From: a virus
Virus record (IMG/VR): IMGVR_UViG_3300017729_000001
Coordinates: 26,430 to 90,429 of that record
Length of the DNA: 64,000 nucleotides
Strand: one strand, 5' to 3'
Shown here: positions 1 through 64,000 of the stretch, piece by piece
Position numbering within the stretch: the stretch's first letter is position 1
Layout: every line of letters starts with the position of its first letter
The notes under the pieces: model-generated
Told to the model about the DNA's origin: nothing
Database searches by the model: none
The model's input: only the letters and a program-made list of their open reading frames with translations
Position numbers and translations under genes: made by a program

Positions 1-107
1 TTATTCTTATTGAATTTCTCTTGATGATTCTTAATTATTTTTGAAGCATTCTTCACTGAGTTAGTGCCTCCCTTTTTTCTACCTTTCTTTTTTGGCTCCA
101 TCTTCAT
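1..107 (-). CDS. Lys-rich small protein, C-terminus cut by window edge
   Basis: An open frame from ATG at 107 (a second ATG lies at 101) runs off the window after 35 codons without a stop. The product is strongly basic, with a KKKGRKKGG stretch near the N-terminus. Its start lies inside the end of the zinc-ribbon gene upstream, in a different frame, overlapping it by 29 bases, a spacing common in this phage. Function unknown; the short basic sequence could also be chance, so the call is tentative. Confidence 0.4.
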   Translation of the reverse strand, partial: MKMEPKKKGRKKGGTNSVKNASKIIKNHQEKFNKN

Positions 108-255
108 TGAGTTTTACTTGGTTTAAAATATTTCCTATCCTAGTTGGTATAACAACTGATGTGTTACATGTATCGCAACATCTTCCATCGGTTACAGGTG
201 CTGGGTTGTGTCCATAGCCTAAAACCTCGTCACCACATATGCTACACTTTTCCAT
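79..255 (-). CDS. Small zinc-ribbon protein (58 aa)
   Basis: A 58-residue frame starts at ATG 255 and ends with TAG at 79-81. It begins MEKCSICGDEVLGYGHNP and carries two CxxC pairs (C4/C7 and C27/C30), followed by a helical stretch ending in KKER. Small phage proteins of this kind (CxxC, a GYGHNP-like turn, a second CxxC, then a VI..RI helix) are frequent, and their function is not known; a nucleic-acid or protein-binding zinc ribbon is the inference. It overlaps the end of the HNH gene upstream by 14 bases, consistent with translational coupling. Confidence 0.72.
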   Translation of the reverse strand: MEKCSICGDEVLGYGHNPAPVTDGRCCDTCNTSVVIPTRIGNILNQVKLNEDGAKKER

Positions 256-547
256 TTCTCCTTAAATTTCTATTTATTAACTCTGCTCTGCTAATACACT
301 CTAAGTTAGCAATGTTATCATTTTGAACATTTCCGTCAGAATGATATATCACCCAACCACTAGGAATAGCACCATGATGGTTAAGCCAAGTTGCTCTGGC
401 TCTGGAAATTCTCTTCCCATCGTGCTTTACGAACACTGCCCTTTCGGTGCCTTCGTACCATTGCTTGGAGTGAGAATTTGCTTCGTCTTTTTGTTGCTTT
501 TTTGTAAAAGCTGATTTGATAGCATCAATAAAAGGTAATTTAAACAT
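242..547 (-). CDS. HNH endonuclease-like protein
   Basis: 101 residues. The C-terminal half carries the pattern seen in HNH_3-type phage nucleases: a basic RISRARATWL stretch, then GWVIYHSDGN, then a DNIANLECIS segment. The His of YHSDGN and the Asn of NIANLE would be the HNH metal and catalytic residues. There is no NUMOD4 or DNA-binding extension at the N-terminus, only a short Lys/Gln-rich segment, so it is shorter than typical homing endonucleases. It may be a free-standing mobile nuclease or a domesticated HNH protein. It sits 3 bases from the next gene in a run of small accessory genes. Confidence 0.72.
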   Translation of the reverse strand: MFKLPFIDAIKSAFTKKQQKDEANSHSKQWYEGTERAVFVKHDGKRISRARATWLNHHGAIPSGWVIYHSDGNVQNDNIANLECISRAELINRNLRRNGKV

Positions 548-550
548 TGT

Positions 551-958
551 TTATGATTTATAGGTTAAAATTTTGTCTGGCTTTCTAGCTATGTTCCATA
601 ACATTCTCATTTGAATCTTTGGTAATTTATTAGGTGTATTTGACCTTACGCAATCCGTCACTATATCGTCACCCTCAAATACTGCCATATGAATTCTAGT
701 TGATGTTGGTCTTGAAATTATCAATCCGACCTCGTTAATGAATGTAGGCATATCAACCATTTCTTTATTTTTGTCCCAAATCAAAATGTCGCCTACATTT
801 AGTGTGATGGTTGTTGAATAATCTCTCACTTTAAAATCTGTGCTACTCATCATATCCTCATACGATGTTAGTACAATTTCGCTTAGTCCTATTCGCCTCA
901 GAACATACGACTGACAGTTGTCAAATTTACTTAATGTTACTTGCCTTAATTTTCGCAT
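551..958 (-). CDS. Hypothetical protein, possible NlpC/P60-like Cys/His fold
   Basis: 135 residues. No family is recognised with certainty. The order of elements resembles the papain-like NlpC/P60 amidase fold: an N-terminal DNCQSYVLRRIGL helix with Cys15, a central GDILIWDK strand, then a strand pair with His90 (TRIHMAVFEGDDIV). In that fold the Cys and His are the catalytic dyad of peptidoglycan or protein amidases. No signal peptide is visible, so it would act in the cytoplasm or on lysis. The start overlaps the DUF551-like gene by 32 bases. The catalytic assignment is inference. Confidence 0.6.
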   Translation of the reverse strand: MRKLRQVTLSKFDNCQSYVLRRIGLSEIVLTSYEDMMSSTDFKVRDYSTTITLNVGDILIWDKNKEMVDMPTFINEVGLIISRPTSTRIHMAVFEGDDIVTDCVRSNTPNKLPKIQMRMLWNIARKPDKILTYKS

Positions 959-1271
959 TGTCTCTGTTTTCCTTTTCTTCTCTTTCCTTTTTTATTTCCT
1001 CATAGAACTCATCATGAGAAATGAACTCACCCTCTATAATAGGTGTTGGTGCCCAATGCGTTACATCATGGGTATCAAAATATTGACAACAACCGCATGT
1101 CGATGTTACTTCAGCAAAACTGCCTCCCTTGGGTGCCGAATCATCTGGCCACCACCTAGCTGTAAATACATAAGGCTTCAATCTTCTATCTACTGCCCTA
1201 TGTAAGACAACAACTATTTCATCTTCATTCGGCTTTTGTTCTCTTACACTTATCCAATTCAACTTATTCAT
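927..1271 (-). CDS. DUF551-like protein
   Basis: 114 residues. It opens with WISVREQKPNEDEIVVVL and later has a Cys-rich CGCC motif and VTHWAPTP. The WI.V.E..P....V..(V)...VTHW.P.P frame is the signature of the DUF551 family, common in phages and prophages and of unknown function. A Glu/Lys-rich helical tail of about 30 residues follows the domain. It overlaps the membrane-protein gene upstream by 8 bases, suggesting co-translation. Confidence 0.75.
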   Translation of the reverse strand: MNKLNWISVREQKPNEDEIVVVLHRAVDRRLKPYVFTARWWPDDSAPKGGSFAEVTSTCGCCQYFDTHDVTHWAPTPIIEGEFISHDEFYEEIKKEREEKENRDNAKIKASNIK

Positions 1272-1554
1272 AATTCATGTCTAATTCTTGTTTCAACATA
1301 TGGTCTGACTCAATATGGTACAGCACTTCAATCTCTCCACTGTGTAAAAGAACTTTGTAACCATCATATTCAAATACTTCAAGTTCAGTTCCTTTAGATG
1401 TCACTATTATTTCTGACGGCACCTTAACCTCTTTTATTGGTTGCTTATCCAGTTTTATCTTATCTAGGTCAAAGTGGTTAATGATATATATGTAACCAAA
1501 GAAACCAGCTGAGAATATTATTACACAATACAATATGTTCTTTATCAATCTCAT
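1264..1554 (-). CDS. Single-pass membrane protein
   Basis: 96 residues. Residues 4-26 are hydrophobic (LIKNILYCVIIFSAGFFGYI) and form one transmembrane segment or uncleaved signal anchor. The remaining 70 residues are charged and mixed alpha/beta, expected on the outer or periplasmic side. The start codon overlaps the stop of the macro-domain gene upstream (TAATG). No family recognised. A small inner-membrane phage protein of this shape could be an Rz-like or host-interaction factor, but the sequence does not decide this. Confidence 0.6.
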   Translation of the reverse strand: MRLIKNILYCVIIFSAGFFGYIYIINHFDLDKIKLDKQPIKEVKVPSEIIVTSKGTELEVFEYDGYKVLLHSGEIEVLYHIESDHMLKQELDMNYE

Positions 1555-1967
1555 TAGTTCACGTTTTTAATATTATCCCAAAATTCTTTCGGCAAACTTA
1601 CATTTCCAATGAATAAACATTCGCTGAACATCGGTGCTATTTCTGAATATTCAAAGCCAGCAATTCCGCATCCTATCGCAGTGACGATGTATTTTTTGTT
1701 TTGGTTCACTTTTACATGTTCGATGAATCTCTGTACGAACATTTTTATGTCCTCTAATTCCATTCTGCCGTCACTCGTAAAATCTACTGTTGGTATGGCA
1801 TAAGTTTGTCCTGATTCACCCTCTTCCATTCCCCAATCAGCACCGAATTTCTCATGAGCAATTTTAGCAGCACCACCTACATGTTCGCCTTGCATATTAC
1901 TTCCAAAAACGAAAATCTCATGACTTTTCAAATTGGTTATTTCTCCTATGGTTATTTTTCCTTTCAT
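1554..1967 (-). CDS. Macro-domain-like phage protein
   Basis: 137 residues. The motifs IFVFGSNMQGEHVGGAA, then QTYAIPT, then VTAIGCGIAGF and IAPMF follow the arrangement of the phage-associated macro-domain-like group (A1S_2505-type proteins). Macro domains bind ADP-ribose and related nucleotides; the GSN and GGAA loops would contact the ligand. In this phage an ADP-ribose binder is of interest because a putative ADP-ribosyltransferase is encoded at 58125-60446. Start and stop codons overlap the neighbours on both sides (TAATG), so it is part of a tightly coupled run. Confidence 0.78.
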   Translation of the reverse strand: MKGKITIGEITNLKSHEIFVFGSNMQGEHVGGAAKIAHEKFGADWGMEEGESGQTYAIPTVDFTSDGRMELEDIKMFVQRFIEHVKVNQNKKYIVTAIGCGIAGFEYSEIAPMFSECLFIGNVSLPKEFWDNIKNVN

Positions 1968-2077
1968 TACTTGTACATTAAAATCAATATCAATACTCCT
2001 ATCAGTATCGTATTGATGACGCTCAGAGTGAACGCCATCCTCGACAGTTTGCTATTTCTTCTATTTGACCACTCCAT
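1967..2077 (-). CDS. Tiny membrane peptide (36 aa)
   Basis: A 36-codon frame starts at ATG 2077 and stops at 1967-1969, where the TAA overlaps the ATG of the macro-domain gene. After a basic head (MEWSNRRNSKLSRM) it has one hydrophobic segment of about 18 residues (SVINTILIGVLILILM) and ends YK. Its start lies inside the end of the 45-residue gene upstream. The coupling on both sides and the basic-then-hydrophobic layout support a real small membrane protein; function unknown. Confidence 0.55.
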   Translation of the reverse strand: MEWSNRRNSKLSRMAFTLSVINTILIGVLILILMYK

Positions 2078-2198
2078 GTTCTTCTAAATATTCAGACCAG
2101 TCAATTTGGTCATCTGGATTATTCTCATTCCACTTTCGCCATTCTCTTCTGAGCCTTACCCATTCTGACGTTCCATCCGATATTAAACTTCCATTCAT
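2061..2198 (-). CDS. Small charged protein (45 aa)
   Basis: 45 codons from ATG 2198 to TAG at 2061-2063. The product is rich in Trp, Arg, Glu and Asp (EWVRLRREWRKWNENNPDD) and looks like an amphipathic helical protein. It starts 8 bases after the stop of the gene upstream. A competing frame from ATG 2222 would give a 32-residue peptide; the frame chosen is longer and has more protein-like composition. No function assigned. Confidence 0.5.
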   Translation of the reverse strand: MNGSLISDGTSEWVRLRREWRKWNENNPDDQIDWSEYLEEHGVVK

Positions 2199-2206
2199 TT
2201 TCATAA

Positions 2207-3037
2207 CTAACTTTGTATTTCATGAATTAAACCTCTTTTGAAAAAACCAAAGAACTCATCTTTGCCTCCTTTAGAAATCGTGCCTGAAAATATCAGGGTG
2301 GTTTCTTCTTTTAGTGCTTCCAATTCTGTATTCACTCCGACCTTGCCCCAACACTTCCATCCGTCAACATGCTTCAGTAAAAGTGCGGTGTACTCACCCC
2401 ATTCTGTTACTTTAGGCTTGGCACTAATTAAGGTCATCTCAACTTTCTTCAACCTACCCTCAACAACTGGCTTAGCATCCTTATTCTCTGCCTTTCGCTT
2501 TTCAGCCCACTCCTTTGCTTGGACATCTAGCTTAATGGCTAGAGCCACTTGCTTTTCGCTCAGACTTCCGTATTGTCTCAACTTGCTTTTTAAGTCCTTA
2601 CTGATATTATGTTCGCACTCTAATGCTTCTTCAAGACCAGCATTATCAGCATAAAACTTTTTCATCGCAAGTTCCTTGGCTAACTTTTTACGCTTGGCCA
2701 TCGACACTTCTTTCATTCGGTCAACTTTCTCGCTACTGAAGTTTGCTAAATCATTACCACATTCACTTCCTAGAACATGGATAGAGCCATTTTCGTGTTG
2801 AGCAACTACGATATATCTGATATGGGTGTTACAGGCATTACATTGCGTCTTATAATGTACCATCTCAATCATCTTCTGATAAACATCATCCTCAACTTTT
2901 ATCTCCAAGTCAACTTCTGCTTCCCAATCGCATATACTACCATCGAAATCTAGCACTGGTGTTCTGTATCCGTACCCAACGACAGCGAACTCACTCGCCA
3001 TCATTCGGTCATTTCCTATGTATTCAAAATTTTCCAT
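2207..3037 (-). CDS. Zinc-binding, OB-like phage protein
   Basis: 276 residues. Residues 65-100 hold a possible treble-clef or zinc site: CNACNTHIRY, then a beta pair, then GSECGNDLANF. A basic helical region (about 110-190) follows. The last 75 residues (TLISAKPKVTEWGEYTALLLKHVDGWKCWGKV, then GTISKGGKDEFFGFFKRG) alternate beta strands in the way an OB fold does. Similar phage proteins are usually left hypothetical; a nucleic-acid-binding role is an inference from the zinc site plus OB-like tail. It is followed closely by two tiny genes. Confidence 0.65.
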   Translation of the reverse strand: MENFEYIGNDRMMASEFAVVGYGYRTPVLDFDGSICDWEAEVDLEIKVEDDVYQKMIEMVHYKTQCNACNTHIRYIVVAQHENGSIHVLGSECGNDLANFSSEKVDRMKEVSMAKRKKLAKELAMKKFYADNAGLEEALECEHNISKDLKSKLRQYGSLSEKQVALAIKLDVQAKEWAEKRKAENKDAKPVVEGRLKKVEMTLISAKPKVTEWGEYTALLLKHVDGWKCWGKVGVNTELEALKEETTLIFSGTISKGGKDEFFGFFKRGLIHEIQS

Positions 3038-3045
3038 CTTTAAAA

Positions 3046-3837
3046 TTATTTATTTGGGTTCATGATAGCATCAGTCAACTCTGGCTGAAACTCGTTACAT
3101 ATTTCTATCATTCTAACATCATCTATCATCTCAGGTGTGATAGGTGCTAACTGCTTTTTCCAAGACTTATTGAATGCCTCTCTTCCCATCGTCACCCCTC
3201 GCTTTTCAACTCGCTTTCCGACCTCGTATGTCGTTGTCCCATTTCCTGTGCTTACGCCACCAATATTATTATTGTAGTGGTCAGTCACGCAGTTAGAATC
3301 GAATGAACATCTGAATGTTAAATCGTGGTTCATTCTATATGTGACTGTCGTTCCCTCTAGTGCTTTGAAGTGTCGATAACCTCCAGCCGTTTCATAACAG
3401 TCCGCATCACCATCTTCGTAATCAGCAGTCAGTTTTCCTGTCCCAATGAATTGGTCATCGGCATGTTTAGTGTTTAGGAACATGACTCCATTTTGCTCAT
3501 AGGTTATTTTGTTAGTTGTTGATAGGTGCTTAACAAATCTGATACGTTCGCATATCTCAGCAACTTCCTTAACAGCATTAAACAAAAAGTTGACGTTGAT
3601 GTCTCCATCATCCTCATTTGGGTTGTAGCAGTTTCTGATAATGTTACTTACAGCACCCCAAACGTCACCATCATAAGAACTAAAAAATTGAAAATCTTCA
3701 TTCTTGTTTTTGATAGCCCCAGCAATGTAGCCTTTCACATTATCCACACTTGGATAAAATAATTGCTTGTGTAATTTACGACCACCTGTGCTACTGGTCT
3801 TGTTCGTTTCGTGATTGTATGTGATATTCTTTTCCAT
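3046..3837 (-). CDS. Hypothetical protein
   Basis: 263 residues, not recognised. It has a charged N-terminus, an acidic NPNEDDGDINV segment near residue 80 and a Gly/Thr-rich stretch (GGVSTGNGTTTYEVGKRV) near 200. No signal peptide or membrane segment is visible. The gene begins 20 bases after the T-run of the hairpin terminator at 3858-3889, so it may have its own promoter or be read by readthrough. Confidence 0.6.
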   Translation of the reverse strand: MEKNITYNHETNKTSSTGGRKLHKQLFYPSVDNVKGYIAGAIKNKNEDFQFFSSYDGDVWGAVSNIIRNCYNPNEDDGDINVNFLFNAVKEVAEICERIRFVKHLSTTNKITYEQNGVMFLNTKHADDQFIGTGKLTADYEDGDADCYETAGGYRHFKALEGTTVTYRMNHDLTFRCSFDSNCVTDHYNNNIGGVSTGNGTTTYEVGKRVEKRGVTMGREAFNKSWKKQLAPITPEMIDDVRMIEICNEFQPELTDAIMNPNK

Positions 3838-3857
3838 CTTTAATAAATTTACAGTTT

Positions 3858-3889
3858 AAAAAAAGAGTGAGGGCATTACACCCCCACTC
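3858..3889 (-). terminator. Rho-independent terminator
   Basis: On the minus strand a 9-bp stem (GAGTGGGGG with CCCTCACTC, one G-T pair) with a 7-base loop is followed by seven T. It lies just after the stop of the 94-residue gene at 3898-4182. Confidence 0.75.
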
Positions 3890-3897
3890 GCTCATTC

Positions 3898-4182
3898 TTA
3901 TGCCTCAGCGTCAACTACGTGATACACTTTCTTAATATCTCTCTTCAGCTGAACAACTTTGTGCTCTCGCTTATATAAGGTGATGAAATCTTTACAGTTC
4001 TGAATATCTCTAAATCGAATCGCATCCCCTTTATACTCGTCAGACTTCATATCACTAGGCTTGATGTTTCTCCATATTAGGTTGAAGAATACTTTGACCT
4101 GTGGATAGTAATAACTAGCCTTTTGACCGCATGAGTTAGTTCTTTCGTTTCTTACCTCTTTAATTCTAAATACATTTTTCAT
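3898..4182 (-). CDS. Hypothetical protein
   Basis: 94 residues, basic, not recognised. Sequence is mixed alpha/beta with several Tyr and aromatic residues (ASYYYPQVKVFFNLIW) and no membrane segment. It forms its own short transcription unit: a promoter-like pair of boxes lies 43-73 bases upstream of the start, and a hairpin terminator follows the stop directly. Genes isolated in this way in phages are often early host-takeover genes, but nothing in the sequence names its target. Confidence 0.6.
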   Translation of the reverse strand: MKNVFRIKEVRNERTNSCGQKASYYYPQVKVFFNLIWRNIKPSDMKSDEYKGDAIRFRDIQNCKDFITLYKREHKVVQLKRDIKKVYHVVDAEA

Positions 4183-4224
4183 AATCGTGACTTTTAAATT
4201 TTTGTTATATAATTAATTCTGATA

Positions 4225-4255
4225 TAAAGATACTGTAAATTTACATAACGACAAT
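4225..4255 (-). promoter_or_regulatory. Bacteroidota-type promoter candidate
   Basis: On the minus strand ATTG (4255-4252), exactly 19 bases, then TATCTTTA (4232-4225). The Bacteroidota consensus is TTTG, about 19 bases, TAnnTTTG, so each box differs from it by one base. The pair sits between the terminator at 4277-4304 and the ATG at 4182, where a promoter is needed. Confidence 0.5.
4234..4245. repeat. 12-bp perfect palindrome TGTAAATTTACA
   Basis: A perfect palindrome lies inside the spacer of the promoter candidate at 4225-4255. A repressor or activator site at this position could control the gene at 3898-4182; no protein is assigned. Confidence 0.45.
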
Positions 4256-4258
4256 GAG

Positions 4259-4280
4259 TTTTGTAAAGTTTTTTACAAAA
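4259..4280. repeat. Inverted repeat, 9-bp arms
   Basis: TTTTGTAAA and TTTACAAAA form perfect 9-bp arms around a 4-base loop. It overlaps the T-run of the terminator at 4277-4304 and lies just upstream of the promoter candidate. The TTTACAAA core also occurs near 7790 and 25130. Confidence 0.5.
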
Positions 4281-4304
4281 AAAGTGCCCTCACTTGGAGA
4301 GCAC
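4277..4304 (-). terminator. Rho-independent terminator
   Basis: Minus-strand stem GTGCTCTC with GAGGGCAC (one wobble pair), 5-base loop, followed by seven T. It ends the transcription unit of the gene at 4349-4732. Confidence 0.75.
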
Positions 4305-4348
4305 CCTTACAAATACTGGAAACTAAATTTAACAAAAAAATGGGCAAA

Positions 4349-4732
4349 TTACCATTTAACCTTATCTGCCCAATAAGCAGCACTCATTTTTCCTCTGGCT
4401 ATATTCTTACCATGTCTGGCTTTAAACGATGCCCTTTTCTTTTTCATTTTTTCACTTTCACCCTTTTTTGGGTCACCAGCAGTTGATGCGCCTTGCTCAC
4501 CGAATCTTATTGTTTTGACTTTATCACCCTCTTTTGCTACGACCACATGAGACTTTGTCGGATGACTTGGTGTTCTTTTTGGCTTATTAAACCCCTCTAC
4601 ACCTGCTCTTGTCAATCTTGGGTCTTTCTCTTTAGCTTTTTTTAACTCCATAGAGCCACCCTCAATTCCTTTAAATATATTATCAATTCTTTGTGCTTTA
4701 TCAGCATGTATTTGTTTTCTCCACTCTTCCAT
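4349..4732 (-). CDS. Conserved phage protein with KSHVVVAK / WADKVKW domain
   Basis: 127 residues. The C-terminal two thirds carry a block widely repeated in phage proteins, often as a tail domain on larger proteins: RLTRAGVEGFNKPKRTP, then HPTKSHVVVAK, then TIRFGEQG, then a basic ARHGKNIARGKMSAAYWADKVKW region (shown here in pieces). I recall it under a DUF number (possibly DUF6321) but cannot confirm it. It is strongly basic and probably binds nucleic acid or virion components. Its start overlaps the gene upstream by 32 bases, and a terminator follows. Confidence 0.72.
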   Translation of the reverse strand: MEEWRKQIHADKAQRIDNIFKGIEGGSMELKKAKEKDPRLTRAGVEGFNKPKRTPSHPTKSHVVVAKEGDKVKTIRFGEQGASTAGDPKKGESEKMKKKRASFKARHGKNIARGKMSAAYWADKVKW

Positions 4733-4892
4733 TTTTATCTCTTTTTAAATATTCTTGCCAAACTCTTTCTCTATCACTCTTACTCATTTGGCTGTATCCA
4801 TCATTTACGAATGAAGCAAATTGTATTGCCTCCCTTTTTATTTGAATCGTATGAAGCAACTCTAATGCGTAAACAACATCTTTTTCAGCCAT
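4701..4892 (-). CDS. Small hypothetical protein (63 aa)
   Basis: 63 residues, charged and mostly helical in appearance (MAEKDVVYALELLHTIQIKR at the N-terminus). It fills the space between the 371-residue gene and the conserved basic protein, overlapping the latter by 32 bases. No family recognised. Confidence 0.5.
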   Translation of the reverse strand: MAEKDVVYALELLHTIQIKREAIQFASFVNDGYSQMSKSDRERVWQEYLKRDKNGRVEKTNTC

Positions 4893-4909
4893 GATAATAT
4901 AATAGTTGA

Positions 4910-6025
4910 TTAATTGCGTTTTTTATTCGCATTTGCTGTGTCGGCATCTATATTTGACTTGGTATTTTTCATTGCCTGTTTCTTCGCCTTTAATTTAGCA
5001 ATCATTTTTTCCTTAGCACTCATAGCTTTCTCCACATCCTTTTCATTTTGCTCTTCTTCAACAACCACGGCATCCTGAACTTCCATATCACGCTGTACCT
5101 GATACTTCTTAATTTTTTCAAAATTGTAATTCATCTGACTTGGAAATGTCGTTTCACCATCATCGTCATTTTCATCAAAGTCACCTAACACATTGCTGAA
5201 CTTCGCATAAAATGATTGATTGAGTGAATAGATTAACTTGATAGGGTTGATGTTCATCCTAGCTGATACCCTACCCAAGATAATTTCTTTCAAGTTCAAT
5301 GTCCTGAAAACTTCATCCCTCAAGTGCGCTTGAATTGATGCTTCATAATTTACATCTACCTTACCATCAATGGTCAATCGGTCACCCTCTGCCTCTTTAC
5401 GAATCTGCTCCAGAGTTGTTAGCAATAGCTTATAATCTTCACGTGACTTACTGTCCTCATACTTTTCTTTTTGCTTACTGTACAGCCAGACCAGTTCTTC
5501 CAATCTACTTCTTTTTACACCAAGCCTGATATCTGAGTATGATGCCTTGAATTTTTCAATCCGTGTATCAATGTCGTTCGCATATTCTTTTCTGAAGTTG
5601 ATGATAGATTGCTTCTTCATCGGCAACCCCCAGTCCACGTTGACTACCTTGAGCACCTCATCCACTGTAAACATCCTCCCAAAATACTCTATCAATTCCT
5701 CACGCTTGTTATCTAGCATGCCTGAACCTTTCTTCTGCCGACCTTGCTTGTGCCCAAATGCTACCCTTTTTAAAGCAGTAGCCTTATTGTTTATTTTATA
5801 GTACAGGTCTTTTTTCTTCATTACACTTGACTGTTCTTCTACAGACAAATGCTCAATTTTCTTTTGTAAGACATGCGGAAATGACGCCAAGTTTATCTCC
5901 TTACCATCGGACAACTCAAGCATCTTCTTTGTTGTTAATATAGGGTGTTTAGATAGTTTCACCCATTTCTGATACGCCACTTTATCCTTTACTCCATCTG
6001 GTACAATTTCTGAGTTCTTTTCCAT
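4910..6025 (-). CDS. DNA-binding-like protein, small terminase candidate
   Basis: 371 residues. An N-terminal charged region is followed by a segment that looks like a helix-turn-helix (about 112-150, REELIEYFGRMFTVDEVLKV then KKQSIINFRKEY), a helical region (about 165-225, VKRSRLEELVWLYSKQKEKY and LLLTTLEQIRKEAEG) and an acidic-then-basic tail ending in NANKKRN. HTH, then long helices with an LE.IRKEAEG-like motif is a layout seen in some phage small terminases, which recognise the packaging site. The large subunit is not nearby, so the role stays open. A separate DNA-binding regulator is the alternative. Confidence 0.5.
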   Translation of the reverse strand: MEKNSEIVPDGVKDKVAYQKWVKLSKHPILTTKKMLELSDGKEINLASFPHVLQKKIEHLSVEEQSSVMKKKDLYYKINNKATALKRVAFGHKQGRQKKGSGMLDNKREELIEYFGRMFTVDEVLKVVNVDWGLPMKKQSIINFRKEYANDIDTRIEKFKASYSDIRLGVKRSRLEELVWLYSKQKEKYEDSKSREDYKLLLTTLEQIRKEAEGDRLTIDGKVDVNYEASIQAHLRDEVFRTLNLKEIILGRVSARMNINPIKLIYSLNQSFYAKFSNVLGDFDENDDDGETTFPSQMNYNFEKIKKYQVQRDMEVQDAVVVEEEQNEKDVEKAMSAKEKMIAKLKAKKQAMKNTKSNIDADTANANKKRN

Positions 6026-6050
6026 ATTTTAAATTTTGTCTTTTTACATA

Positions 6051-6098
6051 TACAAGTTCTCTTCATATAATACTTGTATGTTAGCATTTAGACTTGTA
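6051..6098. repeat. ACTTGTA inverted and direct repeats
   Basis: TACAAGT at 6051-6057 and ACTTGTA at 6072-6078 are an inverted pair; a further ACTTGTA lies at 6092-6098, 20 bases after the second. They occupy the 118-base gap upstream of the gene at 4910-6025 and could be operator sites for it. Confidence 0.4.
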
Positions 6099-6143
6099 AA
6101 GTATATGGTTCAATGTATTTGTTTTAGCACACTTTTCTATATG

Positions 6144-6401
6144 CTACAACTTGTCGAATCTTATTTCAACAGAATACTGACTGCCTAGTTCTTTCAATCT
6201 CTCTCTTTCTATTCCTTCCAAAAAGCCTTCATTGATGATTAGACCTTCACCTGATGGATCACTTCTCATATCCTCTTCATCGTTGCTGAATACTTGAAAG
6301 AAATATCCTGGTTTGAATCCTGGTACTGTATCATATCCATAACTTACGTCAACATTGTCTCCTGTGTTTGGATTAATTCCTATGGTAGTTATTCTGCTCA
6401 T
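6144..6401 (-). CDS. Hypothetical protein (85 aa)
   Basis: 85 residues, acidic, predicted beta-rich at the N-terminus (TTIGINPNTGDNVDVSYGYD) with a helix near residue 58 (FLEGIERERLKELGSQY). No family recognised. Its start codon overlaps the stop of the 191-residue gene upstream by 4 bases (ATGA), which indicates coupling between the two. Confidence 0.6.
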   Translation of the reverse strand: MSRITTIGINPNTGDNVDVSYGYDTVPGFKPGYFFQVFSNDEEDMRSDPSGEGLIINEGFLEGIERERLKELGSQYSVEIRFDKL

Positions 6402-6973
6402 TTCTTGCTATTTTCTAGTACGTCACTAACTTGTGTTATTGTCTTTCTTATACATGTCTCAGCCAGTTTCAGAATCGCTTCAACATCTTCTAGCTTAAAC
6501 CCTGCTATGTACTCTTTCATCACTCCTACCACTTCTATCGTCCATACATCATCCCTCTTCCAAGTTACCCTAGCAATATCATGTTTATCATTAAAAGGTA
6601 TCTTGTAAATATGCTTCTTATCATCCCAAACCCATCTTAGTTTAGGTGAGTCAAATACTACTAATGATTTGTAAAGTTCATCCTTCATTTCTTCATTCAC
6701 TGACTCTATATGAAACGTGACCTTATTTTTCAAATCAACTATTTGCTCTGGCGTTAAATTATATTCAAACCACCTCTTTAAAAACACCCTCTTGTCTCTC
6801 AAATTTACGAATAGTTCAGTTTCGTTTTTATCTTCTAGCCTTATGACTCTCATGTCAGCTAATGTTAAATGTTGACCTATCATTTCGGTTTTTAACACTG
6901 CTTCAGTTTGTACAGTGACCATCCTTTTAAACTCATCTGTTGCGTTCTCCACGCATTCTTTTATACTATCCAT
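6398..6973 (-). CDS. Hypothetical protein (191 aa)
   Basis: 191 residues, soluble, rich in Lys, Glu, Val and Ile, with several beta-strand-like segments (LFVNLRDKRVFLKRWFEY, WTIEVVGVMKEYIAGF) and a helical C-terminus. No motif is recognised. It is in the run of small unknown genes between the possible terminase gene and RNase HI. Confidence 0.6.
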   Translation of the reverse strand: MDSIKECVENATDEFKRMVTVQTEAVLKTEMIGQHLTLADMRVIRLEDKNETELFVNLRDKRVFLKRWFEYNLTPEQIVDLKNKVTFHIESVNEEMKDELYKSLVVFDSPKLRWVWDDKKHIYKIPFNDKHDIARVTWKRDDVWTIEVVGVMKEYIAGFKLEDVEAILKLAETCIRKTITQVSDVLENSKK

Positions 6974-6985
6974 ATCATTTATTTT

Positions 6986-7294
6986 TTAACTCTCAGGCTC
7001 AGCAAATATTGGAATAAACCATGAGGCAAAATTCTCCATAACCCATAAAGGTACTGCTGGTGTTATTCCTAGTTGAATAATTCCTGTCTCATCGTCATAG
7101 TTCTGTATTGACCAATACGAATCTGCTAGAAATATCTCCTCAATTTTTATTCTTGTTGTATCCTTATAGTTATTAACTATGCGTAAACTGAAAGGTGCTA
7201 CGCCAGAGAAATGATCATCCACTTCCTCTTGCCTACCTTCACCGAACATTGTAAATATTCCTTTTATTTTTACTCCCTCATCAACCATTTCCAT
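6986..7294 (-). CDS. Hypothetical protein (102 aa)
   Basis: 102 residues, acidic, predicted mostly beta (FSLRIVNNYKDTTRIKIEEIFL, TGIIQLGITPAVPLWVM). No family recognised. It is separated by 12 bases from each neighbour, so it belongs to the same operon. Confidence 0.58.
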   Translation of the reverse strand: MEMVDEGVKIKGIFTMFGEGRQEEVDDHFSGVAPFSLRIVNNYKDTTRIKIEEIFLADSYWSIQNYDDETGIIQLGITPAVPLWVMENFASWFIPIFAEPES

Positions 7295-7306
7295 AATTTC
7301 TTTATT

Positions 7307-7768
7307 TTAGAACCACCACTCAGGGGCAGGTCTGTTACCCCAATCTGCTAAGTGACGTTTATCAATCATATAATAGTTGCGATAGGCTTCAATAGCATCG
7401 GATGATTTGAATTCATCTGGCATTGCCTGAGCGAATGGAGTCATTTCGCTATCCTTAAATACAGGCACATTTTGAAGACACCATAGGATGACATCCTTGG
7501 TCTTATGCTTTTTATGAAATCGGTGCTCGAACTCTCTACACAGTTGTAAGCCTAACTTACACAGCCACATGTAATTACTTTTAGATTGTCGAGCCCATAC
7601 ACCGCAAGGATGATTATGGTGCGTCTTTTTGTAAGGTGCTTCGCCACCTAGTTCCCAATGAGCAGTACAAAGTAATTGTGCTGACTCTAAAATCATTTTA
7701 ACCACGTGTTTATTATTGTGGTACTGAGCGCATTTCTTAATGTCGCTATCTAATACAAATATATTCAT
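7307..7768 (-). CDS. Conserved phage protein, KHVVKMILE family
   Basis: 153 residues. It begins MNIFVLDSDIKKCAQYH and continues with NNKHVVKMILESAQLL, HHNHPCGVWARQS, an H-rich helix (FEHRFHKKHKTKDV), then AMPDEFKSSDAIEAYRNYY. The same order of motifs (H/KHVVKM.LE.AQ, NHP...W.R, AMP.E....A..AYR.YY) is shared by phage proteins I have seen labelled hypothetical or, less securely, as pyrimidine-dimer glycosylases. Conserved His, Asp and Arg residues suggest an enzyme. A near-perfect promoter lies directly before the start, with the -7 box only 4 bases from the ATG. Confidence 0.68.
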   Translation of the reverse strand: MNIFVLDSDIKKCAQYHNNKHVVKMILESAQLLCTAHWELGGEAPYKKTHHNHPCGVWARQSKSNYMWLCKLGLQLCREFEHRFHKKHKTKDVILWCLQNVPVFKDSEMTPFAQAMPDEFKSSDAIEAYRNYYMIDKRHLADWGNRPAPEWWF

Positions 7769-7772
7769 GATA

Positions 7773-7803
7773 CAAAATTAACTCGTTTACATTTCTTTAC
7801 AAA
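7773..7803 (-). promoter_or_regulatory. Bacteroidota consensus promoter
   Basis: On the minus strand TTTG (7803-7800), exactly 19 bases, TAATTTTG (7780-7773). Both boxes match the Bacteroidota consensus (TTTG, 19 bases, TAnnTTTG) at every fixed position. The ATG of the next gene is 4 bases beyond the -7 box, which implies a leaderless or nearly leaderless mRNA. Confidence 0.62.
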
Positions 7804-7813
7804 GTAACTTTGT
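7799..7813. repeat. Palindrome ACAAAGT-A-ACTTTGT over the -33 box
   Basis: Perfect 7-bp arms around one base. It covers the TTTG of the promoter at 7773-7803 and touches the stop codon of the gene upstream. The position fits an operator for a repressor. Confidence 0.5.
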
Positions 7814-8094
7814 TAATCTTTTTGCTTTGACTTATGACTCATGTAAATTTTACATAGGTCATTTATAATGCTTAACTTGGAACAAAGCTGGCCATCTCCT
7901 TTAATAGTGAGAGTGACTAAATTTACAGATTTTTCAGCAATTCTTTCCACCTCAAAATAATCATCACTGACTTGATTAAAATCGTATCCATACTTCAGGC
8001 TCATTTTTTCTTTAGCCTTATGAATGATTATTCCCTCATCGTCAGTTCTTACTTCATCGTGAAAAACTCCTATTTGAAAAATCTTGTCCGTCAT
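7813..8094 (-). CDS. Hypothetical protein (93 aa)
   Basis: 93 residues with a mixed alpha/beta pattern; the last third is Lys/Ser-rich (MSHKSKQKD). No family recognised. The start overlaps the stop of the RNase HI gene by 4 bases (ATGA), so the two are probably translated together. Confidence 0.58.
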   Translation of the reverse strand: MTDKIFQIGVFHDEVRTDDEGIIIHKAKEKMSLKYGYDFNQVSDDYFEVERIAEKSVNLVTLTIKGDGQLCSKLSIINDLCKIYMSHKSKQKD

Positions 8095-8564
8095 ACTACA
8101 CCATTTAAAATTAAGTTATGTTTTCTTGCTTGTCCAGCTAAATAATCAGCACGTTCATTATGAACTACACCTGAATGTCCTTTCACTTTTACAAACTTTA
8201 CTCTCAACAACTTTGAGTGATACAAATATAACATTTCTTTCCAAAGGTCAGAATTTTTAACTTCATCCCAATCCATTTCCTGCCATCTTATGTACCATCT
8301 TTCAATAAAACAATTAACTACATAAGCACTATCTGAATAGACCTCTATTTTGATATTTGGGTGCGAATGAGTTACATAGTTCAACCCTTTAATAACTGCT
8401 AGCATCTCCATTCTATTTGAAGTGGTTTCTTTTTCAAAACCTAAGTCTTCAAATATCACTTTGTCATTCTTGATTAGAACAAACCCCCAACCTCCAAAAC
8501 CTTTAGTTGCATTGCTTGGATTATTGTTACAAGAACCATCTGTCCATATTTGGTATTTATCCAT
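8091..8564 (-). CDS. rnhA: Ribonuclease HI
   Basis: 157 residues, the usual length for RNase HI, which cuts the RNA strand of RNA:DNA hybrids and removes primers. The four metal-binding acids are visible in order: D9 (IWTDGSC), E53 (SNRMEM), D78 (VYSDSAYV) and D140 (NERADYLA), with the catalytic-loop His130 in VKGHSG. The glycine-rich GGWGFVL turn is present. It probably removes RNA primers laid by the TOPRIM primase at 26330-27289. It starts 12 bases after the hairpin at 8576-8602. Confidence 0.95.
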   Translation of the reverse strand: MDKYQIWTDGSCNNNPSNATKGFGGWGFVLIKNDKVIFEDLGFEKETTSNRMEMLAVIKGLNYVTHSHPNIKIEVYSDSAYVVNCFIERWYIRWQEMDWDEVKNSDLWKEMLYLYHSKLLRVKFVKVKGHSGVVHNERADYLAGQARKHNLILNGVV

Positions 8565-8575
8565 ATTAATTTTTT

Positions 8576-8602
8576 AAAAATGGGAGGTGCTTGCCTCCCA
8601 TT
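8576..8602 (-). terminator. Rho-independent terminator (stem works on both strands)
   Basis: Stem TGGGAGG with CCTCCCA, extendable to 9 bp by flanking AA/TT, 6-base loop, then TTTTT on the minus strand. It sits between the 88-residue gene and rnhA. Confidence 0.8.
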
Positions 8603-8634
8603 CTTGTGTTGAAGTTCATCGAAAAAATGACAAC

Positions 8635-8901
8635 TTATTTACCAAACACTTCAACAGTTTCATGTTCTGCTTTAAATACTCCACCATGCTCATGTAGTGG
8701 CTTTTGCAAAACAAGTAATTCTTTATATGTCCTGAGCACTCCTGAGCTATTCGGCACTGCCTCAATCAACTCCTTATTATTAACTTTGAGTGTGTAGTAA
8801 GTCATTTGTCCTAGCAATAATATCTCTGGTTTTATTTTCTTCTTTTTTAAAGCCTTTATTTGCTTTTCAATTTCCGCATCTATGTTCTTTGCGCTTTTCA
8901 T
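8635..8901 (-). CDS. Hypothetical protein (88 aa)
   Basis: 88 residues. The N-terminal 25 residues are Lys-rich and helical (IEKQIKALKKKKIKPEILLLG), the rest mixed. It overlaps the UvrD-like helicase gene upstream by 4 bases (ATGA), so it may be made with it. No family recognised. Confidence 0.58.
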   Translation of the reverse strand: MKSAKNIDAEIEKQIKALKKKKIKPEILLLGQMTYYTLKVNNKELIEAVPNSSGVLRTYKELLVLQKPLHEHGGVFKAEHETVEVFGK

Positions 8902-10394
8902 AATTCTTCAAATTTCAAAATTTCCTTCACTTCTTCAGTTGCTGTATCGTAATCATTCAAGTATATTAACTTTGACTTTGCCCTAGTTATAGCAACATAT
9001 CTTAAATTTTCTTCTTGTTTTAGTTCCCAATCTTGTACGGCAAATTTACTGGGTATCAATTCAGGACAAAGTATATGTACTGTCTCATTTTCTAACCCTT
9101 TTGATTTATGGATAGTTGATAAACAAACCCCCACATTGTCTCCATCCTTAAAAATAGCCTTGATTCTGTCTTTTAAGTCTTTTGTGTACGTCAATCCATT
9201 ACTTAGAATATTAATGATGTCAATCTTATTCTTTAGCATGTCAATCCTATCGGTGTTGTCTGGATTTTTTACTCCCAAATTTACCAATCTCCTACGTTCC
9301 CCATTCAAGTTTCCTTTTAGTTTTACTTTCATGGACTTGATATTGGCTGTAGCAGTCTTATTTACCATCGAAATCAGATTCAATCCTATATCTGCCCCTC
9401 TTACGAATGACTTCACATTATTCGCTAGTAAATACATATTCAATATTATCAATGGCTTAACATTTCTACACAATACCCAATCACCCTCTTTTATGTCTTC
9501 GATGAATCCTGTTCTAACTTCCCCATCATCATTTTCTGAGTATGCTTCAATCTGGTCGTTAATTAGTTGTGCTTCAAATACTATTCTTTTTCCACACCTA
9601 TAATTTACTGACAAAGGCAATTCTATGGTCTTAGAATGTAGGTGCTTTAAGTTCATATAACTATCTACGTCAGCACCAGCAAAACCATATATTGCTTGAT
9701 TTGGGTCACCAACTGCTATCATCCGACCTCTTCTGGTCTTAATTCTCTTGATAATCATCTGCTGAATCTTAGACAAATCTTGACTCTCATCTACAAAAAC
9801 TGAATCGAATTTACTAACTGATACATCATCTTTGATAACCCTATAAATCATATCAGTGAAATCAAAATTCCTAGTGTCATTATTCATACCTCTTAGAATC
9901 TTATCCAACCTTTTACAGTCCTCTTCATCTATTAGAAATGAATGCTTTTCAGCTAGTTCTATGACCTCATCAGTTTCCTCTATATAGTTTTGCCTCATGA
10001 GGTCAAGAATCTTAGAATATGTGAAAAAATAATAGTTCAATTTTTTCTCCTTGATTCCATCAGCCATACAAACTCTTTTTATAAAAGGCATTGACTTATT
10101 AGGCTTCAGGTCGCACTTATACTTATAATGAGTCATTAAAGCCTTCCAACAAAATGAATGCATGGTTGTTATATTGACTCCATCCCTTTTTACTCTACTT
10201 CTAAGTTCATCAACTATACCATTATTAAACGCCACAAAAATAGATGTATTGCTAAGTGGCAATCTATTAAGACACTCTATCAAAGTTGTAGTTTTACCTG
10301 AACCTGCCACCGCAGAAATAACTACGTTTGATGACCCATTTTCTACTTCTTGATATATGTCTTTTTGGTATTTTGAATAATTCAAATTATTCAT
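8898..10394 (-). CDS. UvrD/Rep-like superfamily 1 DNA helicase
   Basis: 498 residues from ATG 10394. A longer frame to 10463 exists, but its first 23 codons overlap the gene upstream and the family alignment begins at MNNLNYSKYQKD (Q motif). Motifs in order: Walker A AVAGSGKTT at 28-36, Walker B VDESQDLS near 205, motif III GDPNQAIYGFAGAD, and motif VI VAITRAKSKL close to the C-terminus. SF1A helicases of this type unwind DNA 3' to 5' in repair and recombination, or remove proteins from DNA. It lies with the recombination genes gp46/gp47/UvsX, which supports a repair or recombination-dependent replication role. Confidence 0.9.
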   Translation of the reverse strand: MNNLNYSKYQKDIYQEVENGSSNVVISAVAGSGKTTTLIECLNRLPLSNTSIFVAFNNGIVDELRSRVKRDGVNITTMHSFCWKALMTHYKYKCDLKPNKSMPFIKRVCMADGIKEKKLNYYFFTYSKILDLMRQNYIEETDEVIELAEKHSFLIDEEDCKRLDKILRGMNNDTRNFDFTDMIYRVIKDDVSVSKFDSVFVDESQDLSKIQQMIIKRIKTRRGRMIAVGDPNQAIYGFAGADVDSYMNLKHLHSKTIELPLSVNYRCGKRIVFEAQLINDQIEAYSENDDGEVRTGFIEDIKEGDWVLCRNVKPLIILNMYLLANNVKSFVRGADIGLNLISMVNKTATANIKSMKVKLKGNLNGERRRLVNLGVKNPDNTDRIDMLKNKIDIINILSNGLTYTKDLKDRIKAIFKDGDNVGVCLSTIHKSKGLENETVHILCPELIPSKFAVQDWELKQEENLRYVAITRAKSKLIYLNDYDTATEEVKEILKFEEL

Positions 10395-10707
10395 AGTATC
10401 TCCAAGTATGGTTGTCCGAAAACTTGTACATTGAATCTTTCTCTTTGCTGTACTTAGCCTCAAATCTCGTCAAGAAATCGAATTTATTTGCGGTTGAAAA
10501 TACATCACCTAGAATGAACGCAGTTATATCAACCCCACTAAATGTTAAATATGGTAAAGCTGAAACTGAACCTCCCACTGGTGGCTCAAACATTGAAACT
10601 TTAAACCATACTGATTCTCCATTAACCATCACCTCAAGTATCTGTTGTGAGTTTTCCGTCAAACAATGAATTGCTTCCTTTTTTAATCTATATGTCCCCA
10701 TTATCAA
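10387..10707 (-). CDS. Hypothetical protein (106 aa)
   Basis: 106 residues (104 if the second ATG at 10701 is used). Beta-rich appearance with EVMVNGESVWFKVSMFEPP and a PVGGSVSALPYLTFSG segment. It overlaps the sigma-like gene upstream by 20 bases and the helicase downstream by 8 bases. No family recognised. Confidence 0.55.
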   Translation of the reverse strand: MIMGTYRLKKEAIHCLTENSQQILEVMVNGESVWFKVSMFEPPVGGSVSALPYLTFSGVDITAFILGDVFSTANKFDFLTRFEAKYSKEKDSMYKFSDNHTWRYYE

Positions 10708-11311
10708 TTAATTTTTGTAGTTGCTCTTTTATTTTTCTGATACTGTTATAGTATTTACTAACAGTCGCACCCTCGTTATTAACTATGAAGTCATCTTTCT
10801 TTTCGTAAAGCATCTTGGACATTAAAACTTTTTTATCGAAAGAATCAAGTTTCAAATTATCTATTACCATATTGACGCTGTATATTTCTTCTCTAGTGAA
10901 ATGGTCGTTGCTACTTTTAAAAGACACTTTCCAATCTCTATGAGAATTATACTTCCTGACTTCCTTATCGAACATTCTGTAGAAATTCCTAGAAAGTGAC
11001 TTGTTGAAATAAAAATAAAAACAGTTCTTTTTATTTACATTAAAATTGTCTACACACTTCATCATTACTATGAATGCTTCACCATACATTTCGGCTTCAA
11101 GATGACACCTTTCAGTCACTGATGAATTCCTAGCCAGATTGGAATAATTTTTAACATTCTTGATTACAATTTTCTTCATCAACTTGTACAGATTCAACTT
11201 GGATTGGTCAGTCTTCATCCTATTGCCGCCACGCTTGATCAACAACACGTATTTTGATGCTAACTTCCTATTAAATTTTGGGTCATCCTTGTCGAATATG
11301 TCGAAATACAT
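10688..11311 (-). CDS. Sigma-factor-like protein, gp55-type late sigma candidate
   Basis: 207 residues. The middle (about 70-130) resembles sigma region 2: EAEMYGEAFIVMMKCVDNFN, then an aromatic FYFYFNKSLSRNFYRM stretch. The C-terminal part (IDNLKLDSFDKKVLMSKML then SKYYNSIRKIKEQLQKLI) resembles a region 4 helix-turn-helix. In T4 the late sigma gp55 lies between the gp46 and gp47 genes; here the gene is three genes downstream of gp46, which supports the call. It would direct host RNA polymerase to late promoters, such as the TATAAATA box at 47656. The start overlaps nothing and begins 1 base after the gene upstream. Confidence 0.55.
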   Translation of the reverse strand: MYFDIFDKDDPKFNRKLASKYVLLIKRGGNRMKTDQSKLNLYKLMKKIVIKNVKNYSNLARNSSVTERCHLEAEMYGEAFIVMMKCVDNFNVNKKNCFYFYFNKSLSRNFYRMFDKEVRKYNSHRDWKVSFKSSNDHFTREEIYSVNMVIDNLKLDSFDKKVLMSKMLYEKKDDFIVNNEGATVSKYYNSIRKIKEQLQKLIDNGDI

Positions 11312-11650
11312 TTATTTGCCTTCTTTAAAATTTTTAATCAATGTCTTGTTCTTTTCGTATTTTTGCTCACTAATTTCTTTCTTGTAGTGTTCTTTAGACC
11401 TCTTTGCTAGTTGTTCATTTCTTTTAGCAACTCCTGACTTACCACTTCCTGTTCCTATCATTATGTTGGCGTTGCTGAAATCAACTTTTCTATTAATGTA
11501 CTCTAACACTTCTCCATTCTCTGGGTTGACCAATATCTTGCCCCATCTATCCTTATAAAAAGTACCATCTGCTCCAAACCCAGTTGTGTACTGAGTGAAG
11601 TAAAATTCTTTTCCTGTCTTTGGACATCTAAATTGTGGTTTGCTTGCCAT
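11312..11650 (-). CDS. Hypothetical basic protein (112 aa)
   Basis: 112 residues. The N-terminus begins MASKPQFRCPKTGKEFYFTQ, with a single Cys and a beta-rich segment (GILVN-like strands around 35-50); the C-terminal half is Lys/Glu-rich and helical. It lies between the RuvC-like resolvase and the sigma-like gene with no gap on either side. A role in DNA repair or transcription is possible from position only; the sequence is not recognised. Confidence 0.55.
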   Translation of the reverse strand: MASKPQFRCPKTGKEFYFTQYTTGFGADGTFYKDRWGKILVNPENGEVLEYINRKVDFSNANIMIGTGSGKSGVAKRNEQLAKRSKEHYKKEISEQKYEKNKTLIKNFKEGK

Positions 11651-12201
11651 TATACGTTTATTTTAGCTTTGAGCAAATGCAATATATGTAGCGCATCTGC
11701 TTCGTTATCATCCTTGCCTTCATATCCCCATAGACTTCTGGCATACTCAATCATCATCTCTTTATTAGCATTCCCCTTACCTGTAGCAAATTTCTTAATC
11801 TCTGACGCTGAGAATTCAATGTACTCCACTTCGTTTTCAACGCAAGTCTTTTCGATTATTGCTATTAGTTTGGAAGAATGTATTATTGGGTTGATGTTTC
11901 TGCCTGATGGTAATTCATAGGCTATCACTTCAATGCTATTTTCACGGATGAATTTTAATAGCCTGGACTCAAAACGAATCCATTTCATTCCTTGACTCTC
12001 TTTACTCTTGATTTTTAAGTTCCATAGTTCCACGTTGACAACATCACTGTTAGATGTTTGAAAAGCAACCCCACATAAGGTTGCTTGGTCAAAAGCAGCA
12101 ATATTTATTAGTGGCTGTTTTTTAGACAGCTTCAGTTGTTTTGCTCTATGTACCTTATCATCAATCTTTTTTTGTTTCGCTTTACTTCTAGTCTTGGCCA
12201 T
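11650..12201 (-). CDS. RuvC-like Holliday junction resolvase
   Basis: 183 residues. After a basic tail (residues 1-30) the RNase H-like core begins with NIAAFDQATLCGVAF (D38), then IEVIAYELPSG (Glu near 97), and ends with DDNEADALHILHL, the paired acids of the last RuvC motif. This order of D, E, D/D acids is the active site of RuvC and related phage resolvases, which cut branched DNA before packaging. It overlaps the gp46-like gene by 14 bases, so the two are coupled. A T4 endonuclease VII-like resolvase was not seen, so this is the probable resolvase. Confidence 0.82.
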   Translation of the reverse strand: MAKTRSKAKQKKIDDKVHRAKQLKLSKKQPLINIAAFDQATLCGVAFQTSNSDVVNVELWNLKIKSKESQGMKWIRFESRLLKFIRENSIEVIAYELPSGRNINPIIHSSKLIAIIEKTCVENEVEYIEFSASEIKKFATGKGNANKEMMIEYARSLWGYEGKDDNEADALHILHLLKAKINV

Positions 12202-14062
12202 TTAAAATCAGTTTACTCACCCCATTTACTTTTTCAATACAAACTTCATTTTCGGCACCAATTGGGTCATTTCGGTGAGTAACTACCATCGTGGTAACTC
12301 CTAGTGTTTCCAAAATATTTAGCACGTCTTTCTGTCCTGTCCTGTCCAGACCTTCAAAAACTTCATCTAGTCCTAAAAAGTTTAGTCCACCATTATTAGC
12401 AGACATATTCATTAGTTTTTGAAGACCTACGATACAAGCCAAATTGACTCTACCTTTTTCACCCCCACTGTACCTCTCAAAACTCCCTTGTTTGATACCA
12501 TCCCTGACGATTGATATAGTGATGTTTTCTCTCACGTCATTATTTTTCAAAACTTTGTAACCTTCAATTTTCACCGACAAATCTGTATTAAATTTCCTAA
12601 GATACGAATTTGTAATGTGTTCAATTGTCTTTATAGACTGATTAGTGAGGTATGTTAGAAAACCTTTTTTGGAGAAATGATATATCCAAAAGTTTGCTTC
12701 TTCACTAGCAATCAAATGTTTAGACAATTTATCATCCTCAGAATCTTTATCAGCTTTGTACTCTTTTAGTTTTGATTGGAGTGATTTTACTTTGGTATTA
12801 TTTTTCTTTTCTTTTTCAAGTTTTTTTAGTTCTTCTTTAAAACCTTCAATGTTATTTTGAGCCATCTTATCCTTTTTGGATAGCATTTCAATATCAGTTT
12901 TCATCTGACTTATCCCTCCATTCAACTTTCTTACTTTGCTTGACAGCAAATCATTTTCTTCTAGTTGAGCATTCAGATTTTTATTGTCGGCAAGATATTT
13001 TTTGTTTTTATCTATTATGCCCTCAATAAACTTTTCTGCTACCTTAACCATTTCAGGAATGGTTTTGATATCTATATCCTCACCCTGATTCCATTCATGG
13101 CTACATTTAGGGCAAGTTGTAGTTCCTTTTAAAATTCTCTCCAGATGGTCAATATTATCTTTAGCCTCATTTATTTGTTTTTTGTTCTCTCTGACTATTC
13201 TGTTATTCTTATTAATCTTGCTTTCAATCTCAGTACAGTCAACCAAACTACTTTTTAAAATATCTAGCTTGGATATTTTCTCTTTTAAATCTTCACTCCA
13301 AGTCAATCTACGTTCCTTGATTGTTTCTATTTTATCAAGTTGGTCATCGATGTTGTCGTTGAGATTATTCATCCTATCCTTAAATCTCTCTTCACTATTC
13401 GCTTTTTCATCGTCAATCTGACCTGTGGTTATTTCGATGTAGCTATCAATCTTGATTATAGACTTTTCCAACTCGCCAATTATAGCAACTTGTTTTTTAT
13501 TCTGAGCCTTTAGTGATTCAACTCGTTTTTCTATCACATCAGCATTAGTCAATCTGCTAATGATTTTCTTTTGCTCACTATCTCCAGCAGTAAGGAATGA
13601 ATAATTTGAATCTTGCCCTACTATAAAAAAGTGAAGCAAGTCATCCCTCGTCACTCCTATCAAATCGAATATCCTAGCATTACACTCGTTGACTGAAGTC
13701 ATTTCGGTGTTCAACTCGCCATTTTCCCACAACTCTATTTTTGCCGACTTAGTTCTGTGTATCCATCTCTTTACCACTAGACTTTTTACATCACAAACAG
13801 CATTCTCTAATTGTAGTTCAACATAGCAAACATCTCCAGAATCATTAACAAATTCTGTTCTATTTACGTCACGACAAGTTTTGCCAGTCAAGGCTAAAGT
13901 CACACCCTCAATTAAACCACTTTTACCACTCCCATTACTATCTGCTCCTGAATCAGTCATATTCCTACCGAACAGCATTGTACACTTATTCTTTAGAAAT
14001 CTATATTCAGTATCAACATGCGAAAATAGGTTTTCAATTTTTATAACTTTTGGTTGCCACAT
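12188..14062 (-). CDS. SbcC/Rad50-like recombination ATPase (T4 gp46-like)
   Basis: 624 residues. The N-terminal ATPase lobe has Walker A (SNGSGKS near 43-48); long coiled coils flank a zinc-hook CPKC at about 318; the C-terminal lobe has the ABC signature YSGGEKGR near 529 and Walker B FLGLDEVFEGLD near 562. With the gp47-like nuclease it forms the complex that resects DNA ends to start recombination-dependent replication. At 624 residues it is close to phage gp46 and much shorter than bacterial SbcC. A small gene separates it from the nuclease gene. Confidence 0.95.
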   Translation of the reverse strand: MWQPKVIKIENLFSHVDTEYRFLKNKCTMLFGRNMTDSGADSNGSGKSGLIEGVTLALTGKTCRDVNRTEFVNDSGDVCYVELQLENAVCDVKSLVVKRWIHRTKSAKIELWENGELNTEMTSVNECNARIFDLIGVTRDDLLHFFIVGQDSNYSFLTAGDSEQKKIISRLTNADVIEKRVESLKAQNKKQVAIIGELEKSIIKIDSYIEITTGQIDDEKANSEERFKDRMNNLNDNIDDQLDKIETIKERRLTWSEDLKEKISKLDILKSSLVDCTEIESKINKNNRIVRENKKQINEAKDNIDHLERILKGTTTCPKCSHEWNQGEDIDIKTIPEMVKVAEKFIEGIIDKNKKYLADNKNLNAQLEENDLLSSKVRKLNGGISQMKTDIEMLSKKDKMAQNNIEGFKEELKKLEKEKKNNTKVKSLQSKLKEYKADKDSEDDKLSKHLIASEEANFWIYHFSKKGFLTYLTNQSIKTIEHITNSYLRKFNTDLSVKIEGYKVLKNNDVRENITISIVRDGIKQGSFERYSGGEKGRVNLACIVGLQKLMNMSANNGGLNFLGLDEVFEGLDRTGQKDVLNILETLGVTTMVVTHRNDPIGAENEVCIEKVNGVSKLILNGQD

Positions 14063-14064
14063 AT

Positions 14065-14412
14065 CTATTTATTTTTGAACTTATATCTTGGACTCAATGA
14101 GTATTCCTCAACTCTCTCTATAATTCTTAACTCTGTGACTTCAACTCCCTTTTCTGCTAAATATGATTCAGCATGCTTGATGGCTTTTACAGGTGACTTG
14201 AACATTTTTGGTATTTTCAATCCTGTAATACCTTCAGAAATTTGCCAGAATTTTAGTGATTTTTTATTTACTTTGTGTAAGATGAAATCAAATTCTTCAA
14301 AGCCTTTAATCTTGACTCTTTTTGCTCCACCTACTTTTTGGAATGAATCCTTTTTTCTTATGAAAAAATTATCTGATACTTTTTCATATTTACTCGACAG
14401 TCTTTTTATCAC
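14065..14412 (-). CDS. Hypothetical protein between gp46 and gp47
   Basis: 115 residues, strongly basic, with a helical middle (SPVKAIKHAESYLAEKGVEV) followed by a beta strand and a basic tail. No family recognised. It overlaps the end of the gp47-like gene by 23 bases and ends 2 bases before gp46, so it is made with the resection complex and might be an accessory or inhibitor of it. Confidence 0.6.
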   Translation of the reverse strand: MIKRLSSKYEKVSDNFFIRKKDSFQKVGGAKRVKIKGFEEFDFILHKVNKKSLKFWQISEGITGLKIPKMFKSPVKAIKHAESYLAEKGVEVTELRIIERVEEYSLSPRYKFKNK

Positions 14413-15448
14413 CTTTTAATATTTTTAGTCCAACACTCAGTTTCTTTTGAGGAATGGATTGAACTTTACAATATTTCAAAAAGTGTTTCATAATCGTTTT
14501 TGAATTGAACTGAGTAAAGTTTTCACCCTCTACATTCACTACTCCATCAAGGTCATCGGTTGACTCAAATTTACAATCTATGCCAACATCAGTGAATCTA
14601 CTTAAAGTAATCTTGTCCAAGTCAGTTTTATTGCCCTGAAATACAAATCTCACATAATCGTCAGAATCTGTATAGAACTCTAATTCATTTTCAATAGCAT
14701 CAGAATCACTAGCATCAATTACCACTTTTTTATATTGTGGAAAATTAGATTGCTTGTGTTCCAAACTTCCATCATCGTATATTATCGTGAATCCTTTATC
14801 AGTGATATTTTCTCCGAAATTACCTTGGTACGCTGACCCTGTGTAGTAGATGTTTTGTCCTACCTTGCTAGCATCGTGATAATGACCAACCAATACCTTA
14901 TCCCACCACTTTACTGAACTGGGTGCTACGCCCTCTGAAACCTCTGAACCATCGTTGTTTTTGACTCCGTTAAAAGCCTTGTGAGTGATTAAAATATTCT
15001 TTTCGCAACCTACTTTATCTTGTAAATCTTGTAGCTTCATTAATCTCTTCTCATAGGAATCTGTAAAGTAAGGAATCCAACCTATACAAATATCAGGAAA
15101 ATCATCAAGCACTGTTATATTCTCATCTTTATAGACAACGAAATTTTCAGAATCAAATAAGTCTAAATAACTATTTTCAGAATCTTGGTCTGTCTTATCA
15201 TGATTACCAGGAATCGCCAAGCAAGTGATATTTCTTTCTTCTAGTTCCTTCACAATAGAATCCATCGCAATTAAGGTTGCTAAGTTTTGCCCCACTCTAT
15301 TAGTAAAGACATCACCGCCATGGAATATATGATTAACTCCTAGTTGCTCAGCCATCTTCATAGCTTGGCTGAATATATCCTTAACTTTCTTCAGATTGTC
15401 TTTATGCTTGTGTGTATCTGTTAAAAATACTGCTATTGGTTTCTTCAT
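14390..15448 (-). CDS. SbcD/Mre11-like nuclease (T4 gp47-like)
   Basis: 352 residues. Calcineurin-type metallophosphoesterase motifs occur in order: D11-T-H13 (FLTDTHKH), GGD46 (HGGDVFTN), GNHD (81-84), a TH motif (ILITHKAF near 157) and GHYH (near 193). These residues bind the two Mn ions used to cut DNA. It pairs with the SbcC/gp46-like ATPase downstream. The start overlaps the recombinase gene by 4 bases (ATGA), placing resection and strand exchange in one operon. Confidence 0.94.
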   Translation of the reverse strand: MKKPIAVFLTDTHKHKDNLKKVKDIFSQAMKMAEQLGVNHIFHGGDVFTNRVGQNLATLIAMDSIVKELEERNITCLAIPGNHDKTDQDSENSYLDLFDSENFVVYKDENITVLDDFPDICIGWIPYFTDSYEKRLMKLQDLQDKVGCEKNILITHKAFNGVKNNDGSEVSEGVAPSSVKWWDKVLVGHYHDASKVGQNIYYTGSAYQGNFGENITDKGFTIIYDDGSLEHKQSNFPQYKKVVIDASDSDAIENELEFYTDSDDYVRFVFQGNKTDLDKITLSRFTDVGIDCKFESTDDLDGVVNVEGENFTQFNSKTIMKHFLKYCKVQSIPQKKLSVGLKILKGDKKTVE

Positions 15449-16515
15449 CCTCTCTCGTCAATTATTTGTTTATGCCTCGCTTTCATAATTAACTTTGTCA
15501 TAAGTGCTAACAATTTATCGCCATTCTCATATAACTCAAAAAGTGTTCTTTTACTTCTCCATTCCAACTTACCTTTGAAAGATAAAATTGTTTTGGTTTT
15601 TTGTTCTATTATTCCTTGCTCTATTCCAAAATCAATGTCCTCATCTGATAGAACTATTCCATGACCCAAAAGAATCATTATGTCAGTTTTTTTCCTAGAA
15701 CCAAAATCATTCTTAACAACTTTCACTCTACTTATTTGAGCCACTTCAACTTCATCTATTCTCTCATGACCTATCACAGCCATCTGTAATCTCAAGGTTG
15801 GAAAAAACTCAACCCACTTACCACCTCCTGAAGTTTTACCTCCCATTCCACTCATCTTATCATAAACGTGGTTCAGCATGATAAAGTGAATAGTTGTGTC
15901 GTACATTTCGGCAGTTATGAACTTGGCGAACATTTTTGCTTGTTTGGCAAACGCACCCATCTGGGCATGTTTTATTTCTCCTTGTTTACCTTTCTCCATA
16001 GCTTTCTCCATAGCTTTGGTATTAATCTCCATAGTGTCTAATTCAGCTTTAGCTAGTGTTGCTCCAAGTGAATCCCACATGAAATAGAAAGATGGTTCAC
16101 CCCATTCTTCTTCAGTGAATATTTCTTTAGTGTCGTTAATTATTTTCTTCACTTTCATGAACATATCCTCAACGAATCTTATTTTCAGTATCACAACTTT
16201 CTCTGGGTTGATGCCTAGCTTCAAGGCATACTCTTTATTATCTCTATTTTCAGATGATAGAATGACTGCTACTCCGTTCTCAGTACTATCTAAAAAGTAT
16301 TTCATCCCCAGCAAACCTAGAGTGGTTTTACCAGACCTAGATGGTCCAGCAATCTCTATCATTCCTGTTGGAAAACCTAGAACACCAAGGTTGTATTCTA
16401 ATTGTGGACTTCCAGTGAAAGCCCAACTTTTAATATCTTTGAAATTATCTTTGTCTGAGAATCTAATTACATCCTCATTATCGAATCTTTTGACTAACTT
16501 GTCTGCTATTCCCAT
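15445..16515 (-). CDS. RecA/UvsX-like recombinase
   Basis: 356 residues. Walker A is GPSRSGKTT at 57-65, within the usual RecA-fold context (GFPTGMIEIAGPSRSGKTT), and a Walker B-like strand YFMWDSLGATL follows near 147-157. A loop with SGMGGKTSGGGKW resembles the DNA-binding L2 region. The length fits T4 UvsX better than full bacterial RecA. It catalyses strand invasion for repair and recombination-dependent replication, loaded by a UvsY-type mediator onto DNA covered by the ssDNA-binding protein encoded just upstream. It starts 13 bases after the terminator T-run, so it may need its own promoter. Confidence 0.92.
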   Translation of the reverse strand: MGIADKLVKRFDNEDVIRFSDKDNFKDIKSWAFTGSPQLEYNLGVLGFPTGMIEIAGPSRSGKTTLGLLGMKYFLDSTENGVAVILSSENRDNKEYALKLGINPEKVVILKIRFVEDMFMKVKKIINDTKEIFTEEEWGEPSFYFMWDSLGATLAKAELDTMEINTKAMEKAMEKGKQGEIKHAQMGAFAKQAKMFAKFITAEMYDTTIHFIMLNHVYDKMSGMGGKTSGGGKWVEFFPTLRLQMAVIGHERIDEVEVAQISRVKVVKNDFGSRKKTDIMILLGHGIVLSDEDIDFGIEQGIIEQKTKTILSFKGKLEWRSKRTLFELYENGDKLLALMTKLIMKARHKQIIDERG

Positions 16516-16527
16516 ACTTGTATTTTT

Positions 16528-16561
16528 AAAAAAGGTGCCCAGAAATTAATCCAGACACCTT
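16528..16561 (-). terminator. Rho-independent terminator
   Basis: Minus-strand stem AAGGTGTCTGG with CTGGGCACCTT (11 pairs, three of them wobble), 8-base loop, then a T-run. It lies after the ssDNA-binding protein gene; the box ATAACAGTAA directly precedes the stem. Confidence 0.78.
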
Positions 16562-16574
16562 ACTGTTATGCTTA

Positions 16575-17750
16575 TTATTTACCTTTCAATCTTGCTCTTA
16601 TATCATCCATAGACATAGAACCAGATGTCTCTTGCTCATCTTCTTCATCCTCATCTTCATCCTCATCAGAATCAGCGTTGCGAATCGCATCGGCAATATC
16701 TTCATCACTCATAGACTTCTTAACAACAATATCTAGTTCTTCAGACTTGATATGCTTTTTAAGTTCCATTCTACTCATACCTGAGAATTCATCCCCATCC
16801 TCTTCAGAATCTTCATCCTCATCTTCCTCTTCATCTTCTTCCTCTTCTTCAACAACTGGAGCAGGCTTTTTTGACTGCTTTTTCGGTGCTGGCTTTTCAT
16901 CCTCATCCTCGTCATCCTCATCCTCAATTGCGTCATATTGACCTTTAACAGTCTCAATCGTATCTAACCAAGAATCATCATCGAACGCATCAACCTCAAA
17001 TTTAGCATCAAAGAACTTTAAACCCTCCAAAGCAGTTTCAAATTGACTCAATCCGTAAACTCCGACATACATTTCAGTAAGTGGTTTTGCTTGGTCAAAT
17101 AAATCTAAATCTGAATCACTGATAGCAATAGCTTTTTTACCAACTTGGACATCGTAAAAGTCTTCACCTTTCTTTTTATTAGGCTTTGAGTTGTATCTAA
17201 TTAACAACGGCAATCCGTCATCTACATCAGTGAATGGGTCAACCTCAATCGGCTCATCGTCATCCTCTACAAAAGTTGCTTTATTAATCGCATCACGAAC
17301 AGTCTTTTTAAACGCTAGCAATCCGAATTCATTACCATCTTTCTGAATCTTTACGGCATAAGCTATAAAGTGATGTTGAGCATTCAATCCATCTTTCCAA
17401 TGAGTCAATGCTTCAAGTGTATCTTTATCAGTAACATTCTTCTTACAGTAGTTTACATATTCCTGAATAATATCTCGTTTGGTTCCTCCATGTGCCCTAG
17501 AATCTAGCACAGTTCTTCTAATTTCTTCACCATCTTCATCTTCAAGAGTCAACCAATATCTCTTTCTCATGATATAATAGTCAGCTCCATCGTGAGGTGG
17601 TAAAAGTCTAAATTTGTTCGTTGCTCCCTCTTTTATCTCTAAAAAATCAGAGCCACCTTGATTAACACCAACCAAGGCATCTTCTTGTTGGACTTTTTTC
17701 TTCAGTGCTTCCAACTTAACTGGTTTGTACTTGTTTCTTAAATTCGCCAT
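16575..17750 (-). CDS. Single-stranded DNA-binding protein, gp32-like
   Basis: 391 residues from ATG 17750; a frame to 17786 exists, but MANLRNKYKPVKLEALKKK is the family-like start with a basic N-terminus as in T4 gp32. The core (about 40-270) has NKFRLLPPHDGADYYIMRKR and mixed strands. The last 110 residues are a highly acidic tail of Asp/Glu repeats interrupted by a Pro/Lys segment and a HeH/SAP-like helix pair (SRMELKKHIKSEELDIVVKK). Acidic tails of SSBs bind partner proteins. It is upstream of the UvsX-like gene and followed by a terminator, as expected for a protein needed in large amounts. I see no clear zinc motif as in T4 gp32. Confidence 0.82.
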   Translation of the reverse strand: MANLRNKYKPVKLEALKKKVQQEDALVGVNQGGSDFLEIKEGATNKFRLLPPHDGADYYIMRKRYWLTLEDEDGEEIRRTVLDSRAHGGTKRDIIQEYVNYCKKNVTDKDTLEALTHWKDGLNAQHHFIAYAVKIQKDGNEFGLLAFKKTVRDAINKATFVEDDDEPIEVDPFTDVDDGLPLLIRYNSKPNKKKGEDFYDVQVGKKAIAISDSDLDLFDQAKPLTEMYVGVYGLSQFETALEGLKFFDAKFEVDAFDDDSWLDTIETVKGQYDAIEDEDDEDEDEKPAPKKQSKKPAPVVEEEEEDEEEDEDEDSEEDGDEFSGMSRMELKKHIKSEELDIVVKKSMSDEDIADAIRNADSDEDEDEDEEDEQETSGSMSMDDIRARLKGK

Positions 17751-17778
17751 TTTATTTCGATTTTTATTAGTAACTATG

Positions 17779-18321
17779 TTAATCAATTTCGCCCTTTATT
17801 GCGCCATCTTTTATTTTGAAATATACATTATTCAGTTGCTGTTGAATAATCTTGTCATCAATGTCTCCTGTTCTCAAAGTCATACTCAACTTATCTAGCT
17901 TGTTTGACTTATCTCGTGCTGACTGATATATTGAATACATGTACTCTTTTTCTTTTTGTACATTCAACATTCTTTTTTTCTTAATCTTCCATTTAGCATG
18001 ATTAAGCATAGCTGAGTCAACCTCGTCAATAGTTGGTCTTTTTACTTTGCCTTTTTCATCACTGAAAGTTAATTCTTCACGCAACTCCTTTTTTAATTTA
18101 GCTTCAGTGATGCTTAAATCTAGTTTTGATTGTTGAAACTCATTATCCATATCGGCACATAACAATCCTAGCTTATTAACGACCACTGGAAAGGTGACAA
18201 GTTCCGCAACTAAATTATTGTAGTCAATGGATAATAACTTATCTAAGTCCACATCGTCAAACTCTTCTGTTCTAAAAAAGACAACCTTGTCTCCAATAGT
18301 GAATTTCATTTCTTTACTCAT
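17779..18321 (-). CDS. UvsY-like recombination mediator candidate
   Basis: 180 residues. A short beta N-terminus is followed by a long helical region (about 60-150): SKLDLSITEAKLKKELREEL, then a TIDEVDSAMLNHAKW turn, then KKKRMLNVQKEKEYMYSIYQ and SARDKSNKLDKLS. The helix, 'V..A.l.h..w', helix with Y..A..K...L..LS pattern resembles UvsY-like phage proteins that help UvsX displace the ssDNA-binding protein. Its place next to the gp32-like and UvsX-like genes supports this. Direct identity to T4 UvsY is not evident, so this is an inference. Confidence 0.55.
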   Translation of the reverse strand: MSKEMKFTIGDKVVFFRTEEFDDVDLDKLLSIDYNNLVAELVTFPVVVNKLGLLCADMDNEFQQSKLDLSITEAKLKKELREELTFSDEKGKVKRPTIDEVDSAMLNHAKWKIKKKRMLNVQKEKEYMYSIYQSARDKSNKLDKLSMTLRTGDIDDKIIQQQLNNVYFKIKDGAIKGEID

Positions 18322-18346
18322 CTTCTTTTATTTTAGTCTTTTGACA

Positions 18347-18607
18347 TTACTCAATTTTTTCCTTTTTTGAAGAATCTTGATTCATATCAATCATTCGCTC
18401 CAAATAGTCTTTCGCCTTTAATAAGTCTGTCAGATTGTGACCTTTGGTTGAGTTGGGTCTTGTAAACCTGTCCAGGTATCTTTTAACATTTTCAGAACAC
18501 CATATGTCACCACGTTCTTTACTTATTCTGTAGTTGGTTGATATCTGGTCGAACTCTCTTGGTCCATACTTACTTCTGTTTGATTCATTTAATTCCTTAA
18601 CGTCCAT
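18347..18607 (-). CDS. DUF3310-like small protein
   Basis: 86 residues. The C-terminal part (WCSENVKRYLDRFTRP, then DLLKAKDYLERMI) follows the pattern of DUF3310: a Cys-x-x-hydrophobic-K-Y-hydrophobic-R helix, a charged loop, and a DL.KA..YLE.hI helix. These small phage proteins are sometimes called nucleotide kinases but their activity is not established. It overlaps the HD nucleotidase gene upstream by 11 bases, which fits nucleotide metabolism. Confidence 0.6.
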   Translation of the reverse strand: MDVKELNESNRSKYGPREFDQISTNYRISKERGDIWCSENVKRYLDRFTRPNSTKGHNLTDLLKAKDYLERMIDMNQDSSKKEKIE

Positions 18608-19232
18608 ATTTTGTATAATTTAATGATGAAATATCTACAAGCACTTGTTCTTCAAACTTGCCTCTTTCTTTTAGAGCCTTAAAACACTTGCCTGATGCTT
18701 CTCTTATTTTCTCGACACAATAATCAAACTCCTTGTATAAATCTTTATTGCCCAATGTTATTTCTTTTTTTACATAGAATAACATAGATAACCAATCAGC
18801 CAATTTTACGATGGTTTTAACCACTGGGTCATTATCTCCTAGCAGATACGACTTCAGCATATTGTTAGTTGGACTAAACTCCTTGAATTTAGTGCTTACC
18901 ATATGGTGACAATAGTCATCAATCATTTCTTTTATCTTGTGTCCGTTGTACTTATTGTACTTCACATTATGGGTAATGTCGCCTGAGAACATTTCATCGA
19001 AATCGTGAAATATCGCATATGTAGTTACATCCAATTTTAGCTTTTCTTCACCCTCTGGAAACATCTCTTCAACAAGTATTCTGGAGAACCAAGACACTAT
19101 AAAGGAATGGTGAGCAACTGACTCGTTGTTTATCCTATTCAATCCATTCCACCTTACTAAATTATTCAACTGGTCGTAATCAGCGTCAGTGAATATGTCG
19201 TCAAAAATATTATTCATAATTTTAATTGTCAT
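18597..19232 (-). CDS. HD-domain 5'-deoxynucleotidase, YfbR-like
   Basis: 211 residues (206 if the ATG at 19217 is used). It shows the YfbR layout: RW at 27-28, ESVAHHS with His41/42, FHDFDEMFSGDITHNVKY with the HD pair His76-Asp77 and Glu80, and a distal Asp in KLADWLSML. YfbR enzymes remove phosphate from deoxynucleoside 5'-monophosphates; a phage copy would help shape the dNTP pool together with the thymidylate synthase family protein upstream. The ATG at 19232 overlaps the polymerase stop by 11 bases. Confidence 0.83.
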   Translation of the reverse strand: MTIKIMNNIFDDIFTDADYDQLNNLVRWNGLNRINNESVAHHSFIVSWFSRILVEEMFPEGEEKLKLDVTTYAIFHDFDEMFSGDITHNVKYNKYNGHKIKEMIDDYCHHMVSTKFKEFSPTNNMLKSYLLGDNDPVVKTIVKLADWLSMLFYVKKEITLGNKDLYKEFDYCVEKIREASGKCFKALKERGKFEEQVLVDISSLNYTKYGR

Positions 19233-22200
19233 TTAATACTATTAACCTTGACTGCTTATTGAGCCATAGGTGATTATTTCCAGAGCCTTTTGCGTTTTTA
19301 TTTTTCTGATACTTATTGGATAAGGCAAATCCATTTATACAAAATAACAACTTCTTGGACAATAGTTCTTCAAAGTCATCACTCATACTTTCCCAAATTT
19401 CTCCGAACACTCCTAAAAATAAAAGCACGTTGTTATTCTCTACTGTTATCACAACTCTATAATTACCACTTGACTTTGTTCTGTTTACTTTTATTCCTTG
19501 AACCACTCCAGCCACTGTTAATGGTGTTCCATTTGTTTCTGGCTTCCAAGGTTTGCCCTCTCTAAAATCATTCAACTCAAAGTCTTTAGCAGTTGTGTAT
19601 GGATACTTTTTTAATTTGCTAGACTTCTTACGAATCATCGGCATAAAGTCCACATATCCAAAACCAGTCAACTCTCTCTGCTTAATGGCCCAGAACCAAT
19701 TATTGTTATCTTTGTCCTCAGATGGAAACCCTTCAATATACTTGTGACCAGCTAGTTCGCAATGTCTCAAAAGTATGTGCATTCTTTGCTTCACTTCTCC
19801 TATCTCACACCCATTTTCATCTCCTATCTCATCAAGTGCTCCAGCCATGATTAAATGTTGTACAACTCGCTTATTCACTTTTGACTTCGGCACTCTTTTA
19901 TAGAAATCTTCCAAGTCAAAAAACATACCATTCTTTTCCCTTTCTTCTAGTATGTTTTGAACAGCAATTTGCCCTACATTTTTAATTTTAGTAAGTGACC
20001 AATATATCGCATTACTATCAGAATCGGCAGTGAACTGAATATCCGACTTATTTATATCAGGTTGCTTTACTTTTATATCACCCCCAATTTTTTCAATCTC
20101 TGATAATCTATTAGGAATCTCAATTTTTTCATCGGCAAAGTTCAATGACGCTGTCCAAAACTCTAGTGGATATTTTACTTTTAAATATTGGCACCAATAT
20201 CCCATAAGTGAGTAAGCAGCAGAATGCGACCTGTTGAATCCATAGGCTGAAAATGCGTTTAGTTTGTCCCAAATATCATTAGCTTCATCAGTGGGGCATC
20301 CGTTTTCATTCGCACCCTTCAAAAACTTCTCTTTGGCACTTTGCATCTTCTTATGGTCGAACTTTTTTATGGCTGTCCTTAATTCATCTGCTTCAGCTAA
20401 TGTTAGTTTGCCTAACACGTTTACAGCTTGCATTATCTGTTCCTGATAGATATATAGTCCAAAGGTATTTTCAGTCACCTTATCCAACTTAAAATCATAA
20501 ATAGGTTCAAGTTTTCCGTGCTTAATATCTACGAACTTTTCATGTGCCCTACTATCCATTGGACCAGGTCTAAATAAAGCATTCATTGAAATCAAATCTT
20601 CAATACCATCTGGCCTCACTTTTTTAGAATAGTTTTTCAATCCTGACGTTCCAAACTGAAATACATCTTCGTTCCAACCTCGTTTGAAGAATCGCATGAC
20701 ATCCTTTTTATCAATAGGAATCTTATTCAAACTAACTTTCTTGCCCTTATTCTTTTCTATTTCTTTCAGAATGTACTTGAACTTATCTAGTTGTGCGATG
20801 CCCAAGATGTCCTCTTTTAAGAATCCAGCAGCATCAATGTATTTTCCCTCCCATTCTGATACTAACTGACCATCCATCATCTTAATAGGCATCCAATCAT
20901 GAATCTCCATCTTATTACCATCCCCATCGAATTTCGGCACGATTAAAACAGCTGATGGATGAATGGAACCAGACCTTGGTTGTCCAAGTGGTGCCTTTAT
21001 GGCTTCACAAATATCTATATTTTTCTGTACAAACTTCTTCAAGGAATCTTTACCAACGCAACTTTTAAATATATCAGACCACTCTGGGTTATGTGAGTCA
21101 GGAATTTCCCTTGTGGCAAAATTAACGTCATTAAAAGTCAACCCCTTTACTCTTCCAAAATCTTTTATAGCACTTTTAGTTTTTAGCCTTGTGTATGTTC
21201 CTATCGAACAAACATAATTCTTTCCATACTTTTCTTCAATATATCTCTTTACATCTTGTCTTCTCTTACCCTCAAAATCGACATCAATATCAGGCAAAGC
21301 ATCAGCCGACTTAGCACGCTCACCTGAAACCCTAGCTTTGTTAAGAAATCTCTCAAAAAGTAAATCATATTGAATAGGGTCAATTTCAATTATTCCTAGC
21401 AAATATGCTACTAATGAACCTCCAGCTGAACCCCTAGCTGGTCCAACTAGAATGTCTTGACTTTTAGCCCACTCAACAATATCCCAAAGAATCAAAAAGT
21501 AATCTATAAATCCAGCACCTTTGATTACATCATTTTCCTCATCCACCCTATCTAAATAAGCAGCACACTTTTCTGAGTCATCACCGAACTTCATTAAAAC
21601 CTTTTTTTGAAAGCCTTTCATGATTAAATCGTCATAAAGTTTTTCTGGGTCATCAACTTCAAATCTAGGCAACTTATGGTTACCTGTGTCAATCTGGTAG
21701 TTACAAGCATCAGCAATTACTCTAGTGTTTGCCAAACCTCTTATGACCAAATCAAATTTATCTGGACTTGAATTAAACATGGAAACAATTTTATCCACGA
21801 TATCATCAGCATCTTTAAAGTATTGGTCAACGCTATATGGAATGGCTTTTCTGTCTATCTTGTTCAAGTAATCTTTAGTTCCAAAATCTTGCTTCTCAAT
21901 ATAATAGGCATCACTTATCACGACAGGTTTGATTAACTTGCTGAAATTGTCAAAATAAGTCTTCAAATTATTCAAATTCATCAAATCTAATTTATCATCA
22001 TCGAACTCACTAAAATCAATCTGATAATATAAACCATTTCCGAAAAGTTTTTTGTACTTTTTTATGTATTTGATACCAGCTTTCTTGTCTCCACTTATCC
22101 TATTAAAATACCCTTGAGTTGGAAATACGCAAATAAGTCCTTCAGTTTTTTCAAGCAATATTTCTTCTGGAATGAATGAATCGAAATCTACATTTATCAG

Positions 22201-22839
22201 TTTAGATATGTTCAATAAGTTTCTCCAACCAACATAATTCTTGACATATAACTTTAAATCATAGGTGTTCTGGTATTCAGCTTTTTCATCATAGTCAATC
22301 GCAACCGAAATAGTTTGTCCATGTACACACTTGACTCCTTTCTTCTTAGCAGAAAGTTGTAATGGAAGTGTTCCAGCAAGTGTATTCTTTTCGCAAATTC
22401 CTACGACATCGTGATTAAAGAAAGAGCATTTATCAATCCACCTAGATGATTCACCTGAACCATTCAATAATTCATAGCCAGTGTGAACTCCTAGATTAAC
22501 GAACTTGAAATCAAATACGCTTTTATACTCTCCAATATTTATGAGGTCATTGAATACAGGCTCATATACGACATCTCCAGCCTCATCTCGCTTTTCTTCT
22601 AAAGGTGAATAATAGAATTTTGTCCCCCACTTAAAAACCACATGATTCAAATCATCTCTCTCATATAGTAATTCATCTTCATCATCACTAATTAGAAATT
22701 CAAAATCATCTCCAATTATCTTTCCATCAACTCCCTTTAAATATAACATCTTTCCAAAGCCTGGGACATCATAGATATTAGAGTAGTCAAGCTCATAATT
22801 TATGCCCCTAGACTTTAGCCATTCATTTAGTTCAATCAT
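19222..22839 (-). CDS. dnaE: DNA polymerase III alpha subunit-like (C-family) polymerase
   Basis: 1205 residues. An N-terminal extension of about 110 residues precedes a PHP domain that looks degenerate (NLGVHTGYELLNG where the family has HLHT...). The polymerase core has the two catalytic acids in PDIDVDFEG (about 515-520), GPARGSAGGSLVAY before it, and RPGPMDSRAHEKFV after it; the HhH region YGFNRSHSAAYS and a C-terminal OB-like region follow. This is a bacterial-type replicase in a phage that otherwise carries T4-like recombination genes. It overlaps the HD nucleotidase downstream and the thymidylate synthase gene upstream by 4 bases (ATGA). Confidence 0.95.
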   Translation of the reverse strand: MIELNEWLKSRGINYELDYSNIYDVPGFGKMLYLKGVDGKIIGDDFEFLISDDEDELLYERDDLNHVVFKWGTKFYYSPLEEKRDEAGDVVYEPVFNDLINIGEYKSVFDFKFVNLGVHTGYELLNGSGESSRWIDKCSFFNHDVVGICEKNTLAGTLPLQLSAKKKGVKCVHGQTISVAIDYDEKAEYQNTYDLKLYVKNYVGWRNLLNISKLINVDFDSFIPEEILLEKTEGLICVFPTQGYFNRISGDKKAGIKYIKKYKKLFGNGLYYQIDFSEFDDDKLDLMNLNNLKTYFDNFSKLIKPVVISDAYYIEKQDFGTKDYLNKIDRKAIPYSVDQYFKDADDIVDKIVSMFNSSPDKFDLVIRGLANTRVIADACNYQIDTGNHKLPRFEVDDPEKLYDDLIMKGFQKKVLMKFGDDSEKCAAYLDRVDEENDVIKGAGFIDYFLILWDIVEWAKSQDILVGPARGSAGGSLVAYLLGIIEIDPIQYDLLFERFLNKARVSGERAKSADALPDIDVDFEGKRRQDVKRYIEEKYGKNYVCSIGTYTRLKTKSAIKDFGRVKGLTFNDVNFATREIPDSHNPEWSDIFKSCVGKDSLKKFVQKNIDICEAIKAPLGQPRSGSIHPSAVLIVPKFDGDGNKMEIHDWMPIKMMDGQLVSEWEGKYIDAAGFLKEDILGIAQLDKFKYILKEIEKNKGKKVSLNKIPIDKKDVMRFFKRGWNEDVFQFGTSGLKNYSKKVRPDGIEDLISMNALFRPGPMDSRAHEKFVDIKHGKLEPIYDFKLDKVTENTFGLYIYQEQIMQAVNVLGKLTLAEADELRTAIKKFDHKKMQSAKEKFLKGANENGCPTDEANDIWDKLNAFSAYGFNRSHSAAYSLMGYWCQYLKVKYPLEFWTASLNFADEKIEIPNRLSEIEKIGGDIKVKQPDINKSDIQFTADSDSNAIYWSLTKIKNVGQIAVQNILEEREKNGMFFDLEDFYKRVPKSKVNKRVVQHLIMAGALDEIGDENGCEIGEVKQRMHILLRHCELAGHKYIEGFPSEDKDNNNWFWAIKQRELTGFGYVDFMPMIRKKSSKLKKYPYTTAKDFELNDFREGKPWKPETNGTPLTVAGVVQGIKVNRTKSSGNYRVVITVENNNVLLFLGVFGEIWESMSDDFEELLSKKLLFCINGFALSNKYQKNKNAKGSGNNHLWLNKQSRLIVLNDN

Positions 22840-24098
22840 AATTCACCTAATGGATATACAAGTTCTTCTTTTAAATCATCGTTCTGGAACTTAGCCGCAA
22901 AGAAATTCACAGCCAATGCCGTAATATCTAACGATGGAAAGAACATTGTGAGGTCTCCAATCTCCTTTATTTTATTAAATCTGAATTCATCCTTGGTTAT
23001 GATACGTTTTTTATCATCATTCAACAACTCTTTATAATGAAGATACAAATCAAGCAAATCATAAATCAAAGCAAAATACTTAGAAAACTCATTCAGTGAA
23101 TCGAAATCTGCTTTGGCCATTCTTTTCCCTGACTTTAAAGTATTGATGATTAAATCTATATATCCATCAACCTCGTGTAATCTACCTTCCACGCTTTCCA
23201 TATTGAACTTCATATCTATATGAGCTGGGTTGTAGCTATCGTACACGTCAGGAATATTATCTCCATCAGAAGCAAATTGCGTATGCTCATACATATTCAT
23301 AGCAATTTCATTCTCCGTGTAGAAATGAAGACTTTGAGAGTTGTGAGTTTGTGTTCCTAGCTTTAAGCCTAAAATATTAGACATAATCTCAGTAATAAAA
23401 CTAAACTGAAACACATTAGTTGGTAACCCCCAATGTAAGTCATTACTCCTATTCGCTATGGTAGTATGAAACTTGCCATCCCTAACTTTAATCATTACAA
23501 GGTCATTACATGGTATATCCTTGCTTTTAGTGCCCAAGTCAAGTTCCGTATTCCATATTGACATTACAGCACGTCTATCATTTGGGTTTTCGCTTAGCAT
23601 CTTCAATACTGTTAAAACTTGGTCTTCACCCTCCATCATCTGTTGAATATGGTGTCCTATATGTTCTGGTGCTCTTGCTTCTTCCTCAAAATTTAATTTA
23701 CCTTGAACTCCATCAGATGGATGAACATATCCTAATCTTGAATCAACTCCATAATGGCGCAATCTAAAACCATATGGCGCATGAAAAACTTTACCATCAT
23801 CTGAAAACTCTGACATCCTAGAATTAAACTTTTTTAGAAAGTCAACATCACGCTCACCTCTAAATATCCAAAGTGCTTCAGCCAATAAAAAGAAAATGTT
23901 GATATCTCTATTACTTGTGCCTACACATCTAGCATATGGATTTTTTAAAGTGGTCTTGAAATTTAGAACTTCTTTAGTTGGACCATATCTACTATCCTCA
24001 CTTTGTCCGTTCTCAATGACGTACTTATTAATTGCTGGGTAAACTTTTGAAAAGATAGGTGCTTTGACACTATCATTTAAAATCTGATTTGAACTCAT
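22836..24098 (-). CDS. thyA: Thymidylate synthase family protein
   Basis: 420 residues, longer than ThyA (about 265-300). Family motifs: NDRRAVMSIWN (172-183) for the phosphate-binding Arg pair, DIPCNDL with the nucleophile Cys197, ANRSNDLHWGLPTNVFQ (216-231), and HNSQSLHFY corresponding to the GD.H.Y motif. Asn228 in GLPTN matches the position that selects dUMP in thymidylate synthases; dCMP hydroxymethylases have Asp there. The residue after Cys197 is Asn rather than the usual His. It supplies dTMP or modified pyrimidine. It follows the terminator at 24126-24156 and is directly upstream of the polymerase. Confidence 0.85.
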   Translation of the reverse strand: MSSNQILNDSVKAPIFSKVYPAINKYVIENGQSEDSRYGPTKEVLNFKTTLKNPYARCVGTSNRDINIFFLLAEALWIFRGERDVDFLKKFNSRMSEFSDDGKVFHAPYGFRLRHYGVDSRLGYVHPSDGVQGKLNFEEEARAPEHIGHHIQQMMEGEDQVLTVLKMLSENPNDRRAVMSIWNTELDLGTKSKDIPCNDLVMIKVRDGKFHTTIANRSNDLHWGLPTNVFQFSFITEIMSNILGLKLGTQTHNSQSLHFYTENEIAMNMYEHTQFASDGDNIPDVYDSYNPAHIDMKFNMESVEGRLHEVDGYIDLIINTLKSGKRMAKADFDSLNEFSKYFALIYDLLDLYLHYKELLNDDKKRIITKDEFRFNKIKEIGDLTMFFPSLDITALAVNFFAAKFQNDDLKEELVYPLGEL

Positions 24099-24125
24099 AA
24101 TTATTTCTTTTCTTAATTAACGATG

Positions 24126-24156
24126 AAAAAAAAGGCATCCACTTGGGATGCCCTTT
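24126..24156 (-). terminator. Rho-independent terminator
   Basis: Minus-strand stem GGCATCC with GGATGCC (one extra C bulged), loop CAAGT, then eight T. It follows the acidic protein gene; an ATAGCAGTAA box precedes the stem. Confidence 0.82.
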
Positions 24157-24178
24157 ACTGCTATTAATAACCTCTCTT

Positions 24179-25075
24179 TTATTTTTTCGCAGATTTTGCT
24201 TTGGTTGCTTTCGCCTTATTCTCTTTCTTCAAGTCCTCTTCCATCTTGGCTCTGTTCTTGCCTAACTTTTCATCTTTCTTAGTCAGGTTGTGAATTACAT
24301 TATCAAAGGCTTTCTTGTTAGTCTTTAGTGATGAAGCTAGTTCACTTATGCTCATTCCGATTATAAGGATGTTACCAGACCATGATTTTTTAGTCTCAAT
24401 GTCCTCTCCAAATAATTCCTGAAGCACTTCTTCATCTTTTACTGAAGATAGGTAAACACGACCTACAACTTCACCCTCTTTATTCACCTTTGGAGAATCG
24501 AATGACAAGAATACTTTTTTGCTATTCTTACCAAGGTATTTTATAGACACACCTCCATTAGCAATAAAGTTATATTCAAAGTCAGCACCTAGAACTTTTT
24601 TGAGTTCATCGTATCTCGCAGCATCATCTTTATTCTCAAGTGGATTCAAACGCTTAGATGGTTTCTTAGTTCCTTTCGCTTTCTCTTTTTTCTCTGTAGC
24701 TTTCTTGGCTGTAGTTTCAGTTTTCTTCTGAACCTTATCATTTGCCTTTTCTTCTTTCTCAGCAGTATCTTCAAGGTCATCAACCTCGTCATCAACCTCG
24801 TCAGAGTCATCCTCTACTTCTTCAACTTCATCATCTACTTCTTCAACAGCAGCATCTAGTGCCTCATCTGTATCGTCATAGATAGCCTCAACCATATCGT
24901 ACAACTCTTCATAAGTTTCTTCATCGACATCGTCAATTTCCTGTTTGTTTAAGTAAGCAATCATTTTCTTTCTTGCTTCTTCAACTGTTTTTACTCCCTT
25001 AATACTTACTCCATCAAGGTCTTTAATTTGCGCTGTAGTCAGCTTTTCCGTTTTTACTTTTTTTACTGTTGCCAT
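24179..25075 (-). CDS. Highly charged protein with acidic middle
   Basis: 298 residues. Residues 1-50 are a Lys-rich head, 50-105 are dominated by Asp/Glu (EEVDDEVEEVEDDSDEVDD), 105-145 by Lys, and 150-245 form an ordered-looking alpha/beta domain (LGADFEYNFIANGGVSIKYL, VFLSFDSPKV, GRVYLSSV). The tail is Lys/Ala-rich. Function unknown; it could be a DNA-binding or histone-like protein. A terminator follows, and a candidate -7 box TATCTTTA lies 41-48 bases upstream of the start, so it may be a strong separate unit. Confidence 0.6.
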   Translation of the reverse strand: MATVKKVKTEKLTTAQIKDLDGVSIKGVKTVEEARKKMIAYLNKQEIDDVDEETYEELYDMVEAIYDDTDEALDAAVEEVDDEVEEVEDDSDEVDDEVDDLEDTAEKEEKANDKVQKKTETTAKKATEKKEKAKGTKKPSKRLNPLENKDDAARYDELKKVLGADFEYNFIANGGVSIKYLGKNSKKVFLSFDSPKVNKEGEVVGRVYLSSVKDEEVLQELFGEDIETKKSWSGNILIIGMSISELASSLKTNKKAFDNVIHNLTKKDEKLGKNRAKMEEDLKKENKAKATKAKSAKK

Positions 25076-25135
25076 TTTTTAAAATTTAATTTACAATTTA
25101 ATTATTTTGTTTGTATAAAGATAAACTTTGTAAAT

Positions 25136-25720
25136 TTAGTCAGCGTGAGATAACACTTTGTAAATTTCAGTTTCTTCCAATAACTCTGGAACTCTGTCTT
25201 TAATCTTAGCCAAGTTTCTTTTGATACTATTCTTAGCACTTTTCTTGCTCTTATTTATCTTGTTGATTTTCGATATTGGAAAACCTTTTAGATATAGCAT
25301 AAAGAACTTTTTTTCATCCTCAGGAATATCCTGAAGGACATCGGTCATTCCGACCATGAGTTGTTTTTTCTTAAAGTCAACACTAACATTGAAATCTTCA
25401 GTACCATAGTCAAAATTAATATCAGACATGGATACTGTTTTTAGTTCCGCATTAATATCTCGTATGAAATCTTTCACCTTATTAATCATTACAGTCTTTA
25501 AATAAAACTTCAACGGCACAGGTTTCTCTCGCCCAGTCTTTTTATATTGCTTGTATTTTAATAGGTATGATTCTAGTGCCGTCCATAATCTGATTTTCAA
25601 ATCTTGTTCAACATCTTCTTGCGAATATGATATGTGTCCGACATTGAATACTTTTTTAGCATACTGAACTGCTAGGTATTCGTTTTTAGTGTACAATCTT
25701 AAAATCTGCTTTTTTTCCAT
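25136..25720 (-). CDS. Sigma-70-like factor
   Basis: 194 residues from ATG 25720. A longer frame to 25759 would read through the terminator stem, and its extra 13 residues do not look like protein, so the inner ATG after TTTAAAA is preferred. Region 2-like: AVQYAKKVFNV, EDVEQDLKIRLWTALESY and LKFYLKTVMINKVKDFIRD; region 4-like: DEKKFFMLYLKGFPISKINK followed by SAKNSIKRNLAKIKDRV as a helix-turn-helix. It would redirect host RNA polymerase, perhaps to middle genes, beside the second sigma-like gene at 10688-11311. Leader region with an 8-codon ORF and hairpin is described separately. Confidence 0.7.
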   Translation of the reverse strand: MEKKQILRLYTKNEYLAVQYAKKVFNVGHISYSQEDVEQDLKIRLWTALESYLLKYKQYKKTGREKPVPLKFYLKTVMINKVKDFIRDINAELKTVSMSDINFDYGTEDFNVSVDFKKKQLMVGMTDVLQDIPEDEKKFFMLYLKGFPISKINKINKSKKSAKNSIKRNLAKIKDRVPELLEETEIYKVLSHAD

Positions 25721-25745
25721 TTTTAAAGTATTTGAGGTTATTAAT

Positions 25746-25780
25746 AAAAAATGCCTCATAGATATTGGATATCTTGAGGC
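25746..25780 (-). terminator. Terminator/attenuator hairpin before the sigma gene
   Basis: Minus-strand stem GCCTCA-A-GATAT with ATATC-T-TGAGGC (a T bulged), 3-base loop, then TTTTTT. It lies only 26 bases upstream of the sigma start; a box ATAACAGTGA precedes it. Confidence 0.75.
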
Positions 25781-25788
25781 TCACTGTT

Positions 25789-25815
25789 ATTCCATTTTTA
25801 AATCTTTTTCCATTT
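25789..25815 (-). CDS. Possible 8-codon leader ORF before the hairpin
   Basis: On the minus strand, ATG then Glu Lys Asp Leu Lys Met Glu and TAA precede the hairpin at 25746-25780. The sequence around both ATG codons (TTTAAAAATGGAA) is nearly identical to the start region of the sigma gene, suggesting a partial duplication. A translated leader in front of a terminator suggests attenuation, but translation is not shown. Confidence 0.3.
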
Positions 25816-25821
25816 TTAAAC

Positions 25822-25840
25822 AATTTCGTTAAACGAAATT
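25822..25840. repeat. Palindrome AATTTCGTT-A-AACGAAATT
   Basis: Perfect 9-bp arms around a single base, in the 180-base gap between the gene at 25902-26333 and the sigma-like gene. Shape and position suggest an operator for the sigma transcription unit. Confidence 0.6.
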
Positions 25841-25901
25841 AGTTTAAATAAGTTTGTAATCAAAGCATTCCACTATGTATTTCAAATTATTTTTTAAAAA
25901 T

Positions 25902-26333
25902 CTACAATATTCTGGATATGTCATCTAGCTTGACTTGAACCATCTCGCCAGTCATTAGTTGTATCACAGCTTTCTTTTCGTCCATATCATACTTCTTTAG
26001 CTTACAGCCTTCACCCATGTATGAAAAATCTGCTTCCAACTTATAATAAAAATACCAATCACGCTTTCCTAATCTTTTTGGATTGCCGAACTCATTGAAA
26101 AAGTTAGTCCTGAAATCAGCTAACTTGTGTTCAGAATCGAAAATGGATATCAAATTGTTCTTCTGTGATATGTCCTTGATTTTTTGTTCTTTGAACTCCA
26201 TCACTTTTCTAAAATAATCTTTGTCTTTAGCAGATGGATATATCTTGCTTCTCAATTCAAAGTAAATGAACTCACTCTGTAATACATTAAAGTATTCTAA
26301 AATTGAGATGTCTCTGTCTTTCTCCCTATTCAT
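25902..26333 (-). CDS. Hypothetical protein (143 aa)
   Basis: 143 residues. N-terminal half helical and charged, then a conserved-looking GKRDWYFYYKLEADFSYMG segment and a small beta domain at the C-terminus (VIQLMTGEMVQVKLDDISRIL). The start overlaps the primase stop by 4 bases, so it is co-translated with the primase. No family recognised; a replication accessory role is possible from position only. Confidence 0.58.
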   Translation of the reverse strand: MNREKDRDISILEYFNVLQSEFIYFELRSKIYPSAKDKDYFRKVMEFKEQKIKDISQKNNLISIFDSEHKLADFRTNFFNEFGNPKRLGKRDWYFYYKLEADFSYMGEGCKLKKYDMDEKKAVIQLMTGEMVQVKLDDISRIL

Positions 26334-27289
26334 TTCAATAACTTTACAACCTTTTTGTTAAACTCCATAGGTGTTTTAAGCCTATCGAATATTTCAAAAA
26401 CTTCTTTTTTATCTGAGTCATTGATGTCTTTATTAAAAGTGAACCCTACTTTGACGTTGAAAAACTCATTCAACAAGATGCTATATTTTTTCATTTCTTT
26501 AATAGCATCATAATCATATATCAAAACAACATTCTCAACACCCTTTGACTGTAACTTTAATACCTGAAATTTACTTATTTTCTTACCAAATGTTGCTACA
26601 CATTTAATTTCTTCATCTGAATCTAGTCCTAAATAGTTATCAACACTAATCTTATCAAACAAACCTTCAACTATTATTACAGTTTTTGTTTGGTTAGTTA
26701 TTTCTTCATATCCGAATAGTAAATGACTGAAGTTCACGTTCCTAGCATTATTGTATCTCAGTTTTTTACTTCCCTTTGGAATGCTTTTAGTGTACCTTGA
26801 TAAATAGCCTTTACACTCTCCATCCTCTTCAATTAGAAATATAACATAATTTTTTAATGATGGAACTAAATTTGTGTAACCAATCTTAAACTTATCAAAA
26901 TTACCTTTGGTCATCTTTCTCTTTTTCAAGTATTTGTCCGAATTTACACGCTTGAATCCTATCGGTGGTTTGAACTTTTCGACTTCTAATGACGTAATTT
27001 CATTTTCATTTTCATTTTCAAGTTCAGACAATAATGTTACACGACCACGCTCAACACTTTTGAACTCACCAATTTTAAACAGCTGACCTAGATGGCTCAG
27101 TAATTTTATTATGTTACCCTCTTCACCGCACTTCTTACAATCCCACTGCTGTGAACTCCTATTTATATAAAAGTGTCTATCTTTAAAGCAATATGGACAA
27201 CTAGCAATATAATGATTATGTGGGCCAATTATCGGCTTTTCAAGAATGGACTTTAATTCTATGTCGTCAATTTTACTATTCTTCATCTT
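26330..27289 (-). CDS. TOPRIM primase, DnaG-like
   Basis: 319 residues from ATG 27289. The longer frame to 27352 is discarded because it would extend deeply into the helicase gene; a second ATG at 27283 is also possible. A zinc ribbon (C32xxC35 and C52xxC55) is followed by a TOPRIM fold: VIIVEGLFDKIS (Glu near 205) and LIYDYDA (Asp-x-Asp near 262). It is shorter than bacterial DnaG, like T7 gp4 primase or phage primases. It makes the RNA primers and is encoded next to the DnaB-like helicase, overlapping it by 14 bases. Confidence 0.88.
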   Translation of the reverse strand, partial: KMKNSKIDDIELKSILEKPIIGPHNHYIASCPYCFKDRHFYINRSSQQWDCKKCGEEGNIIKLLSHLGQLFKIGEFKSVERGRVTLLSELENENENEITSLEVEKFKPPIGFKRVNSDKYLKKRKMTKGNFDKFKIGYTNLVPSLKNYVIFLIEEDGECKGYLSRYTKSIPKGSKKLRYNNARNVNFSHLLFGYEEITNQTKTVIIVEGLFDKISVDNYLGLDSDEEIKCVATFGKKISKFQVLKLQSKGVENVVLIYDYDAIKEMKKYSILLNEFFNVKVGFTFNKDINDSDKKEVFEIFDRLKTPMEFNKKVVKLLK

Positions 27290-28643
27290 CATCCTGATAG
27301 TCCAGAACCAACTTGATAGTTTTCTGGCGGTCATAAAATCTTGCTCTTCCAAAGTTGGTCACTATGCTTATAGTTCTTCCACCTCTATATTCTCTCATCT
27401 TATCCTCATATATTCTTAGTAATGGAGCAGGCTCACCTCTCTCATCCTTGTTATTCTCTTCATCGAATGTCTGATTGAAAGTAAAGTGATAATCAAATGG
27501 TCTGATTTTTCCTTTATCTTCAGACAAGAACTCTCTGGTCATAACAAAATTTGGGTCTTTCTTTAACTCACTTGGCAAATTAGATGCTTGTGTAGCAGTA
27601 CAAGTCACCACGTCTTGCTCCATGGCAAGTTCTTTCATAAATCTACCTATTTTCTGTTGCCTAAATCTCTCTGAAGATGGGCCATATTGATTACCATCGC
27701 CAACTTCAAGTAGTTCTAAATAATCAATCACTACCAAATCGAAATCGCCATACAGCTTTTTCATATCAATAACGCTATTCCGAATATCATATATGGTAGC
27801 ATTTCCGAACTTCTCAAAAGCCTCAACATATATCTCTCCACGAACTTTATTCAATACGCTTTTTAATTTTTTCAACCTACTTCTTTCAATAGTGGCATTT
27901 TTAACATCGTGATATAATGCTCCTGTCCAAGATGAATCTAGCCTATCCATTACTTGTCGTTTAGTTCCCTCAATCTGAAACAACGCCACTCTTCCACCTC
28001 TCCTTGCCGTTTGAACCGCATAGTGAATAAGTGCTTGAGACTTACCACGACCTGACTCAGCAGTGAATAATACACACTCACCTGTCTCTGGTCCACCTTT
28101 AGTGTGATTATCTAATTCGTCAATCATGAATGGAACTTTGTGTCTTCCTCTATCCTCCAAAGTTCTGATTGTATTCCTTTCTTCAAAGTCACCGAAAACC
28201 TTAGTGAATATTTTGTCTTTGATACTAAAATTAGCTAGTGACTCAGCACCCTTTATAAAAATATCATATGCTTCTTTTTGCTCACCTCTATTATAACGCT
28301 CACCAGCATCCTCAAATAACTCGACAAACTTACTTTCTTTTATGAAATCTTGAAACGCTTTTACCACTTGCTCTTTATCAGATGAACTATTCTTAACATC
28401 TGAGATGAACTCTCGCACTTTTTGTTCTTTACGACACTCAACCTGAATTAGTCCAAGACTTGGTATTTTCTCATTCAGCGTGTGTAGTTGTACGCATTTC
28501 TTCCAAAACTTCTTTTCGTGTTCTAAAACTAAAAATGAATATTTTAAATGTTCCCTTAAAAGTTCAAATACAGTTTCATCCTCAAAAGCGCAATGAAATA
28601 ACTCCAACGTGAACTCACTTGATAATTTATCTTTTTCCTCCAT
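27276..28643 (-). CDS. Replicative helicase, DnaB-like
   Basis: 455 residues. An N-terminal helical region (1-145) precedes the RecA-like core, which has Walker A AESGRGKS (195-202), Walker B FDLVVIDYLELL (near 300), and TQASNLPSELKK followed by the sensor region. In DnaB the Walker A is usually GxxxGKT; here Ser replaces Thr. It unwinds the fork ahead of the C-family polymerase. It overlaps the primase start and the gene upstream by 17 bases, so helicase and primase form one unit. Confidence 0.87.
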   Translation of the reverse strand: MEEKDKLSSEFTLELFHCAFEDETVFELLREHLKYSFLVLEHEKKFWKKCVQLHTLNEKIPSLGLIQVECRKEQKVREFISDVKNSSSDKEQVVKAFQDFIKESKFVELFEDAGERYNRGEQKEAYDIFIKGAESLANFSIKDKIFTKVFGDFEERNTIRTLEDRGRHKVPFMIDELDNHTKGGPETGECVLFTAESGRGKSQALIHYAVQTARRGGRVALFQIEGTKRQVMDRLDSSWTGALYHDVKNATIERSRLKKLKSVLNKVRGEIYVEAFEKFGNATIYDIRNSVIDMKKLYGDFDLVVIDYLELLEVGDGNQYGPSSERFRQQKIGRFMKELAMEQDVVTCTATQASNLPSELKKDPNFVMTREFLSEDKGKIRPFDYHFTFNQTFDEENNKDERGEPAPLLRIYEDKMREYRGGRTISIVTNFGRARFYDRQKTIKLVLDYQDEDEE

Positions 28644-29241
28644 AACCTCTTAACCTATAAACGCTGGGCAACTGTTCTTTTAACTGTATTTCGCACTTTT
28701 TCTTATACTTACAAGTTACACATTTCATAGACTTGTGATTGTACATCGTGGTATTTAAAGTACAGTTGATAAACCCCTTTGCGCTATTATAAAACATAGC
28801 TTTTTCAAACTCTTCAATTTCATTGACTTTCTTCATAGAATTACTCCACCCCTCATTTCTAACCCCATCAACTTGGAAATTAATCTTTCTTTTTAAATTC
28901 TTACGAACAAGATGGCTCGTTGCTTTCTTATATTTTTCTGACCTACTTGTCCACCTCTTCCAAGCCTTATTTCCAATTATCCATTCCAGCTGAATACTCG
29001 TGCCTTTTCCGTACTTACCATCATGCTCGAACCAGTAATTGAACTGAAATTCCATATATGACCTTAGATAGTCTTCACCTAGAATAGTTGAGTTGTTGAA
29101 TTCCTTCACTTTTGAAATAAAACCTTTAGTCATAGTCAATCTAGTTTCAGTCATGTTCATCCTGAATGCTTCATTACCTGTGATTGCTTTATAGTGATAT
29201 TTGAACTTATCAACTATCAGTCTGACTTCTTTATTTCTCAT
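28627..29241 (-). CDS. Hypothetical protein with C-terminal Cys cluster, possible helicase loader
   Basis: 204 residues, basic. It has aromatic-rich helices (YMEFQFNYWFEHDGKY, WIIGNKAWKRWTSRSEKY) and near the C-terminus CVTCKYKKKC, a C-x2-C-x5-C cluster that may bind Zn or Fe-S. Its place between the UvsW-like and DnaB-like helicases recalls loaders such as T4 gp59, but no sequence match to a loader was seen. It overlaps its neighbours on both sides (11 and 17 bases). Confidence 0.62.
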   Translation of the reverse strand: MRNKEVRLIVDKFKYHYKAITGNEAFRMNMTETRLTMTKGFISKVKEFNNSTILGEDYLRSYMEFQFNYWFEHDGKYGKGTSIQLEWIIGNKAWKRWTSRSEKYKKATSHLVRKNLKRKINFQVDGVRNEGWSNSMKKVNEIEEFEKAMFYNSAKGFINCTLNTTMYNHKSMKCVTCKYKKKCEIQLKEQLPSVYRLRGYGGKR

Positions 29242-30724
29242 CGAACCATGATTTTATAGTATCTTGGATATCAGACATGTCTTCATCTTCATAGCATTCA
29301 ATTCTTTCATCTCCTACTGTTTCTGAATACACCTCTAGTCTATTAAAACTATGGCCAGAAAAGTATTCTGGCTCAACATCCATAATATCAATAATCACGG
29401 CTTTGTCTTTATTTTCAACTGCTCCTAGAACTCTTCCAGCCTTTTGTATTACATTACTGCCTTCCAATCCTCCATCGGCCATTATTAGAACTTCAACTTC
29501 AGGCAACGTGATACCCTTTTTAAATATATTGCTGGCCAATAATACTTTCCCACGACCTCTCAAAAATCTCTCTTTTGCTTCATTTCTAGTTTTGGTGTCA
29601 TCATCTCCAGAAATAAATTGCTTGTGACTTAGTTCTGAAATAAGGTATCCATGTTGCTTTGAATTAAATAGTACAAGTGTTTTCCACTTATTACTTTTAC
29701 ACATATTTATTAGGTCAAGCAATATTCTGTTTCTATCCTTATTTTCATGAATCAATTTTTTAAGATATTTTTGGTATTTTTCAGTTCCAACTAAATCTCT
29801 GTACTTGTGTACTCTGCTTGAATCATGTTGGTGGCTGATTAATATTACTTTATCAAGTGCTAAGTATCCTTCATCTTGAAGTCTGGTTTTATCTACGTCA
29901 TAAGCAATTCCTCCAAAATGACCTTTCATTTTTAAATTAGCCACAACACTTCCTTTTTGTTTAAAAGGTGTAGCTGATAACCCTAACAGAAATTCCACGT
30001 TGGAACACTTTTTTATTAGTTTCATTCTGTTGTCTCCCAAATACTCTTGAACTTCATCGACTATCAAAAAGGTCAAACTTTTAAAATACTTTTCCAAAGT
30101 CTTTGCTTCAGGCTTTTTTCTATTAAATATTGAAGTCACTGTCTGAATCATAGCAATCGACACTTGCTTAATATTAACTCCAAAAGAATTTATTGTACCA
30201 ATATCACTTTCTGGTACATTTAGGTATTTTGATAACTCTTCAACTGTTTGGTCAAACAAATCTGTCGTATCGACAAAAAAGCATATAGATGAATCTTCCA
30301 CTTGGTCAATAACGTGCCGAATGATTTCACCAGACACAAAAGTTTTTCCTCCACGTGTAGGAATTACCATCAATCCGAAATTCTTTTTGAAAAACGCATC
30401 CACTCCTTCAGCTTGATGTGGGCGCAAACGTGAATCCAACGAATAGTTGTCAATTATGAATCTTCTAAAATCTTGCTCAACAACCTCGTATGATATTCCC
30501 ATATCTGATAAGTGGAAAACTACTTCATCAAGTATTCCAATATCAATTTTGTTATCTTTAGTGTATAGCTTAAAATATCCATCCCAAAAGCCTTTCTTGT
30601 ATTTATCAGAATATTGGGCACCATCTATCCAAATTCTTAGTTTGTCTTTTATTGCTTTTACTTCTTTTGGAATTTGCGAATAAAACTGATATTGTTTTGA
30701 ATTCACCCTTGTTATTAAAATCAT
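29231..30724 (-). CDS. SF2 DNA helicase, UvsW-like
   Basis: 497 residues. A small N-terminal domain (1-95) is followed by the RecA-like pair: LRPHQAEGVDAF (Q-like motif), Walker A PTRGGKTF (122-129), DEVQ box LIVDEVQEYL (near 227), motif III GLSATPF (near 255), and motif VI IQKAGRVLG (near 440). T4 UvsW has the same size and layout; it moves branched DNA and unwinds R-loops, switching replication from origin to recombination mode. It is the first gene of the replication module, after the large gap at 30725-31092. Confidence 0.85.
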   Translation of the reverse strand: MILITRVNSKQYQFYSQIPKEVKAIKDKLRIWIDGAQYSDKYKKGFWDGYFKLYTKDNKIDIGILDEVVFHLSDMGISYEVVEQDFRRFIIDNYSLDSRLRPHQAEGVDAFFKKNFGLMVIPTRGGKTFVSGEIIRHVIDQVEDSSICFFVDTTDLFDQTVEELSKYLNVPESDIGTINSFGVNIKQVSIAMIQTVTSIFNRKKPEAKTLEKYFKSLTFLIVDEVQEYLGDNRMKLIKKCSNVEFLLGLSATPFKQKGSVVANLKMKGHFGGIAYDVDKTRLQDEGYLALDKVILISHQHDSSRVHKYRDLVGTEKYQKYLKKLIHENKDRNRILLDLINMCKSNKWKTLVLFNSKQHGYLISELSHKQFISGDDDTKTRNEAKERFLRGRGKVLLASNIFKKGITLPEVEVLIMADGGLEGSNVIQKAGRVLGAVENKDKAVIIDIMDVEPEYFSGHSFNRLEVYSETVGDERIECYEDEDMSDIQDTIKSWFDEK

Positions 30725-30915
30725 AAATGTACATCTTTAAAAATATTCAGAAACATAAGTCTCAAAATCACAACCCCCTTTCCCCCTTAATGAAAAAGGT
30801 CAATAATATATTCATCACATGAAGCTGATAGTGCTCACAAACCCCCTGAGAAAAGAACTCCTATCATTTAACTCAACTAACGTAACTCTGAAGTCAGTCA
30901 GCAGTTAGTTTATAC

Positions 30916-30957
30916 TTGGTTATTTTATATTTTTAATGTAACCAATTAATCTTGGTT
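30916..30957. repeat. Nested inverted repeat TTGGTTA / TAACCAA / TTGGTT
   Basis: TTGGTTA (30916-30922) is the exact inverse of TAACCAA (30939-30945), which can also pair with TTGGTT (30952-30957). Two exclusive hairpins are therefore possible: an operator pair or an RNA switch-like element. Confidence 0.5.
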
Positions 30958-31035
30958 TTTACGATTGTACTTTTTTAGGTTTGGACTTCCTATTAAAATT
31001 AATCTATATCACAAGGACAAAGCAAAAAAGTGGAT

Positions 31036-31067
31036 AAAAAAAGGATGCCCTAGCATTTAGGGCATCC
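31036..31067 (-). terminator. Strong terminator between virion and replication modules
   Basis: Perfect 10-bp stem GGATGCCCTA with TAGGGCATCC, 5-base loop, then seven T on the minus strand. It ends the long structural transcript. Confidence 0.9.
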
Positions 31068-31092
31068 AATCGAAAGTAAAACACAAACGGCA

Positions 31093-31950
31093 TCAACTGT
31101 AGGAAAAAATCACTTCAAGGCACTCTTCAATATCATCCAAGTCCTCAAGTCTATTTTCATTAAATTCTTCTCCAAAAGCATTATCATACTTTTCTTCTAT
31201 TAAAAAGCAATCAACCTTTTTATCTTTTTTTACTTTTCTAGTTATCCAAAGTCCAATAGCCTCATTTGGCTGAAGTTCTTCAATAAGCAATATTCCATTA
31301 TCCTTAAAACCTGAAAAACTAACAGCGTCAGCAGTTACATCTCCTGGTGTTAAAATTTCTATTGGAGCATTTGTTTCAATCAATTCTTTTCTTCTAAAAT
31401 ATACCGAATCTTCAGAATGGTACTCAACTTTATATTCAGAGTGGTCTTCAAATGTTTCTACTATTCCAAAAACCACATCCATGATTTCCACTCCGTCAAG
31501 AACTATATTCATACCAAGTATATTCAAAACGTCACCTATGCTTCCAGCTGAGGTTATTTTTAAAACAGCATCCTCTCTACGACAAGTTGGGTCAAAGAAT
31601 TCAGCGTGGAATGGATATTCATATCTGTTCCCTAGCCTTTCGATGTACTCATTATCTTTAGGTTCAACTGCTGCCCATTCAAAGTCAGTTTGGTTGTCAT
31701 CTTCTCCAATCGTATTGTTATAAATTTGTTGAAGAATAACATTTTTAACTACTTGGTCACTGTTGTTCCTTAGAAATAACCCAAGAGTGGATTCAATTTT
31801 CTTTTCCTTTTCATAACAAGCAACGTCATCAAATAACGCATTAAGTCTTCCATTTGGTACTGGCGTAATTGATACAAACCCTCCTGTGGAGGCAGTTACA
31901 TCTCTTTGTTCCGAATTTGGATGCTTAGCACCTGATAAAAGTAGTTCCAT
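31093..31950 (-). CDS. Hypothetical virion or baseplate protein, last of the structural run
   Basis: 285 residues. Starts MELLLSGAKHPNSEQRDVTASTGG, then a largely beta protein with an acidic C-terminus (LEDLDDIEECLEVIFSYS). It lies 1 base after the 159-residue gene and ends at the terminator of the structural module, so a tail or neck component is likely. No family recognised. Confidence 0.6.
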   Translation of the reverse strand: MELLLSGAKHPNSEQRDVTASTGGFVSITPVPNGRLNALFDDVACYEKEKKIESTLGLFLRNNSDQVVKNVILQQIYNNTIGEDDNQTDFEWAAVEPKDNEYIERLGNRYEYPFHAEFFDPTCRREDAVLKITSAGSIGDVLNILGMNIVLDGVEIMDVVFGIVETFEDHSEYKVEYHSEDSVYFRRKELIETNAPIEILTPGDVTADAVSFSGFKDNGILLIEELQPNEAIGLWITRKVKKDKKVDCFLIEEKYDNAFGEEFNENRLEDLDDIEECLEVIFSYS

Positions 31951-31951
31951 A

Positions 31952-32431
31952 TTACAATTCTTTTGTAGCCACTACGATAATCAAATTCACTTTGCTGTTT
32001 AACGGCACTTGAATATTATTTATCCTAATGTCTTGTGTTAGGTTTTTTAAGTTACCTAAACTGAAATCACAAGTTGAAGCAAGAACTACGTCAGATTCAT
32101 CTAAAACTACGTCAAATCTCACAGGCAATCTGTAAGGCTTTGTTTTAGTTGTTTCATAGCATATAACGTGTAGGCTTGATATTTCTTCACTACCTCTCAC
32201 TATGTCTTGCTGTATGTTTACGTCAAAACTATTCCCATGCTTTAATTCCCATGAGTACTTATTTGCGTTTGTTATCTTGAAGTCTTTTGTAACCTCTCCG
32301 TGGTGGTTACTTTCCATATCACTAGAATCTCCATCATATGTCCATTCTACTTTTCCCCCATTATGAGATTCAAAATATTGACCTGATGGGTCATCTTGAA
32401 ATGATATTGTATTTTGTATTTTTATAATCAT
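31952..32431 (-). CDS. Hypothetical tail-region protein
   Basis: 159 residues, beta-rich (VICYETTKTKPYRLPVRFDV, VNLIIVVATKEL). No signal peptide. It starts 2 bases after the tail fibre gene and is read with it, so it could be a fibre partner, chaperone or tip protein. No family recognised. Confidence 0.58.
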   Translation of the reverse strand: MIIKIQNTISFQDDPSGQYFESHNGGKVEWTYDGDSSDMESNHHGEVTKDFKITNANKYSWELKHGNSFDVNIQQDIVRGSEEISSLHVICYETTKTKPYRLPVRFDVVLDESDVVLASTCDFSLGNLKNLTQDIRINNIQVPLNSKVNLIIVVATKEL

Positions 32432-32433
32432 TT

Positions 32434-34908
32434 CTAAACAAATTTTTGTATATATATAAATTGCAAGTAAGGTGGCACAATATCCACAGGTGATGGCGAA
32501 CCTGTTCCCCCACCCGCATCTGTAGTTCCAGAAAAGTTGTGTTGGTGCCTACTTGTAGTTGAGTTATCAGGATGAGCATAAAATCTTGCGTCATCATCCT
32601 CCCCTTTATCGAATCCACCCCCACCAGCACCATTACCAGCCCACACAGCATGGCTATGTGCTCCGTCATTATTTGTTGTTCCAGAAAAGGTATGCGTATG
32701 GTTAGGTAAAGCACTTACTGGAATACTTACAGTATTTGAACCTCCAGAAGCACCTATCAACCCAGCTGAGTTAGTTCCTCTTGGAAATTGTCCTGCCATA
32801 TTCAATGTTCCATTATTACCATTTAAAATTCTCCATCCATGATATCCGTGCTTTATTCCGTCACCTGACGTATTAAATACATTCTGTGAAACTCCTGGTC
32901 CAACTAATCTTACTGTGTGCATAGGACAAGTTTCAGTGTCCCATCTTACTATCCAACTTCCCAAGTCACTAAAAGTACACGTGATGAATAGTCCATATCG
33001 GTGTTGTTGACCTGGGTCTGACGATGTATTATTTCTAGCATAATAAACGTCATTTTCATTTAACTCCGCAAGTAAATCAAAATTGGTTGGGTCAATATAG
33101 TTCTCAACAATCCTTAATCTAAAAGTTGACAAATCAACCCATTGGTCAATATGTAAGGTGAAGCTGTTTCCCTCTCTGAATGGAAGGCCATCGTCATCCT
33201 CTGTTCTTAAATGTATGAACATATCGGCAGTTAAAGTTAGTCCACCTTGATAATGTTGATATTGCTTATCAACTCCGACTTGTAATTCAACTACTGGCAC
33301 TGAATTATCTAGTGCTGTCGTATTGACTCCAAATAAATCTCCTGTGTCAACTGCTTCTTGAAAGTTTTGAAACGAATCAGGTGCCTCGCAAACTTTTATG
33401 AATCCTAAACTAGCATCCCCAGCGTATGGAACTTGCGTTCTATCAATAGGCAACTTTAAATTACCAAAGGCATCGTATGACTCTTCATCATAATGTCCAA
33501 TAGGGTCATCTGGAAAAACTTGCCAATCTGTATAGTCTTTAAATGTCTTATACCTATACATCAAGTTGTATTTATAACAACCATCCATGGTAGGCAGTTC
33601 CATTCTGACTAATGGCGTATTTATCGAATAGTCAAATGTTCTTTCTATATTGGGCCAAGGAAACACTTCAGTTGTATCGGTGTCATTATCTTGGTCACCA
33701 ACATCTATATTCGCCCCATCTCTTTGTGCTCTAATTTCTATTGACTCATATGGTGGAGCAATGAATAGCTGGTCAGCCATTCCGTAATCATCTGGGTCAA
33801 GTACATCTAGCGTCAGTACAATTTGAGTTCCAGTTTTTGTACTATCTATAATTGTTCTCCAACTTCCATCTTTAGAATATAATCGCCAGTCAGTGAAATC
33901 TCCTGAGTTGAAAAAGGATGTATCTTTAAAAGTACCTCCATTTCCAATCAATACTGATATCTTTTTTAAACTTGGGTCAATCGTATATGAAGCAAATCTC
34001 ATCCCCCAAGCAACCATCACTAAATTATTTGCTCTTGGTGAATTAGGTTGTTCCCACTGAACTCCTTCAACTCCTATTAAGTTATTGTTGAAATTTCTAT
34101 TTACATCATGTACGTGCCATTCTCCCCAAGGTTTCCACCAATCAAGTCTTTTGTCTTCAATTATGATAGTAGTTCCATTACTTTTTACCCTAGACAAGTA
34201 AAATTCCTCTCCAGCAATAAAAGCTGGTGGTGTGTTTAAGATAGTTTCTGTGACTAATTCATATTCAAAATAATCGTATTGAAATATTTGCTCATCAGCA
34301 GTAGGTACAGGATAACCAGGTGTGAAAGTTCCGACAATTGAATAAGTCATATCACTCTCAGCAATAAAATCACCTTGAATTATACAACTGTTGTCGCTAA
34401 TGATATCAACTACCTCGTAATCATCAGCATTACCATTCACACTATTTGTGAACCTTATCTTGGATGGAAAATTCGGCTGACCTCTAAGGACATTCAAAAA
34501 TTCTGTTCCAACTCCAGTCACGTTTCCAAAAGTATCTACGGACACAGTTCCAATCTCAGTAGTTTTATATTTGTGCTTTACTTTTATCCAATACCATAAA
34601 GAATCAGGTGAAATAGGAACATCAACTATTGCGTCATTCACTACAAACCGACCTAGTTGGTCAATAATCATACCTGTGTTTATGATAACTTTATCATAAC
34701 AACTCACTCCAAATTTAGATACATAAAAAGCATCTTGTGTTAAAATAGTGCCTAATTCAGGCAAGTCTAAATCTTTAACAATTCCATACTCTTTGCTGTT
34801 CGCAAGAACGTGTCTTCTGTATCCCCATTCATCTAAGAATTGGTCATTCCTTTTTTGTTCTGCAACTTCCAGAAATAAATTTGAGTTTACTTTTAAATAA
34901 CCACTCAT
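32434..34908 (-). CDS. Tail fibre with collar-like tip and HxH motifs
   Basis: 824 residues. The N-terminal part (RNDQFLDEWGYRRHVLANSK) looks like an attachment domain; the middle is beta-rich. The C-terminal 150 residues show the phage tail collar layout (GWRILNGNNGTLNMAGQFPR) followed by PNHTHTF, AHSHAVW and RHQHNF. HxH triplets of this type bind metal ions in trimeric fibre tips of T4-like short and long fibres. It probably binds the host receptor. The DPxxW and PPYLQFIYIQKF ending also recalls phage collar-family proteins. Confidence 0.82.
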   Translation of the reverse strand: MSGYLKVNSNLFLEVAEQKRNDQFLDEWGYRRHVLANSKEYGIVKDLDLPELGTILTQDAFYVSKFGVSCYDKVIINTGMIIDQLGRFVVNDAIVDVPISPDSLWYWIKVKHKYKTTEIGTVSVDTFGNVTGVGTEFLNVLRGQPNFPSKIRFTNSVNGNADDYEVVDIISDNSCIIQGDFIAESDMTYSIVGTFTPGYPVPTADEQIFQYDYFEYELVTETILNTPPAFIAGEEFYLSRVKSNGTTIIIEDKRLDWWKPWGEWHVHDVNRNFNNNLIGVEGVQWEQPNSPRANNLVMVAWGMRFASYTIDPSLKKISVLIGNGGTFKDTSFFNSGDFTDWRLYSKDGSWRTIIDSTKTGTQIVLTLDVLDPDDYGMADQLFIAPPYESIEIRAQRDGANIDVGDQDNDTDTTEVFPWPNIERTFDYSINTPLVRMELPTMDGCYKYNLMYRYKTFKDYTDWQVFPDDPIGHYDEESYDAFGNLKLPIDRTQVPYAGDASLGFIKVCEAPDSFQNFQEAVDTGDLFGVNTTALDNSVPVVELQVGVDKQYQHYQGGLTLTADMFIHLRTEDDDGLPFREGNSFTLHIDQWVDLSTFRLRIVENYIDPTNFDLLAELNENDVYYARNNTSSDPGQQHRYGLFITCTFSDLGSWIVRWDTETCPMHTVRLVGPGVSQNVFNTSGDGIKHGYHGWRILNGNNGTLNMAGQFPRGTNSAGLIGASGGSNTVSIPVSALPNHTHTFSGTTNNDGAHSHAVWAGNGAGGGGFDKGEDDDARFYAHPDNSTTSRHQHNFSGTTDAGGGTGSPSPVDIVPPYLQFIYIQKFV

Positions 34909-34932
34909 GTTTTACAATTTTCTTTTATCTTG

Positions 34933-36630
34933 TTAAAGTAATAACTGTTTATCATCTACTTTACGTGTAAGGTTGATTGGAATCAACTTCTGCTCGTATG
35001 GAAGTAAATTATCTTGAATCCTATTCCTCACCTGATCATCTGTAAATTTGTCACTATTGTTTCGATGCCAGTTCATTACTATTGAATCACCTTGAATAAA
35101 TTGAGGATTTTTAACACCTGGCTTATGTCCCAATATCGTTTTTCCTTTTATTAATGGCCTCATTTTAAAATCATGTATATGATAATCGCCAGAACCTGAT
35201 ATCTGTATAAATGGCTTTACCATATCGACATCTTCATTAGCATTGAAGTACAAATTTCTTCCAATTACATTACTTCTTGAATACTTACCTGTGAATGTAG
35301 ATGATCCAGCAGCATATATAATGCCTCGCACACTATACCATTGGTCTTCAATCTTGGTAACATCAGTGAAACTATCTACAAAGAAATAATTTGCAGTCAC
35401 ACCAACTTGAATATCGTTAAATGATAAAGGCTTGTATGAACCATTTCGATTGTACCCATGTACACCAAAATAAACGAACGCATTTGCTCCAGGCTTTCTT
35501 TTTATATTGAAAGTTATTTCATAATCCAACTCCTTGTCGACAATTATTAAATCTTCCCAATTAACTAAGGGTGGTGGTGTCCATAAATCATATCCAAAAC
35601 CTACACTAGCTGGCAATCCAATTCCTGATAACTTAGCAACATTAAGTCCTGAGTCATTGACTATACTAACACTTCCACTATTCTGTATATCATATAAAGT
35701 CAAATCTACAAAGTCAGCTGTATTTTCTTCAGTTTTATTTATTTGTTCTGATTTGTAGTTCCCATTATAGAATGGTGATGATTTTCCTAAACACCATCCG
35801 TGATTTTCTTTTTCAACAACGTCAAGCAAAAACTCATCATATCTATTTCGATTAATAAGCCTCAACCATTCACCATCTATTTTAGTAACTGACCCATCCA
35901 TTAATTCAGTTCCTAGTTTTTGATATGTCAGTTTAGTTCCCCTTTTACGAATCTCATCATAAAAGTTGTTAGCCAAAAACTGCATTTCTGAAAACAGTAT
36001 TTCTTCTGACTCAAAGAATAAACCACGTTGCGTCAGGTGCTCGCCCAAATACTTTCTTTTATATAGTATCGAATCGAATTCATTAGTGAAGGCACTTACA
36101 TAAGCTAAAAAGCAACATACTGCCGACCAAAACGAAACAAAGTCAGTATCGTCAATGCCTGGTCCACGCTCAATAAATTCAGGTAAAATTCCTGATTGGT
36201 ATATCTTTCTTAGCAGATTATTACAAATTTGAGCAGTCAACATATCATTAACAGCCAAATCTTCAAATAAACTTTCTAAGGTTGTGATTCCACTATAAAT
36301 TTGAATTATGATATTACCTTGTAGTTCAAGTCCTCCAAACTCTAAAATTCCTGTGGTATCCGTTCCAACTCTTTCATATCTAAATTCAAGAAATAAAAGG
36401 GTGGTCACTGTTCCAGTGATTGCGGCAAGGTTGGCATTCGTTAATGGCTCCCAAGTTGAATAATTCGTTCCATCTAGTGAATATCTGAATGTCTTACTGA
36501 AGTATCTAGTTGGTGTTTCACCTACCAAGGTGTCAGTGTAGCTTGAAACATTTACAGTTCCAGCTAGTGCTCCTTGAGAATAAATGAATAACACATCTCC
36601 AATTTCTGATAGAGTATTTCCAATTATCAT
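34933..36630 (-). CDS. Baseplate or tail protein
   Basis: 565 residues. The N-terminal 110 residues look like a beta domain; about 130-230 is helical and cysteine-containing (SFWSAVCCFLAYVSAFTNEF); 290-470 is beta-rich with a carbohydrate-binding-module-like layout (DKELDYEITFNIKRKPGANA, YSVRGIIYAAGSSTF). It sits between the fibre and the small gene before the J-like wedge, so it may connect fibre to baseplate. No family is recognised with certainty. Confidence 0.62.
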   Translation of the reverse strand: MIIGNTLSEIGDVLFIYSQGALAGTVNVSSYTDTLVGETPTRYFSKTFRYSLDGTNYSTWEPLTNANLAAITGTVTTLLFLEFRYERVGTDTTGILEFGGLELQGNIIIQIYSGITTLESLFEDLAVNDMLTAQICNNLLRKIYQSGILPEFIERGPGIDDTDFVSFWSAVCCFLAYVSAFTNEFDSILYKRKYLGEHLTQRGLFFESEEILFSEMQFLANNFYDEIRKRGTKLTYQKLGTELMDGSVTKIDGEWLRLINRNRYDEFLLDVVEKENHGWCLGKSSPFYNGNYKSEQINKTEENTADFVDLTLYDIQNSGSVSIVNDSGLNVAKLSGIGLPASVGFGYDLWTPPPLVNWEDLIIVDKELDYEITFNIKRKPGANAFVYFGVHGYNRNGSYKPLSFNDIQVGVTANYFFVDSFTDVTKIEDQWYSVRGIIYAAGSSTFTGKYSRSNVIGRNLYFNANEDVDMVKPFIQISGSGDYHIHDFKMRPLIKGKTILGHKPGVKNPQFIQGDSIVMNWHRNNSDKFTDDQVRNRIQDNLLPYEQKLIPINLTRKVDDKQLLL

Positions 36631-36980
36631 GATTCAAAATTAAATATCAGTTCAGCCATAGCATTTATTTCGTAATTGTCTGACTCGCTTTTTATATCAC
36701 TCAGATATATAGTTCCATCAACATCAACTTCATAAATCGGCTTTATTTCCTGATTGATTAATAACTCGCATTCAATGCCCTCGACAGAATTTTTTACTTT
36801 TCTCTCTTCCATTATTTCAATGGCACTTGTTCTTGGGTCTTTTAAAGGAACAGGCTCAAGTCCTATATTTACTGATTGGTCGTCATAACTGATGTCAATT
36901 TTTAAATCTCCATTAGTTTGACCCAAACTTGTAAATCCATTGACCGCACTATTCCCTCTTGTGTTTAAATCTCTTTCCAT
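36627..36980 (-). CDS. Small baseplate-region protein (117 aa)
   Basis: 117 residues, acidic, with a beta-type pattern (DLKIDISYDDQSVNIGLEPV, YEVDVDGTIYLSDIKSE). It is located directly between the J-like wedge gene (1 base away) and the 565-residue gene (4-base overlap, ATGA). Position suggests a baseplate component. Sequence not recognised. Confidence 0.6.
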   Translation of the reverse strand: MERDLNTRGNSAVNGFTSLGQTNGDLKIDISYDDQSVNIGLEPVPLKDPRTSAIEIMEERKVKNSVEGIECELLINQEIKPIYEVDVDGTIYLSDIKSESDNYEINAMAELIFNFES

Positions 36981-36981
36981 A

Positions 36982-38178
36982 TTATAATGATTTTAATACA
37001 GTTGCTTGATAAGCAAAATCTCCATCGCTTGGATAATAAAATGGGTTCAAAGTACCAGATACATTTTCTAGCATTACACCTTGTACATTCATCATAATGA
37101 ACCCTCTGAATCTAGGCAACTGACCTCTAGGTATATTGAATTGCGTATTTGGATAAAAGTAATTATCAATGACACGCTTAACCCCTCTGACTGCTTTAAT
37201 AGCATTCACTAAGTCAATCCATTGAATGATTCCACCCTCTTCCCAGAATCTGTGGTCAATCAATTTACTTAAATTTTTTTGTGCTTCTTTTCTAATCGTA
37301 TCAGTAGAAAAGGATGGCTCAAGGTCAACACGACAACTAATATCAATTGGGTAGTAAACTACATTCACAAATTTGATTCCATAGTTTTGAAGTCCATTAG
37401 GCTTGAACTCATTCATATTCAAAAATTGCTCTGCCTTTAATCTGAAATCTGTAAGTTGAGCTGGACTGAAATCAGCACCATTAACGCTACCAACTCCAAT
37501 ATTAAGTTCTCCTTGATTATCAAGTCCGTGATTATAAACTCTAAGCACATTTGGATTAAACTTCCTCAATACTTGCTCTAAATACTGTATTGTCCCACGT
37601 GCTAACACATTTATTTCTTCCTTTATTCTTTCCCTAAACATATCGTCATCCTCAGCTTGTCTGCCACCTGTTGCTCCGTATTCATTAATACAATAAGCAT
37701 GACCAGTTGGTGCTGGAGTGACGCTTGTGATACTTAATGGGTCAACATTAGTTTCTTCTCCAAATGCTAAACTTTCTACTTTCACATATGTAAACCCCTC
37801 TACTGGTATGGTGGTTAGAACTTGAGTTGCGAAATCTTGTCCTTGTCCTTTAAAGACATGTGTTCCTGGTATATAAGTTGTTCCAGGTGTTCCTACCACT
37901 CTAACAAAAGTTGAGCTAGCAATCGCACCGAATCTTCCAGCCACCCCTCGTAATTCAGCAATGGTATCTAAATATGAGCCATAGGCTGAATCTGGAAATA
38001 GGTGTGATTCTATTACAGATACATCTTTTAATATCTTTTGAGACAGTTTTGCTGCTCCAAAAGCAATTCCATTTAAAACTGAACCCTCAGACACTTTAGT
38101 GACTTGGTCAGTTTGGTTGAGCAATGTTTCTACAAATATTTGCTTTAATTCTTCTACAGGTGTTATTTTTGTAATCAT
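36982..38178 (-). CDS. Baseplate J-like wedge protein (gp6/J family)
   Basis: 398 residues. Typical J-family features: an N-terminal helix region (SEGSVLNGIAFGAAKLSQKI), LDTIAELRGVAGRFGA, the GTTYIPGTHVF strand motif, EYGATGGRQAEDDDMFRERI, and a C-terminal small domain (VVYYPIDISCRVDLEPSF). Family members build the baseplate wedge ring of contractile tails. It overlaps the gp25-like candidate upstream by 4 bases. Confidence 0.85.
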   Translation of the reverse strand: MITKITPVEELKQIFVETLLNQTDQVTKVSEGSVLNGIAFGAAKLSQKILKDVSVIESHLFPDSAYGSYLDTIAELRGVAGRFGAIASSTFVRVVGTPGTTYIPGTHVFKGQGQDFATQVLTTIPVEGFTYVKVESLAFGEETNVDPLSITSVTPAPTGHAYCINEYGATGGRQAEDDDMFRERIKEEINVLARGTIQYLEQVLRKFNPNVLRVYNHGLDNQGELNIGVGSVNGADFSPAQLTDFRLKAEQFLNMNEFKPNGLQNYGIKFVNVVYYPIDISCRVDLEPSFSTDTIRKEAQKNLSKLIDHRFWEEGGIIQWIDLVNAIKAVRGVKRVIDNYFYPNTQFNIPRGQLPRFRGFIMMNVQGVMLENVSGTLNPFYYPSDGDFAYQATVLKSL

Positions 38179-39107
38179 ATCGTTACGCTATTTACAATGA
38201 CTTCATCTCGTTTAGTTCCAACTTCAAATTTTATGAATATGTCGCCTTCAATGTAGTCTATTTTTAAAACTTTAAAATCTTTGAATAAGTCATCTGACTT
38301 AAAATTACTTTCCAACTCTTTTTTTATAAGTGGAAAATTCATTTGAGATATATTCACCCCTTTCCAAAATTGAGCATTAAGCCCCATACTTGGAAATTCA
38401 GGAATATCTCTTTTTGCTACTTTTGAAAGTATATCCACTGTTTGATATGCTGTATCTTTGTACCCTAGAACTTGAAGGTCATCATCTTCAAATTTCATTA
38501 GGGTTGGAATATCTTTGCCATAAACTCTATCACCAATTGTGTAGTCTATCATAGATGTTACCAAACTAGCTTGAAATCCATTATCAAGTAACTCCAGCTC
38601 AGTTCCTCCAGATATGTCCCAATCCACTTCTCTAAGGTCATTCATTTTTGCTATGCTTGTCCAACCACTATTATTAAATGTATCATTTTTCCCCAAAACA
38701 TCTCTTGCTACATCTTCTAGTGTTTGTTGGCTAGATGTAGTGTAGTTAAAAACATAGCCTGCAGATATTTTCCCTTTTATATATGATGACCTTAAATACT
38801 TAGGAATATTCTGAGAATACTTCAAGTGAGTTTTAATGTCTTCAGCAATATCTAGTAAAGCCCAATAATCACAAGTTGACATCGTTCTTTTGTAATCTCT
38901 AAATATTCCAGTCAATACTAAACTCTTTTCATAAAGAGCATTCAAATTATTGATACGTTGTTTATCTATATACTTGGTGGTGCCTAAATAAAATGAAACT
39001 ATTTGAGGCATTTCAAATCTAAAAAAGTCAGACACTTCAGTGGCAAACTCATTAAAATCAAAATTTGTTAAGTCCTTAAAATTATCAAGTGTTTTATCTC
39101 CTATCAT
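38175..39107 (-). CDS. Baseplate wedge protein, gp25-like C-terminus candidate
   Basis: 310 residues. The N-terminal 110 residues are helical; the C-terminal part (LNAQFWKGVNISQMNFPLIK, then ELESNFKSDDLFKDFKVLKI and IFIKFEVGTKRDEVI) alternates helix and strand in a way that recalls gp25/W-type wedge proteins. Its place directly before the J-like gene fits, because gp25 and J are usually neighbours. Much larger than gp25 (about 130 residues), so a fusion or different protein is possible. Confidence 0.58.
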   Translation of the reverse strand: MIGDKTLDNFKDLTNFDFNEFATEVSDFFRFEMPQIVSFYLGTTKYIDKQRINNLNALYEKSLVLTGIFRDYKRTMSTCDYWALLDIAEDIKTHLKYSQNIPKYLRSSYIKGKISAGYVFNYTTSSQQTLEDVARDVLGKNDTFNNSGWTSIAKMNDLREVDWDISGGTELELLDNGFQASLVTSMIDYTIGDRVYGKDIPTLMKFEDDDLQVLGYKDTAYQTVDILSKVAKRDIPEFPSMGLNAQFWKGVNISQMNFPLIKKELESNFKSDDLFKDFKVLKIDYIEGDIFIKFEVGTKRDEVIVNSVTI

Positions 39108-39850
39108 TATCCTCCAATTATTCCGTTCTTACGTGTTACGCCACCAACAGTCAAATTACTAAATGTTTGGTTCAGACTTTTTTGTACAGCAGCCATTGCT
39201 ACTAAATTGCCAATTTTACTCTTTCCACTGTACGTGTCAGGCACTGGCGCAATAGCCTTCATTTCAATATTCCAATTCCACATAGCATTATTTTCCATAC
39301 TCATGTTCTTACTAAATGACATTACTTCCACCCAATATGATTCATTAGCTTGAAGGTTGTAAAAGTACAATCGCATTGGAAAACCAGCTTCACAAAAATC
39401 TGTGCTTCTAGCAACTATTTTTTCAAGTAATTTTAACGCTCCAAAACCTGTTTTTACATTAGCATCAAAAGTATCTTTTTTGTAAAAGTTTTGTCTGTCT
39501 TTTTTCTTCACTTTAGTCTGCGTTGGATTATTGTCTCTGCTGACTAGCAACCTAAATTTTCTTCCAAAAGTTCCACTAATGCTTATTGTCTTGCCTACAT
39601 AAGATGGACTGAAAGTTTCTACATATCCTGATTCAGTCTTTTTAATACTTACGTGAGCATTTCTAGCAACTTGTATTGATGTTGGACTGACTGGAAAATT
39701 AAATATCTGTTCGATGTCGCCACTATAATCTACTAATTGAAATATACAGGCATAGTATTCAAAATCATTTGGAGCCAAAGCATGTAATGCTGCTCTCCCA
39801 GCATTTGCTAAAATTCCTTGCGCTTTACTTCTTATTAGTTCCTTTGACAT
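39107..39850 (-). CDS. Baseplate/tube-junction protein
   Basis: 247 residues. YYACIFQLVDYSGDIEQIFN followed by FPVSPTSIQVARN, then TESGYVETFSPSYVGKTISI, is the pattern of phage baseplate proteins of the gp48/gp53 or XkdP group that bridge hub and tube. C-terminal helices and a Gly-rich end follow. Start overlaps the gp25-like gene by 1 base. The assignment to the tube-junction group is inference. Confidence 0.6.
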   Translation of the reverse strand: MSKELIRSKAQGILANAGRAALHALAPNDFEYYACIFQLVDYSGDIEQIFNFPVSPTSIQVARNAHVSIKKTESGYVETFSPSYVGKTISISGTFGRKFRLLVSRDNNPTQTKVKKKDRQNFYKKDTFDANVKTGFGALKLLEKIVARSTDFCEAGFPMRLYFYNLQANESYWVEVMSFSKNMSMENNAMWNWNIEMKAIAPVPDTYSGKSKIGNLVAMAAVQKSLNQTFSNLTVGGVTRKNGIIGG

Positions 39851-39851
39851 A

Positions 39852-40310
39852 TTAATTCCATGTTATAGTTACACCACTTGTATTGTTAATAGCTGTTCCA
39901 GTCTTAAACCATATGTGAATAGTGCTTGATAAAAGTTCTGCGATTGTGGCAGAATCTGCTCCAGCAAAGCCAGCAGCAAGTATCGGTGCTATCACAGGTG
40001 GCGTTGGAGGTGGTACTCCTGTGAACGTTGGAGCCATTCCTACAGCTAGTGCTGTGGCATATGCTACCAAGGCATTCACAAAGGCTTGAACTCCTAATGT
40101 TGGGACAGTTAGCAATTGACCTTTTGCTGCTAATTTAGCTGTACTTGAACTTACAGAAACAGGTAAAACCAATTTGGCATACTTATCTATTGCCTCACTC
40201 CATCTCTCTGCGGCATCTGGTACAGTGGGTGGGAATTCAACAAACCCTGAATACTGAGTATCTATTATTTCTTGAATTCCTATTTTTAGTACACTTTTAA
40301 CTAACGGCAT
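39852..40310 (-). CDS. Ala/Pro-rich virion protein
   Basis: 152 residues. Two Ala-rich helical runs (VQAFVNALVAYATALAVGMA, APILAAGFAGADSATIAELL) flank a PTFTGVPPPTPPVIAP linker. The hydrophobic runs could be membrane-interacting. Located between spike and tube-junction genes, so it is probably a baseplate component or small spike-associated protein. No family recognised. Confidence 0.6.
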   Translation of the reverse strand: MPLVKSVLKIGIQEIIDTQYSGFVEFPPTVPDAAERWSEAIDKYAKLVLPVSVSSSTAKLAAKGQLLTVPTLGVQAFVNALVAYATALAVGMAPTFTGVPPPTPPVIAPILAAGFAGADSATIAELLSSTIHIWFKTGTAINNTSGVTITWN

Positions 40311-40311
40311 A

Positions 40312-41295
40312 TCAATCTGTATTTGTTAGTTCAGATAAAATGGTATCCAGCTGACTCTTTATTTGAATAAATGTAGCTGAGTTAATTGGCGTACCACTTG
40401 GTCCAAATGCTGTTGGAACAGTCAGTTGAGTTATTCCGTCAATAATTTCTTCAATTTTTCCTACTAAGGTTTCACCCTTAACCATTGGCTCAGCACTATC
40501 TTCTTCTCCAAAAACTATTTTGCTTGAATCTTCGGCTTTTATCTGAATCCTATTCTCATTGATGTAAACTTTATTTCCCCATTCATCTTCATAAATGAAT
40601 CTTTCAGTTTCTTCTTCTTCATTTGAATTCATTTTTATCCTAGCCTTTGAAACTCCATCTATTCCATTGACTCCTAATTCAAATGTTTTGTCGCTCATTT
40701 GGACAACCTTATTACTCGCCCTCATAAGATAATCACCATCACTCTCTACGATAAATTGACCGTCAGATTGAGTTCCCGCAATCCTGAAATGTATCCTTGG
40801 TATCTTTTCTTGATTTTTCCCTAGAACTGTTATAGTCAATATTCCATTCTCTGGATTCATGTCTATATCAACCATGTCTCCAAGATTGCTCACTCTGGTA
40901 GTTCTTTTTTGGTTTTCGCTTAATGGATGAAAATCATCTTCGTGTTTTAAAGTTGCGATGATTATTGGCTCATTATGTTTAGGCAAATTAATCCAAACTA
41001 TGGGACTTCCTAACTTTCCCACTACAGATGGTATTTTTATTCTCTGTAATACCTCTCTGTCTATTAGACAGTTGTGAAAGTGAGGGTGGTCCATACCTCC
41101 AGAAATTGAAACCCTACCTGTTCTGTAAACATCTTCTATATAATCATTGGGGTCAACACCAGCTGGAATTATTATGTGTCCTACACCACAAGCTAAATTT
41201 CCTGTTGGAATTCCTTTTGTTCCAATTATTTCGTTTGGGTCAGGTGATGTATCAAAATCATTACCTCTTATCCATTGTTTTTTCCAATCAAACAT
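40312..41295 (-). CDS. Baseplate central spike, gp5/VgrG-like
   Basis: 327 residues. The N-terminal 110 residues (GRVSISGGMDHPHFHNCLID, IVWINLPKHNEPIIIATL) look like an OB fold, as in gp5 and VgrG. The middle is a run of short strands (NGILTITVLGKNQEKIPRIH, GDYLMRASNKVVQM, KVYINENRIQIKAEDSSKI), a pattern of a needle-like beta-helix. A helical C-terminus follows. No lysozyme domain is seen; the peptidoglycan-cutting part seems to be on the hub gene upstream. Confidence 0.72.
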   Translation of the reverse strand: MFDWKKQWIRGNDFDTSPDPNEIIGTKGIPTGNLACGVGHIIIPAGVDPNDYIEDVYRTGRVSISGGMDHPHFHNCLIDREVLQRIKIPSVVGKLGSPIVWINLPKHNEPIIIATLKHEDDFHPLSENQKRTTRVSNLGDMVDIDMNPENGILTITVLGKNQEKIPRIHFRIAGTQSDGQFIVESDGDYLMRASNKVVQMSDKTFELGVNGIDGVSKARIKMNSNEEEETERFIYEDEWGNKVYINENRIQIKAEDSSKIVFGEEDSAEPMVKGETLVGKIEEIIDGITQLTVPTAFGPSGTPINSATFIQIKSQLDTILSELTNTD

Positions 41296-43343
41296 TATTC
41301 GTCCATTTTATATCTACAGAAACTGAATTGTTTCCTTTTTAGAAAGAATTTAAACACTGGGTCATTTACTTTCCAATTCACTCCTTTTACTGGTTCTTCA
41401 ACTTCTTTATCTCTCAACCATTCATCCATTATAAAAAAGGCAATTCGTTGTTTCGCTTTTCTTTTAAATTCTCTTTTGGTAGTGTCTCCAAATGCTTTCT
41501 TTTCTTCTTTTGAATATGACTTAACCTTTTTAGGCACTAGTGATATTTTATTCTCCAAAGCACTTTTGCTTTCCGATGGGTGTTTCTCCATATAAGCATC
41601 CACTATGGCATTCTTTAAGGTCTTTGCTCTATTCTTAGGCAAAGTTGAGTTATTACCACCCTTATCAGAATCTATATATCCAACACATCTAAATGTAGGA
41701 CACTCTGGATACTTTTCAATCATTGCTACTGCGTATTCAATATTTGCTTTATTTTCAGCAACTAATTCTTTTCTCAATTCTGGAAATTCTTTAATTTGAG
41801 TTTCCATTTTCTTATCCACTGTATCAGTAGCTGGTGGCCACTTTTCGTTCAAATCAATTAAATAATTTCTATTGTTGTCAAAGTACACCTCAGTTTGGTC
41901 ACCCTTTATCTTTTCCTTTTCGATTTTTATTTTTGGTGGTGGGTCATCAAAAAGAATTAAATTCCAATAATTATTTTCTTCAGTAGTTTTTGGAGCCTGA
42001 CTGTGAGCCTTTTCTACTCCTCTTGAAACTTGTATAGTTGTGACCCACTCAGCACTTCCATCGATGTATGTGAATCTGTGTTGTACTCCGTCAACGTAAA
42101 ATTCTTCATTAGTTGGCCAATAATGAATCTTATAACCCCTCTTCACAGGTCGCATCCCTTTTATTGTTATTGTTCCCTCTCTAGTAAATGGAAGATACAT
42201 ATTTGACTCAACCATATATCTTAAATCTTCCAGAGCCTTATCAAACATCTTCTTTCCACTACTTTGTTTCAAGAATGTAAGATAATTACTGACTTGTGAA
42301 TTAGGTTTTGAACCAAACACTTGAGCATACTCTTCAAAGAAAACTGCAGTCACATGAGCAAATATTTGACTTTCATCCGAAATAAATGAACCCTTTGGTA
42401 TTATTTGATACCAACTATAAATTGGACCATTGTACCATTTAAGGTCATCAGCTATTACATCAGTTGAAGAAATTGTACCTTGGTCCATGAGTAATGACCA
42501 CCCATTATAATCAAATGGTGCTCTTCTGGCATTAAAATAAAATTGGTCTCCAATAGTATCTCCCCAAAACTGCATCCATGGGTCTTGTGCAACTTTCTTT
42601 ATATAGTTTATCAAACTTCCTTGACTATTGGCAATAGAACTATCTGCTACTGTTTGAGCAAGTGACCATCTGTCTGCCCTCATTTTTATTATTTGCCAAA
42701 TTCCTTGAGCTGGTATCTTTTCTACATTTTTTATTGTTGGTGTAGGTTTCTTCAACACCTTGTCAGATTCAGTGTCTGTATAAATTGTAGTGTCTATTCC
42801 TAAATCTGTACTCCAATCATACGCAACAACTAAATTCTTAGGAATGGTGACTTCAGAATCGTCAGCAAGCACATATCCATTTTCATCTATCTTTCCAGCC
42901 TTTGCTAGTTTCCTTAGTTCTGTGAATCCAAGTCCAAATGAATAATCAAAGTGATGTTGTTCATTTCCTACTTTAAAATTACCACCCCATCTTAAACCAA
43001 ATTGCTTTCCTATCGCAGCAACCTTTTTTAACATTGACTTATTCCTAGTGAAACTTTTACCATTCCAAACATAGGTGTCCATTGCTAAGCCTAGCTCATG
43101 AGAACTATATCCAGGTGGTGACGCATATATTTTACTACGTCCAGCCAAGTAATCATTTCTTAATTCTGATTGGTGACTTCTTGAACGATAGCCTGAGTAA
43201 AATTTTAACTCCAACCCCTGGTTTCTACATGCTGTTTCCCAAGACAAAAAAAGTTGTCTCACTTTAGGATGTAACCCTTCACGTTGTCTTCCGTTGACAA
43301 AGCCACCCTTTATAAATTTTAAATTGTTATCTAGTGTGCTCAT
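41295..43343 (-). CDS. Baseplate hub fused to M15 peptidase and OmpA-like domain
   Basis: 682 residues with three parts. 1-150: M15/VanY-type D,D-carboxypeptidase or endopeptidase: YSGYRSRSHQSEL, SSHELGLAMDTY with Zn ligands His82 and Asp89, and NEQHHFDY with Glu128 and His131. 200-480: hub-like segment (PWMQFWGDTIGDQFYFNARR, APFDYNGWS). About 525-640: an OmpA-C-like peptidoglycan-binding domain (RCVGYIDSDKGGNN, LPKNRAKTLKNAIVD, KRKAKQRIAFFIM). The tail tip would thus both bind and cut the cell wall. It overlaps the spike gene by 1 base. Confidence 0.82.
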   Translation of the reverse strand: MSTLDNNLKFIKGGFVNGRQREGLHPKVRQLFLSWETACRNQGLELKFYSGYRSRSHQSELRNDYLAGRSKIYASPPGYSSHELGLAMDTYVWNGKSFTRNKSMLKKVAAIGKQFGLRWGGNFKVGNEQHHFDYSFGLGFTELRKLAKAGKIDENGYVLADDSEVTIPKNLVVAYDWSTDLGIDTTIYTDTESDKVLKKPTPTIKNVEKIPAQGIWQIIKMRADRWSLAQTVADSSIANSQGSLINYIKKVAQDPWMQFWGDTIGDQFYFNARRAPFDYNGWSLLMDQGTISSTDVIADDLKWYNGPIYSWYQIIPKGSFISDESQIFAHVTAVFFEEYAQVFGSKPNSQVSNYLTFLKQSSGKKMFDKALEDLRYMVESNMYLPFTREGTITIKGMRPVKRGYKIHYWPTNEEFYVDGVQHRFTYIDGSAEWVTTIQVSRGVEKAHSQAPKTTEENNYWNLILFDDPPPKIKIEKEKIKGDQTEVYFDNNRNYLIDLNEKWPPATDTVDKKMETQIKEFPELRKELVAENKANIEYAVAMIEKYPECPTFRCVGYIDSDKGGNNSTLPKNRAKTLKNAIVDAYMEKHPSESKSALENKISLVPKKVKSYSKEEKKAFGDTTKREFKRKAKQRIAFFIMDEWLRDKEVEEPVKGVNWKVNDPVFKFFLKRKQFSFCRYKMDE

Positions 43344-45007
43344 TATTCGCCCTCTTCTTCATTATCTGAACCTACTCCATCCTTGTTATGAATTGGTTCG
43401 TCTATTTCTACTTGAAATTGCGTTCTTCTGTCTCCATATGAATCGAAAACCTTAGATGGCATAACCTCTATGTTACACAATCTACTCATTAACAAGTTCA
43501 TTACATATCCTACATTTCTAGCATCTGTATTATACAATGTTTCAATTAATCCACTTGTTATTAATCGGTTGACTCCAAGACTTCCTAATGCTTCAACTTT
43601 ATTTAAAGTATTGACTTCATCACCTTGCCTTGGTATATCTACATTGTTGAATGCCGACTCATCATTGTCTGGATTGGAGTAACTTTTTTGAAAAAAGTAT
43701 GTCCCATCTTCAACCAACAGTTTCATACAATCTCTACCTGATACTTGTATAGTCACATCAGATGATTCAGCATTAAAACTTATTGTGTTCGTGTCAACCA
43801 TTCCAATCATTAAATTAGGTTTCCACTGTAGTTCTTCAACTGAGTGAAAAAAGTCATCTATGGCTGGTCTTGGTTGCCAAGAACCTTCATCAAATATATC
43901 CCTTCTTTCATCCATCCCTATAAAAATGACATCATTTTCCGCAACTAGATTTTTAAAAAAGAACTCAGACCTTTTTCCAAGAAAAGTTATTTGGTCATTA
44001 GCAGTACTATATTCATCATGCAAACTTACACTTCCATCGTATTGATTTGCTTGTGCTCTTTTTCCATACGTTTTATCTTGATTCTCATTTTGTTGTGCAT
44101 TAACTTCTTCAGCCCACTTTATTCTTTCTGTTTCATTCAAATCTCTAGTGGTCTGTGTTTTAAAAGCATAATTTTTTATTTTCTTTTCAAAGTAAGCATG
44201 ATAATGAGCATTACTTACAAACCAACTTCCTGAACCTGTTCCATATCCATCTTCACCTATCTCGCATGCTATATCTCCAATCACAGGTGCCAAGGTCAAA
44301 TTAAATTGCCCCCCAGCTTCAGTTTGATTGAGACTCATCTGTTGTATAAATGGAGTCAAATCGAATACTGATGTTGGATTGAATCCTTTGTCACCCATTA
44401 AAGACTTACACCAAATCCAAACTACAAGTTTTGGTGCTTCCTTTTGGGTCATATTATATTGGTCATTGTCTCCACCTGTTGAACCTTGCTTCACCCATCG
44501 TTCCGCAGTTTTGCGTTGTAAACTTCCGTCAGTATCTGTATAAGTGCCAAGAATATCCCAGAAACTGAATTCACTTCTGCTTCCTAATGTAGCTGAAAAC
44601 GCAAAGTTCTCGTCAGGAATGTTATCTGGTTCTTTCTGGTTCTTTAGTCTGAAATTATTTACTCTGTCGATTGGAGCAACTACATTGGTTTGATTCACCA
44701 ATATATCTCGTTGCAGGTTTGACGACTCAACGTGAACTATCAAAGGCCAAGGACATGGATAAACTTGGTTTATATCATCAGCATCCTTATCACCTGGCTC
44801 ACCATCCTTATCTATGAAGCCTGCCCTGAATTTTGTCTTATCATCATAAGCCTCAAATATAAGTTGTCGATTGCTTATGCCCTCATCATTCTCTACATCT
44901 AGCCATTCATTGACATCTTGGTTTATCTTGAAGAACTCTAAGACTTGACCAATGTTAGATGTCCATCCAGTTTCTCCATTATATGTTAGTTGTATAAATT
45001 TACTCAT
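43343..45007 (-). CDS. Baseplate hub protein (N-terminal half)
   Basis: 554 residues. Beta-rich with VTIQVSGRDCMKLLVEDGTY, the 'V.VsGRD..KLL' motif of gp27/XkdQ-type hubs, near residue 425. The C-terminus is acidic (SDNEEEGE). The next gene supplies further hub-like sequence plus enzyme domains, so the hub function appears to be split over two genes. Overlaps both neighbours by 1 base. Confidence 0.7.
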   Translation of the reverse strand: MSKFIQLTYNGETGWTSNIGQVLEFFKINQDVNEWLDVENDEGISNRQLIFEAYDDKTKFRAGFIDKDGEPGDKDADDINQVYPCPWPLIVHVESSNLQRDILVNQTNVVAPIDRVNNFRLKNQKEPDNIPDENFAFSATLGSRSEFSFWDILGTYTDTDGSLQRKTAERWVKQGSTGGDNDQYNMTQKEAPKLVVWIWCKSLMGDKGFNPTSVFDLTPFIQQMSLNQTEAGGQFNLTLAPVIGDIACEIGEDGYGTGSGSWFVSNAHYHAYFEKKIKNYAFKTQTTRDLNETERIKWAEEVNAQQNENQDKTYGKRAQANQYDGSVSLHDEYSTANDQITFLGKRSEFFFKNLVAENDVIFIGMDERRDIFDEGSWQPRPAIDDFFHSVEELQWKPNLMIGMVDTNTISFNAESSDVTIQVSGRDCMKLLVEDGTYFFQKSYSNPDNDESAFNNVDIPRQGDEVNTLNKVEALGSLGVNRLITSGLIETLYNTDARNVGYVMNLLMSRLCNIEVMPSKVFDSYGDRRTQFQVEIDEPIHNKDGVGSDNEEEGE

Positions 45008-46926
45008 CAGTTACCATTTTTTCTAACTCCTTTCGTCACAGGTGCGACAGGCATCGCACCGAAATCATTAGTTACATCAACCTTTACTGTATTTCCTGTG
45101 AAGAAATTTTCCATTGTCGTTCCTATTCCTGAAACTACTGCTTGTAAACCTGCCACTCCTTCACTAACTCCACCCATCATTACATCTGATTCAGCAGCAG
45201 CAAATGATTTGTTCAAACTTCCTTTCCTTGACTTATTAATTCCTTTGGCTCCAGACATCAACGCTGAAAAATCTCCTTGTCCTGACATAGCCTTTTCATA
45301 TATTTCCATATCAGCTTCAGATTGAGGATTGAAGAATGAATAAAGTAAATCATCTTGAGCCATTTGATTACCACCTGTGTAATCTCCAGCCATCTTCATA
45401 AATGAATTTATGTAATCTGGGTCATCTGAATTGAACCTTACGAATCTACGCAACTCAGCTGGATTATATGCTAACTCAGGATGAGCACGTTTTGCTGCCT
45501 CATACTTCATTAATTGCATATTGTCTCCACCTCCTTCACCTAGACCTTGAATTGTCTGTGATAAGAAATCTCCAGCCTTATCTCCCTTTTGAGAAAGTCC
45601 AATTGATTCAAATGCTGCCATCATTCTTAATGAAGCATCCACGTCAACTAAATCACGTTTGCTTCTTTGAATATTCATTAAGGTTTGAGTGGTTTGCATT
45701 TTCTCACCTAGTGTAGCCAAGTCACCCTCTTTCAGTGAACTTTCGTTTATAGATGTTAGGACATTTAACATGTCCAATGCTATATCGGTTGCCTCATTTG
45801 AATTGCCAGCCTTGGTGAATCTTTCAAATTGGTCGAATCCACTTACATCAGCACCATATGCTCTTTTGAATTCTAAATCTTCTTTTGTTCTATCTAATAT
45901 GTTTGGTCCAGCAATTCCTGTGCTCCTAGCTTTTGTTGCTGCTGCCTTTAGGAATTCATCTGGCCCCATACCAAGTGATGTTCCCATTCCTGTTCCACTA
46001 GTGGCTTGGTCAATCAAACTGAATCCTTGAACTGAACCTTGGTAACCTGAACCCCTCATGGCTCCAATTTCAGAACCAGCTTCAAATGTTTTACTAGACT
46101 GACTAAGTGCCGCATAAGCAATCGCAATAAGTCCAGCAGCAGCAGCTGCTTTTTTTCCACTTCCACCTGCCATTTGAACCGCAGTTGAGCCTGACTGTGC
46201 CATCGCACCCCCTAAATTACCGCCAGCCAATGCTCCACCTACTCCTAACGCACCAGCACCAGCAGCACCTAGTGGACCACCAGATGGACTCTTTCCATCG
46301 TTGACGTTATCCATCTCACGCATCCTAGCTTTATTTGCTTCTATTTTTGCGTTGATGTCGGCAACCTCATCTTCAGAACCAGCTGTAAGTTTTTGTTTCT
46401 GAAGGTCTTTATTTTCGGACACTAATGCGCCATACATTCCCCCTTTACCACCTTCTTCAAATTCCTTTTTATCTCTTTGGGCTTTCTCTCTCGTCAATTT
46501 ACGCTTATCAACCATCTCACGGACAATCAAACGTAAATGTCTGTTCATTTCCTTTTCAGCAGCAAGTATTTCTTTTTTCTCTGCTGCTCCCAAATCTTGT
46601 TGAGAGCCTGAAAACATTTCTTTTTGCTTATCAAACTGTTGCTGATTAATCTCTCCACTAGCAAATTTCTTTTCTTGTTCTCTGAAATCAGAAATATTTG
46701 CTTGTCTTGCTTCATTATACTCAGACCTGATTTGACTAGTTTGTTGTCCTAGTGCGCCTTGTGCTTCACGCTCAACAGTTCGTTTTTGGGCAGTTGGTGT
46801 CTTTTCTGAAAGGTTGTTTAACTCAGATACATCTCTTCCAAGTGCTTTTACTTTTTCACGCAGTCCATCTAATTGGCCACCCAATCCGTCATCCCTACCT
46901 CGTATATTAACATTAACATCAGCCAT
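45007..46926 (-). CDS. Tail tape measure protein
   Basis: 639 residues. N-terminal coiled coil (residues 10-200, rich in Glu/Lys/Gln), then a Gly/Ala-rich hydrophobic region (GPLGAAGAGALGVGGALAGG and AAAAAGLIAIAYAALSQSS) like the membrane-inserting segment of tape measures, then a long helical C-terminal half. At 639 residues it predicts a short tail, if length per residue is as in other phages (about 0.15 nm each, near 95 nm). It lies directly downstream of the tail chaperones, the usual order. Confidence 0.82.
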   Translation of the reverse strand: MADVNVNIRGRDDGLGGQLDGLREKVKALGRDVSELNNLSEKTPTAQKRTVEREAQGALGQQTSQIRSEYNEARQANISDFREQEKKFASGEINQQQFDKQKEMFSGSQQDLGAAEKKEILAAEKEMNRHLRLIVREMVDKRKLTREKAQRDKKEFEEGGKGGMYGALVSENKDLQKQKLTAGSEDEVADINAKIEANKARMREMDNVNDGKSPSGGPLGAAGAGALGVGGALAGGNLGGAMAQSGSTAVQMAGGSGKKAAAAAGLIAIAYAALSQSSKTFEAGSEIGAMRGSGYQGSVQGFSLIDQATSGTGMGTSLGMGPDEFLKAAATKARSTGIAGPNILDRTKEDLEFKRAYGADVSGFDQFERFTKAGNSNEATDIALDMLNVLTSINESSLKEGDLATLGEKMQTTQTLMNIQRSKRDLVDVDASLRMMAAFESIGLSQKGDKAGDFLSQTIQGLGEGGGDNMQLMKYEAAKRAHPELAYNPAELRRFVRFNSDDPDYINSFMKMAGDYTGGNQMAQDDLLYSFFNPQSEADMEIYEKAMSGQGDFSALMSGAKGINKSRKGSLNKSFAAAESDVMMGGVSEGVAGLQAVVSGIGTTMENFFTGNTVKVDVTNDFGAMPVAPVTKGVRKNGN

Positions 46927-47281
46927 TTGAATCTTTTTTTGGTTCTTCCTTTACTGTATTATATCTGCTAAGGTCAATGCTGTCGAAATCAACATCAATC
47001 TCTTTTTGCGATAATTTATTTTTTGAACCTGAAACGTCAGTTACATCTCTGTCTTTTTCAGCTGGGTCTTCATCTTCATCATCTGAATACCACTTCTTCA
47101 TTGCCTCAGCTTCATACCATTCGTAATACATTTGAATGAAATTAGCTTGACGATGTTCTTCGCTACCAAAAGAAATATTGTATTTCTTGCGCCACCAAAA
47201 GTCTATGGGCCACTTTTGATTCCAATTAAATATGAAATTGTGAACCTCTCTTTTGAGCTTATTTTTCTTCCTTTTCGCCAT
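46919..47281 (-). CDS. Tail assembly chaperone, second frame (T-like)
   Basis: 120 residues from ATG 47281; a longer frame to 47323 overlaps further with the first chaperone gene. WPIDFWWRKKYNISFGSEEH and FIQMYYEWYEAEAMKKWY are typical of the T-part of the gpG/gpGT chaperone pair of contractile-tail phages. A long acidic linker and tail follow. It may be made alone from ATG 47281, or as a fusion to the first chaperone through a frameshift in the AAAAA run near 47265; the reading-frame relation is +1 or -2, not the usual -1. Confidence 0.68.
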   Translation of the reverse strand: MAKRKKNKLKREVHNFIFNWNQKWPIDFWWRKKYNISFGSEEHRQANFIQMYYEWYEAEAMKKWYSDDEDEDPAEKDRDVTDVSGSKNKLSQKEIDVDFDSIDLSRYNTVKEEPKKDSNG

Positions 47282-47639
47282 CCTCTTCAATTTCTGATAA
47301 ATCGAAATTATAAAGGTCATCAACGATAGGCTTGTACCATTTCAGGAAATTATTTTTGAAGTCATTTATGACTTGCTTTGCCACGAATGGGTCTAACTCT
47401 CTCCAATTCTTAACCTTTAGGTCATGCTTTAATTCTGGGACTAGCACACTTAAATACGCTATGGCGTCAGCTAGGTCTAACGCATACATTTGCGTTCTTA
47501 AACCACCTAATGCCATGTCCACGTATCTTCCACCTGTGAAGGCTATCTTGAATGATTCGATGTCTTGGAGTTGTCCTACATTTGGAAACTGTACATCGTA
47601 CTCATTTCCACAAATTTCTACAATTGTTCTTTTTACCAT
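47259..47639 (-). CDS. Tail assembly chaperone, first frame (G-like)
   Basis: 126 residues. Alpha/beta protein with GQLQDIESFKIAFTGGRYVD and a helical domain ending in an acidic Glu/Lys tail (DLSEIEEDGEKEEK). Length and position, between tube and tape measure and overlapping the next frame, fit the G-like tail chaperone that coats the tape measure before tube assembly. A TATAAATA late-type box lies 17-24 bases upstream of its start. Confidence 0.68.
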   Translation of the reverse strand: MVKRTIVEICGNEYDVQFPNVGQLQDIESFKIAFTGGRYVDMALGGLRTQMYALDLADAIAYLSVLVPELKHDLKVKNWRELDPFVAKQVINDFKNNFLKWYKPIVDDLYNFDLSEIEEDGEKEEK

Positions 47640-47655
47640 TTTAAATTCAATTTAC

Positions 47656-47663
47656 TATTTATA
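47656..47663 (-). promoter_or_regulatory. T4-late-like promoter box TATAAATA
   Basis: The exact T4 late promoter box TATAAATA reads on the minus strand 17-24 bases before the chaperone ATG and directly after the T-run of the terminator at 47663-47696. It fits use by a gp55-type sigma. In AT-rich DNA chance occurrence is possible. Confidence 0.42.
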
Positions 47664-47696
47664 AAAAGAATGGTGAACTTTTTAGCCCACCATTCT
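47663..47696 (-). terminator. Rho-independent terminator
   Basis: Minus-strand stem GAATGGTG with CACCATTC, 12-base loop, then TTTTT. It separates the gene at 47725-48096 from the tail chaperone genes. ATAATAGTAA precedes it. Confidence 0.72.
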
Positions 47697-47724
47697 CATC
47701 TTTTACTATTATGAAAAATCAGAC

Positions 47725-48096
47725 TTATATAATCTCATCAATACCGCAACCAGCAGCAACTCTTCCAATTTGGAACTTAAATTCTCTAACCTCAATGCCG
47801 TCACTAAACTCTACATTTGGAAACGAACAAAGAAGACAGATTGTAACTGCTCCAACTGGATAGTTCTTTGAATCATCTCTTTCAACGAATACATTTGCTT
47901 GGTTATTAATTAATGAGTCCACTGCTAAAAGTCCGTGGTCAGTTTCTGGTATCAAAGCATACTTCGATTGAATCACGTTGTTTACGTGTAATAGTGCTTT
48001 AATATTTGTACAAACTGTTAAGTCTGTTGCTACTCCACCTTCAATCACCTGGACTGAAAGTTTCTTGTCTTCTCCTTGTTTGAATGTTGTTGCCAT
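47725..48096 (-). CDS. Tail-associated structural protein
   Basis: 123 residues, beta-rich, beginning MATTFKQGEDKKLSVQVIEGG and ending with two Cys (VAAGCGIDEII). Appears as a small beta-sandwich type protein. It lies between the tube gene and the tail chaperones and is followed by a terminator, as expected for an abundant virion component. No family recognised. Confidence 0.62.
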   Translation of the reverse strand: MATTFKQGEDKKLSVQVIEGGVATDLTVCTNIKALLHVNNVIQSKYALIPETDHGLLAVDSLINNQANVFVERDDSKNYPVGAVTICLLCSFPNVEFSDGIEVREFKFQIGRVAAGCGIDEII

Positions 48097-48135
48097 TTTT
48101 TCTCTTATTAAATATTATTTAAACCTTAACCATTT

Positions 48136-48621
48136 TTAAACTGGGAATAATACAGGTGTGATATATTCAAAATCAACATCACGTCCAGATATTTGTCCTT
48201 CAGAAATATCAAAACCCTCCTTAGTTGAGAATGCCCCTTTGATTGAAGCAAACACTTCCAAAAGTGGATAAATTATTCCTGTCGCTGGGTCTTGGTAATC
48301 TTTTACTTTCTTCATGATGTCAATATTGATTCCATCCTCTTGTAGAATCACAGTATCTACAAATTCTTGTAGAGTATTAACATTTCTCAACAACGCTGTC
48401 TTAATCAATTCATCTTGATTGTTAAACGTGATTGAGTAGAATCCAGCATTCAAAGTTCCACTCCATTCTAATGCTGGAAGCTCACTTGGTGCTAGTTCTC
48501 CAATTCCTTGAACACGTCCACGTCTTATATTTTCCGTGACTCTTATGTTCTTCATTTTACCTACTGCGATACCATTTACTTTGATAATCGCTAGAGGTGC
48601 TGTCATTACTTTTTCTGCCAT
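48136..48621 (-). CDS. Tail tube protein
   Basis: 161 residues. Compact, beta-rich, with APLAIIKVNGIAVGKMKNIR, then RVTENIRRGRVQGIGELAPS and a mid-domain TILQEDGINIDI-like strand. The length and the VQGIG..AP motif are typical of myovirus tube proteins, and it directly follows the sheath gene. An AGGAAA weak Shine-Dalgarno-like sequence precedes the ATG. Hundreds of copies form the tube along which DNA and injected proteins pass. Confidence 0.85.
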   Translation of the reverse strand: MAEKVMTAPLAIIKVNGIAVGKMKNIRVTENIRRGRVQGIGELAPSELPALEWSGTLNAGFYSITFNNQDELIKTALLRNVNTLQEFVDTVILQEDGINIDIMKKVKDYQDPATGIIYPLLEVFASIKGAFSTKEGFDISEGQISGRDVDFEYITPVLFPV

Positions 48622-48642
48622 TTTCCTTTACTTTTAATATTG

Positions 48643-50601
48643 TTAAGCACTTAAATTAGCGTCAAGCATAAACCCTGTAACAAATATCTTGTTTATTGGT
48701 CCATTAGGAACATATCCATACTTGACGTCATAATAGTCTTGAATCAGTCTCACAGTTACGTTCTTGAAATTAATAATCAAGTTGTCCGTTGAATCTGTTG
48801 CTGTCCTAGAAATCAAATAACTTTCAACAAATGACTTTACGTCAGCTGGTGTAATAGTTCCGATGTTGTTGCCAATAAATAAAGGTCTCATGTTTAAAAT
48901 AAGTTCTTTATTAAGTTGAGCAGCAATTCGCATAACAGAAATTTCAAATGAAGTTCCATCTGGATTAATCAATTGTGTATTTCGTTGTAGTGAGTTGATT
49001 CCTTGATTCACTACGTTTCCAATTCCAGGAACAAAACGATTATGAAGAACTCCACCCTGAAGTGCTTTCTCTCTTTCTTTTTGTCCTAATGGATGAATAA
49101 AGTCTGTCCAAATTAAATTCTTAAAAGTAATCGGTGTCTGAGGTTCAAGTCCACCTAAACGACCAACAACGTTGGCAGCATGGTATATCGCATCTAACTT
49201 CTCAAGTCCTACTCCGTTTCCAATTATAGGTCTTTTAACTCCACTATGTACCACTGTAACATCAGATGAGTCATAATACTTAGCAACATCAATCGAACTA
49301 TCAGGTGAACCTTCAAATTTGGTAATGTCTTTTCCTCCACCTACAATCATAAACTTGTCCATTTCAGCATCATTCTGAATATGGTTCCAAATTTTAGTAT
49401 TTTGAGTTCCAGCAGCATCAGCACCCCATCTATCGGCTAAAAAGAATGTATTATCTAATTCCTTTATTGCTTCTAGTGTAGCATCTAAATCATCAGCAGC
49501 ATAATCTGTCGCCCCATTCTGAGCAAGGTTTGGGCTTGAGTAGTTTGTTAAATCTACAGAATCTACAGCACCAGTACCATTAATTTGCCATGAGTCAGAA
49601 TCTAGTTCAAACCTCGCTGAAAAAGCAAAGTCAGTTTTACACCACTGAATCAATTCGTCAATATTGTCAAATTCTAACGATGTAGCAATCAAGTTTGGAG
49701 CAGATTGACTAGTGGTCAATCCTGATATTTCGTTTCCAGCCATCGAAAGTCCTCTATATGTACCCTCGTAAAATTCAATCATGAATTTCGTTGGATCATT
49801 TTCTCCTTGTAGCATTCTTGCGCCATATCCTGTAGCTAGTTGAACTCCATCAACACCTCCTGAAAAACCAGTGATAGTTGAAGTCACAGTTCCAGTCAAA
49901 GCTGTAGTCAATACAAATGAGTTACCACCTGAACCTACACCTGGCGTTGATACAACAATTACTTCTCCACCTTGTTCGTATGCCGTGAATCCTGAACCAG
50001 CAGAATTTATATCAGCAATAATTGCTGCTCTTAAATCAGCAGCTGAGGCTGTCGTTGTCGTAAACACACCTGATAATATACTTGTACCACCTACTAATAC
50101 ATCAACAGTATCTCCAATTGTAATCGGTGCTAAGAAATCAATCTTACCCTTTGCTACTGTTTCGTCAAGTAAACCATTAGAGCCTGCGCCCTCATTTTTG
50201 GTTAGTATCTTTACATAACCTCCATTACCACCTCCACCTAAATAGGTGAACTCAATCTCAGCTGGTGTAGTTTCACAAGCACGTACAATATGTACAGTCT
50301 CTGGTCCACTAGCACCTGAGGCTGGTGTAAATATATACTGAGCTAAATCGTATAACAACCCTCCACGTACAAATTCTTGGAAATCGTTGACATCTTGGAA
50401 CGAATAAACCGAACCAAGCCCATCAGCAAGTTGTCCTTTAATACCTGAGCCACCGCCATAGCCTTCACCTGACCCTGTGTCAATTATACATACATTCCCA
50501 AATGAGAAAGTGCTTGGCTGAGCTGGAATTCCACTCTTGACTTGAGCATAAACCCCTGGCTCAATTATCTTTTTTCCGCCAAAATTTACTATTGTTGCCA
50601 T
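48643..50601 (-). CDS. Contractile tail sheath protein
   Basis: 652 residues, typical length. MATIVNFGGKKIIEPGVYAQ at the N-terminus is the classical sheath beginning; the C-terminal domain has HPLGQKEREKALQGGVLHNR, VPGIGNVVNQGINSLQRNTQ and the strand-helix ISVMRIAAQLNKELILNM, used in sheath-sheath and sheath-tube contacts. Central inserted beta domain (about 120-260, Gly/Thr-rich). It establishes the myovirus type. The tube gene follows 21 bases downstream. Confidence 0.95.
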   Translation of the reverse strand: MATIVNFGGKKIIEPGVYAQVKSGIPAQPSTFSFGNVCIIDTGSGEGYGGGSGIKGQLADGLGSVYSFQDVNDFQEFVRGGLLYDLAQYIFTPASGASGPETVHIVRACETTPAEIEFTYLGGGGNGGYVKILTKNEGAGSNGLLDETVAKGKIDFLAPITIGDTVDVLVGGTSILSGVFTTTTASAADLRAAIIADINSAGSGFTAYEQGGEVIVVSTPGVGSGGNSFVLTTALTGTVTSTITGFSGGVDGVQLATGYGARMLQGENDPTKFMIEFYEGTYRGLSMAGNEISGLTTSQSAPNLIATSLEFDNIDELIQWCKTDFAFSARFELDSDSWQINGTGAVDSVDLTNYSSPNLAQNGATDYAADDLDATLEAIKELDNTFFLADRWGADAAGTQNTKIWNHIQNDAEMDKFMIVGGGKDITKFEGSPDSSIDVAKYYDSSDVTVVHSGVKRPIIGNGVGLEKLDAIYHAANVVGRLGGLEPQTPITFKNLIWTDFIHPLGQKEREKALQGGVLHNRFVPGIGNVVNQGINSLQRNTQLINPDGTSFEISVMRIAAQLNKELILNMRPLFIGNNIGTITPADVKSFVESYLISRTATDSTDNLIINFKNVTVRLIQDYYDVKYGYVPNGPINKIFVTGFMLDANLSA

Positions 50602-50614
50602 TCAATTAAATTTT

Positions 50615-50854
50615 TTAATTTTCACTTTTATTTTCTTTCTTGCTACCTTTTGTAGTCTTTTTGGCAGTTCGCTGTGCCTTAACATCTCTGATTTTCTTAT
50701 TCTTGATGTATTGCTCCTTATTAAAAGAGTATTCCCCTTTCAACTTTGCGTACCACTGGTCTTCAGACAATTCAATATCACCATATACTTTGATAGCAAT
50801 TTTGATATCTTTTCCTTTAAAACCATACTTTTTTGCGAACTCTGTTACTAACAT
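50615..50854 (-). CDS. Small basic tail protein (79 aa)
   Basis: 79 residues, basic, with a helical N-terminus (EFAKKYGFKGKDIKIAIKVY) and Lys-rich C-terminus (KKTTKGSKKENKSEN). Located between the neck gene and the sheath gene; start overlaps the gene upstream by 7 bases. No family recognised. Confidence 0.55.
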   Translation of the reverse strand: MLVTEFAKKYGFKGKDIKIAIKVYGDIELSEDQWYAKLKGEYSFNKEQYIKNKKIRDVKAQRTAKKTTKGSKKENKSEN

Positions 50855-51558
50855 GATAAATCGTTGTCTATGTTTGATAAACTAATACCTGTTATATTGA
50901 AATCTTTTATCATTCGCTTTCTCAAAATGTCTGGCACGTGTACTTCGTATTTGAAGTTCAGTCCAAGTGACCTATGAAAGATATGAGGTGGTACCAAGTC
51001 ATTTTGAAGTTGAATATCTTGCCCTGATATCTTTGGAAGTCTCAGTCCAGACAATTCAATATGTGTATATAGACTTATGAACGATGCTTTCAAAAAGTTG
51101 TATATTAACAGCACTTCCATTGTACTTTCTGACGTAATGATAAGGTTGTATGTGGCATCGAACATTTCCGTGAATATTGCTTGCATCCTGTCTCCATTAG
51201 AATTTTCTTGGTAGCCAATATAGTTTTCATCTGCTCCTATTCCTAATGGTTGACCAGTTTCGTTTGGCAACATTATATGAATACAAGCAACGTCAGACAC
51301 AGTCATGTTGTATCCAAGATTAACTTGAATTTTATTTTTATTCACAAAAAGTTCTTTGGCTTGTTCCAAATAGTTGAAAGTTTCCCAATTAACATTTTCG
51401 CCACATTCATTTCTGCCAAAGTAATGATACAATATAGTATCTTGTAATTGATTGTTGTTAAAATCTGACCGCACTATATCCAATATGGAATTTATAGTAT
51501 TGTACAGAACAATCTCTGGCATTAATATTGCTGGTGAGTCTATTGTTTTAACATCCAT
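50848..51558 (-). CDS. Neck/tail terminator candidate
   Basis: 236 residues, alpha/beta, with IHIMLPNETGQPLGIGADEN and a strand-helix C-terminus (YEVHVPDILRKRMIKDFN). Size and position (after the gp10-like connector and before the sheath) suggest the tail terminator that caps the sheath or tube. The assignment comes from gene order. Confidence 0.6.
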   Translation of the reverse strand: MDVKTIDSPAILMPEIVLYNTINSILDIVRSDFNNNQLQDTILYHYFGRNECGENVNWETFNYLEQAKELFVNKNKIQVNLGYNMTVSDVACIHIMLPNETGQPLGIGADENYIGYQENSNGDRMQAIFTEMFDATYNLIITSESTMEVLLIYNFLKASFISLYTHIELSGLRLPKISGQDIQLQNDLVPPHIFHRSLGLNFKYEVHVPDILRKRMIKDFNITGISLSNIDNDLSC

Positions 51559-51560
51559 AA

Positions 51561-52358
51561 TTAATATCCTAAATTTTCTAAAACTTCGTCAACTTTGTTC
51601 TCCACTATCGTATTCACATCTGTTCTTCCCATTGCTCCACCTAATAAATTGTAAGCCTTTATTCCTGAATGAATCCAAGAATTTGGGTCACTAGCTTCAC
51701 CAACTCTTCTGAAAGTCATATAAGTATTCTGAGTTGTCTTTCCGTATGCTCCTACTTTTTTAACCATACCTTCAAACATTCCTGACTTGTGTTTGTATTC
51801 TGGTATGTCAATATTCTTGCTAGGAATTTGAATTGCTGCCCTGGATTGAGGAATGTCATATGGAGAGGGTGTCTCAGCACTCTTTAAGCCTTCATTTGCT
51901 GGCTTTGACTTCATAATCTTATGAATAGACTTCGGCATGATATTACTGAAAGCACTATTCTCACCTACAATTCCAGGTGTTCCAATTCTAAAAGGAATCG
52001 TCAAATACCATCTGAAATCAGTTTCGCCAGTTTCGCTGTTATACACAGGCGCATATTTTACTTTGCTTGACTTCTTAAAATGCTCTTTCATATCGTATGG
52101 AGCAGCACCTTTTTCAATCATCTGGTTCAAAGCACCTTTTAGTACAATCTGTCTAGCAAATCTTGATGTAGTTACAATATCCAACCCTTCAATGTAATCA
52201 GTTCTAGTTGACTTCAGCTTATCTGATGCCTCCTTTTTCCAACTCTCATAAATTGACTGAGTTACCTCGTTTACACATTGCTCCACTATTGTATCAGCAG
52301 TGTTTGTAGGCAAGTTTAACTCGTCAATAAGGTCATCTATGTTTAACTGTATATTCAT
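51561..52358 (-). CDS. Head-tail connector, gp10-like candidate
   Basis: 265 residues. Two helical regions flank a beta part with YLTIPFRIGTPGIVGENS. LKGALNQMIEKGAAPYDMKE recalls the HK97 gp10/tail-completion group ('A...I..G..P.DMK'). Start overlaps the neck gene upstream by 4 bases. It would help join head and tail. Identity is inferred. Confidence 0.58.
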   Translation of the reverse strand: MNIQLNIDDLIDELNLPTNTADTIVEQCVNEVTQSIYESWKKEASDKLKSTRTDYIEGLDIVTTSRFARQIVLKGALNQMIEKGAAPYDMKEHFKKSSKVKYAPVYNSETGETDFRWYLTIPFRIGTPGIVGENSAFSNIMPKSIHKIMKSKPANEGLKSAETPSPYDIPQSRAAIQIPSKNIDIPEYKHKSGMFEGMVKKVGAYGKTTQNTYMTFRRVGEASDPNSWIHSGIKAYNLLGGAMGRTDVNTIVENKVDEVLENLGY

Positions 52359-53176
52359 TCTTCTGTCGAATTTTCTATCAATCTACCCTCTGCTTCATAT
52401 TTTAGGTTATCAAAAATGTAATGAGCTTTTCTAGCAATTCCACCTATGGGCATGTTTGTTAAATCTTCATAACTGTAATCACAGTCTTTCTCTCTAACTT
52501 TCATGATATCACGATTCATGTCAATAACGTGATACGTCAAACAATGTCTGTATCTTATTGATATTGACAAGTCTTCCATGCTGTTATAATTATCAGTCAG
52601 CATAATCTTGAAGCCATCCAAGATATAGTCATCAACCTCTTTTAAAGGGTGGAGTGGCTCTTTATCTGACTTATAAAGATATATGGACTCAATCTCCAAT
52701 GGTTCGTATATGGTAAAAGCCACTTGTCTACCACGTATGGCTCTAGTCCGCATAACCTCGTTAAAATACCCCTCAACCTCTCTTAAAATTATCCTATCCA
52801 TAAAGGCAATCTTGTCTGTTGCCCTAGCTGTCACTTTAGCCATTCCTGTTGTAGTCTGACTCCAATTTTCATATTTGATGTTAGCATTCAGTTGTTGAAT
52901 TGCTATTCTTGTTTCCATTCTATTTACGAAAACCCATCCTGAACCTAGACAATTATTACAAGACACTAATGGTTGACCAGTTCCTTTTACTGTACATGGA
53001 CATCTTAATGCTCTATCAATCCAAACCTCATAACCTTTATCAAATACAAGGCTATCAAATCTCCAAGGTTGAAACCTAACTTGGTGCTCAACAGTTTCAG
53101 GTGGAGTGACTTTAACCACTGGTTTATTCCTTCCATCTGACTTGATAATTGTAGCTTTTTTGTTATGTTTCTTCAT
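52355..53176 (-). CDS. Neck protein with DnaJ-like Cys pair
   Basis: 273 residues. CPCTVKGTGQPLVSCNNC followed by LGSGWVFV carries a C-x-C...C-x2-C set with the GSGW turn of DnaJ-like zinc fingers, near residue 58-80. Flanking beta domain (AFTIYEPLEIESIYLY) and basic C-terminus. Phage neck genes of this shape close the head after packaging. The start overlaps the connector gene upstream by 4 bases. Confidence 0.62.
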   Translation of the reverse strand: MKKHNKKATIIKSDGRNKPVVKVTPPETVEHQVRFQPWRFDSLVFDKGYEVWIDRALRCPCTVKGTGQPLVSCNNCLGSGWVFVNRMETRIAIQQLNANIKYENWSQTTTGMAKVTARATDKIAFMDRIILREVEGYFNEVMRTRAIRGRQVAFTIYEPLEIESIYLYKSDKEPLHPLKEVDDYILDGFKIMLTDNYNSMEDLSISIRYRHCLTYHVIDMNRDIMKVREKDCDYSYEDLTNMPIGGIARKAHYIFDNLKYEAEGRLIENSTEE

Positions 53177-53964
53177 AGTACATTAAATCTCATTCCATAA
53201 TACTCTGCTTTCAAGTTTTCTAGCTGTGCGCCAAGTTCGTCAGCGTATTGCTTAACACGACCTTGAAATGCTCCGTTTCCTCCACCTTTAGTGGTTGAAT
53301 AAGATTGACTGATTCCATCTATGGATATATTTTGGTTACCTATACCAGCACCATATATTAAATCTCCTGTGATTGCTAAAATTTGTATTGCTGCTGCTTT
53401 AGCAACGGCATCTACTAATTCAGGTGGGCACTTGTCCCAACCTGTACAATATTTGATTCGCCAATAATTAGGAATAAAATCAGTTCCAAAGAATCCCAAG
53501 TGAGGTGTAATTCCTGAGAATACAAAAGCATGTTGAGTCATTTGAGCACCACCTTTCGTATTTGGAATCAAATATAGGTTTCTAAATTTCGTTTGGTCAT
53601 TACCTCTCTTTACGCTTAACCAAGATTCAGGATAATCAACTTGCTTGATATTGTTTATATGACCTTGAAGAGCCATTGGCTCTTTTATAGGAAATACAGT
53701 TTTGATATAACCCCATCTGAAAAACTCGTTTCTAATGAAGTCACTTGTTTCCCAAATTATCTGCTTTTTAAGTTTTATGGAAAGATAGTGTTCAAGTTCC
53801 TTTTGAGCAACTTCGATTTTTTGCTTAATCGTATCCATGCTCAATGTCGTTCCATCAGGATAACATAAAGGTATTCCAGTCAAGTACAGGTCTATTAACG
53901 ATGAAGGACTGATAACCAGTCCTTCATTTCTACTGTACTTAACTTTAAAAGTCATAGTACTCAT
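53173..53964 (-). CDS. Head-tail adaptor protein
   Basis: 263 residues, with a helical N-terminal part (KQKIEVAQKELEHYLSIKLK) and a beta-helical C-terminal part with a Trp-rich strand (WRIKYCTGWDKCPPELVDAV) and ALQILA/AAIQILAITGD helix. Adaptors of the gp6/gp15 type ring the portal and have such helix bundles. Located between the capsid-proximal gene and the neck genes. Confidence 0.62.
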   Translation of the reverse strand: MSTMTFKVKYSRNEGLVISPSSLIDLYLTGIPLCYPDGTTLSMDTIKQKIEVAQKELEHYLSIKLKKQIIWETSDFIRNEFFRWGYIKTVFPIKEPMALQGHINNIKQVDYPESWLSVKRGNDQTKFRNLYLIPNTKGGAQMTQHAFVFSGITPHLGFFGTDFIPNYWRIKYCTGWDKCPPELVDAVAKAAAIQILAITGDLIYGAGIGNQNISIDGISQSYSTTKGGGNGAFQGRVKQYADELGAQLENLKAEYYGMRFNVL

Positions 53965-53992
53965 ATTTTTAACTTTTGCTGGTTTATTTTAT

Positions 53993-54439
53993 TCAAGCAT
54001 TTTTTCTGAGAAAGTTAATCATGAGTTTTTTAGACTTCTGAAACTTCTTATATTCTGACTCTTCAAAACCACTATCCTTAGCAATCTCTTTTAGTTCAGT
54101 CAAAGTCATTTCATCTAGTCCATCTGACTCTTTTTCAACTTCTTCTGCCTTTGGTTCTTCTTTCTTTGGTTCTTCCTTTTTAGGCTTCACCTTTTTTGTT
54201 TCTTTCTTTGGCTTTTCTGCTACTTTCTCTTCATGAATTTCTTCAGTAACAGTCGTTCCATTTCCTTCAACTAAAAGGTATGAGTCAGTTTGTCTTAGAA
54301 GCACAGTGGCTACCATATCTTCAACTTCCATAATTCCTTCAGCTGTAATGACAGTTTCTCCTACGGATGGCAAAACAACAGTCTTGTCCCACAAGCCTTT
54401 GTCCGTCACTTGTAATTTAACTTTTCCAGATTTTTGCAT
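53993..54439 (-). CDS. Head-region protein with HeH-like C-terminus
   Basis: 148 residues from ATG 54439. The frame can be read from 54487, but that part lies across the terminator at 54459-54496, so the inner ATG is preferred. A beta N-terminal domain (KVKLQVTDKGLWDKTVVLPS) is followed by a Lys/Glu/Pro linker and a C-terminal LTELKEIAKDSGFEESEYKK helix pair of the HeH/Rho-N type, which often binds nucleic acid. Role in the capsid region is unknown. Confidence 0.62.
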   Translation of the reverse strand: MQKSGKVKLQVTDKGLWDKTVVLPSVGETVITAEGIMEVEDMVATVLLRQTDSYLLVEGNGTTVTEEIHEEKVAEKPKKETKKVKPKKEEPKKEEPKAEEVEKESDGLDEMTLTELKEIAKDSGFEESEYKKFQKSKKLMINFLRKNA

Positions 54440-54458
54440 TTGTACATTTTTAATTATT

Positions 54459-54496
54459 AAAAAAGGGTGAGCAAGATTAATATCCACTCACCCTTT
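54459..54496 (-). terminator. Rho-independent terminator after the capsid gene
   Basis: Perfect 10-bp minus-strand stem AAAGGGTGAG with CTCACCCTTT, 15-base loop, then a T-run. It follows the major capsid protein gene. Confidence 0.85.
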
Positions 54497-54524
54497 ATAA
54501 CTTTGTTATGAAAAACTTCTTCGC

Positions 54525-56018
54525 TTATAGCGCACCGATGTTAATGAATCTAACCATTTTCTTTGGAGCATATAAGAAAGGTGTTCCGTACATTAAAATC
54601 ATGAATCTGTACGCTGGAGAAAGAACAGCCAAGTCCATTTTCATTAATGGAGCAAGTTGAGCAAATTCTACAACTTCATTATCCATTTGGAATAGGACAG
54701 CTTGGTCTGTATTAGGCATCCATCTGTTTCTATCTCTTACGATACCAGCAGCACCTCCGTCATAACCAGCAGTCTTTTCAGCTACTGAGATATCATATAA
54801 AGGATACAACTTACTAGCAGCAAATGAAGGCGCACCAGCCTGACTTCTATAAACTCTATATGAGGTAGCAACTTCAGCACCACCGCCATCTGTAAAGTCT
54901 AATTCAACCGCACCACCAGCGACAGCCGCAACAGCAGCACCGCCAATTTGAACAGCAGCACTTTCTCCATTTCGGTTGATAGCAGTTACAGCATATATAT
55001 AGTTACCCGCATCTGAAGCATTCCATCTTGAACTTGCGTCAGTTGCTACACCAGCAATAGTATTTGATACTACAGCATTCGGAGCATTCGGTGAAGAAGC
55101 ACCTGTTGTAGAAGAAATCGTTGGTAACTTCTTAGCAAAGATGTCCCAGTTCAATCCAATTCTTCCAAATTGAGAATCGAATGATTGAACTCTTTGACCC
55201 ATAATACCAGCAGCAGTCATATCACTGTTAGGCTGGATAAACTTATTACCATAGAATCCTTTAACGAAATCACTCATCACCTTTGGTGGAGCAAATAATT
55301 GGTTACCCAATCCAAAGTTCTCTACAATTCCGTTTGAAGCAGTTTCGATAGCATCTTCATTCAAGGCTTGACCTCTTAAATCAACTACGACTTCTGAATC
55401 CATATAAGAATCAAGATTCAACCAGTTATCATTTCTTTGGTGTTGAGCATAGAAACCATTGAACTCTTGAGGTGTTAAAGCCTCATCACCGAAATAAAGT
55501 GACTGATTCAATTTTCTAAGAATCCACATCGTTCCGTTCTTAATTTCTCTTTCAACGATGTTCCCAACCATATTGTTAACTAAGGTCATTGGGTGTGTTA
55601 CTGATTTCACAACTCCCATGAACTTAACTAACTGAGCACGTCTTACATATAGAGAATCTTCTTCATTCGGCAATTCGCCTTCATTATAGAATCCACCTCT
55701 ATTAGTACCATACGATGCTAATTGATTATATTCTTCAACTGTGTTGTAAGCAGACTTTTTTGGAACAGTCTTCCAAAGAGCAATATCATTCTCTTTAAAA
55801 GTAAGATGTTTCAATGTCTTGTCAAGACTTTCAACTTTTAATGGAGCACCAGATGCTGTAGATAGGTCAGTTGTTTCACGACCAGAAATACTACCAGCTT
55901 CGAGTGCTTTGTTCAATTGGTTCAACTCTTCCATGTTTGAACCTCCGAAAACTGCACCCTGGCCATTACCATTAGCAGCAGCGTTTGCATAATCGGCTAA
56001 ATTTAAACCTAAACTCAT
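54525..56018 (-). CDS. Major capsid protein with Ig/FN3-like insertion
   Basis: 497 residues. N-arm (1-70), HK97-type core with DIALWKTVPKKSAYNTVEEY and EVVVDLRGQALN, then an inserted Gly/Ala-rich beta domain (about 330-425: NYIYAVTAINRNGESAAVQI and ATSYRVYRSQAGAP) that looks like an Ig or fibronectin type III fold, then a P-domain-like end (AVLSPAYRFMILMYGTPFLY). The start has an AAAGGAG sequence right before the ATG, a stronger Shine-Dalgarno than most genes here, and a terminator follows, in line with high expression. Confidence 0.88.
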   Translation of the reverse strand: MSLGLNLADYANAAANGNGQGAVFGGSNMEELNQLNKALEAGSISGRETTDLSTASGAPLKVESLDKTLKHLTFKENDIALWKTVPKKSAYNTVEEYNQLASYGTNRGGFYNEGELPNEEDSLYVRRAQLVKFMGVVKSVTHPMTLVNNMVGNIVEREIKNGTMWILRKLNQSLYFGDEALTPQEFNGFYAQHQRNDNWLNLDSYMDSEVVVDLRGQALNEDAIETASNGIVENFGLGNQLFAPPKVMSDFVKGFYGNKFIQPNSDMTAAGIMGQRVQSFDSQFGRIGLNWDIFAKKLPTISSTTGASSPNAPNAVVSNTIAGVATDASSRWNASDAGNYIYAVTAINRNGESAAVQIGGAAVAAVAGGAVELDFTDGGGAEVATSYRVYRSQAGAPSFAASKLYPLYDISVAEKTAGYDGGAAGIVRDRNRWMPNTDQAVLFQMDNEVVEFAQLAPLMKMDLAVLSPAYRFMILMYGTPFLYAPKKMVRFINIGAL

Positions 56019-56071
56019 ACTCCTTTATTTTTAATTTTGTTAAACATTAGTTTGTAATCTTTAATACCTGT

Positions 56072-57676
56072 TTATTGAACAATGTTTACGTTATGTTCTG
56101 ATTTTAGTCTAGCAATAACATTTTCATCTAGTTTGCCACCAGCTTCAAAGCTAGTTACTGCCTTTCCAAATTCTTCGTCATATCCTCCTTTATTAAAACA
56201 AGCACTGTCTAGTATATTGATAATTGCTCGCTTATGCTCTGTCGTATTTAACACGGCAGAACCACTACCAGCTTTCTCAATGATGTCTCCACCACCGAAC
56301 TTTTTATCAGTATAACCTTTAGTGATTGATTTTCTTCCAGTTGATTGACCAGATAAGTTTTCAACCATATCAAGTGCCTTTTGCAAATCTGCTCTAGTGG
56401 CACGTAATTCTTTATTTGTCCTGAACAACTTTCCTTTAATAAGGTCTGTGTTATCCATTGACGCTTTCACTAACTGAGCAAGTGCTCTAACATTAGCAAC
56501 ATTTTCTTCTTTGAATTCAGAAATAGCTTTAATGAGTTCAGGTGAACCACCTTTCTTCATATCTTTCTCCATGTCGGCTTCATCGTCAGCACAGTACTTA
56601 CCTTTCTCAGTTTCCTCATCCTCATCCTCATCTTCTGCGCTTGGGTTTCCCTCTCCATCTCCGCCATAGACTTCTTTATCAATCGCAGCAGCTACATCGT
56701 CAGCAGCTTTCTGAACTGTCTCGTCATCCATTTTTTCTTCATCTTCGCCCTCATCTTCATCTTTCATAAGTGCGAGGTCACCATCTGGTTTGTCAAATGA
56801 TTTTTTTGCCTTTTCAAACAATGGAGACTCACTTGGATCAATTCCCAAATGACTCATTGCTTTTTCAAGGTCTTTGTCAGTTATTTCTTTTCCTTTAGCC
56901 ATAGCCATTTCTATTTTATTTAACAGATTGTTGATTTGTTCTGCCTTTTCAATACTAATACCTGGTAGTGATTTAAAAATAGTATCATACCTTTTTTCTT
57001 CAGACATTTTTGCTACTTTCACGCCATCTACGCTTTCAGGCATAGTTGCCCGACCAGAACTTGTGTCGAGTGTTTTCTTTACATCAATTTCATCTTCTTC
57101 ATCCTTTTTTACGCAATTTGGAACTTTCTTGCCACCCTTATCTTTTGTTCCAATCATTTCGTAACCATCCCAACATGGGTCATTACCTTTTATAATATCG
57201 GCAAATGTTTGCGCATTTTTAGGCATGTGTGTAATAGCCAGACCAGTAATTTTCGCTTGTTTGACTATTTTTGGATTTTGTATATCTCTTTCAATTACTG
57301 AACCTTCAATACTGTAACCTAATCTACGTGTTTTTGAATCTTTTTGTAATACCTCAGCCAACTCATATACCTCTCTTGCTAAATCGCTAGTTGGATACAA
57401 ATCTGTTTCTACATAAAACCCATCTTTTCTTACTTCTGCTTTTTTCGGCTCACCTATAATGGTAGCTGGACTGTTCTTAGCTTGATGGTGCCAATTTACT
57501 ACACCTGACTTTTTAAAATCTGATATATCAAATCCACTTGGGTCAAGAAATTCGCCATCGGCATCTTTATCCATAGTTGAAGCAATGCCACCTAATCGCA
57601 TAACTTCTTTACCATCTTTATCTTTAGCCTTTGAAATTTCAACAGGACACCAAAACTTAAATCTTTGTTCTGCCAT
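56072..57676 (-). CDS. Prohead protease fused to acidic scaffold-like region
   Basis: 534 residues. 1-160: prohead serine protease fold with VVNWHHQ (His63/64) and RRLGYSIEGSV (Ser122), the catalytic pair of the S78/U35-like group. About 165-190: the recurring phage motif PCWDGYEMIGTK, then KKVPNCVK. 200-340 is acidic and helical, likely the scaffold part, followed by a helical region and a basic C-terminus. The protease would cut scaffold and capsid N-arms. It is directly upstream of the capsid gene. Confidence 0.84.
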   Translation of the reverse strand: MAEQRFKFWCPVEISKAKDKDGKEVMRLGGIASTMDKDADGEFLDPSGFDISDFKKSGVVNWHHQAKNSPATIIGEPKKAEVRKDGFYVETDLYPTSDLAREVYELAEVLQKDSKTRRLGYSIEGSVIERDIQNPKIVKQAKITGLAITHMPKNAQTFADIIKGNDPCWDGYEMIGTKDKGGKKVPNCVKKDEEDEIDVKKTLDTSSGRATMPESVDGVKVAKMSEEKRYDTIFKSLPGISIEKAEQINNLLNKIEMAMAKGKEITDKDLEKAMSHLGIDPSESPLFEKAKKSFDKPDGDLALMKDEDEGEDEEKMDDETVQKAADDVAAAIDKEVYGGDGEGNPSAEDEDEDEETEKGKYCADDEADMEKDMKKGGSPELIKAISEFKEENVANVRALAQLVKASMDNTDLIKGKLFRTNKELRATRADLQKALDMVENLSGQSTGRKSITKGYTDKKFGGGDIIEKAGSGSAVLNTTEHKRAIINILDSACFNKGGYDEEFGKAVTSFEAGGKLDENVIARLKSEHNVNIVQ

Positions 57677-57712
57677 TTTTACTTTCTTTTTTTACATTAA
57701 TAACTGTTTGGC

Positions 57713-58123
57713 TCAAATCTCCAAAACTCCTATATCCATACAATTAGAAAACAAGAATGAATATAACAAGTCTTGTTTTGTTTTTGGATTTTTACTTTTA
57801 AAGTCTGCCTTGGACATTGCCTTTAAATCTAAAAAGTCACAAAAGGCATCGTGTATGAAAACTATTTTTTCAGCTTTAACAACAACTGACTTGATTGCGT
57901 CTGAGCAGTCTTTAAATAAATGCGTTTCCATAGTCTTGTCTAAAAAGACTTTTTGGTCATTAGGGTCAACTAATGGAAACTTGCCTTTGAATGGCAATAA
58001 GTCACATGGCTTCTTTTTATATAGAACTGAACTCACTTTCCCAATTCTATTGGTTGTGAACTTATTTCTGTGTAGTTGGTCGCTTTCTAACCCACCATCT
58101 TTCTCTTTTATAAAGTATTCCAT
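57713..58123 (-). CDS. Hypothetical head-module protein (136 aa)
   Basis: 136 residues, mixed alpha/beta, four Cys scattered. No family recognised. It lies 1 base after the kinase/ADP-ribosyltransferase-like gene and 36 bases before the protease gene. It might be an immunity or folding partner of the neighbour or a packaged protein; sequence alone does not tell. Confidence 0.58.
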   Translation of the reverse strand: MEYFIKEKDGGLESDQLHRNKFTTNRIGKVSSVLYKKKPCDLLPFKGKFPLVDPNDQKVFLDKTMETHLFKDCSDAIKSVVVKAEKIVFIHDAFCDFLDLKAMSKADFKSKNPKTKQDLLYSFLFSNCMDIGVLEI

Positions 58124-58124
58124 A

Positions 58125-60446
58125 TTACTTAAATTTTCTCACTTTACATTTTCCTCTATTCAAAATAACCGCAAAGTCAGTTTTACCACCCCAACCATTT
58201 TTCTGTACAATAGCATCATACCCTTTTATCGCAGCATAAAACCCTCTGTACTCACCATTTGGTCTTTTCGCTATCTCTAGCATGACTTCATCTAGTGTCG
58301 AACTTCCTACACCTCTCAAGTTATTTACCTCATCAGCAACTGCTTTTAATTTTTGTTGAGCATCTTTTGCTTCTTGCTTTACTTTGTCTATTAGGTCTGA
58401 GTTTTTAGTCCTTTTTGCTATCTCCTTATTTATTTTGCCATAATGTTCTTTTACAACAAAATCTCTTAATCTTGAGTAATGATAATTATATGGCTTGCTG
58501 TATTCATTCTTTTGCTTCAAACTTCGTCCAGCAACTGTTTCGCTCATTATAAATTTATCTCCAGACAATGGTAGTTCAATGCTAATAGCATTTCCATTAT
58601 CATGCTCTTCCACGACAGCACCTAATTGACCAACCAGCGTTTCATAGTATCTTTTTACTTTTCCAAAGCTATGAACTTCTGGGTCAGCATATACAATATC
58701 TGCTCTTGAATTCAATGCGTTTAAAACCTTATCATTCCAACCCATTTCTTCTTTGGTATCGTCAGCAATAGTCTTTTCGATATTGTCTGCTTTATCTTGT
58801 AGAGCATCTACTTCAACTCTCAATTCATCATACTCTTTTTTCTTCTCCTTAAACTCTTCACCAAAGAACTCATCGTTCATCATGGTATCTAGTTCGTGAG
58901 CGTCAATCACCTTGGCATCTTTATCCAAACAAATATCTATAATCGCATCAGAGTCATAACCAGCGTAATCATAAGCAATTTGATAATCTTCATTAGGTGG
59001 TGGTGGATTTGATTTTTTCTTATTTACGGCAGCATAAATTCCTGCTCCATACATTCCATATCTACCATAGAAACAATCTTGATTGTCTGTGAAGTCCTTT
59101 TTAACTGATTGAGCATTTAGTCCGCCATATCCAGTCACACCTCTTTGTAGCAATTTTGAATCTTTTTCAGCAACTAATTTATCAAACTTGGCACTATTAA
59201 TAACCTCTGGTGTAGCATCAAAACCTCTCATCTTACATAATTCAGATAAGAACTTCCAACCCACTTTAGAATCTTGGTTTGTTATATGTCCACCAGCTTT
59301 TTTAAGTGCCTTTTTGATATCCGCATCTTCAAACTCTCTATATGGGTCAAGTTTTGAATAATCAGTATCATCCATTCTTGCCCTTAAATCAAAAAACCTC
59401 TTAGCCATCTTCAACTTTAGGTCTTTATCTTTTATATGACCCAAAACTGCTTTCTCTTTAGAAAGAACATCTTTTAATTGAGTATTGATTTCAACTTGAG
59501 TAATCTTACCTGTGATTTGAAGATTATGAGAAATCATTGATTCCAGTTCATTAACTTCGTCTCCAAAGTCATCCCCCTTATCACGACCTTGCGCTGAGAA
59601 TCTTAAAGAGCCACCATTATCCACTCTATAAACCATCCCATCATCCTTGTTGACTAAGATATTATCATTCTTATAAGCATCCCAATTAGCCAGAAGACAA
59701 TCGGCAACAAACCCTTTCATTATCTCTTTCTTCAGGTTGTCATCTAGCACGCTATTTGCGTCCACTGTGTTATCCATATACTCAGACAAAATAGTGTCGT
59801 CATTATATAGTTGCATCTTAGGAACAGTAACACCTAACTCATCGTAAATTTGAGTAGCAGTATATTCATCTTGAACGTGCTCTGGTGAGGCACCTTTTTT
59901 CATGACAAACTTTTTACCTGTGTCTGGGTCTTCAACTAATAAAGCACCTGTTGAACCCCCTAGTGTCTTACCAACCTTTTTTAGCTTAGTCAAGTCAGTA
60001 GGAAAATCATCATAGTTCTTTGGTGTCTTTACTTTCTTAGGTTGCTTTGTCGCTCTACGCCAATCAAGTTTTCCACTCTTAGTCTTTTTGACGACATACA
60101 TGATTCCACTCTTAACTTTCGTGTCACCTTCAACCAGAGCCTTAAATAGTTCTTGATTTGGTTCTTCTCCACTTAGGAAATCATTAAATGTCTTCGCTTT
60201 TATTAAACCGAATTTTTCAGGTGGTGTCCAATTTGTCTTTTCTCTTACAGAAATAGATGCTTTGATTAAAATCTCGTCAGGTATCAACCCCTTTGAATTT
60301 GAATCAACTATCGTATTGAATGCTTGAATTATTCCACCCTTGTAAAATTCGCTGTTATCGTTTCCACACTCATGGCAAACGAACATGTCGTGACCACCAT
60401 CTTCAGATGGCCACGACCAGTTACAATTTCTACAAGAAATCTCCAT
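58125..60446 (-). CDS. Polyvalent protein: zinc ribbon, kinase-like, ADP-ribosyltransferase-like
   Basis: 773 residues. 1-30: zinc ribbon (C5xxC8, C24xxC27). 115-132: KTKSGKLDWRR motif, also present in the next gene upstream. 155-290: HipA/PI-kinase-like fold with GGSTGA (163-168), FVMKK (Lys183/184), Glu194, LLANWDAYKNDNILV (251-265) and YRVDNGGSLRFSAQG. About 432-470 and 735-773: ADP-ribosyltransferase-like parts (LQRGVTGYGG, RYGMYGAGIYAAVN, then KGYDAI and FAVILNRGKC), separated by a coiled-coil insertion. By location it may be packaged and injected, as T4 Alt is. Target unknown. Confidence 0.75.
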   Translation of the reverse strand: MEISCRNCNWSWPSEDGGHDMFVCHECGNDNSEFYKGGIIQAFNTIVDSNSKGLIPDEILIKASISVREKTNWTPPEKFGLIKAKTFNDFLSGEEPNQELFKALVEGDTKVKSGIMYVVKKTKSGKLDWRRATKQPKKVKTPKNYDDFPTDLTKLKKVGKTLGGSTGALLVEDPDTGKKFVMKKGASPEHVQDEYTATQIYDELGVTVPKMQLYNDDTILSEYMDNTVDANSVLDDNLKKEIMKGFVADCLLANWDAYKNDNILVNKDDGMVYRVDNGGSLRFSAQGRDKGDDFGDEVNELESMISHNLQITGKITQVEINTQLKDVLSKEKAVLGHIKDKDLKLKMAKRFFDLRARMDDTDYSKLDPYREFEDADIKKALKKAGGHITNQDSKVGWKFLSELCKMRGFDATPEVINSAKFDKLVAEKDSKLLQRGVTGYGGLNAQSVKKDFTDNQDCFYGRYGMYGAGIYAAVNKKKSNPPPPNEDYQIAYDYAGYDSDAIIDICLDKDAKVIDAHELDTMMNDEFFGEEFKEKKKEYDELRVEVDALQDKADNIEKTIADDTKEEMGWNDKVLNALNSRADIVYADPEVHSFGKVKRYYETLVGQLGAVVEEHDNGNAISIELPLSGDKFIMSETVAGRSLKQKNEYSKPYNYHYSRLRDFVVKEHYGKINKEIAKRTKNSDLIDKVKQEAKDAQQKLKAVADEVNNLRGVGSSTLDEVMLEIAKRPNGEYRGFYAAIKGYDAIVQKNGWGGKTDFAVILNRGKCKVRKFK

Positions 60447-60454
60447 AATTTGTT

Positions 60455-61951
60455 TTAATTTAGACCTAGTTGAGTCAACGCTTTTTGAAGGTCATTACCT
60501 TTCTCTTCAGAAAGTGTGATACCTTTTTTCAAGAATCTGCCAACTTCCTCTTTCCAGTCTTGTTCTTCACCGAATATTAAGGAAGCAGTTGTTGGGTCAG
60601 ACTCAATCATTGCATTTGAGTTGTCCACTGCTCTTTTCTTAACTAATGCTTCCATGAAAGTTCTTGAACTAAACTTATCTGGGTCCATCGCATCAATATT
60701 GTCTTTAATCATGTCAAACACTTCCTCACGTTCTTGAATATCATCGGCTTTATTTTCTAGCCTTTCAACACCTGTGAAATTCGTTTTGTGTTTTAGAATT
60801 TCCATCATCTCCAACTTTTCTCTTTTCGTGAAATTCAAGTCCTTTTTAATTGCTCTCGTGTAGATAGCATTCAAGTGCTCATTTTTCGTTAAGTCATGTT
60901 GTCCCATATTCGTCAGAAATAATATTTTTCCTGTGAACTCAAATGGGTCAACATTAGTTGATTTGTTTGAAGATTTTTTACCCAAAATTCTTTTACCTGA
61001 TGACGCAGTAGCTTTTTTCATAATACCCATAGTATCTGATTGCTTCAGTACATTATCAGAATCGTCAAACACGATTGTTTTTCCATTATGCTCTTTAAGT
61101 AAGGAAACAAGTTGAGTGTCTGATTTTACTTCTGGTGCTTCTACATAATCGTAATCATCATCTCCAGGCTCATCAGTTTCTCCGTTGAAAGCCTTATTGC
61201 CCATATGCTCAGCTACCAAGTGCATATTATAAGACTTACCTACACCTGCTCCACCTGACGCTATCATTAATGGAGAGTCAGTTGCGAAGAACTGCGCATA
61301 AGTCCTATTCAAACTATGAATTTCTTTTTGTGGCTCAATGTATCCATCTTCCGCAGTTTTCTGAGAATGTATAAACGCATCTGCTTCAATACGCTGTCTT
61401 TTAGTTTTTAGACCTCCAAATTGCTTTTTGATGAAGTCTGGGTTTCGCCAGTCCTCTTCCATGCCTGGTTCATCATCACCTCCTACTATATCATCAACGC
61501 TATCTCCATCAGTAGCAGTAGCAGTTTTCTTTGAGCTGTTCTTTTTAGAACTTCCGTCACCTCCAAATGCCTCTTTCATTGCTTTGAACTTTCCTGTGTT
61601 CAAATTAATTTTAGATACATCTTCACCTCTCGCTACAAGTTCATTGTATGACTCTTGTCTTAAAGTTGGATCATTATTATGTCCTCTGGCATATTTCTCT
61701 AGGTCAGCAACATCTTTTTTCTTCAGCGTTGCTCTTAGCTTTTGAACTTTATTTTGAGTTTGTTGAGCACCCCCTTGTCCAGAACTGCCTTTTGGTGGAT
61801 TTTTTCTCCAATCGTATTTTCCTGATGATAGCCTTGTCCAATATCTGGTCACTCCATCTTTTCCGATTTTAGTATCACCCTCTTGACGTGCTGCTGCTTT
61901 GGTCAAGTTTTGGTTGACTAATTCTCCAATGATATCTGATGTTTTTTTCAT
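60455..61951 (-). CDS. AAA+ ATPase with N-terminal phage motif
   Basis: 498 residues. N-terminal 30-50 carry GVTRYWTRLSSGKYDWRK, similar to a motif in the 773-residue protein. A charged linker with Lys/Thr/Asp runs follows. AAA+ core: Walker A SGGAGVGKSYN near 235, Walker B TIVFDDSDN near 292, sensor 1 ILFLTN near 342, then a helical lid. Such ATPases occur near portal genes of some large phages; possible roles include remodelling of virion proteins. Its exact substrate is unknown. Confidence 0.78.
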   Translation of the reverse strand: MKKTSDIIGELVNQNLTKAAARQEGDTKIGKDGVTRYWTRLSSGKYDWRKNPPKGSSGQGGAQQTQNKVQKLRATLKKKDVADLEKYARGHNNDPTLRQESYNELVARGEDVSKINLNTGKFKAMKEAFGGDGSSKKNSSKKTATATDGDSVDDIVGGDDEPGMEEDWRNPDFIKKQFGGLKTKRQRIEADAFIHSQKTAEDGYIEPQKEIHSLNRTYAQFFATDSPLMIASGGAGVGKSYNMHLVAEHMGNKAFNGETDEPGDDDYDYVEAPEVKSDTQLVSLLKEHNGKTIVFDDSDNVLKQSDTMGIMKKATASSGKRILGKKSSNKSTNVDPFEFTGKILFLTNMGQHDLTKNEHLNAIYTRAIKKDLNFTKREKLEMMEILKHKTNFTGVERLENKADDIQEREEVFDMIKDNIDAMDPDKFSSRTFMEALVKKRAVDNSNAMIESDPTTASLIFGEEQDWKEEVGRFLKKGITLSEEKGNDLQKALTQLGLN

Positions 61952-62007
61952 AAGTGAAATAATGTTTTTCTTTACCTCACTTAATACCTGTCTATGCCAT
62001 CATTTCA

Positions 62008-63432
62008 TTATGACCAATCAATAGGAACATCACATCCAAAGAATTCAGTCATGATTTTTTCACTTTGCTTAATAACTACTTCTGAATTTTCACCGCAAGA
62101 TAACCTCTTTAACTTTTTGGTACTCATAGAATTATCAATGACTCTTTTCATATTTATCACTGGGTCAAATAATATCTGAGCCAACTTAAAGTTATGCTGA
62201 ATGTCCTCTAAGTATTTTTCACTTTTCATTTTTAAGGCTTCATTTAAGTAACCAGCAAACTGCTTTGGAGTAACATCCCATGGTACATATATTGCTCGCA
62301 GTTCTTCATGAATGATATCTTCAATTTCGCATTTTGGTTCCACCAATCCTCTAGTATCTCTCAACACAGGATATGAACCATTAATGATAGCTTCAATAGT
62401 GAAACCATTTAAGTGCGTATTTGAATATTGAGCATAGTGCTTACTGAATGAAGGGTCAACGCTGAACTTAGCATTTTTCTGAACCATATACACATCTTCA
62501 TTAGACATGAAACCCATATGCTCCATTCCGTGTTTTTTAGCACGTTCCCATAAACTCATTCCTATTTCATCAGGGTCACAATCTGGGTCAGTTTTTAATG
62601 ACGCTGTGTATTTAGGCTTGAACTTGCTTTCATCAGTAGTGGTCATATAATATAGCTCTATTCCACTACCACCTATCCACATGCTAGAGCCTTTATTCAG
62701 ATGTGGCGTCAATGATAATAAATCTTCCATCTTTTTCATAGACTTAAACACATGAGCCGCAAAAAAGTCAACTGGTCGTTCAGACATTGTAGTCAAGTGT
62801 AGATTGTCTGGAATGTACCTAGATGCGAAATTTAATTGTCTTGGTATATCGAAATTATCACAACAGTTGTACGCTGATAAATGTACGCAATCTAGTAAAG
62901 TAATTTTTTCACTTAGGTATCTTATCCAACTATTTCTGATATCAAAATAGCCATCGTGAACTGCCATTACTTGCTTAGTTCTTTCTGGTAAGTCAAAAAA
63001 CTTCGGCCAAAAGTTTAACCCCTTTGCTTCTTTAGTCTTGGTTGGCGTAAAACTCCAGAACACTAAATCTACATCTTCCAAAGCCTTATGCCATAACTCT
63101 AATGCGTTGTCAGCAAATATTGGTATTCTATTAGTATATGGAGGCAGTAACCAACCATAGTAGGAATTTCTCCAATAACCAGTTATTTCAGATTTTGTAT
63201 AACCCCCAGCCTGTGACCTATAATCTTGCTTGTCTTGCCAAACACCATCTTCAAGGTCTTTAATCTTTTTGTTGTAAGAATTAATTGGAATGGTTTTGTT
63301 ATAAGTAAGGAATATGATATCAACATCGTGACCCATTTCCTTAAACGCTTGAACTCTGCTTTCTACGTTCTTAACAATACCGCCATACTTAGCAATGTCA
63401 AACGTACAAATTCTAATCTTTAATTTTTTCAT
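62008..63432 (-). CDS. GT-B glycosyltransferase, GT4-like
   Basis: 474 residues. N-terminal Rossmann domain: KIRICTFDIAKYGGIVKNVE and RVQAFKEMGHDVDIIFLTYN, the 'GG..........L...GH.V.hh' pattern of GT4 enzymes. C-terminal domain: MGFMSNEDVYMVQKNAKFSV, GFTIEAIINGSYPVL and DTRGLVEPK, where the Glu of FTIEAI corresponds to the donor-binding motif. It would transfer a sugar to virion proteins, DNA or host structures. Position in the head module makes capsid or fibre glycosylation a possibility. It overlaps the gene upstream by 20 bases. Confidence 0.82.
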   Translation of the reverse strand: MKKLKIRICTFDIAKYGGIVKNVESRVQAFKEMGHDVDIIFLTYNKTIPINSYNKKIKDLEDGVWQDKQDYRSQAGGYTKSEITGYWRNSYYGWLLPPYTNRIPIFADNALELWHKALEDVDLVFWSFTPTKTKEAKGLNFWPKFFDLPERTKQVMAVHDGYFDIRNSWIRYLSEKITLLDCVHLSAYNCCDNFDIPRQLNFASRYIPDNLHLTTMSERPVDFFAAHVFKSMKKMEDLLSLTPHLNKGSSMWIGGSGIELYYMTTTDESKFKPKYTASLKTDPDCDPDEIGMSLWERAKKHGMEHMGFMSNEDVYMVQKNAKFSVDPSFSKHYAQYSNTHLNGFTIEAIINGSYPVLRDTRGLVEPKCEIEDIIHEELRAIYVPWDVTPKQFAGYLNEALKMKSEKYLEDIQHNFKLAQILFDPVINMKRVIDNSMSTKKLKRLSCGENSEVVIKQSEKIMTEFFGCDVPIDWS

Positions 63433-64000
63433 AATACTCTTCTGGTAATGCTTTATCTATATAACGCTGTTCAAAGAACAAAAATGAGCTTTGAGTTTTG
63501 TAGTATTTCTTAAACAACTCTATTTTCCCCTCATGATTTTCATCACTGAGTTCTTTTAACTGAAATAAAGTGTCAACAACACCTACTAAATACGCTTGGT
63601 TTCTCCTTTTATAACTATGAGGAAAATCACGATAAAAAACATCTGCCAAATTATGAGTAATTACTCTGACCAACCAGTGAAACGGATGTCCAACACCCAT
63701 ACACGTTACAATCTCATATCCAATCTTTTTGTAGTTAGTCACAACTGTTTCTAATTCCTGAGACACCATCGCAAGATTGTCAGCACCCATTTTATTCTCG
63801 CAAAATTTCATAGCAGACATATCGTCCATTACTTTATTATCAGCATAATACTCCTTATGGAATCCTGTCGAATCGGATGGAGTTTGAAGTCTGACTAATT
63901 GCGCACCGAAATGGTTACATATTTCTTGGTCTTCAAGTAATCTCTTTGGATTATTTTCTACAGTTAGAATAACCTTTTTTTCATACTCTGAGTCATACAA
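63413..64000 (-). CDS. Hypothetical protein, N-terminus outside the window
   Basis: 196 codons in the window, still open at its edge, so the true start may lie beyond 64000 (the last codon read in the window is TTG). Mixed alpha/beta sequence with ILTVENNPKRLLEDQEICNH and a Met/Gly/His-rich GYEIVTCMGVGHPFHWLVRV segment. No family recognised. It precedes the glycosyltransferase and is coupled to it by a 20-base overlap, so the two may act together. Confidence 0.6.
   Translation of the reverse strand: MYDSEYEKKVILTVENNPKRLLEDQEICNHFGAQLVRLQTPSDSTGFHKEYYADNKVMDDMSAMKFCENKMGADNLAMVSQELETVVTNYKKIGYEIVTCMGVGHPFHWLVRVITHNLADVFYRDFPHSYKRRNQAYLVGVVDTLFQLKELSDENHEGKIELFKKYYKTQSSFLFFEQRYIDKALPEEYYEKIKD

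Follow-up and report, generated by a model that had tools for sequence, protein, structure and literature searches.

A two-gene tail hub with a predicted M15 peptidase and an OmpA-C-like domain, and its relatives with fixed payload sites

The stretch of DNA analysed here, which we call the window, is 64,000 nucleotides long and covers positions 26430-90429 of a virus record of 90,429 bases. It holds a pair of tail hub genes flanked by a sheath gene on one side and a baseplate J gene on the other:

48643..50601, (-): tail sheath, context (phrog_279, 3.6e-28)
43343..45007, (-): ORF A, first hub half, 554 aa, its stop overlapping the ORF B start by 1 base (TAATG)
41295..43343, (-): ORF B, second hub half, 682 aa, ATG start, with M15 peptidase, core and OmpA-C-like domain
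40312..41295, (-): probable spike gene, 327 aa, directly downstream of ORF B (VgrG 6u9e, E 0.044)
36982..38178, (-): baseplate J/wedge protein, context (Pfam/PHROG matches 2.1e-14 and 1.1e-36)

The genome also carries a head protease and a portal, which together with the sheath and baseplate J identifies a contractile-tailed phage. Tape measure and spike genes presumably lie either side of the hub genes, as judged from position; for 40312..41295 the weak VgrG match also points to a probable spike. By hub, sheath and baseplate J, the nearest isolates among the matches listed were Chryseobacterium phage MA9V-3 and Bacteroides phages DAC16, DAC19, DAC20, DAC22, DAC23 and SJC03. Since these isolates infect Chryseobacterium or Bacteroides, a Bacteroidota host is likely for the window phage.

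Within ORF B, we could distinguish five segments:

42861..43343, (-): M15 (VanY/Ply500-type) peptidase domain, residues 1-161 (H82, D89, E128, H131)
42711..42860, (-): linker, residues 162-211, predicted disordered (pLDDT <50 at 163-217)
41943..42710, (-): hub core, second half of a gp27/phi812-type hub, residues 212-467 (fold, HMM, fused relative L036)
41394..41930, (-): OmpA-C-like domain, residues 472-650 (D558, R572; profiles and fold)
41325..41378, (-): conserved C-terminal helix motif FKFFLKRKQ, residues 656-673 (motif and predicted structure)

This anatomy is well supported, as sequence profiles and predicted structure agree. An AlphaFold2 model of ORF B (mean pLDDT 78.7, pTM 0.50) was compared with known folds by VIA-align (Z) and Foldseek (E). 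The original prediction, made from the letters of the DNA, had placed a tail hub, an M15 peptidase and an OmpA-C-like domain in one gene, and Pfam, PDB profiles and the predicted fold concur with it. The structure prediction that it had proposed gives an M15 fold at residues 1-161 and an OmpA-C fold at 472-644; the OmpA-like domain had been thought to begin around residue 520, but both model and profiles place its start near 472. With a pTM of only 0.50, the model does not fix the placement of these domains relative to the hub.

Residues 212-467 had no hub match in Pfam or PHROG. By tblastn, this core matched MA9V-3 (2e-42), Bacteroides phages (4e-29) and SPO1 gp12.1 (2e-7), and its model (214-467) aligned with the phi812 baseplate hub chain over 229 residues (Z 15.7, 2.9 A; Foldseek E 4.9e-8). 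In MA9V-3, DAC16, SJC03 and most relatives, the ORF A-type and ORF B core-type segments are found in one chain. HMMs assign the two halves of one such fused relative, L036, to the ORF A and ORF B families, and the model of this relative (pLDDT 72.6, pTM 0.74) resembles phi812 (Z 24.7, 386 residues), T4 gp27 (1k28_D; Z 18.4, 325 residues), Mu gp44 (Z 18.2) and VgrG1 (Z 17.0). The folds predicted for the core and for fused L036 indicate that a gp27/VgrG-type hub is shared in the window between ORF A and ORF B. What had been described as one hub gene does have the hub fold, but it is not the whole hub: ORF B is the second half, and the other half is the upstream ORF A. The window hub would presumably lie in the virion as a ring at the end of the tube, trimeric like that of gp27. 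The core fold and the gene order shared with relatives exclude that an endolysin was mistaken for a hub.

Scans of viral contigs yielded 4, 6 and 47 loci, many of them overlapping. The core was present in 62 loci and in the window, and we counted 44 distinct loci, 41 of them from viral contigs. Copies or near copies were dropped (L005, L009-L013, L016-L021, L027, L030, L041, L043 and L062, the last five being called copies from matching coordinates and scores only), and so were L056, which looks frame-broken, and L029, which is cut at a contig end. Two scans of cellular genome contigs for prophages found no relatives. In the known-phage collection, the clear relatives among the matches listed (40 of 150) were MA9V-3 and seven further records, six of them Bacteroides phages and one faecal; hubs of the Bacillus type were distant from the window hub. 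In L053, L054, L057 and L060, the core is broken by an insert of about 55-75 residues near core position 80.

The two hub halves are adjacent or overlapping genes in 11 of the 44 loci (window, L001-L004, L014, L015, L022-L024 and L037), and this recurrence argues against a frameshift or an assembly error. On a tree of the 44 cores, the split state requires two changes. In all 11 split hubs, the second gene product begins with an extra domain. We rejected the rule that split hubs always carry an enzyme: one was recognised in 10 of the 11 complete ones (8 M15, 2 M23), and the domain of L014 is unrecognised, with no Pfam or useful PHROG match. The stretch in place of the M15 domain there (L014:6605-7174) may be another wall enzyme. 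The incomplete L029 (L029:3-1762, ending at the contig edge) seems to be split within a helical insert and has no recognisable enzyme, so an enzyme on split hubs is a tendency and not a rule.

The M15 domain of ORF B matched Pfam VanY (5.6e-11) and Peptidase_M15_4 (1.7e-6), both above cut-off, and residues 1-161 also matched a PHROG endolysin family (1.4e-18). A 10-row M15 profile retrieved Ply500 (2vo9) at 9e-20, and the model of residues 1-161 aligned with Ply500 over 138 residues (Z 13.5, 3.3 A; Foldseek 2.3e-6). The four zinc-site residues named beforehand (H82, D89, E128 and H131) are all at those positions, in the pattern SxHxxGxAxD ... [DE]xxH that we take to be the M15 family signature. 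Zinc binding and peptidase activity are predicted from this homology and from the kept residues. According to the profile alignment, Ply500 has Asp opposite E128. We assume that Glu at this position is the VanY-type carboxypeptidase state and Asp that of the Ply500 endopeptidase; cleavage of a load-bearing bond is thus not assured, and the domain may be a carboxypeptidase that leaves cross-links intact. Together with the presence of VanY and LdcB among the fold matches, this Glu would suit a domain that does no more than trim or recognise stem peptides, whether as a D,D- or L,D-carboxypeptidase or as a remnant without activity. We regard this as somewhat unlikely, because the best matches in both sequence and fold are the endopeptidases Ply500 and LysB4, and because the motif is kept in 8/8 split-hub M15 rows, bar Asp for Glu128 in L022 and L023.

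Other hydrolases occur on related hubs. In a Pfam scan covering the 44 hub loci except L026, L036, L045 and L059, a hydrolase was found above cut-off on 19 of the 44 hubs: M15 on 11 (window, L001-L004, L015, L022, L023, L031, L038 and L050), M23 on five (L024, L025, L037, L049 and L053), GH24 on three (L025, L038 and L044), NlpC/P60 on L028 and SLT_3 on L047, with L025 and L038 carrying two each. Those of L038 (L038:3607-6843) stand in tandem at the N-terminus, a GH24 domain of the T4-type lysozyme family and an M15 domain. An M23 match in L054 fell below the cut-off (26.8 versus 28.7 bits), weak matches were seen in L034 (M15_3, 0.096) and L048 (SLT, 0.018), and the MA9V-3 hub has a transglycosylase by PHROG (6.6e-7). 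Counting weak matches as present, 19/44 loci, four of them outside the Pfam scan, show neither a recognised hydrolase nor an OmpA-like domain. Split hubs carry the enzyme at the start of the second gene product; single-chain hubs have it either N-terminally or in the stretch that separates the core from the C-terminal helix. Between the two hub halves, no hydrolase was found above the Pfam cut-off in the 29 single-chain hubs scanned out of 33; several single-chain hubs have unmatched inserts there. Hydrolase class requires 12 changes on the core tree (L014, L034 and L048 left out).

For ORF B taken by itself, Pfam gave no PF00691 match. A profile of eight relatives, all below the Pfam OmpA cut-off, had OmpA-type proteins as its six top PDB matches (best 2.9e-5), so that a chance resemblance was rejected. 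An 11-row profile reached OprF-C at 1.2e-9 and Acinetobacter baumannii OmpA at 5.3e-9. The OmpA-C fold foreseen for this region is present, as predicted secondary structure also indicates: the model of residues 472-644 matched OprF-C over 118 residues (Z 11.7, 4.5 A) and A. baumannii OmpA with its bound pentapeptide over 115 residues (Z 11.7, 2.9 A), TagL being also among the fold matches (Z 11.1), whereas the Foldseek match of the ORF B model to OmpA was weaker (5.7e-3). D558 and R572 align with D271 and R286 of A. baumannii OmpA (3td3), the pocket Asp and Arg that bind diaminopimelate according to the accessible text of PMC6572160. The residues invariant in the 11-row alignment are, in window numbering, F488, D489, G555, D558, L568, R572, A573 and R633. 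From these sequence features, we propose that the OmpA-like domain binds peptidoglycan.

This domain is present in 11 of the 44 loci (window, L001-L003, L014, L015, L022-L024, L032 and L048), in every case between the core and the conserved C-terminal helix. The first nine were called by a model built from their own family, L032 and L048 by Pfam. PF00691 scores above its cut-off (27.2 bits) in L024 (31.2), L032 (44.2) and L048 (29.4), and below it in L022 (4.3e-5) and L002 (6.9e-4 as a fragment, 6.1e-3 as the whole protein); the other six calls, which have no Pfam match, rest on the alignment and the eight-relative profile, and for the window also on the fold. Related hub fusions, which the original prediction had suggested looking for in Bacteroidota phages, do exist among the 44 loci (11 with M15, 11 with the OmpA-like domain), but by Pfam neither domain is on the hubs of MA9V-3, DAC16, SJC03 and MT835500, four of the eight clear relatives in the known-phage collection.

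The hub of L004 (L004:5944-7428) is 49% identical to the window hub in the best segment and keeps M15, and it has intact core and C-terminal helix with no OmpA-like domain between them; the domain is therefore dispensable in some relatives. L003 and L004 are sisters on the core tree (98/98 support). Leaving out L035, whose contig ends there, the OmpA label needs four changes on the 44-core tree, at least three of them forced by well-supported branches, which indicates that the domain was gained or lost several times. Such a clean absence in L004, the diverged sequence with no Pfam OmpA match in ORF B, and the long extra stretches inside the domain in several rows of the 11-row alignment would fit a baseplate spacer or protein-protein module that has lost peptidoglycan binding, leaving only the peptidase to matter for entry. 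We find this distinctly unlikely: the pocket residues D558 and R572 are invariant in 11/11 rows, with identity to the window domain down to 19%, and in relatives hydrolases are found in its place, pointing to peptidoglycan as the target of both.

The domain could also act once the wall has been crossed, by docking the spent tip and sealing or fixing the channel during DNA ejection, with no help to the peptidase. The position of binder and enzyme at opposite ends of the core chain agrees with such a late role, and so does L032, which has the OmpA domain and no recognised hub hydrolase. Against it, 10 of the 11 OmpA-bearing hubs also bear an added domain N-terminally (eight have a recognised hydrolase, L014 its unrecognised domain and L048 the weak SLT match), and we consider this late role unlikely.

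At the C-terminus, a motif like FNFFLxRRQ is found in 39/44 hubs, versus 1.0 expected from shuffles, a descriptive comparison since the pattern was drawn up after viewing the sequences; a relaxed form is seen in four others, and the L035 hub is truncated at the end of its contig. Ahead of this motif we found OmpA, a transglycosylase, NlpC/P60, SLT_3 and M23 plus GH24; MA9V-3 is the nearest isolate to have a hydrolase there. Together, these hubs are a family with fixed payload sites and swappable hydrolases (M15, M23, GH24, NlpC/P60 and transglycosylase), in which peptidoglycan hydrolases from several unrelated families take either a terminus of the hub or the one position ahead of the helix.

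Fusion to the hub suggests that the ORF B hydrolase is part of the virion and acts on the wall during entry. Outside the window, a glucosaminidase (PF01832, 1.2e-17) was assigned by eye to G000:14527-15054 (L064:527-1054). Its product is small, has an N-terminal membrane segment and, on the same by-eye reading, is the sole glucosaminidase match among the scanned ORFs, which makes it a candidate endolysin. With a separate candidate endolysin present, the hub peptidase is probably unnecessary for lysis. Also outside the window, L063:1306-2650 has a 205-aa gene beside a 246-aa membrane-anchored gene, possible lysis genes by eye only.

Our preferred reading is that ORF B is the second half of a contractile-phage tail hub whose tip holds the sacculus while the tethered M15 domain cuts, and we think it probable. 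A gp27-type ring would be built from two polypeptides, ORF A and ORF B, the gene split yielding an extra N-terminus with M15 tethered by some 50 flexible residues, and the loop just ahead of the C-terminal helix bearing the OmpA-C-like domain. Sheath contraction would push the tube with its hub and spike across the outer membrane. By binding meso-DAP stem peptides that are not cross-linked, the OmpA-like domains would keep the tip in place on the sacculus, while M15 on its tether would open a path for the tube by cutting nearby stem peptides. We give about even chances to the more specific idea that the tip grips the sacculus by DAP recognition while cutting, on a hub platform with fixed payload sites, namely a fission-made terminus for a hydrolase and a pre-helix loop for a hydrolase or an OmpA-type binder. 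If this is true, the phage uses on the attacking side the anchor fold by which cells fix their own machines to the wall.

To our knowledge, the passage of tail tips across peptidoglycan has been worked out in detail for only a few Gram-negative phages. PMC11948020 describes hydrolase domains as common in baseplate and needle proteins, and two reviews of virion-associated lysins (PMC6116005, PMC5380687) mention neither OmpA nor M15 in the main text available. In the open-licence literature searched, we found no phage hub described as carrying an OmpA-type domain. The distinct penetration design that had been claimed therefore holds in part: a hub lysin is established (SPO1 gp12.1), and the window belongs to a family of hubs and is not one odd fusion, while an OmpA-type hub binder was not found described. 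In the literature searched, neither this binder on a hub nor its replacement by hydrolases at the same position is described. The hub family may be seen as a modular scaffold for lysins against Bacteroidota, and natural pairs with and without the OmpA-like domain, such as L003 and L004, allow the part played by wall binding to be tested directly.

Among known systems, the lysin-bearing hubs of the Herelleviridae phi812 and SPO1 come nearest, the hub of phi812 being, among solved ones, the most similar to the window core as well as to L036, and SPO1 gp12.1, which matches the core, carrying the annotation of a tail protein that has lysin activity. They differ in having a one-chain hub, Gram-positive hosts and no OmpA-type domain that we found reported, whereas the window hub is made by two genes. 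T4 gp27-gp5 shares the gp27-type hub fold seen in L036, the contractile tail and a wall enzyme at the tip. The T4 lysozyme, however, sits on the spike gp5, while the window enzyme is on the hub, is an M15 and comes with an OmpA-type domain. Compared with the M15 endolysins Ply500 and LysB4, the best matches of its N-terminal domain, the ORF B peptidase belongs to a tail hub and is not a free endolysin, and it has Glu where Ply500 has Asp. Finally, OmpA-C, Pal and TagL share the fold and the D271/R286-equivalent residues of the window domain, and in TagL, a type VI secretion component, this fold already serves a related machine. TagL acts in the attacking cell; the window domain instead sits, inserted in the hub chain and beyond the Pfam cut-off, on a phage tail tip that would face the wall of the prey.

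What the first reader, a model, noticed from the sequence alone, without database searches (positions are those of the whole stretch)
58125..60446. Kinase-like plus ADP-ribosyltransferase-like polyvalent protein beside the capsid genes
Seen: one 773-residue ORF with a zinc ribbon, a GGSTGA...K...E...NWDAYKNDN...VDNGG series as in HipA/PI-kinase-like folds, and RGVTG...GMYGAGIYAA plus GYDAI...VILNR as in ADP-ribosyltransferases. Known: T4 packages an ADP-ribosyltransferase (Alt) and injects it to modify host RNA polymerase. Inference: this phage may inject a two-enzyme effector that modifies the host by phosphorylation or AMPylation and by ADP-ribosylation. A macro-domain protein at 1554-1967 could read or remove ADP-ribose.
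Basis: partly seen in the sequence, partly recalled or inferred. Interest (0 to 1): 0.88.

Follow-up and report, generated by a model that had tools for sequence, protein, structure and literature searches.

The report
Packaged phage kinase plus ADP-ribosyltransferase protein
A phage gene in the head-gene cluster encodes one protein that joins a HipA-like kinase to a probable ADP-ribosyltransferase, most likely loaded into the virus particle and injected to reprogramme the bacterium; related phages build the same pairing repeatedly, even on their portal proteins.

Summary
The 773-aa ORF and all cited motifs are real. Residues 142-360 are a kinase of the HipA/CtkA/HipT fold class (AlphaFold pLDDT 91; Foldseek E 1e-5). 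All kinase catalytic residues are kept in about 140 non-redundant relatives. Residues 364-773 belong to an unnamed family of phage minor-head-protein domains. Its invariant R435-Y471-D744 fits the ADP-ribosyltransferase (ART) pattern, and profile comparison links it to two Pfam ART families (82% and 77%; controls 1% or less). Foldseek gave no ART hit, so the ART fold is well supported but not shown. Eleven orthologues keep the whole architecture and gene order (AAA+ ATPase - kinase/ART - 136-aa gene - prohead protease - capsid). Elsewhere the same kinase domain is fused to MuF or portal proteins and to two different ART types, in both orders: 50 of 115 relatives sampled. A Yersinia phage relative is annotated as particle-associated. 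A shared 34-aa N-terminal module on this protein and its AAA+ neighbour may be a virion-loading tag. Packaging, injection and targets remain inferred. The zinc ribbon is peculiar to this phage. Verdict: reader largely right; a new variant of the injected polyvalent effector, with a kinase family that Pfam does not define and a recurrent kinase-ART pairing.

The parts
58125..60446 (-). CDS, 773 aa, kinase + ADP-ribosyltransferase-like polyvalent protein
60366..60434 (-). zinc ribbon, aa 5-27 (CxxC...CxxC); lineage-specific
   Evidence: sequence; absent from 11 orthologues
60039..60146 (-). N-terminal 34-38 aa module (KA..xGxTKxxxGxxYxxxxTxxGKxDWR), aa 101-136; candidate virion-loading tag
59367..60023 (-). 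HipA/CtkA-like kinase domain, aa 142-360 (K183, E194, D256, N262, D276)
58128..59357 (-). ADP-ribosyltransferase-like domain of R-Y-D type, aa 364-773 (R435, Y471, D744)
58305..58862 (-). insertion inside the ART-like domain, aa 529-714, largely long helices; missing from the short homologues
57713..58123 (-). 136-aa gene directly downstream (1-bp gap), conserved partner in all orthologous loci; function unknown
60455..61951 (-). AAA+ ATPase (phrog_1250) directly upstream; carries the same N-terminal module
61787..61894 (-). second copy of the N-terminal module, in the AAA+ ATPase (about aa 20-55)
56072..57676 (-). prohead (head maturation) protease
   Evidence: phrog_1028 E 9e-36
54525..56018 (-). 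major head protein
   Evidence: phrog_752 E 4e-90; 48% identical to Bacteroides phage DAC19

Best explanation
The gene encodes a virion-loaded two-enzyme effector. It is made late with the head proteins and is loaded into the prohead, perhaps through its N-terminal 34-aa module (inferred). It enters the cell with the DNA (inferred). There a HipA/CtkA-like kinase domain (fold and catalytic residues shown) uses ATP to modify host proteins; by analogy with HipA and HipT, translation or transcription factors are likely targets (inferred). An R-Y-D ADP-ribosyltransferase domain (superfamily supported, chemistry inferred) uses NAD to ADP-ribosylate host macromolecules, as T4 Alt does. The repeated fusion of this kinase to two unrelated ART types suggests that the two activities work together in takeover or counter-defence.
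For: Kinase: AlphaFold2 pLDDT 91.2, pTM 0.85. Best solved-structure matches are HipT 8ezs (1.4e-5), CtkA 3akk/3akl, RIO2 and HipA. K183 139/139, E194 139/139, D256 139/140, N262 140/140, D276 139/140 in non-redundant relatives. ART: R435 61/62, Y471 62/62, D744 37/37. Profile match to ART-PolyVal (82%, 1e-5) and to ADPrib_exo_Tox-type ARTs (77%, 2e-5), against 1% or less for five unrelated families. Delivery: conserved place between AAA+ ATPase and prohead protease/capsid in the orthologues. Same kinase domain fused portal-kinase-ART and MuF-kinase(-ART). Yersinia phage relative labelled 'phage particle associated protein'. Gordonia relatives next to the portal gene. Coupling: 50 of 115 non-redundant complete relatives carry an ART, 14 R-Y-D and 36 R-S-E, six with the ART first. 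NUDIX genes or domains linked in several.
Against: No curated Pfam, PDB-sequence or PDB-fold match for the ART-like domain. Foldseek of the full ART model hit only helical proteins, probably because of the long helical insertion. Kinase TM-scores are moderate (0.4-0.5). No proteomics for this phage. The 115 relatives were found by similarity to this kinase, so 50/115 is not an unbiased rate. 65 relatives show no detected ART. The module as loading tag is correlation only.
Confidence: 0.66

Rival explanations
1. The kinase domain is a regulator, not an effector: it phosphorylates its own ART or the portal/head proteins and so keeps the ART silent in the producing cell, or times its release. Only the ART acts on the host.
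For: The kinase sits next to ARTs of two types and on portal and MuF proteins, which fits a role towards neighbours in the particle. Self-phosphorylation is known for HipA-type kinases (background knowledge).
Against: Many relatives carry the kinase with MuF and no detected ART, so ART control cannot be its only job. No immunity-like partner was recognised, though the 136-aa gene is uncharacterised.
Confidence: 0.16
2. Structural or morphogenetic protein: both domains are used as binding modules in head assembly or portal closure and the enzyme chemistry is vestigial or used only within the particle.
For: Conserved head-cluster synteny in all orthologues and fusions to portal and MuF.
Against: Near-complete retention of every catalytic residue in both domains across very diverged sequences is not expected for vestigial enzymes. 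The ART partner is swapped between unrelated types.
Confidence: 0.08
3. Anti-competitor or anti-defence toxin: the ART and kinase are delivered mainly to kill or arrest the recipient, or to block host defence or rival phages, rather than to remodel transcription or translation for phage growth.
For: MuF-linked ARTs have been proposed as phage-delivered toxins (PMC5576092). HipA and HipT are growth-arresting kinases (background knowledge; PMC10627512 abstract).
Against: No recognised immunity gene. The 90-kb record with sheath and head genes shows no tested sign of a temperate life style; lysogeny genes were not searched systematically.
Confidence: 0.08

Closest known systems
Phage polyvalent proteins (Iyer et al. 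2017, PMC5512222)
   Same: Multi-domain effectors in head-gene neighbourhoods, rich in ARTs and sometimes kinases, predicted to be packaged and injected.
   Different: This kinase is not their Kinase-PolyVal type (PF18762 does not match; profile match 0.25%). The ART is R-Y-D and below Pfam detection; theirs is H-Y-D (PF18760).
T4 Alt
   Same: A head-cluster ADP-ribosyltransferase that would be packaged and injected.
   Different: Different ART type, extra kinase domain, different phage lineage; packaging not yet shown here.
HipA, HipT and CtkA kinases
   Same: Same fold by Foldseek and the same Lys/Glu/Asp/Asn/Asp catalytic set.
   Different: Longer loop between catalytic Asp and Asn (D256/N262), no HipB partner recognised, fused to an ART in a phage head cluster, below the Pfam HipA_C and HipA_2 cut-offs.
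Yersinia phage fHe-Yen8-01 gp129 (WOL24339) and Aeromonas ST4, Pseudomonas Dolphis, Morganella Mecenats66 homologues
   Same: Homologous kinase domain followed by an ART; gp129 is annotated particle-associated.
   Different: Their ART is of the R-S-E ADPrib_exo_Tox type; proteins are 1177-2253 aa with a NUDIX gene two genes downstream.
Gordonia phage Phendrix gp66 / GodonK gp67
   Same: Both the kinase domain and the R-Y-D ART, encoded just after the portal gene.
   Different: 1479 aa with long unrelated middle region; unannotated.
MuF polymorphic toxins (Jamet et al. 2017, PMC5576092)
   Same: Head-protein-linked ARTs proposed to be injected; the same kinase family occurs as MuF-kinase-ART.
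   Different: The paper's text does not mention a kinase; the window protein has no MuF domain.

Membership tests
ADP-ribosyltransferase superfamily | Catalytic triad from strands 1, 2 and 5 (R/H - S/Y - E/D/Q) | tested here: met
   R435, Y471, D744 invariant or nearly so
ADP-ribosyltransferase superfamily | Sequence-profile relation to known ARTs | tested here: met
   82% with ART-PolyVal, 77% with R-S-E ARTs, controls 1% or less; but no Pfam or PDB sequence hit
ADP-ribosyltransferase superfamily | ART fold in structure comparison | tested here: inconclusive
   Model pLDDT 90 but Foldseek vs PDB found no ART; BFVD hits are unnamed phage proteins
ADP-ribosyltransferase superfamily | NAD-dependent activity | not testable with these tools
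   needs assay
HipA/CtkA-like kinases | Kinase fold closest to HipA/HipT/CtkA | tested here: met
   top hits 8ezs, 3akk, 3akl; HipA 3dnt and 4pu5 also listed
HipA/CtkA-like kinases | Catalytic Lys, Glu, Asp, Asn, Asp | tested here: met
HipA/CtkA-like kinases | Pfam HipA_C or HipA_2 above curated cut-off | tested here: not met
   12.6-14.7 bits vs 30.5
HipA toxin-antitoxin system | adjacent HipB-type antitoxin | tested here: not met
   neighbours are an AAA+ ATPase and a 136-aa protein without Pfam match
Phage polyvalent proteins | two or more effector domains in one phage protein near head genes | tested here: met
Phage polyvalent proteins | Kinase-PolyVal (PF18762) domain | tested here: not met
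Phage polyvalent proteins | packaged in the virion and injected | not testable with these tools
   only indirect: portal/MuF fusions, particle-associated label on a relative
T4 Alt family | Alt-type R-S-E ART domain | tested here: not met
   no ART family hit; R-Y-D pattern instead
Macro-domain partner (1554-1967) | Macro domain above Pfam cut-off and conserved with the effector | tested here: not met
   17.9 vs 22 bits; present in 2 of 11 relatives' contigs

The most novel reading that the evidence does not exclude
Two things together: (1) a phage-head kinase family, so far undefined in Pfam, that is functionally coupled to ADP-ribosylation, for example one domain marking the substrate that the other then modifies, which would explain its independent pairing with two unrelated ART types on portal, MuF and stand-alone proteins; and (2) a short N-terminal module shared by kinase-ART, AAA+ ATPase and (in sister phages) zincin-protease proteins that acts as a cargo tag loading different effectors into the head, like the T4 capsid targeting sequence but unrelated to it.
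Probability: 0.3. Interest if true: 0.87.

Novelty: new variant of a known kind. Interest (0 to 1): 0.7.

Why it matters
Packaged ARTs are known from T4 and predicted widely, but a kinase joined to the ART in one packaged protein would give a phage two ways of modifying host proteins before any phage gene is read. That the same kinase is combined with two different ART types and with portal and MuF proteins in phages of very different hosts suggests a general strategy that annotation pipelines miss, since these proteins are mostly called hypothetical. A shared N-terminal cargo module, if real, would allow other injected proteins of these phages to be found by sequence alone and would be directly testable.

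Tried and rejected
Pfam, PHROGs and PDB sequence searches with the protein alone gave nothing useful. A single-sequence search of IMG/VR found no relatives; alignment queries were needed. The idea that gene 62008-63432 is the portal was rejected: no portal profile match, its start looks like a GT4-type glycosyltransferase, and the real portal lies elsewhere. Kinase-PolyVal membership was rejected. The 136-aa downstream gene was compared with the analogous gene of Yersinia-type phages: unrelated. The 1459-aa protein upstream of the capsid in Chryseobacterium phage MA9V-3 was inspected as a possible counterpart; it had no Pfam match and reads like a tail fibre. The macro-domain gene as a partner of the effector: weak. 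The repeated 'EGDTKxG...GxW' segments of the Yersinia-type proteins resemble the module by eye but do not score with its HMM. No paper on fHe-Yen8-01 proteomics was found.

Full report
What is there. The ORF at 58125-60446 (-) is 773 aa and real; random sequence of the window's base composition gave at most 263 codons without a stop in 20 shuffles. The window is bases 26430-90429 of a 90,429-base IMG/VR virus record. The major head protein is closest to Bacteroides and Chryseobacterium phages (48% and 40%), and several head and tail genes match these two phages, so the host is probably in Bacteroidota (inference).

Anatomy, from the N-terminus: a zinc ribbon (aa 5-27), seen only in this phage and not in any of 11 orthologues; a 34-38 aa module (aa 101-136); a kinase domain (about 142-360); an ART-like domain (about 364-773) holding an insertion of mostly long helices (about 529-714).

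Kinase. Homologues of aa 142-360 lie in 19 annotated phage records, 467 IMG/VR stretches and 84 genome stretches. Pfam gives only sub-threshold HipA_C and HipA_2 scores, and a PDB profile search a weak CtkA match. AlphaFold2 with 57 sequences gave pLDDT 91 and pTM 0.85. Foldseek's best matches are Legionella HipT, Helicobacter CtkA, PI4K, RIO2 and HipA. K183, E194, D256, N262 and D276 are retained in essentially all of about 140 non-redundant sequences. An active kinase-type ATP site is therefore very likely; phosphorylation versus AMPylation cannot be told. The family is distinct from Pfam's Kinase-PolyVal.

ART-like domain. It has no Pfam or PDB sequence match. It belongs to a family at the ends of phage minor head proteins (phrog_16619, phrog_4611; more than 80 IMG/VR stretches). 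Shared motifs are GFDxxP, RG, GxYGxGxY, GYD and LNR. R435, Y471 and D744 are the near-invariant polar residues expected at ART strands 1, 2 and 5. Profile-profile comparison links the family to Pfam's ART-PolyVal relatives (82%, E 1e-5), with the R aligned to the H of YHGT, and to the R-S-E ARTs (77%, E 2e-5); five unrelated families give 1% or less. Foldseek of the whole domain failed to find an ART. I rate membership of the ART superfamily at about 0.85.

Pairing. Eleven orthologues (about 700-806 aa) keep kinase and R-Y-D ART in one protein. Gordonia phage Phendrix gp66 has the same pair spread over 1479 aa. In enterobacterial, Aeromonas, Morganella and Pseudomonas phages the same kinase is followed by an R-S-E ART. 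Among 115 non-redundant complete relatives, 50 carry an ART: 14 R-Y-D, 36 R-S-E; in six the ART comes first. 30 carry a MuF domain, and several are portal-kinase-ART fusions. These relatives were fetched by similarity to this kinase and are not an unbiased sample. Some loci add NUDIX domains or genes, which often act on ADP-ribose or NAD (background knowledge).

Delivery. The order AAA+ ATPase - kinase/ART - 136-aa gene - prohead protease - major capsid protein is kept in all orthologous loci long enough to show it, with one to three small genes inserted before the protease in some. Fusion to portal or MuF places relatives at the portal vertex. Yersinia phage fHe-Yen8-01 gp129, and the two genes after it (a 159-aa protein and a NUDIX protein), are labelled particle-associated in the record; I could not find the underlying paper. 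Packaging of the window's protein is therefore inferred.

A possible cargo tag. An HMM made only from the kinase-ART proteins' aa 101-136 region finds the same module near the N-terminus of the neighbouring AAA+ ATPase: E 3e-8 in one orthologue, 3e-6 in the window. After iteration it is found in nearly all AAA+ orthologues, and in two sister phages in proteins with HExxH-type zincin motifs. T4's diverse internal proteins likewise share only a capsid targeting sequence (PMC3012670). That this module is a loading tag is inference; it could also be a small binding domain.

How it most likely works. Made late, loaded into the prohead, injected with DNA; the kinase and the ART then modify host macromolecules with ATP and NAD. 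Shown here: domains, residues, architecture, context. Inferred: loading, injection, activities, targets, cooperation.

Known versus new. Injected ARTs (T4 Alt), polyvalent proteins (PMC5512222, PMC9503650) and MuF-linked ARTs (PMC5576092) are known. I found no description of this kinase family, of its recurrent pairing with ARTs, or of the shared module in the papers searched, but many subscription papers are not held. Hence: new variant of a known kind.

Noticed in passing
window 61787-61894 (-) and 60039-60146 (-); L361, L024:167-1261, L014:6217-7662: A 34-aa N-terminal module is shared by the kinase-ART, the AAA+ ATPase and, in sister phages, zincin-protease-like proteins: a possible virion cargo tag.
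   Followed up: partly
window 62008-63432 (-): Conserved 474-aa gene upstream of the AAA+ ATPase looks like a GT4-type glycosyltransferase at its start, unusual in a head cluster.
   Followed up: partly
window 57713-58123 (-): 136-aa gene 1 bp downstream of the kinase-ART, conserved in every orthologous locus, no family; could be a partner, inhibitor or chaperone.
   Followed up: partly
L098:7641-14225: A 327-kb virus contig carries five clustered genes of the R-Y-D ART-like domain (about 330-345 aa each).
   Followed up: no
L043, L050, L054, L056, L058: Single-chain portal-kinase-ADP-ribosyltransferase fusion proteins (1253-1626 aa).
   Followed up: partly
L063, L085: NUDIX-kinase-ART fusions: ADP-ribose-processing chemistry on the same chain.
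   Followed up: no
L138, L158, L171, L177: The kinase domain also occurs in bacterial genomes (Legionella longbeachae, Pseudomonas syringae group, Oxalobacter), some with an ART in front or behind; prophage or cellular origin not examined.
   Followed up: no
window 1554-1967 (-): Macro-domain-like protein (Pfam below cut-off, phrog_2072 E 3e-37) kept in the closest sister phage at 59% identity.
   Followed up: partly
window 56072-57676 (-), aa 163-205: The prohead protease carries a CW.GY...G.K.K.GK.VPNCV segment shared with several unrelated phage families (phrog_9737, 4359, 22379).
   Followed up: no
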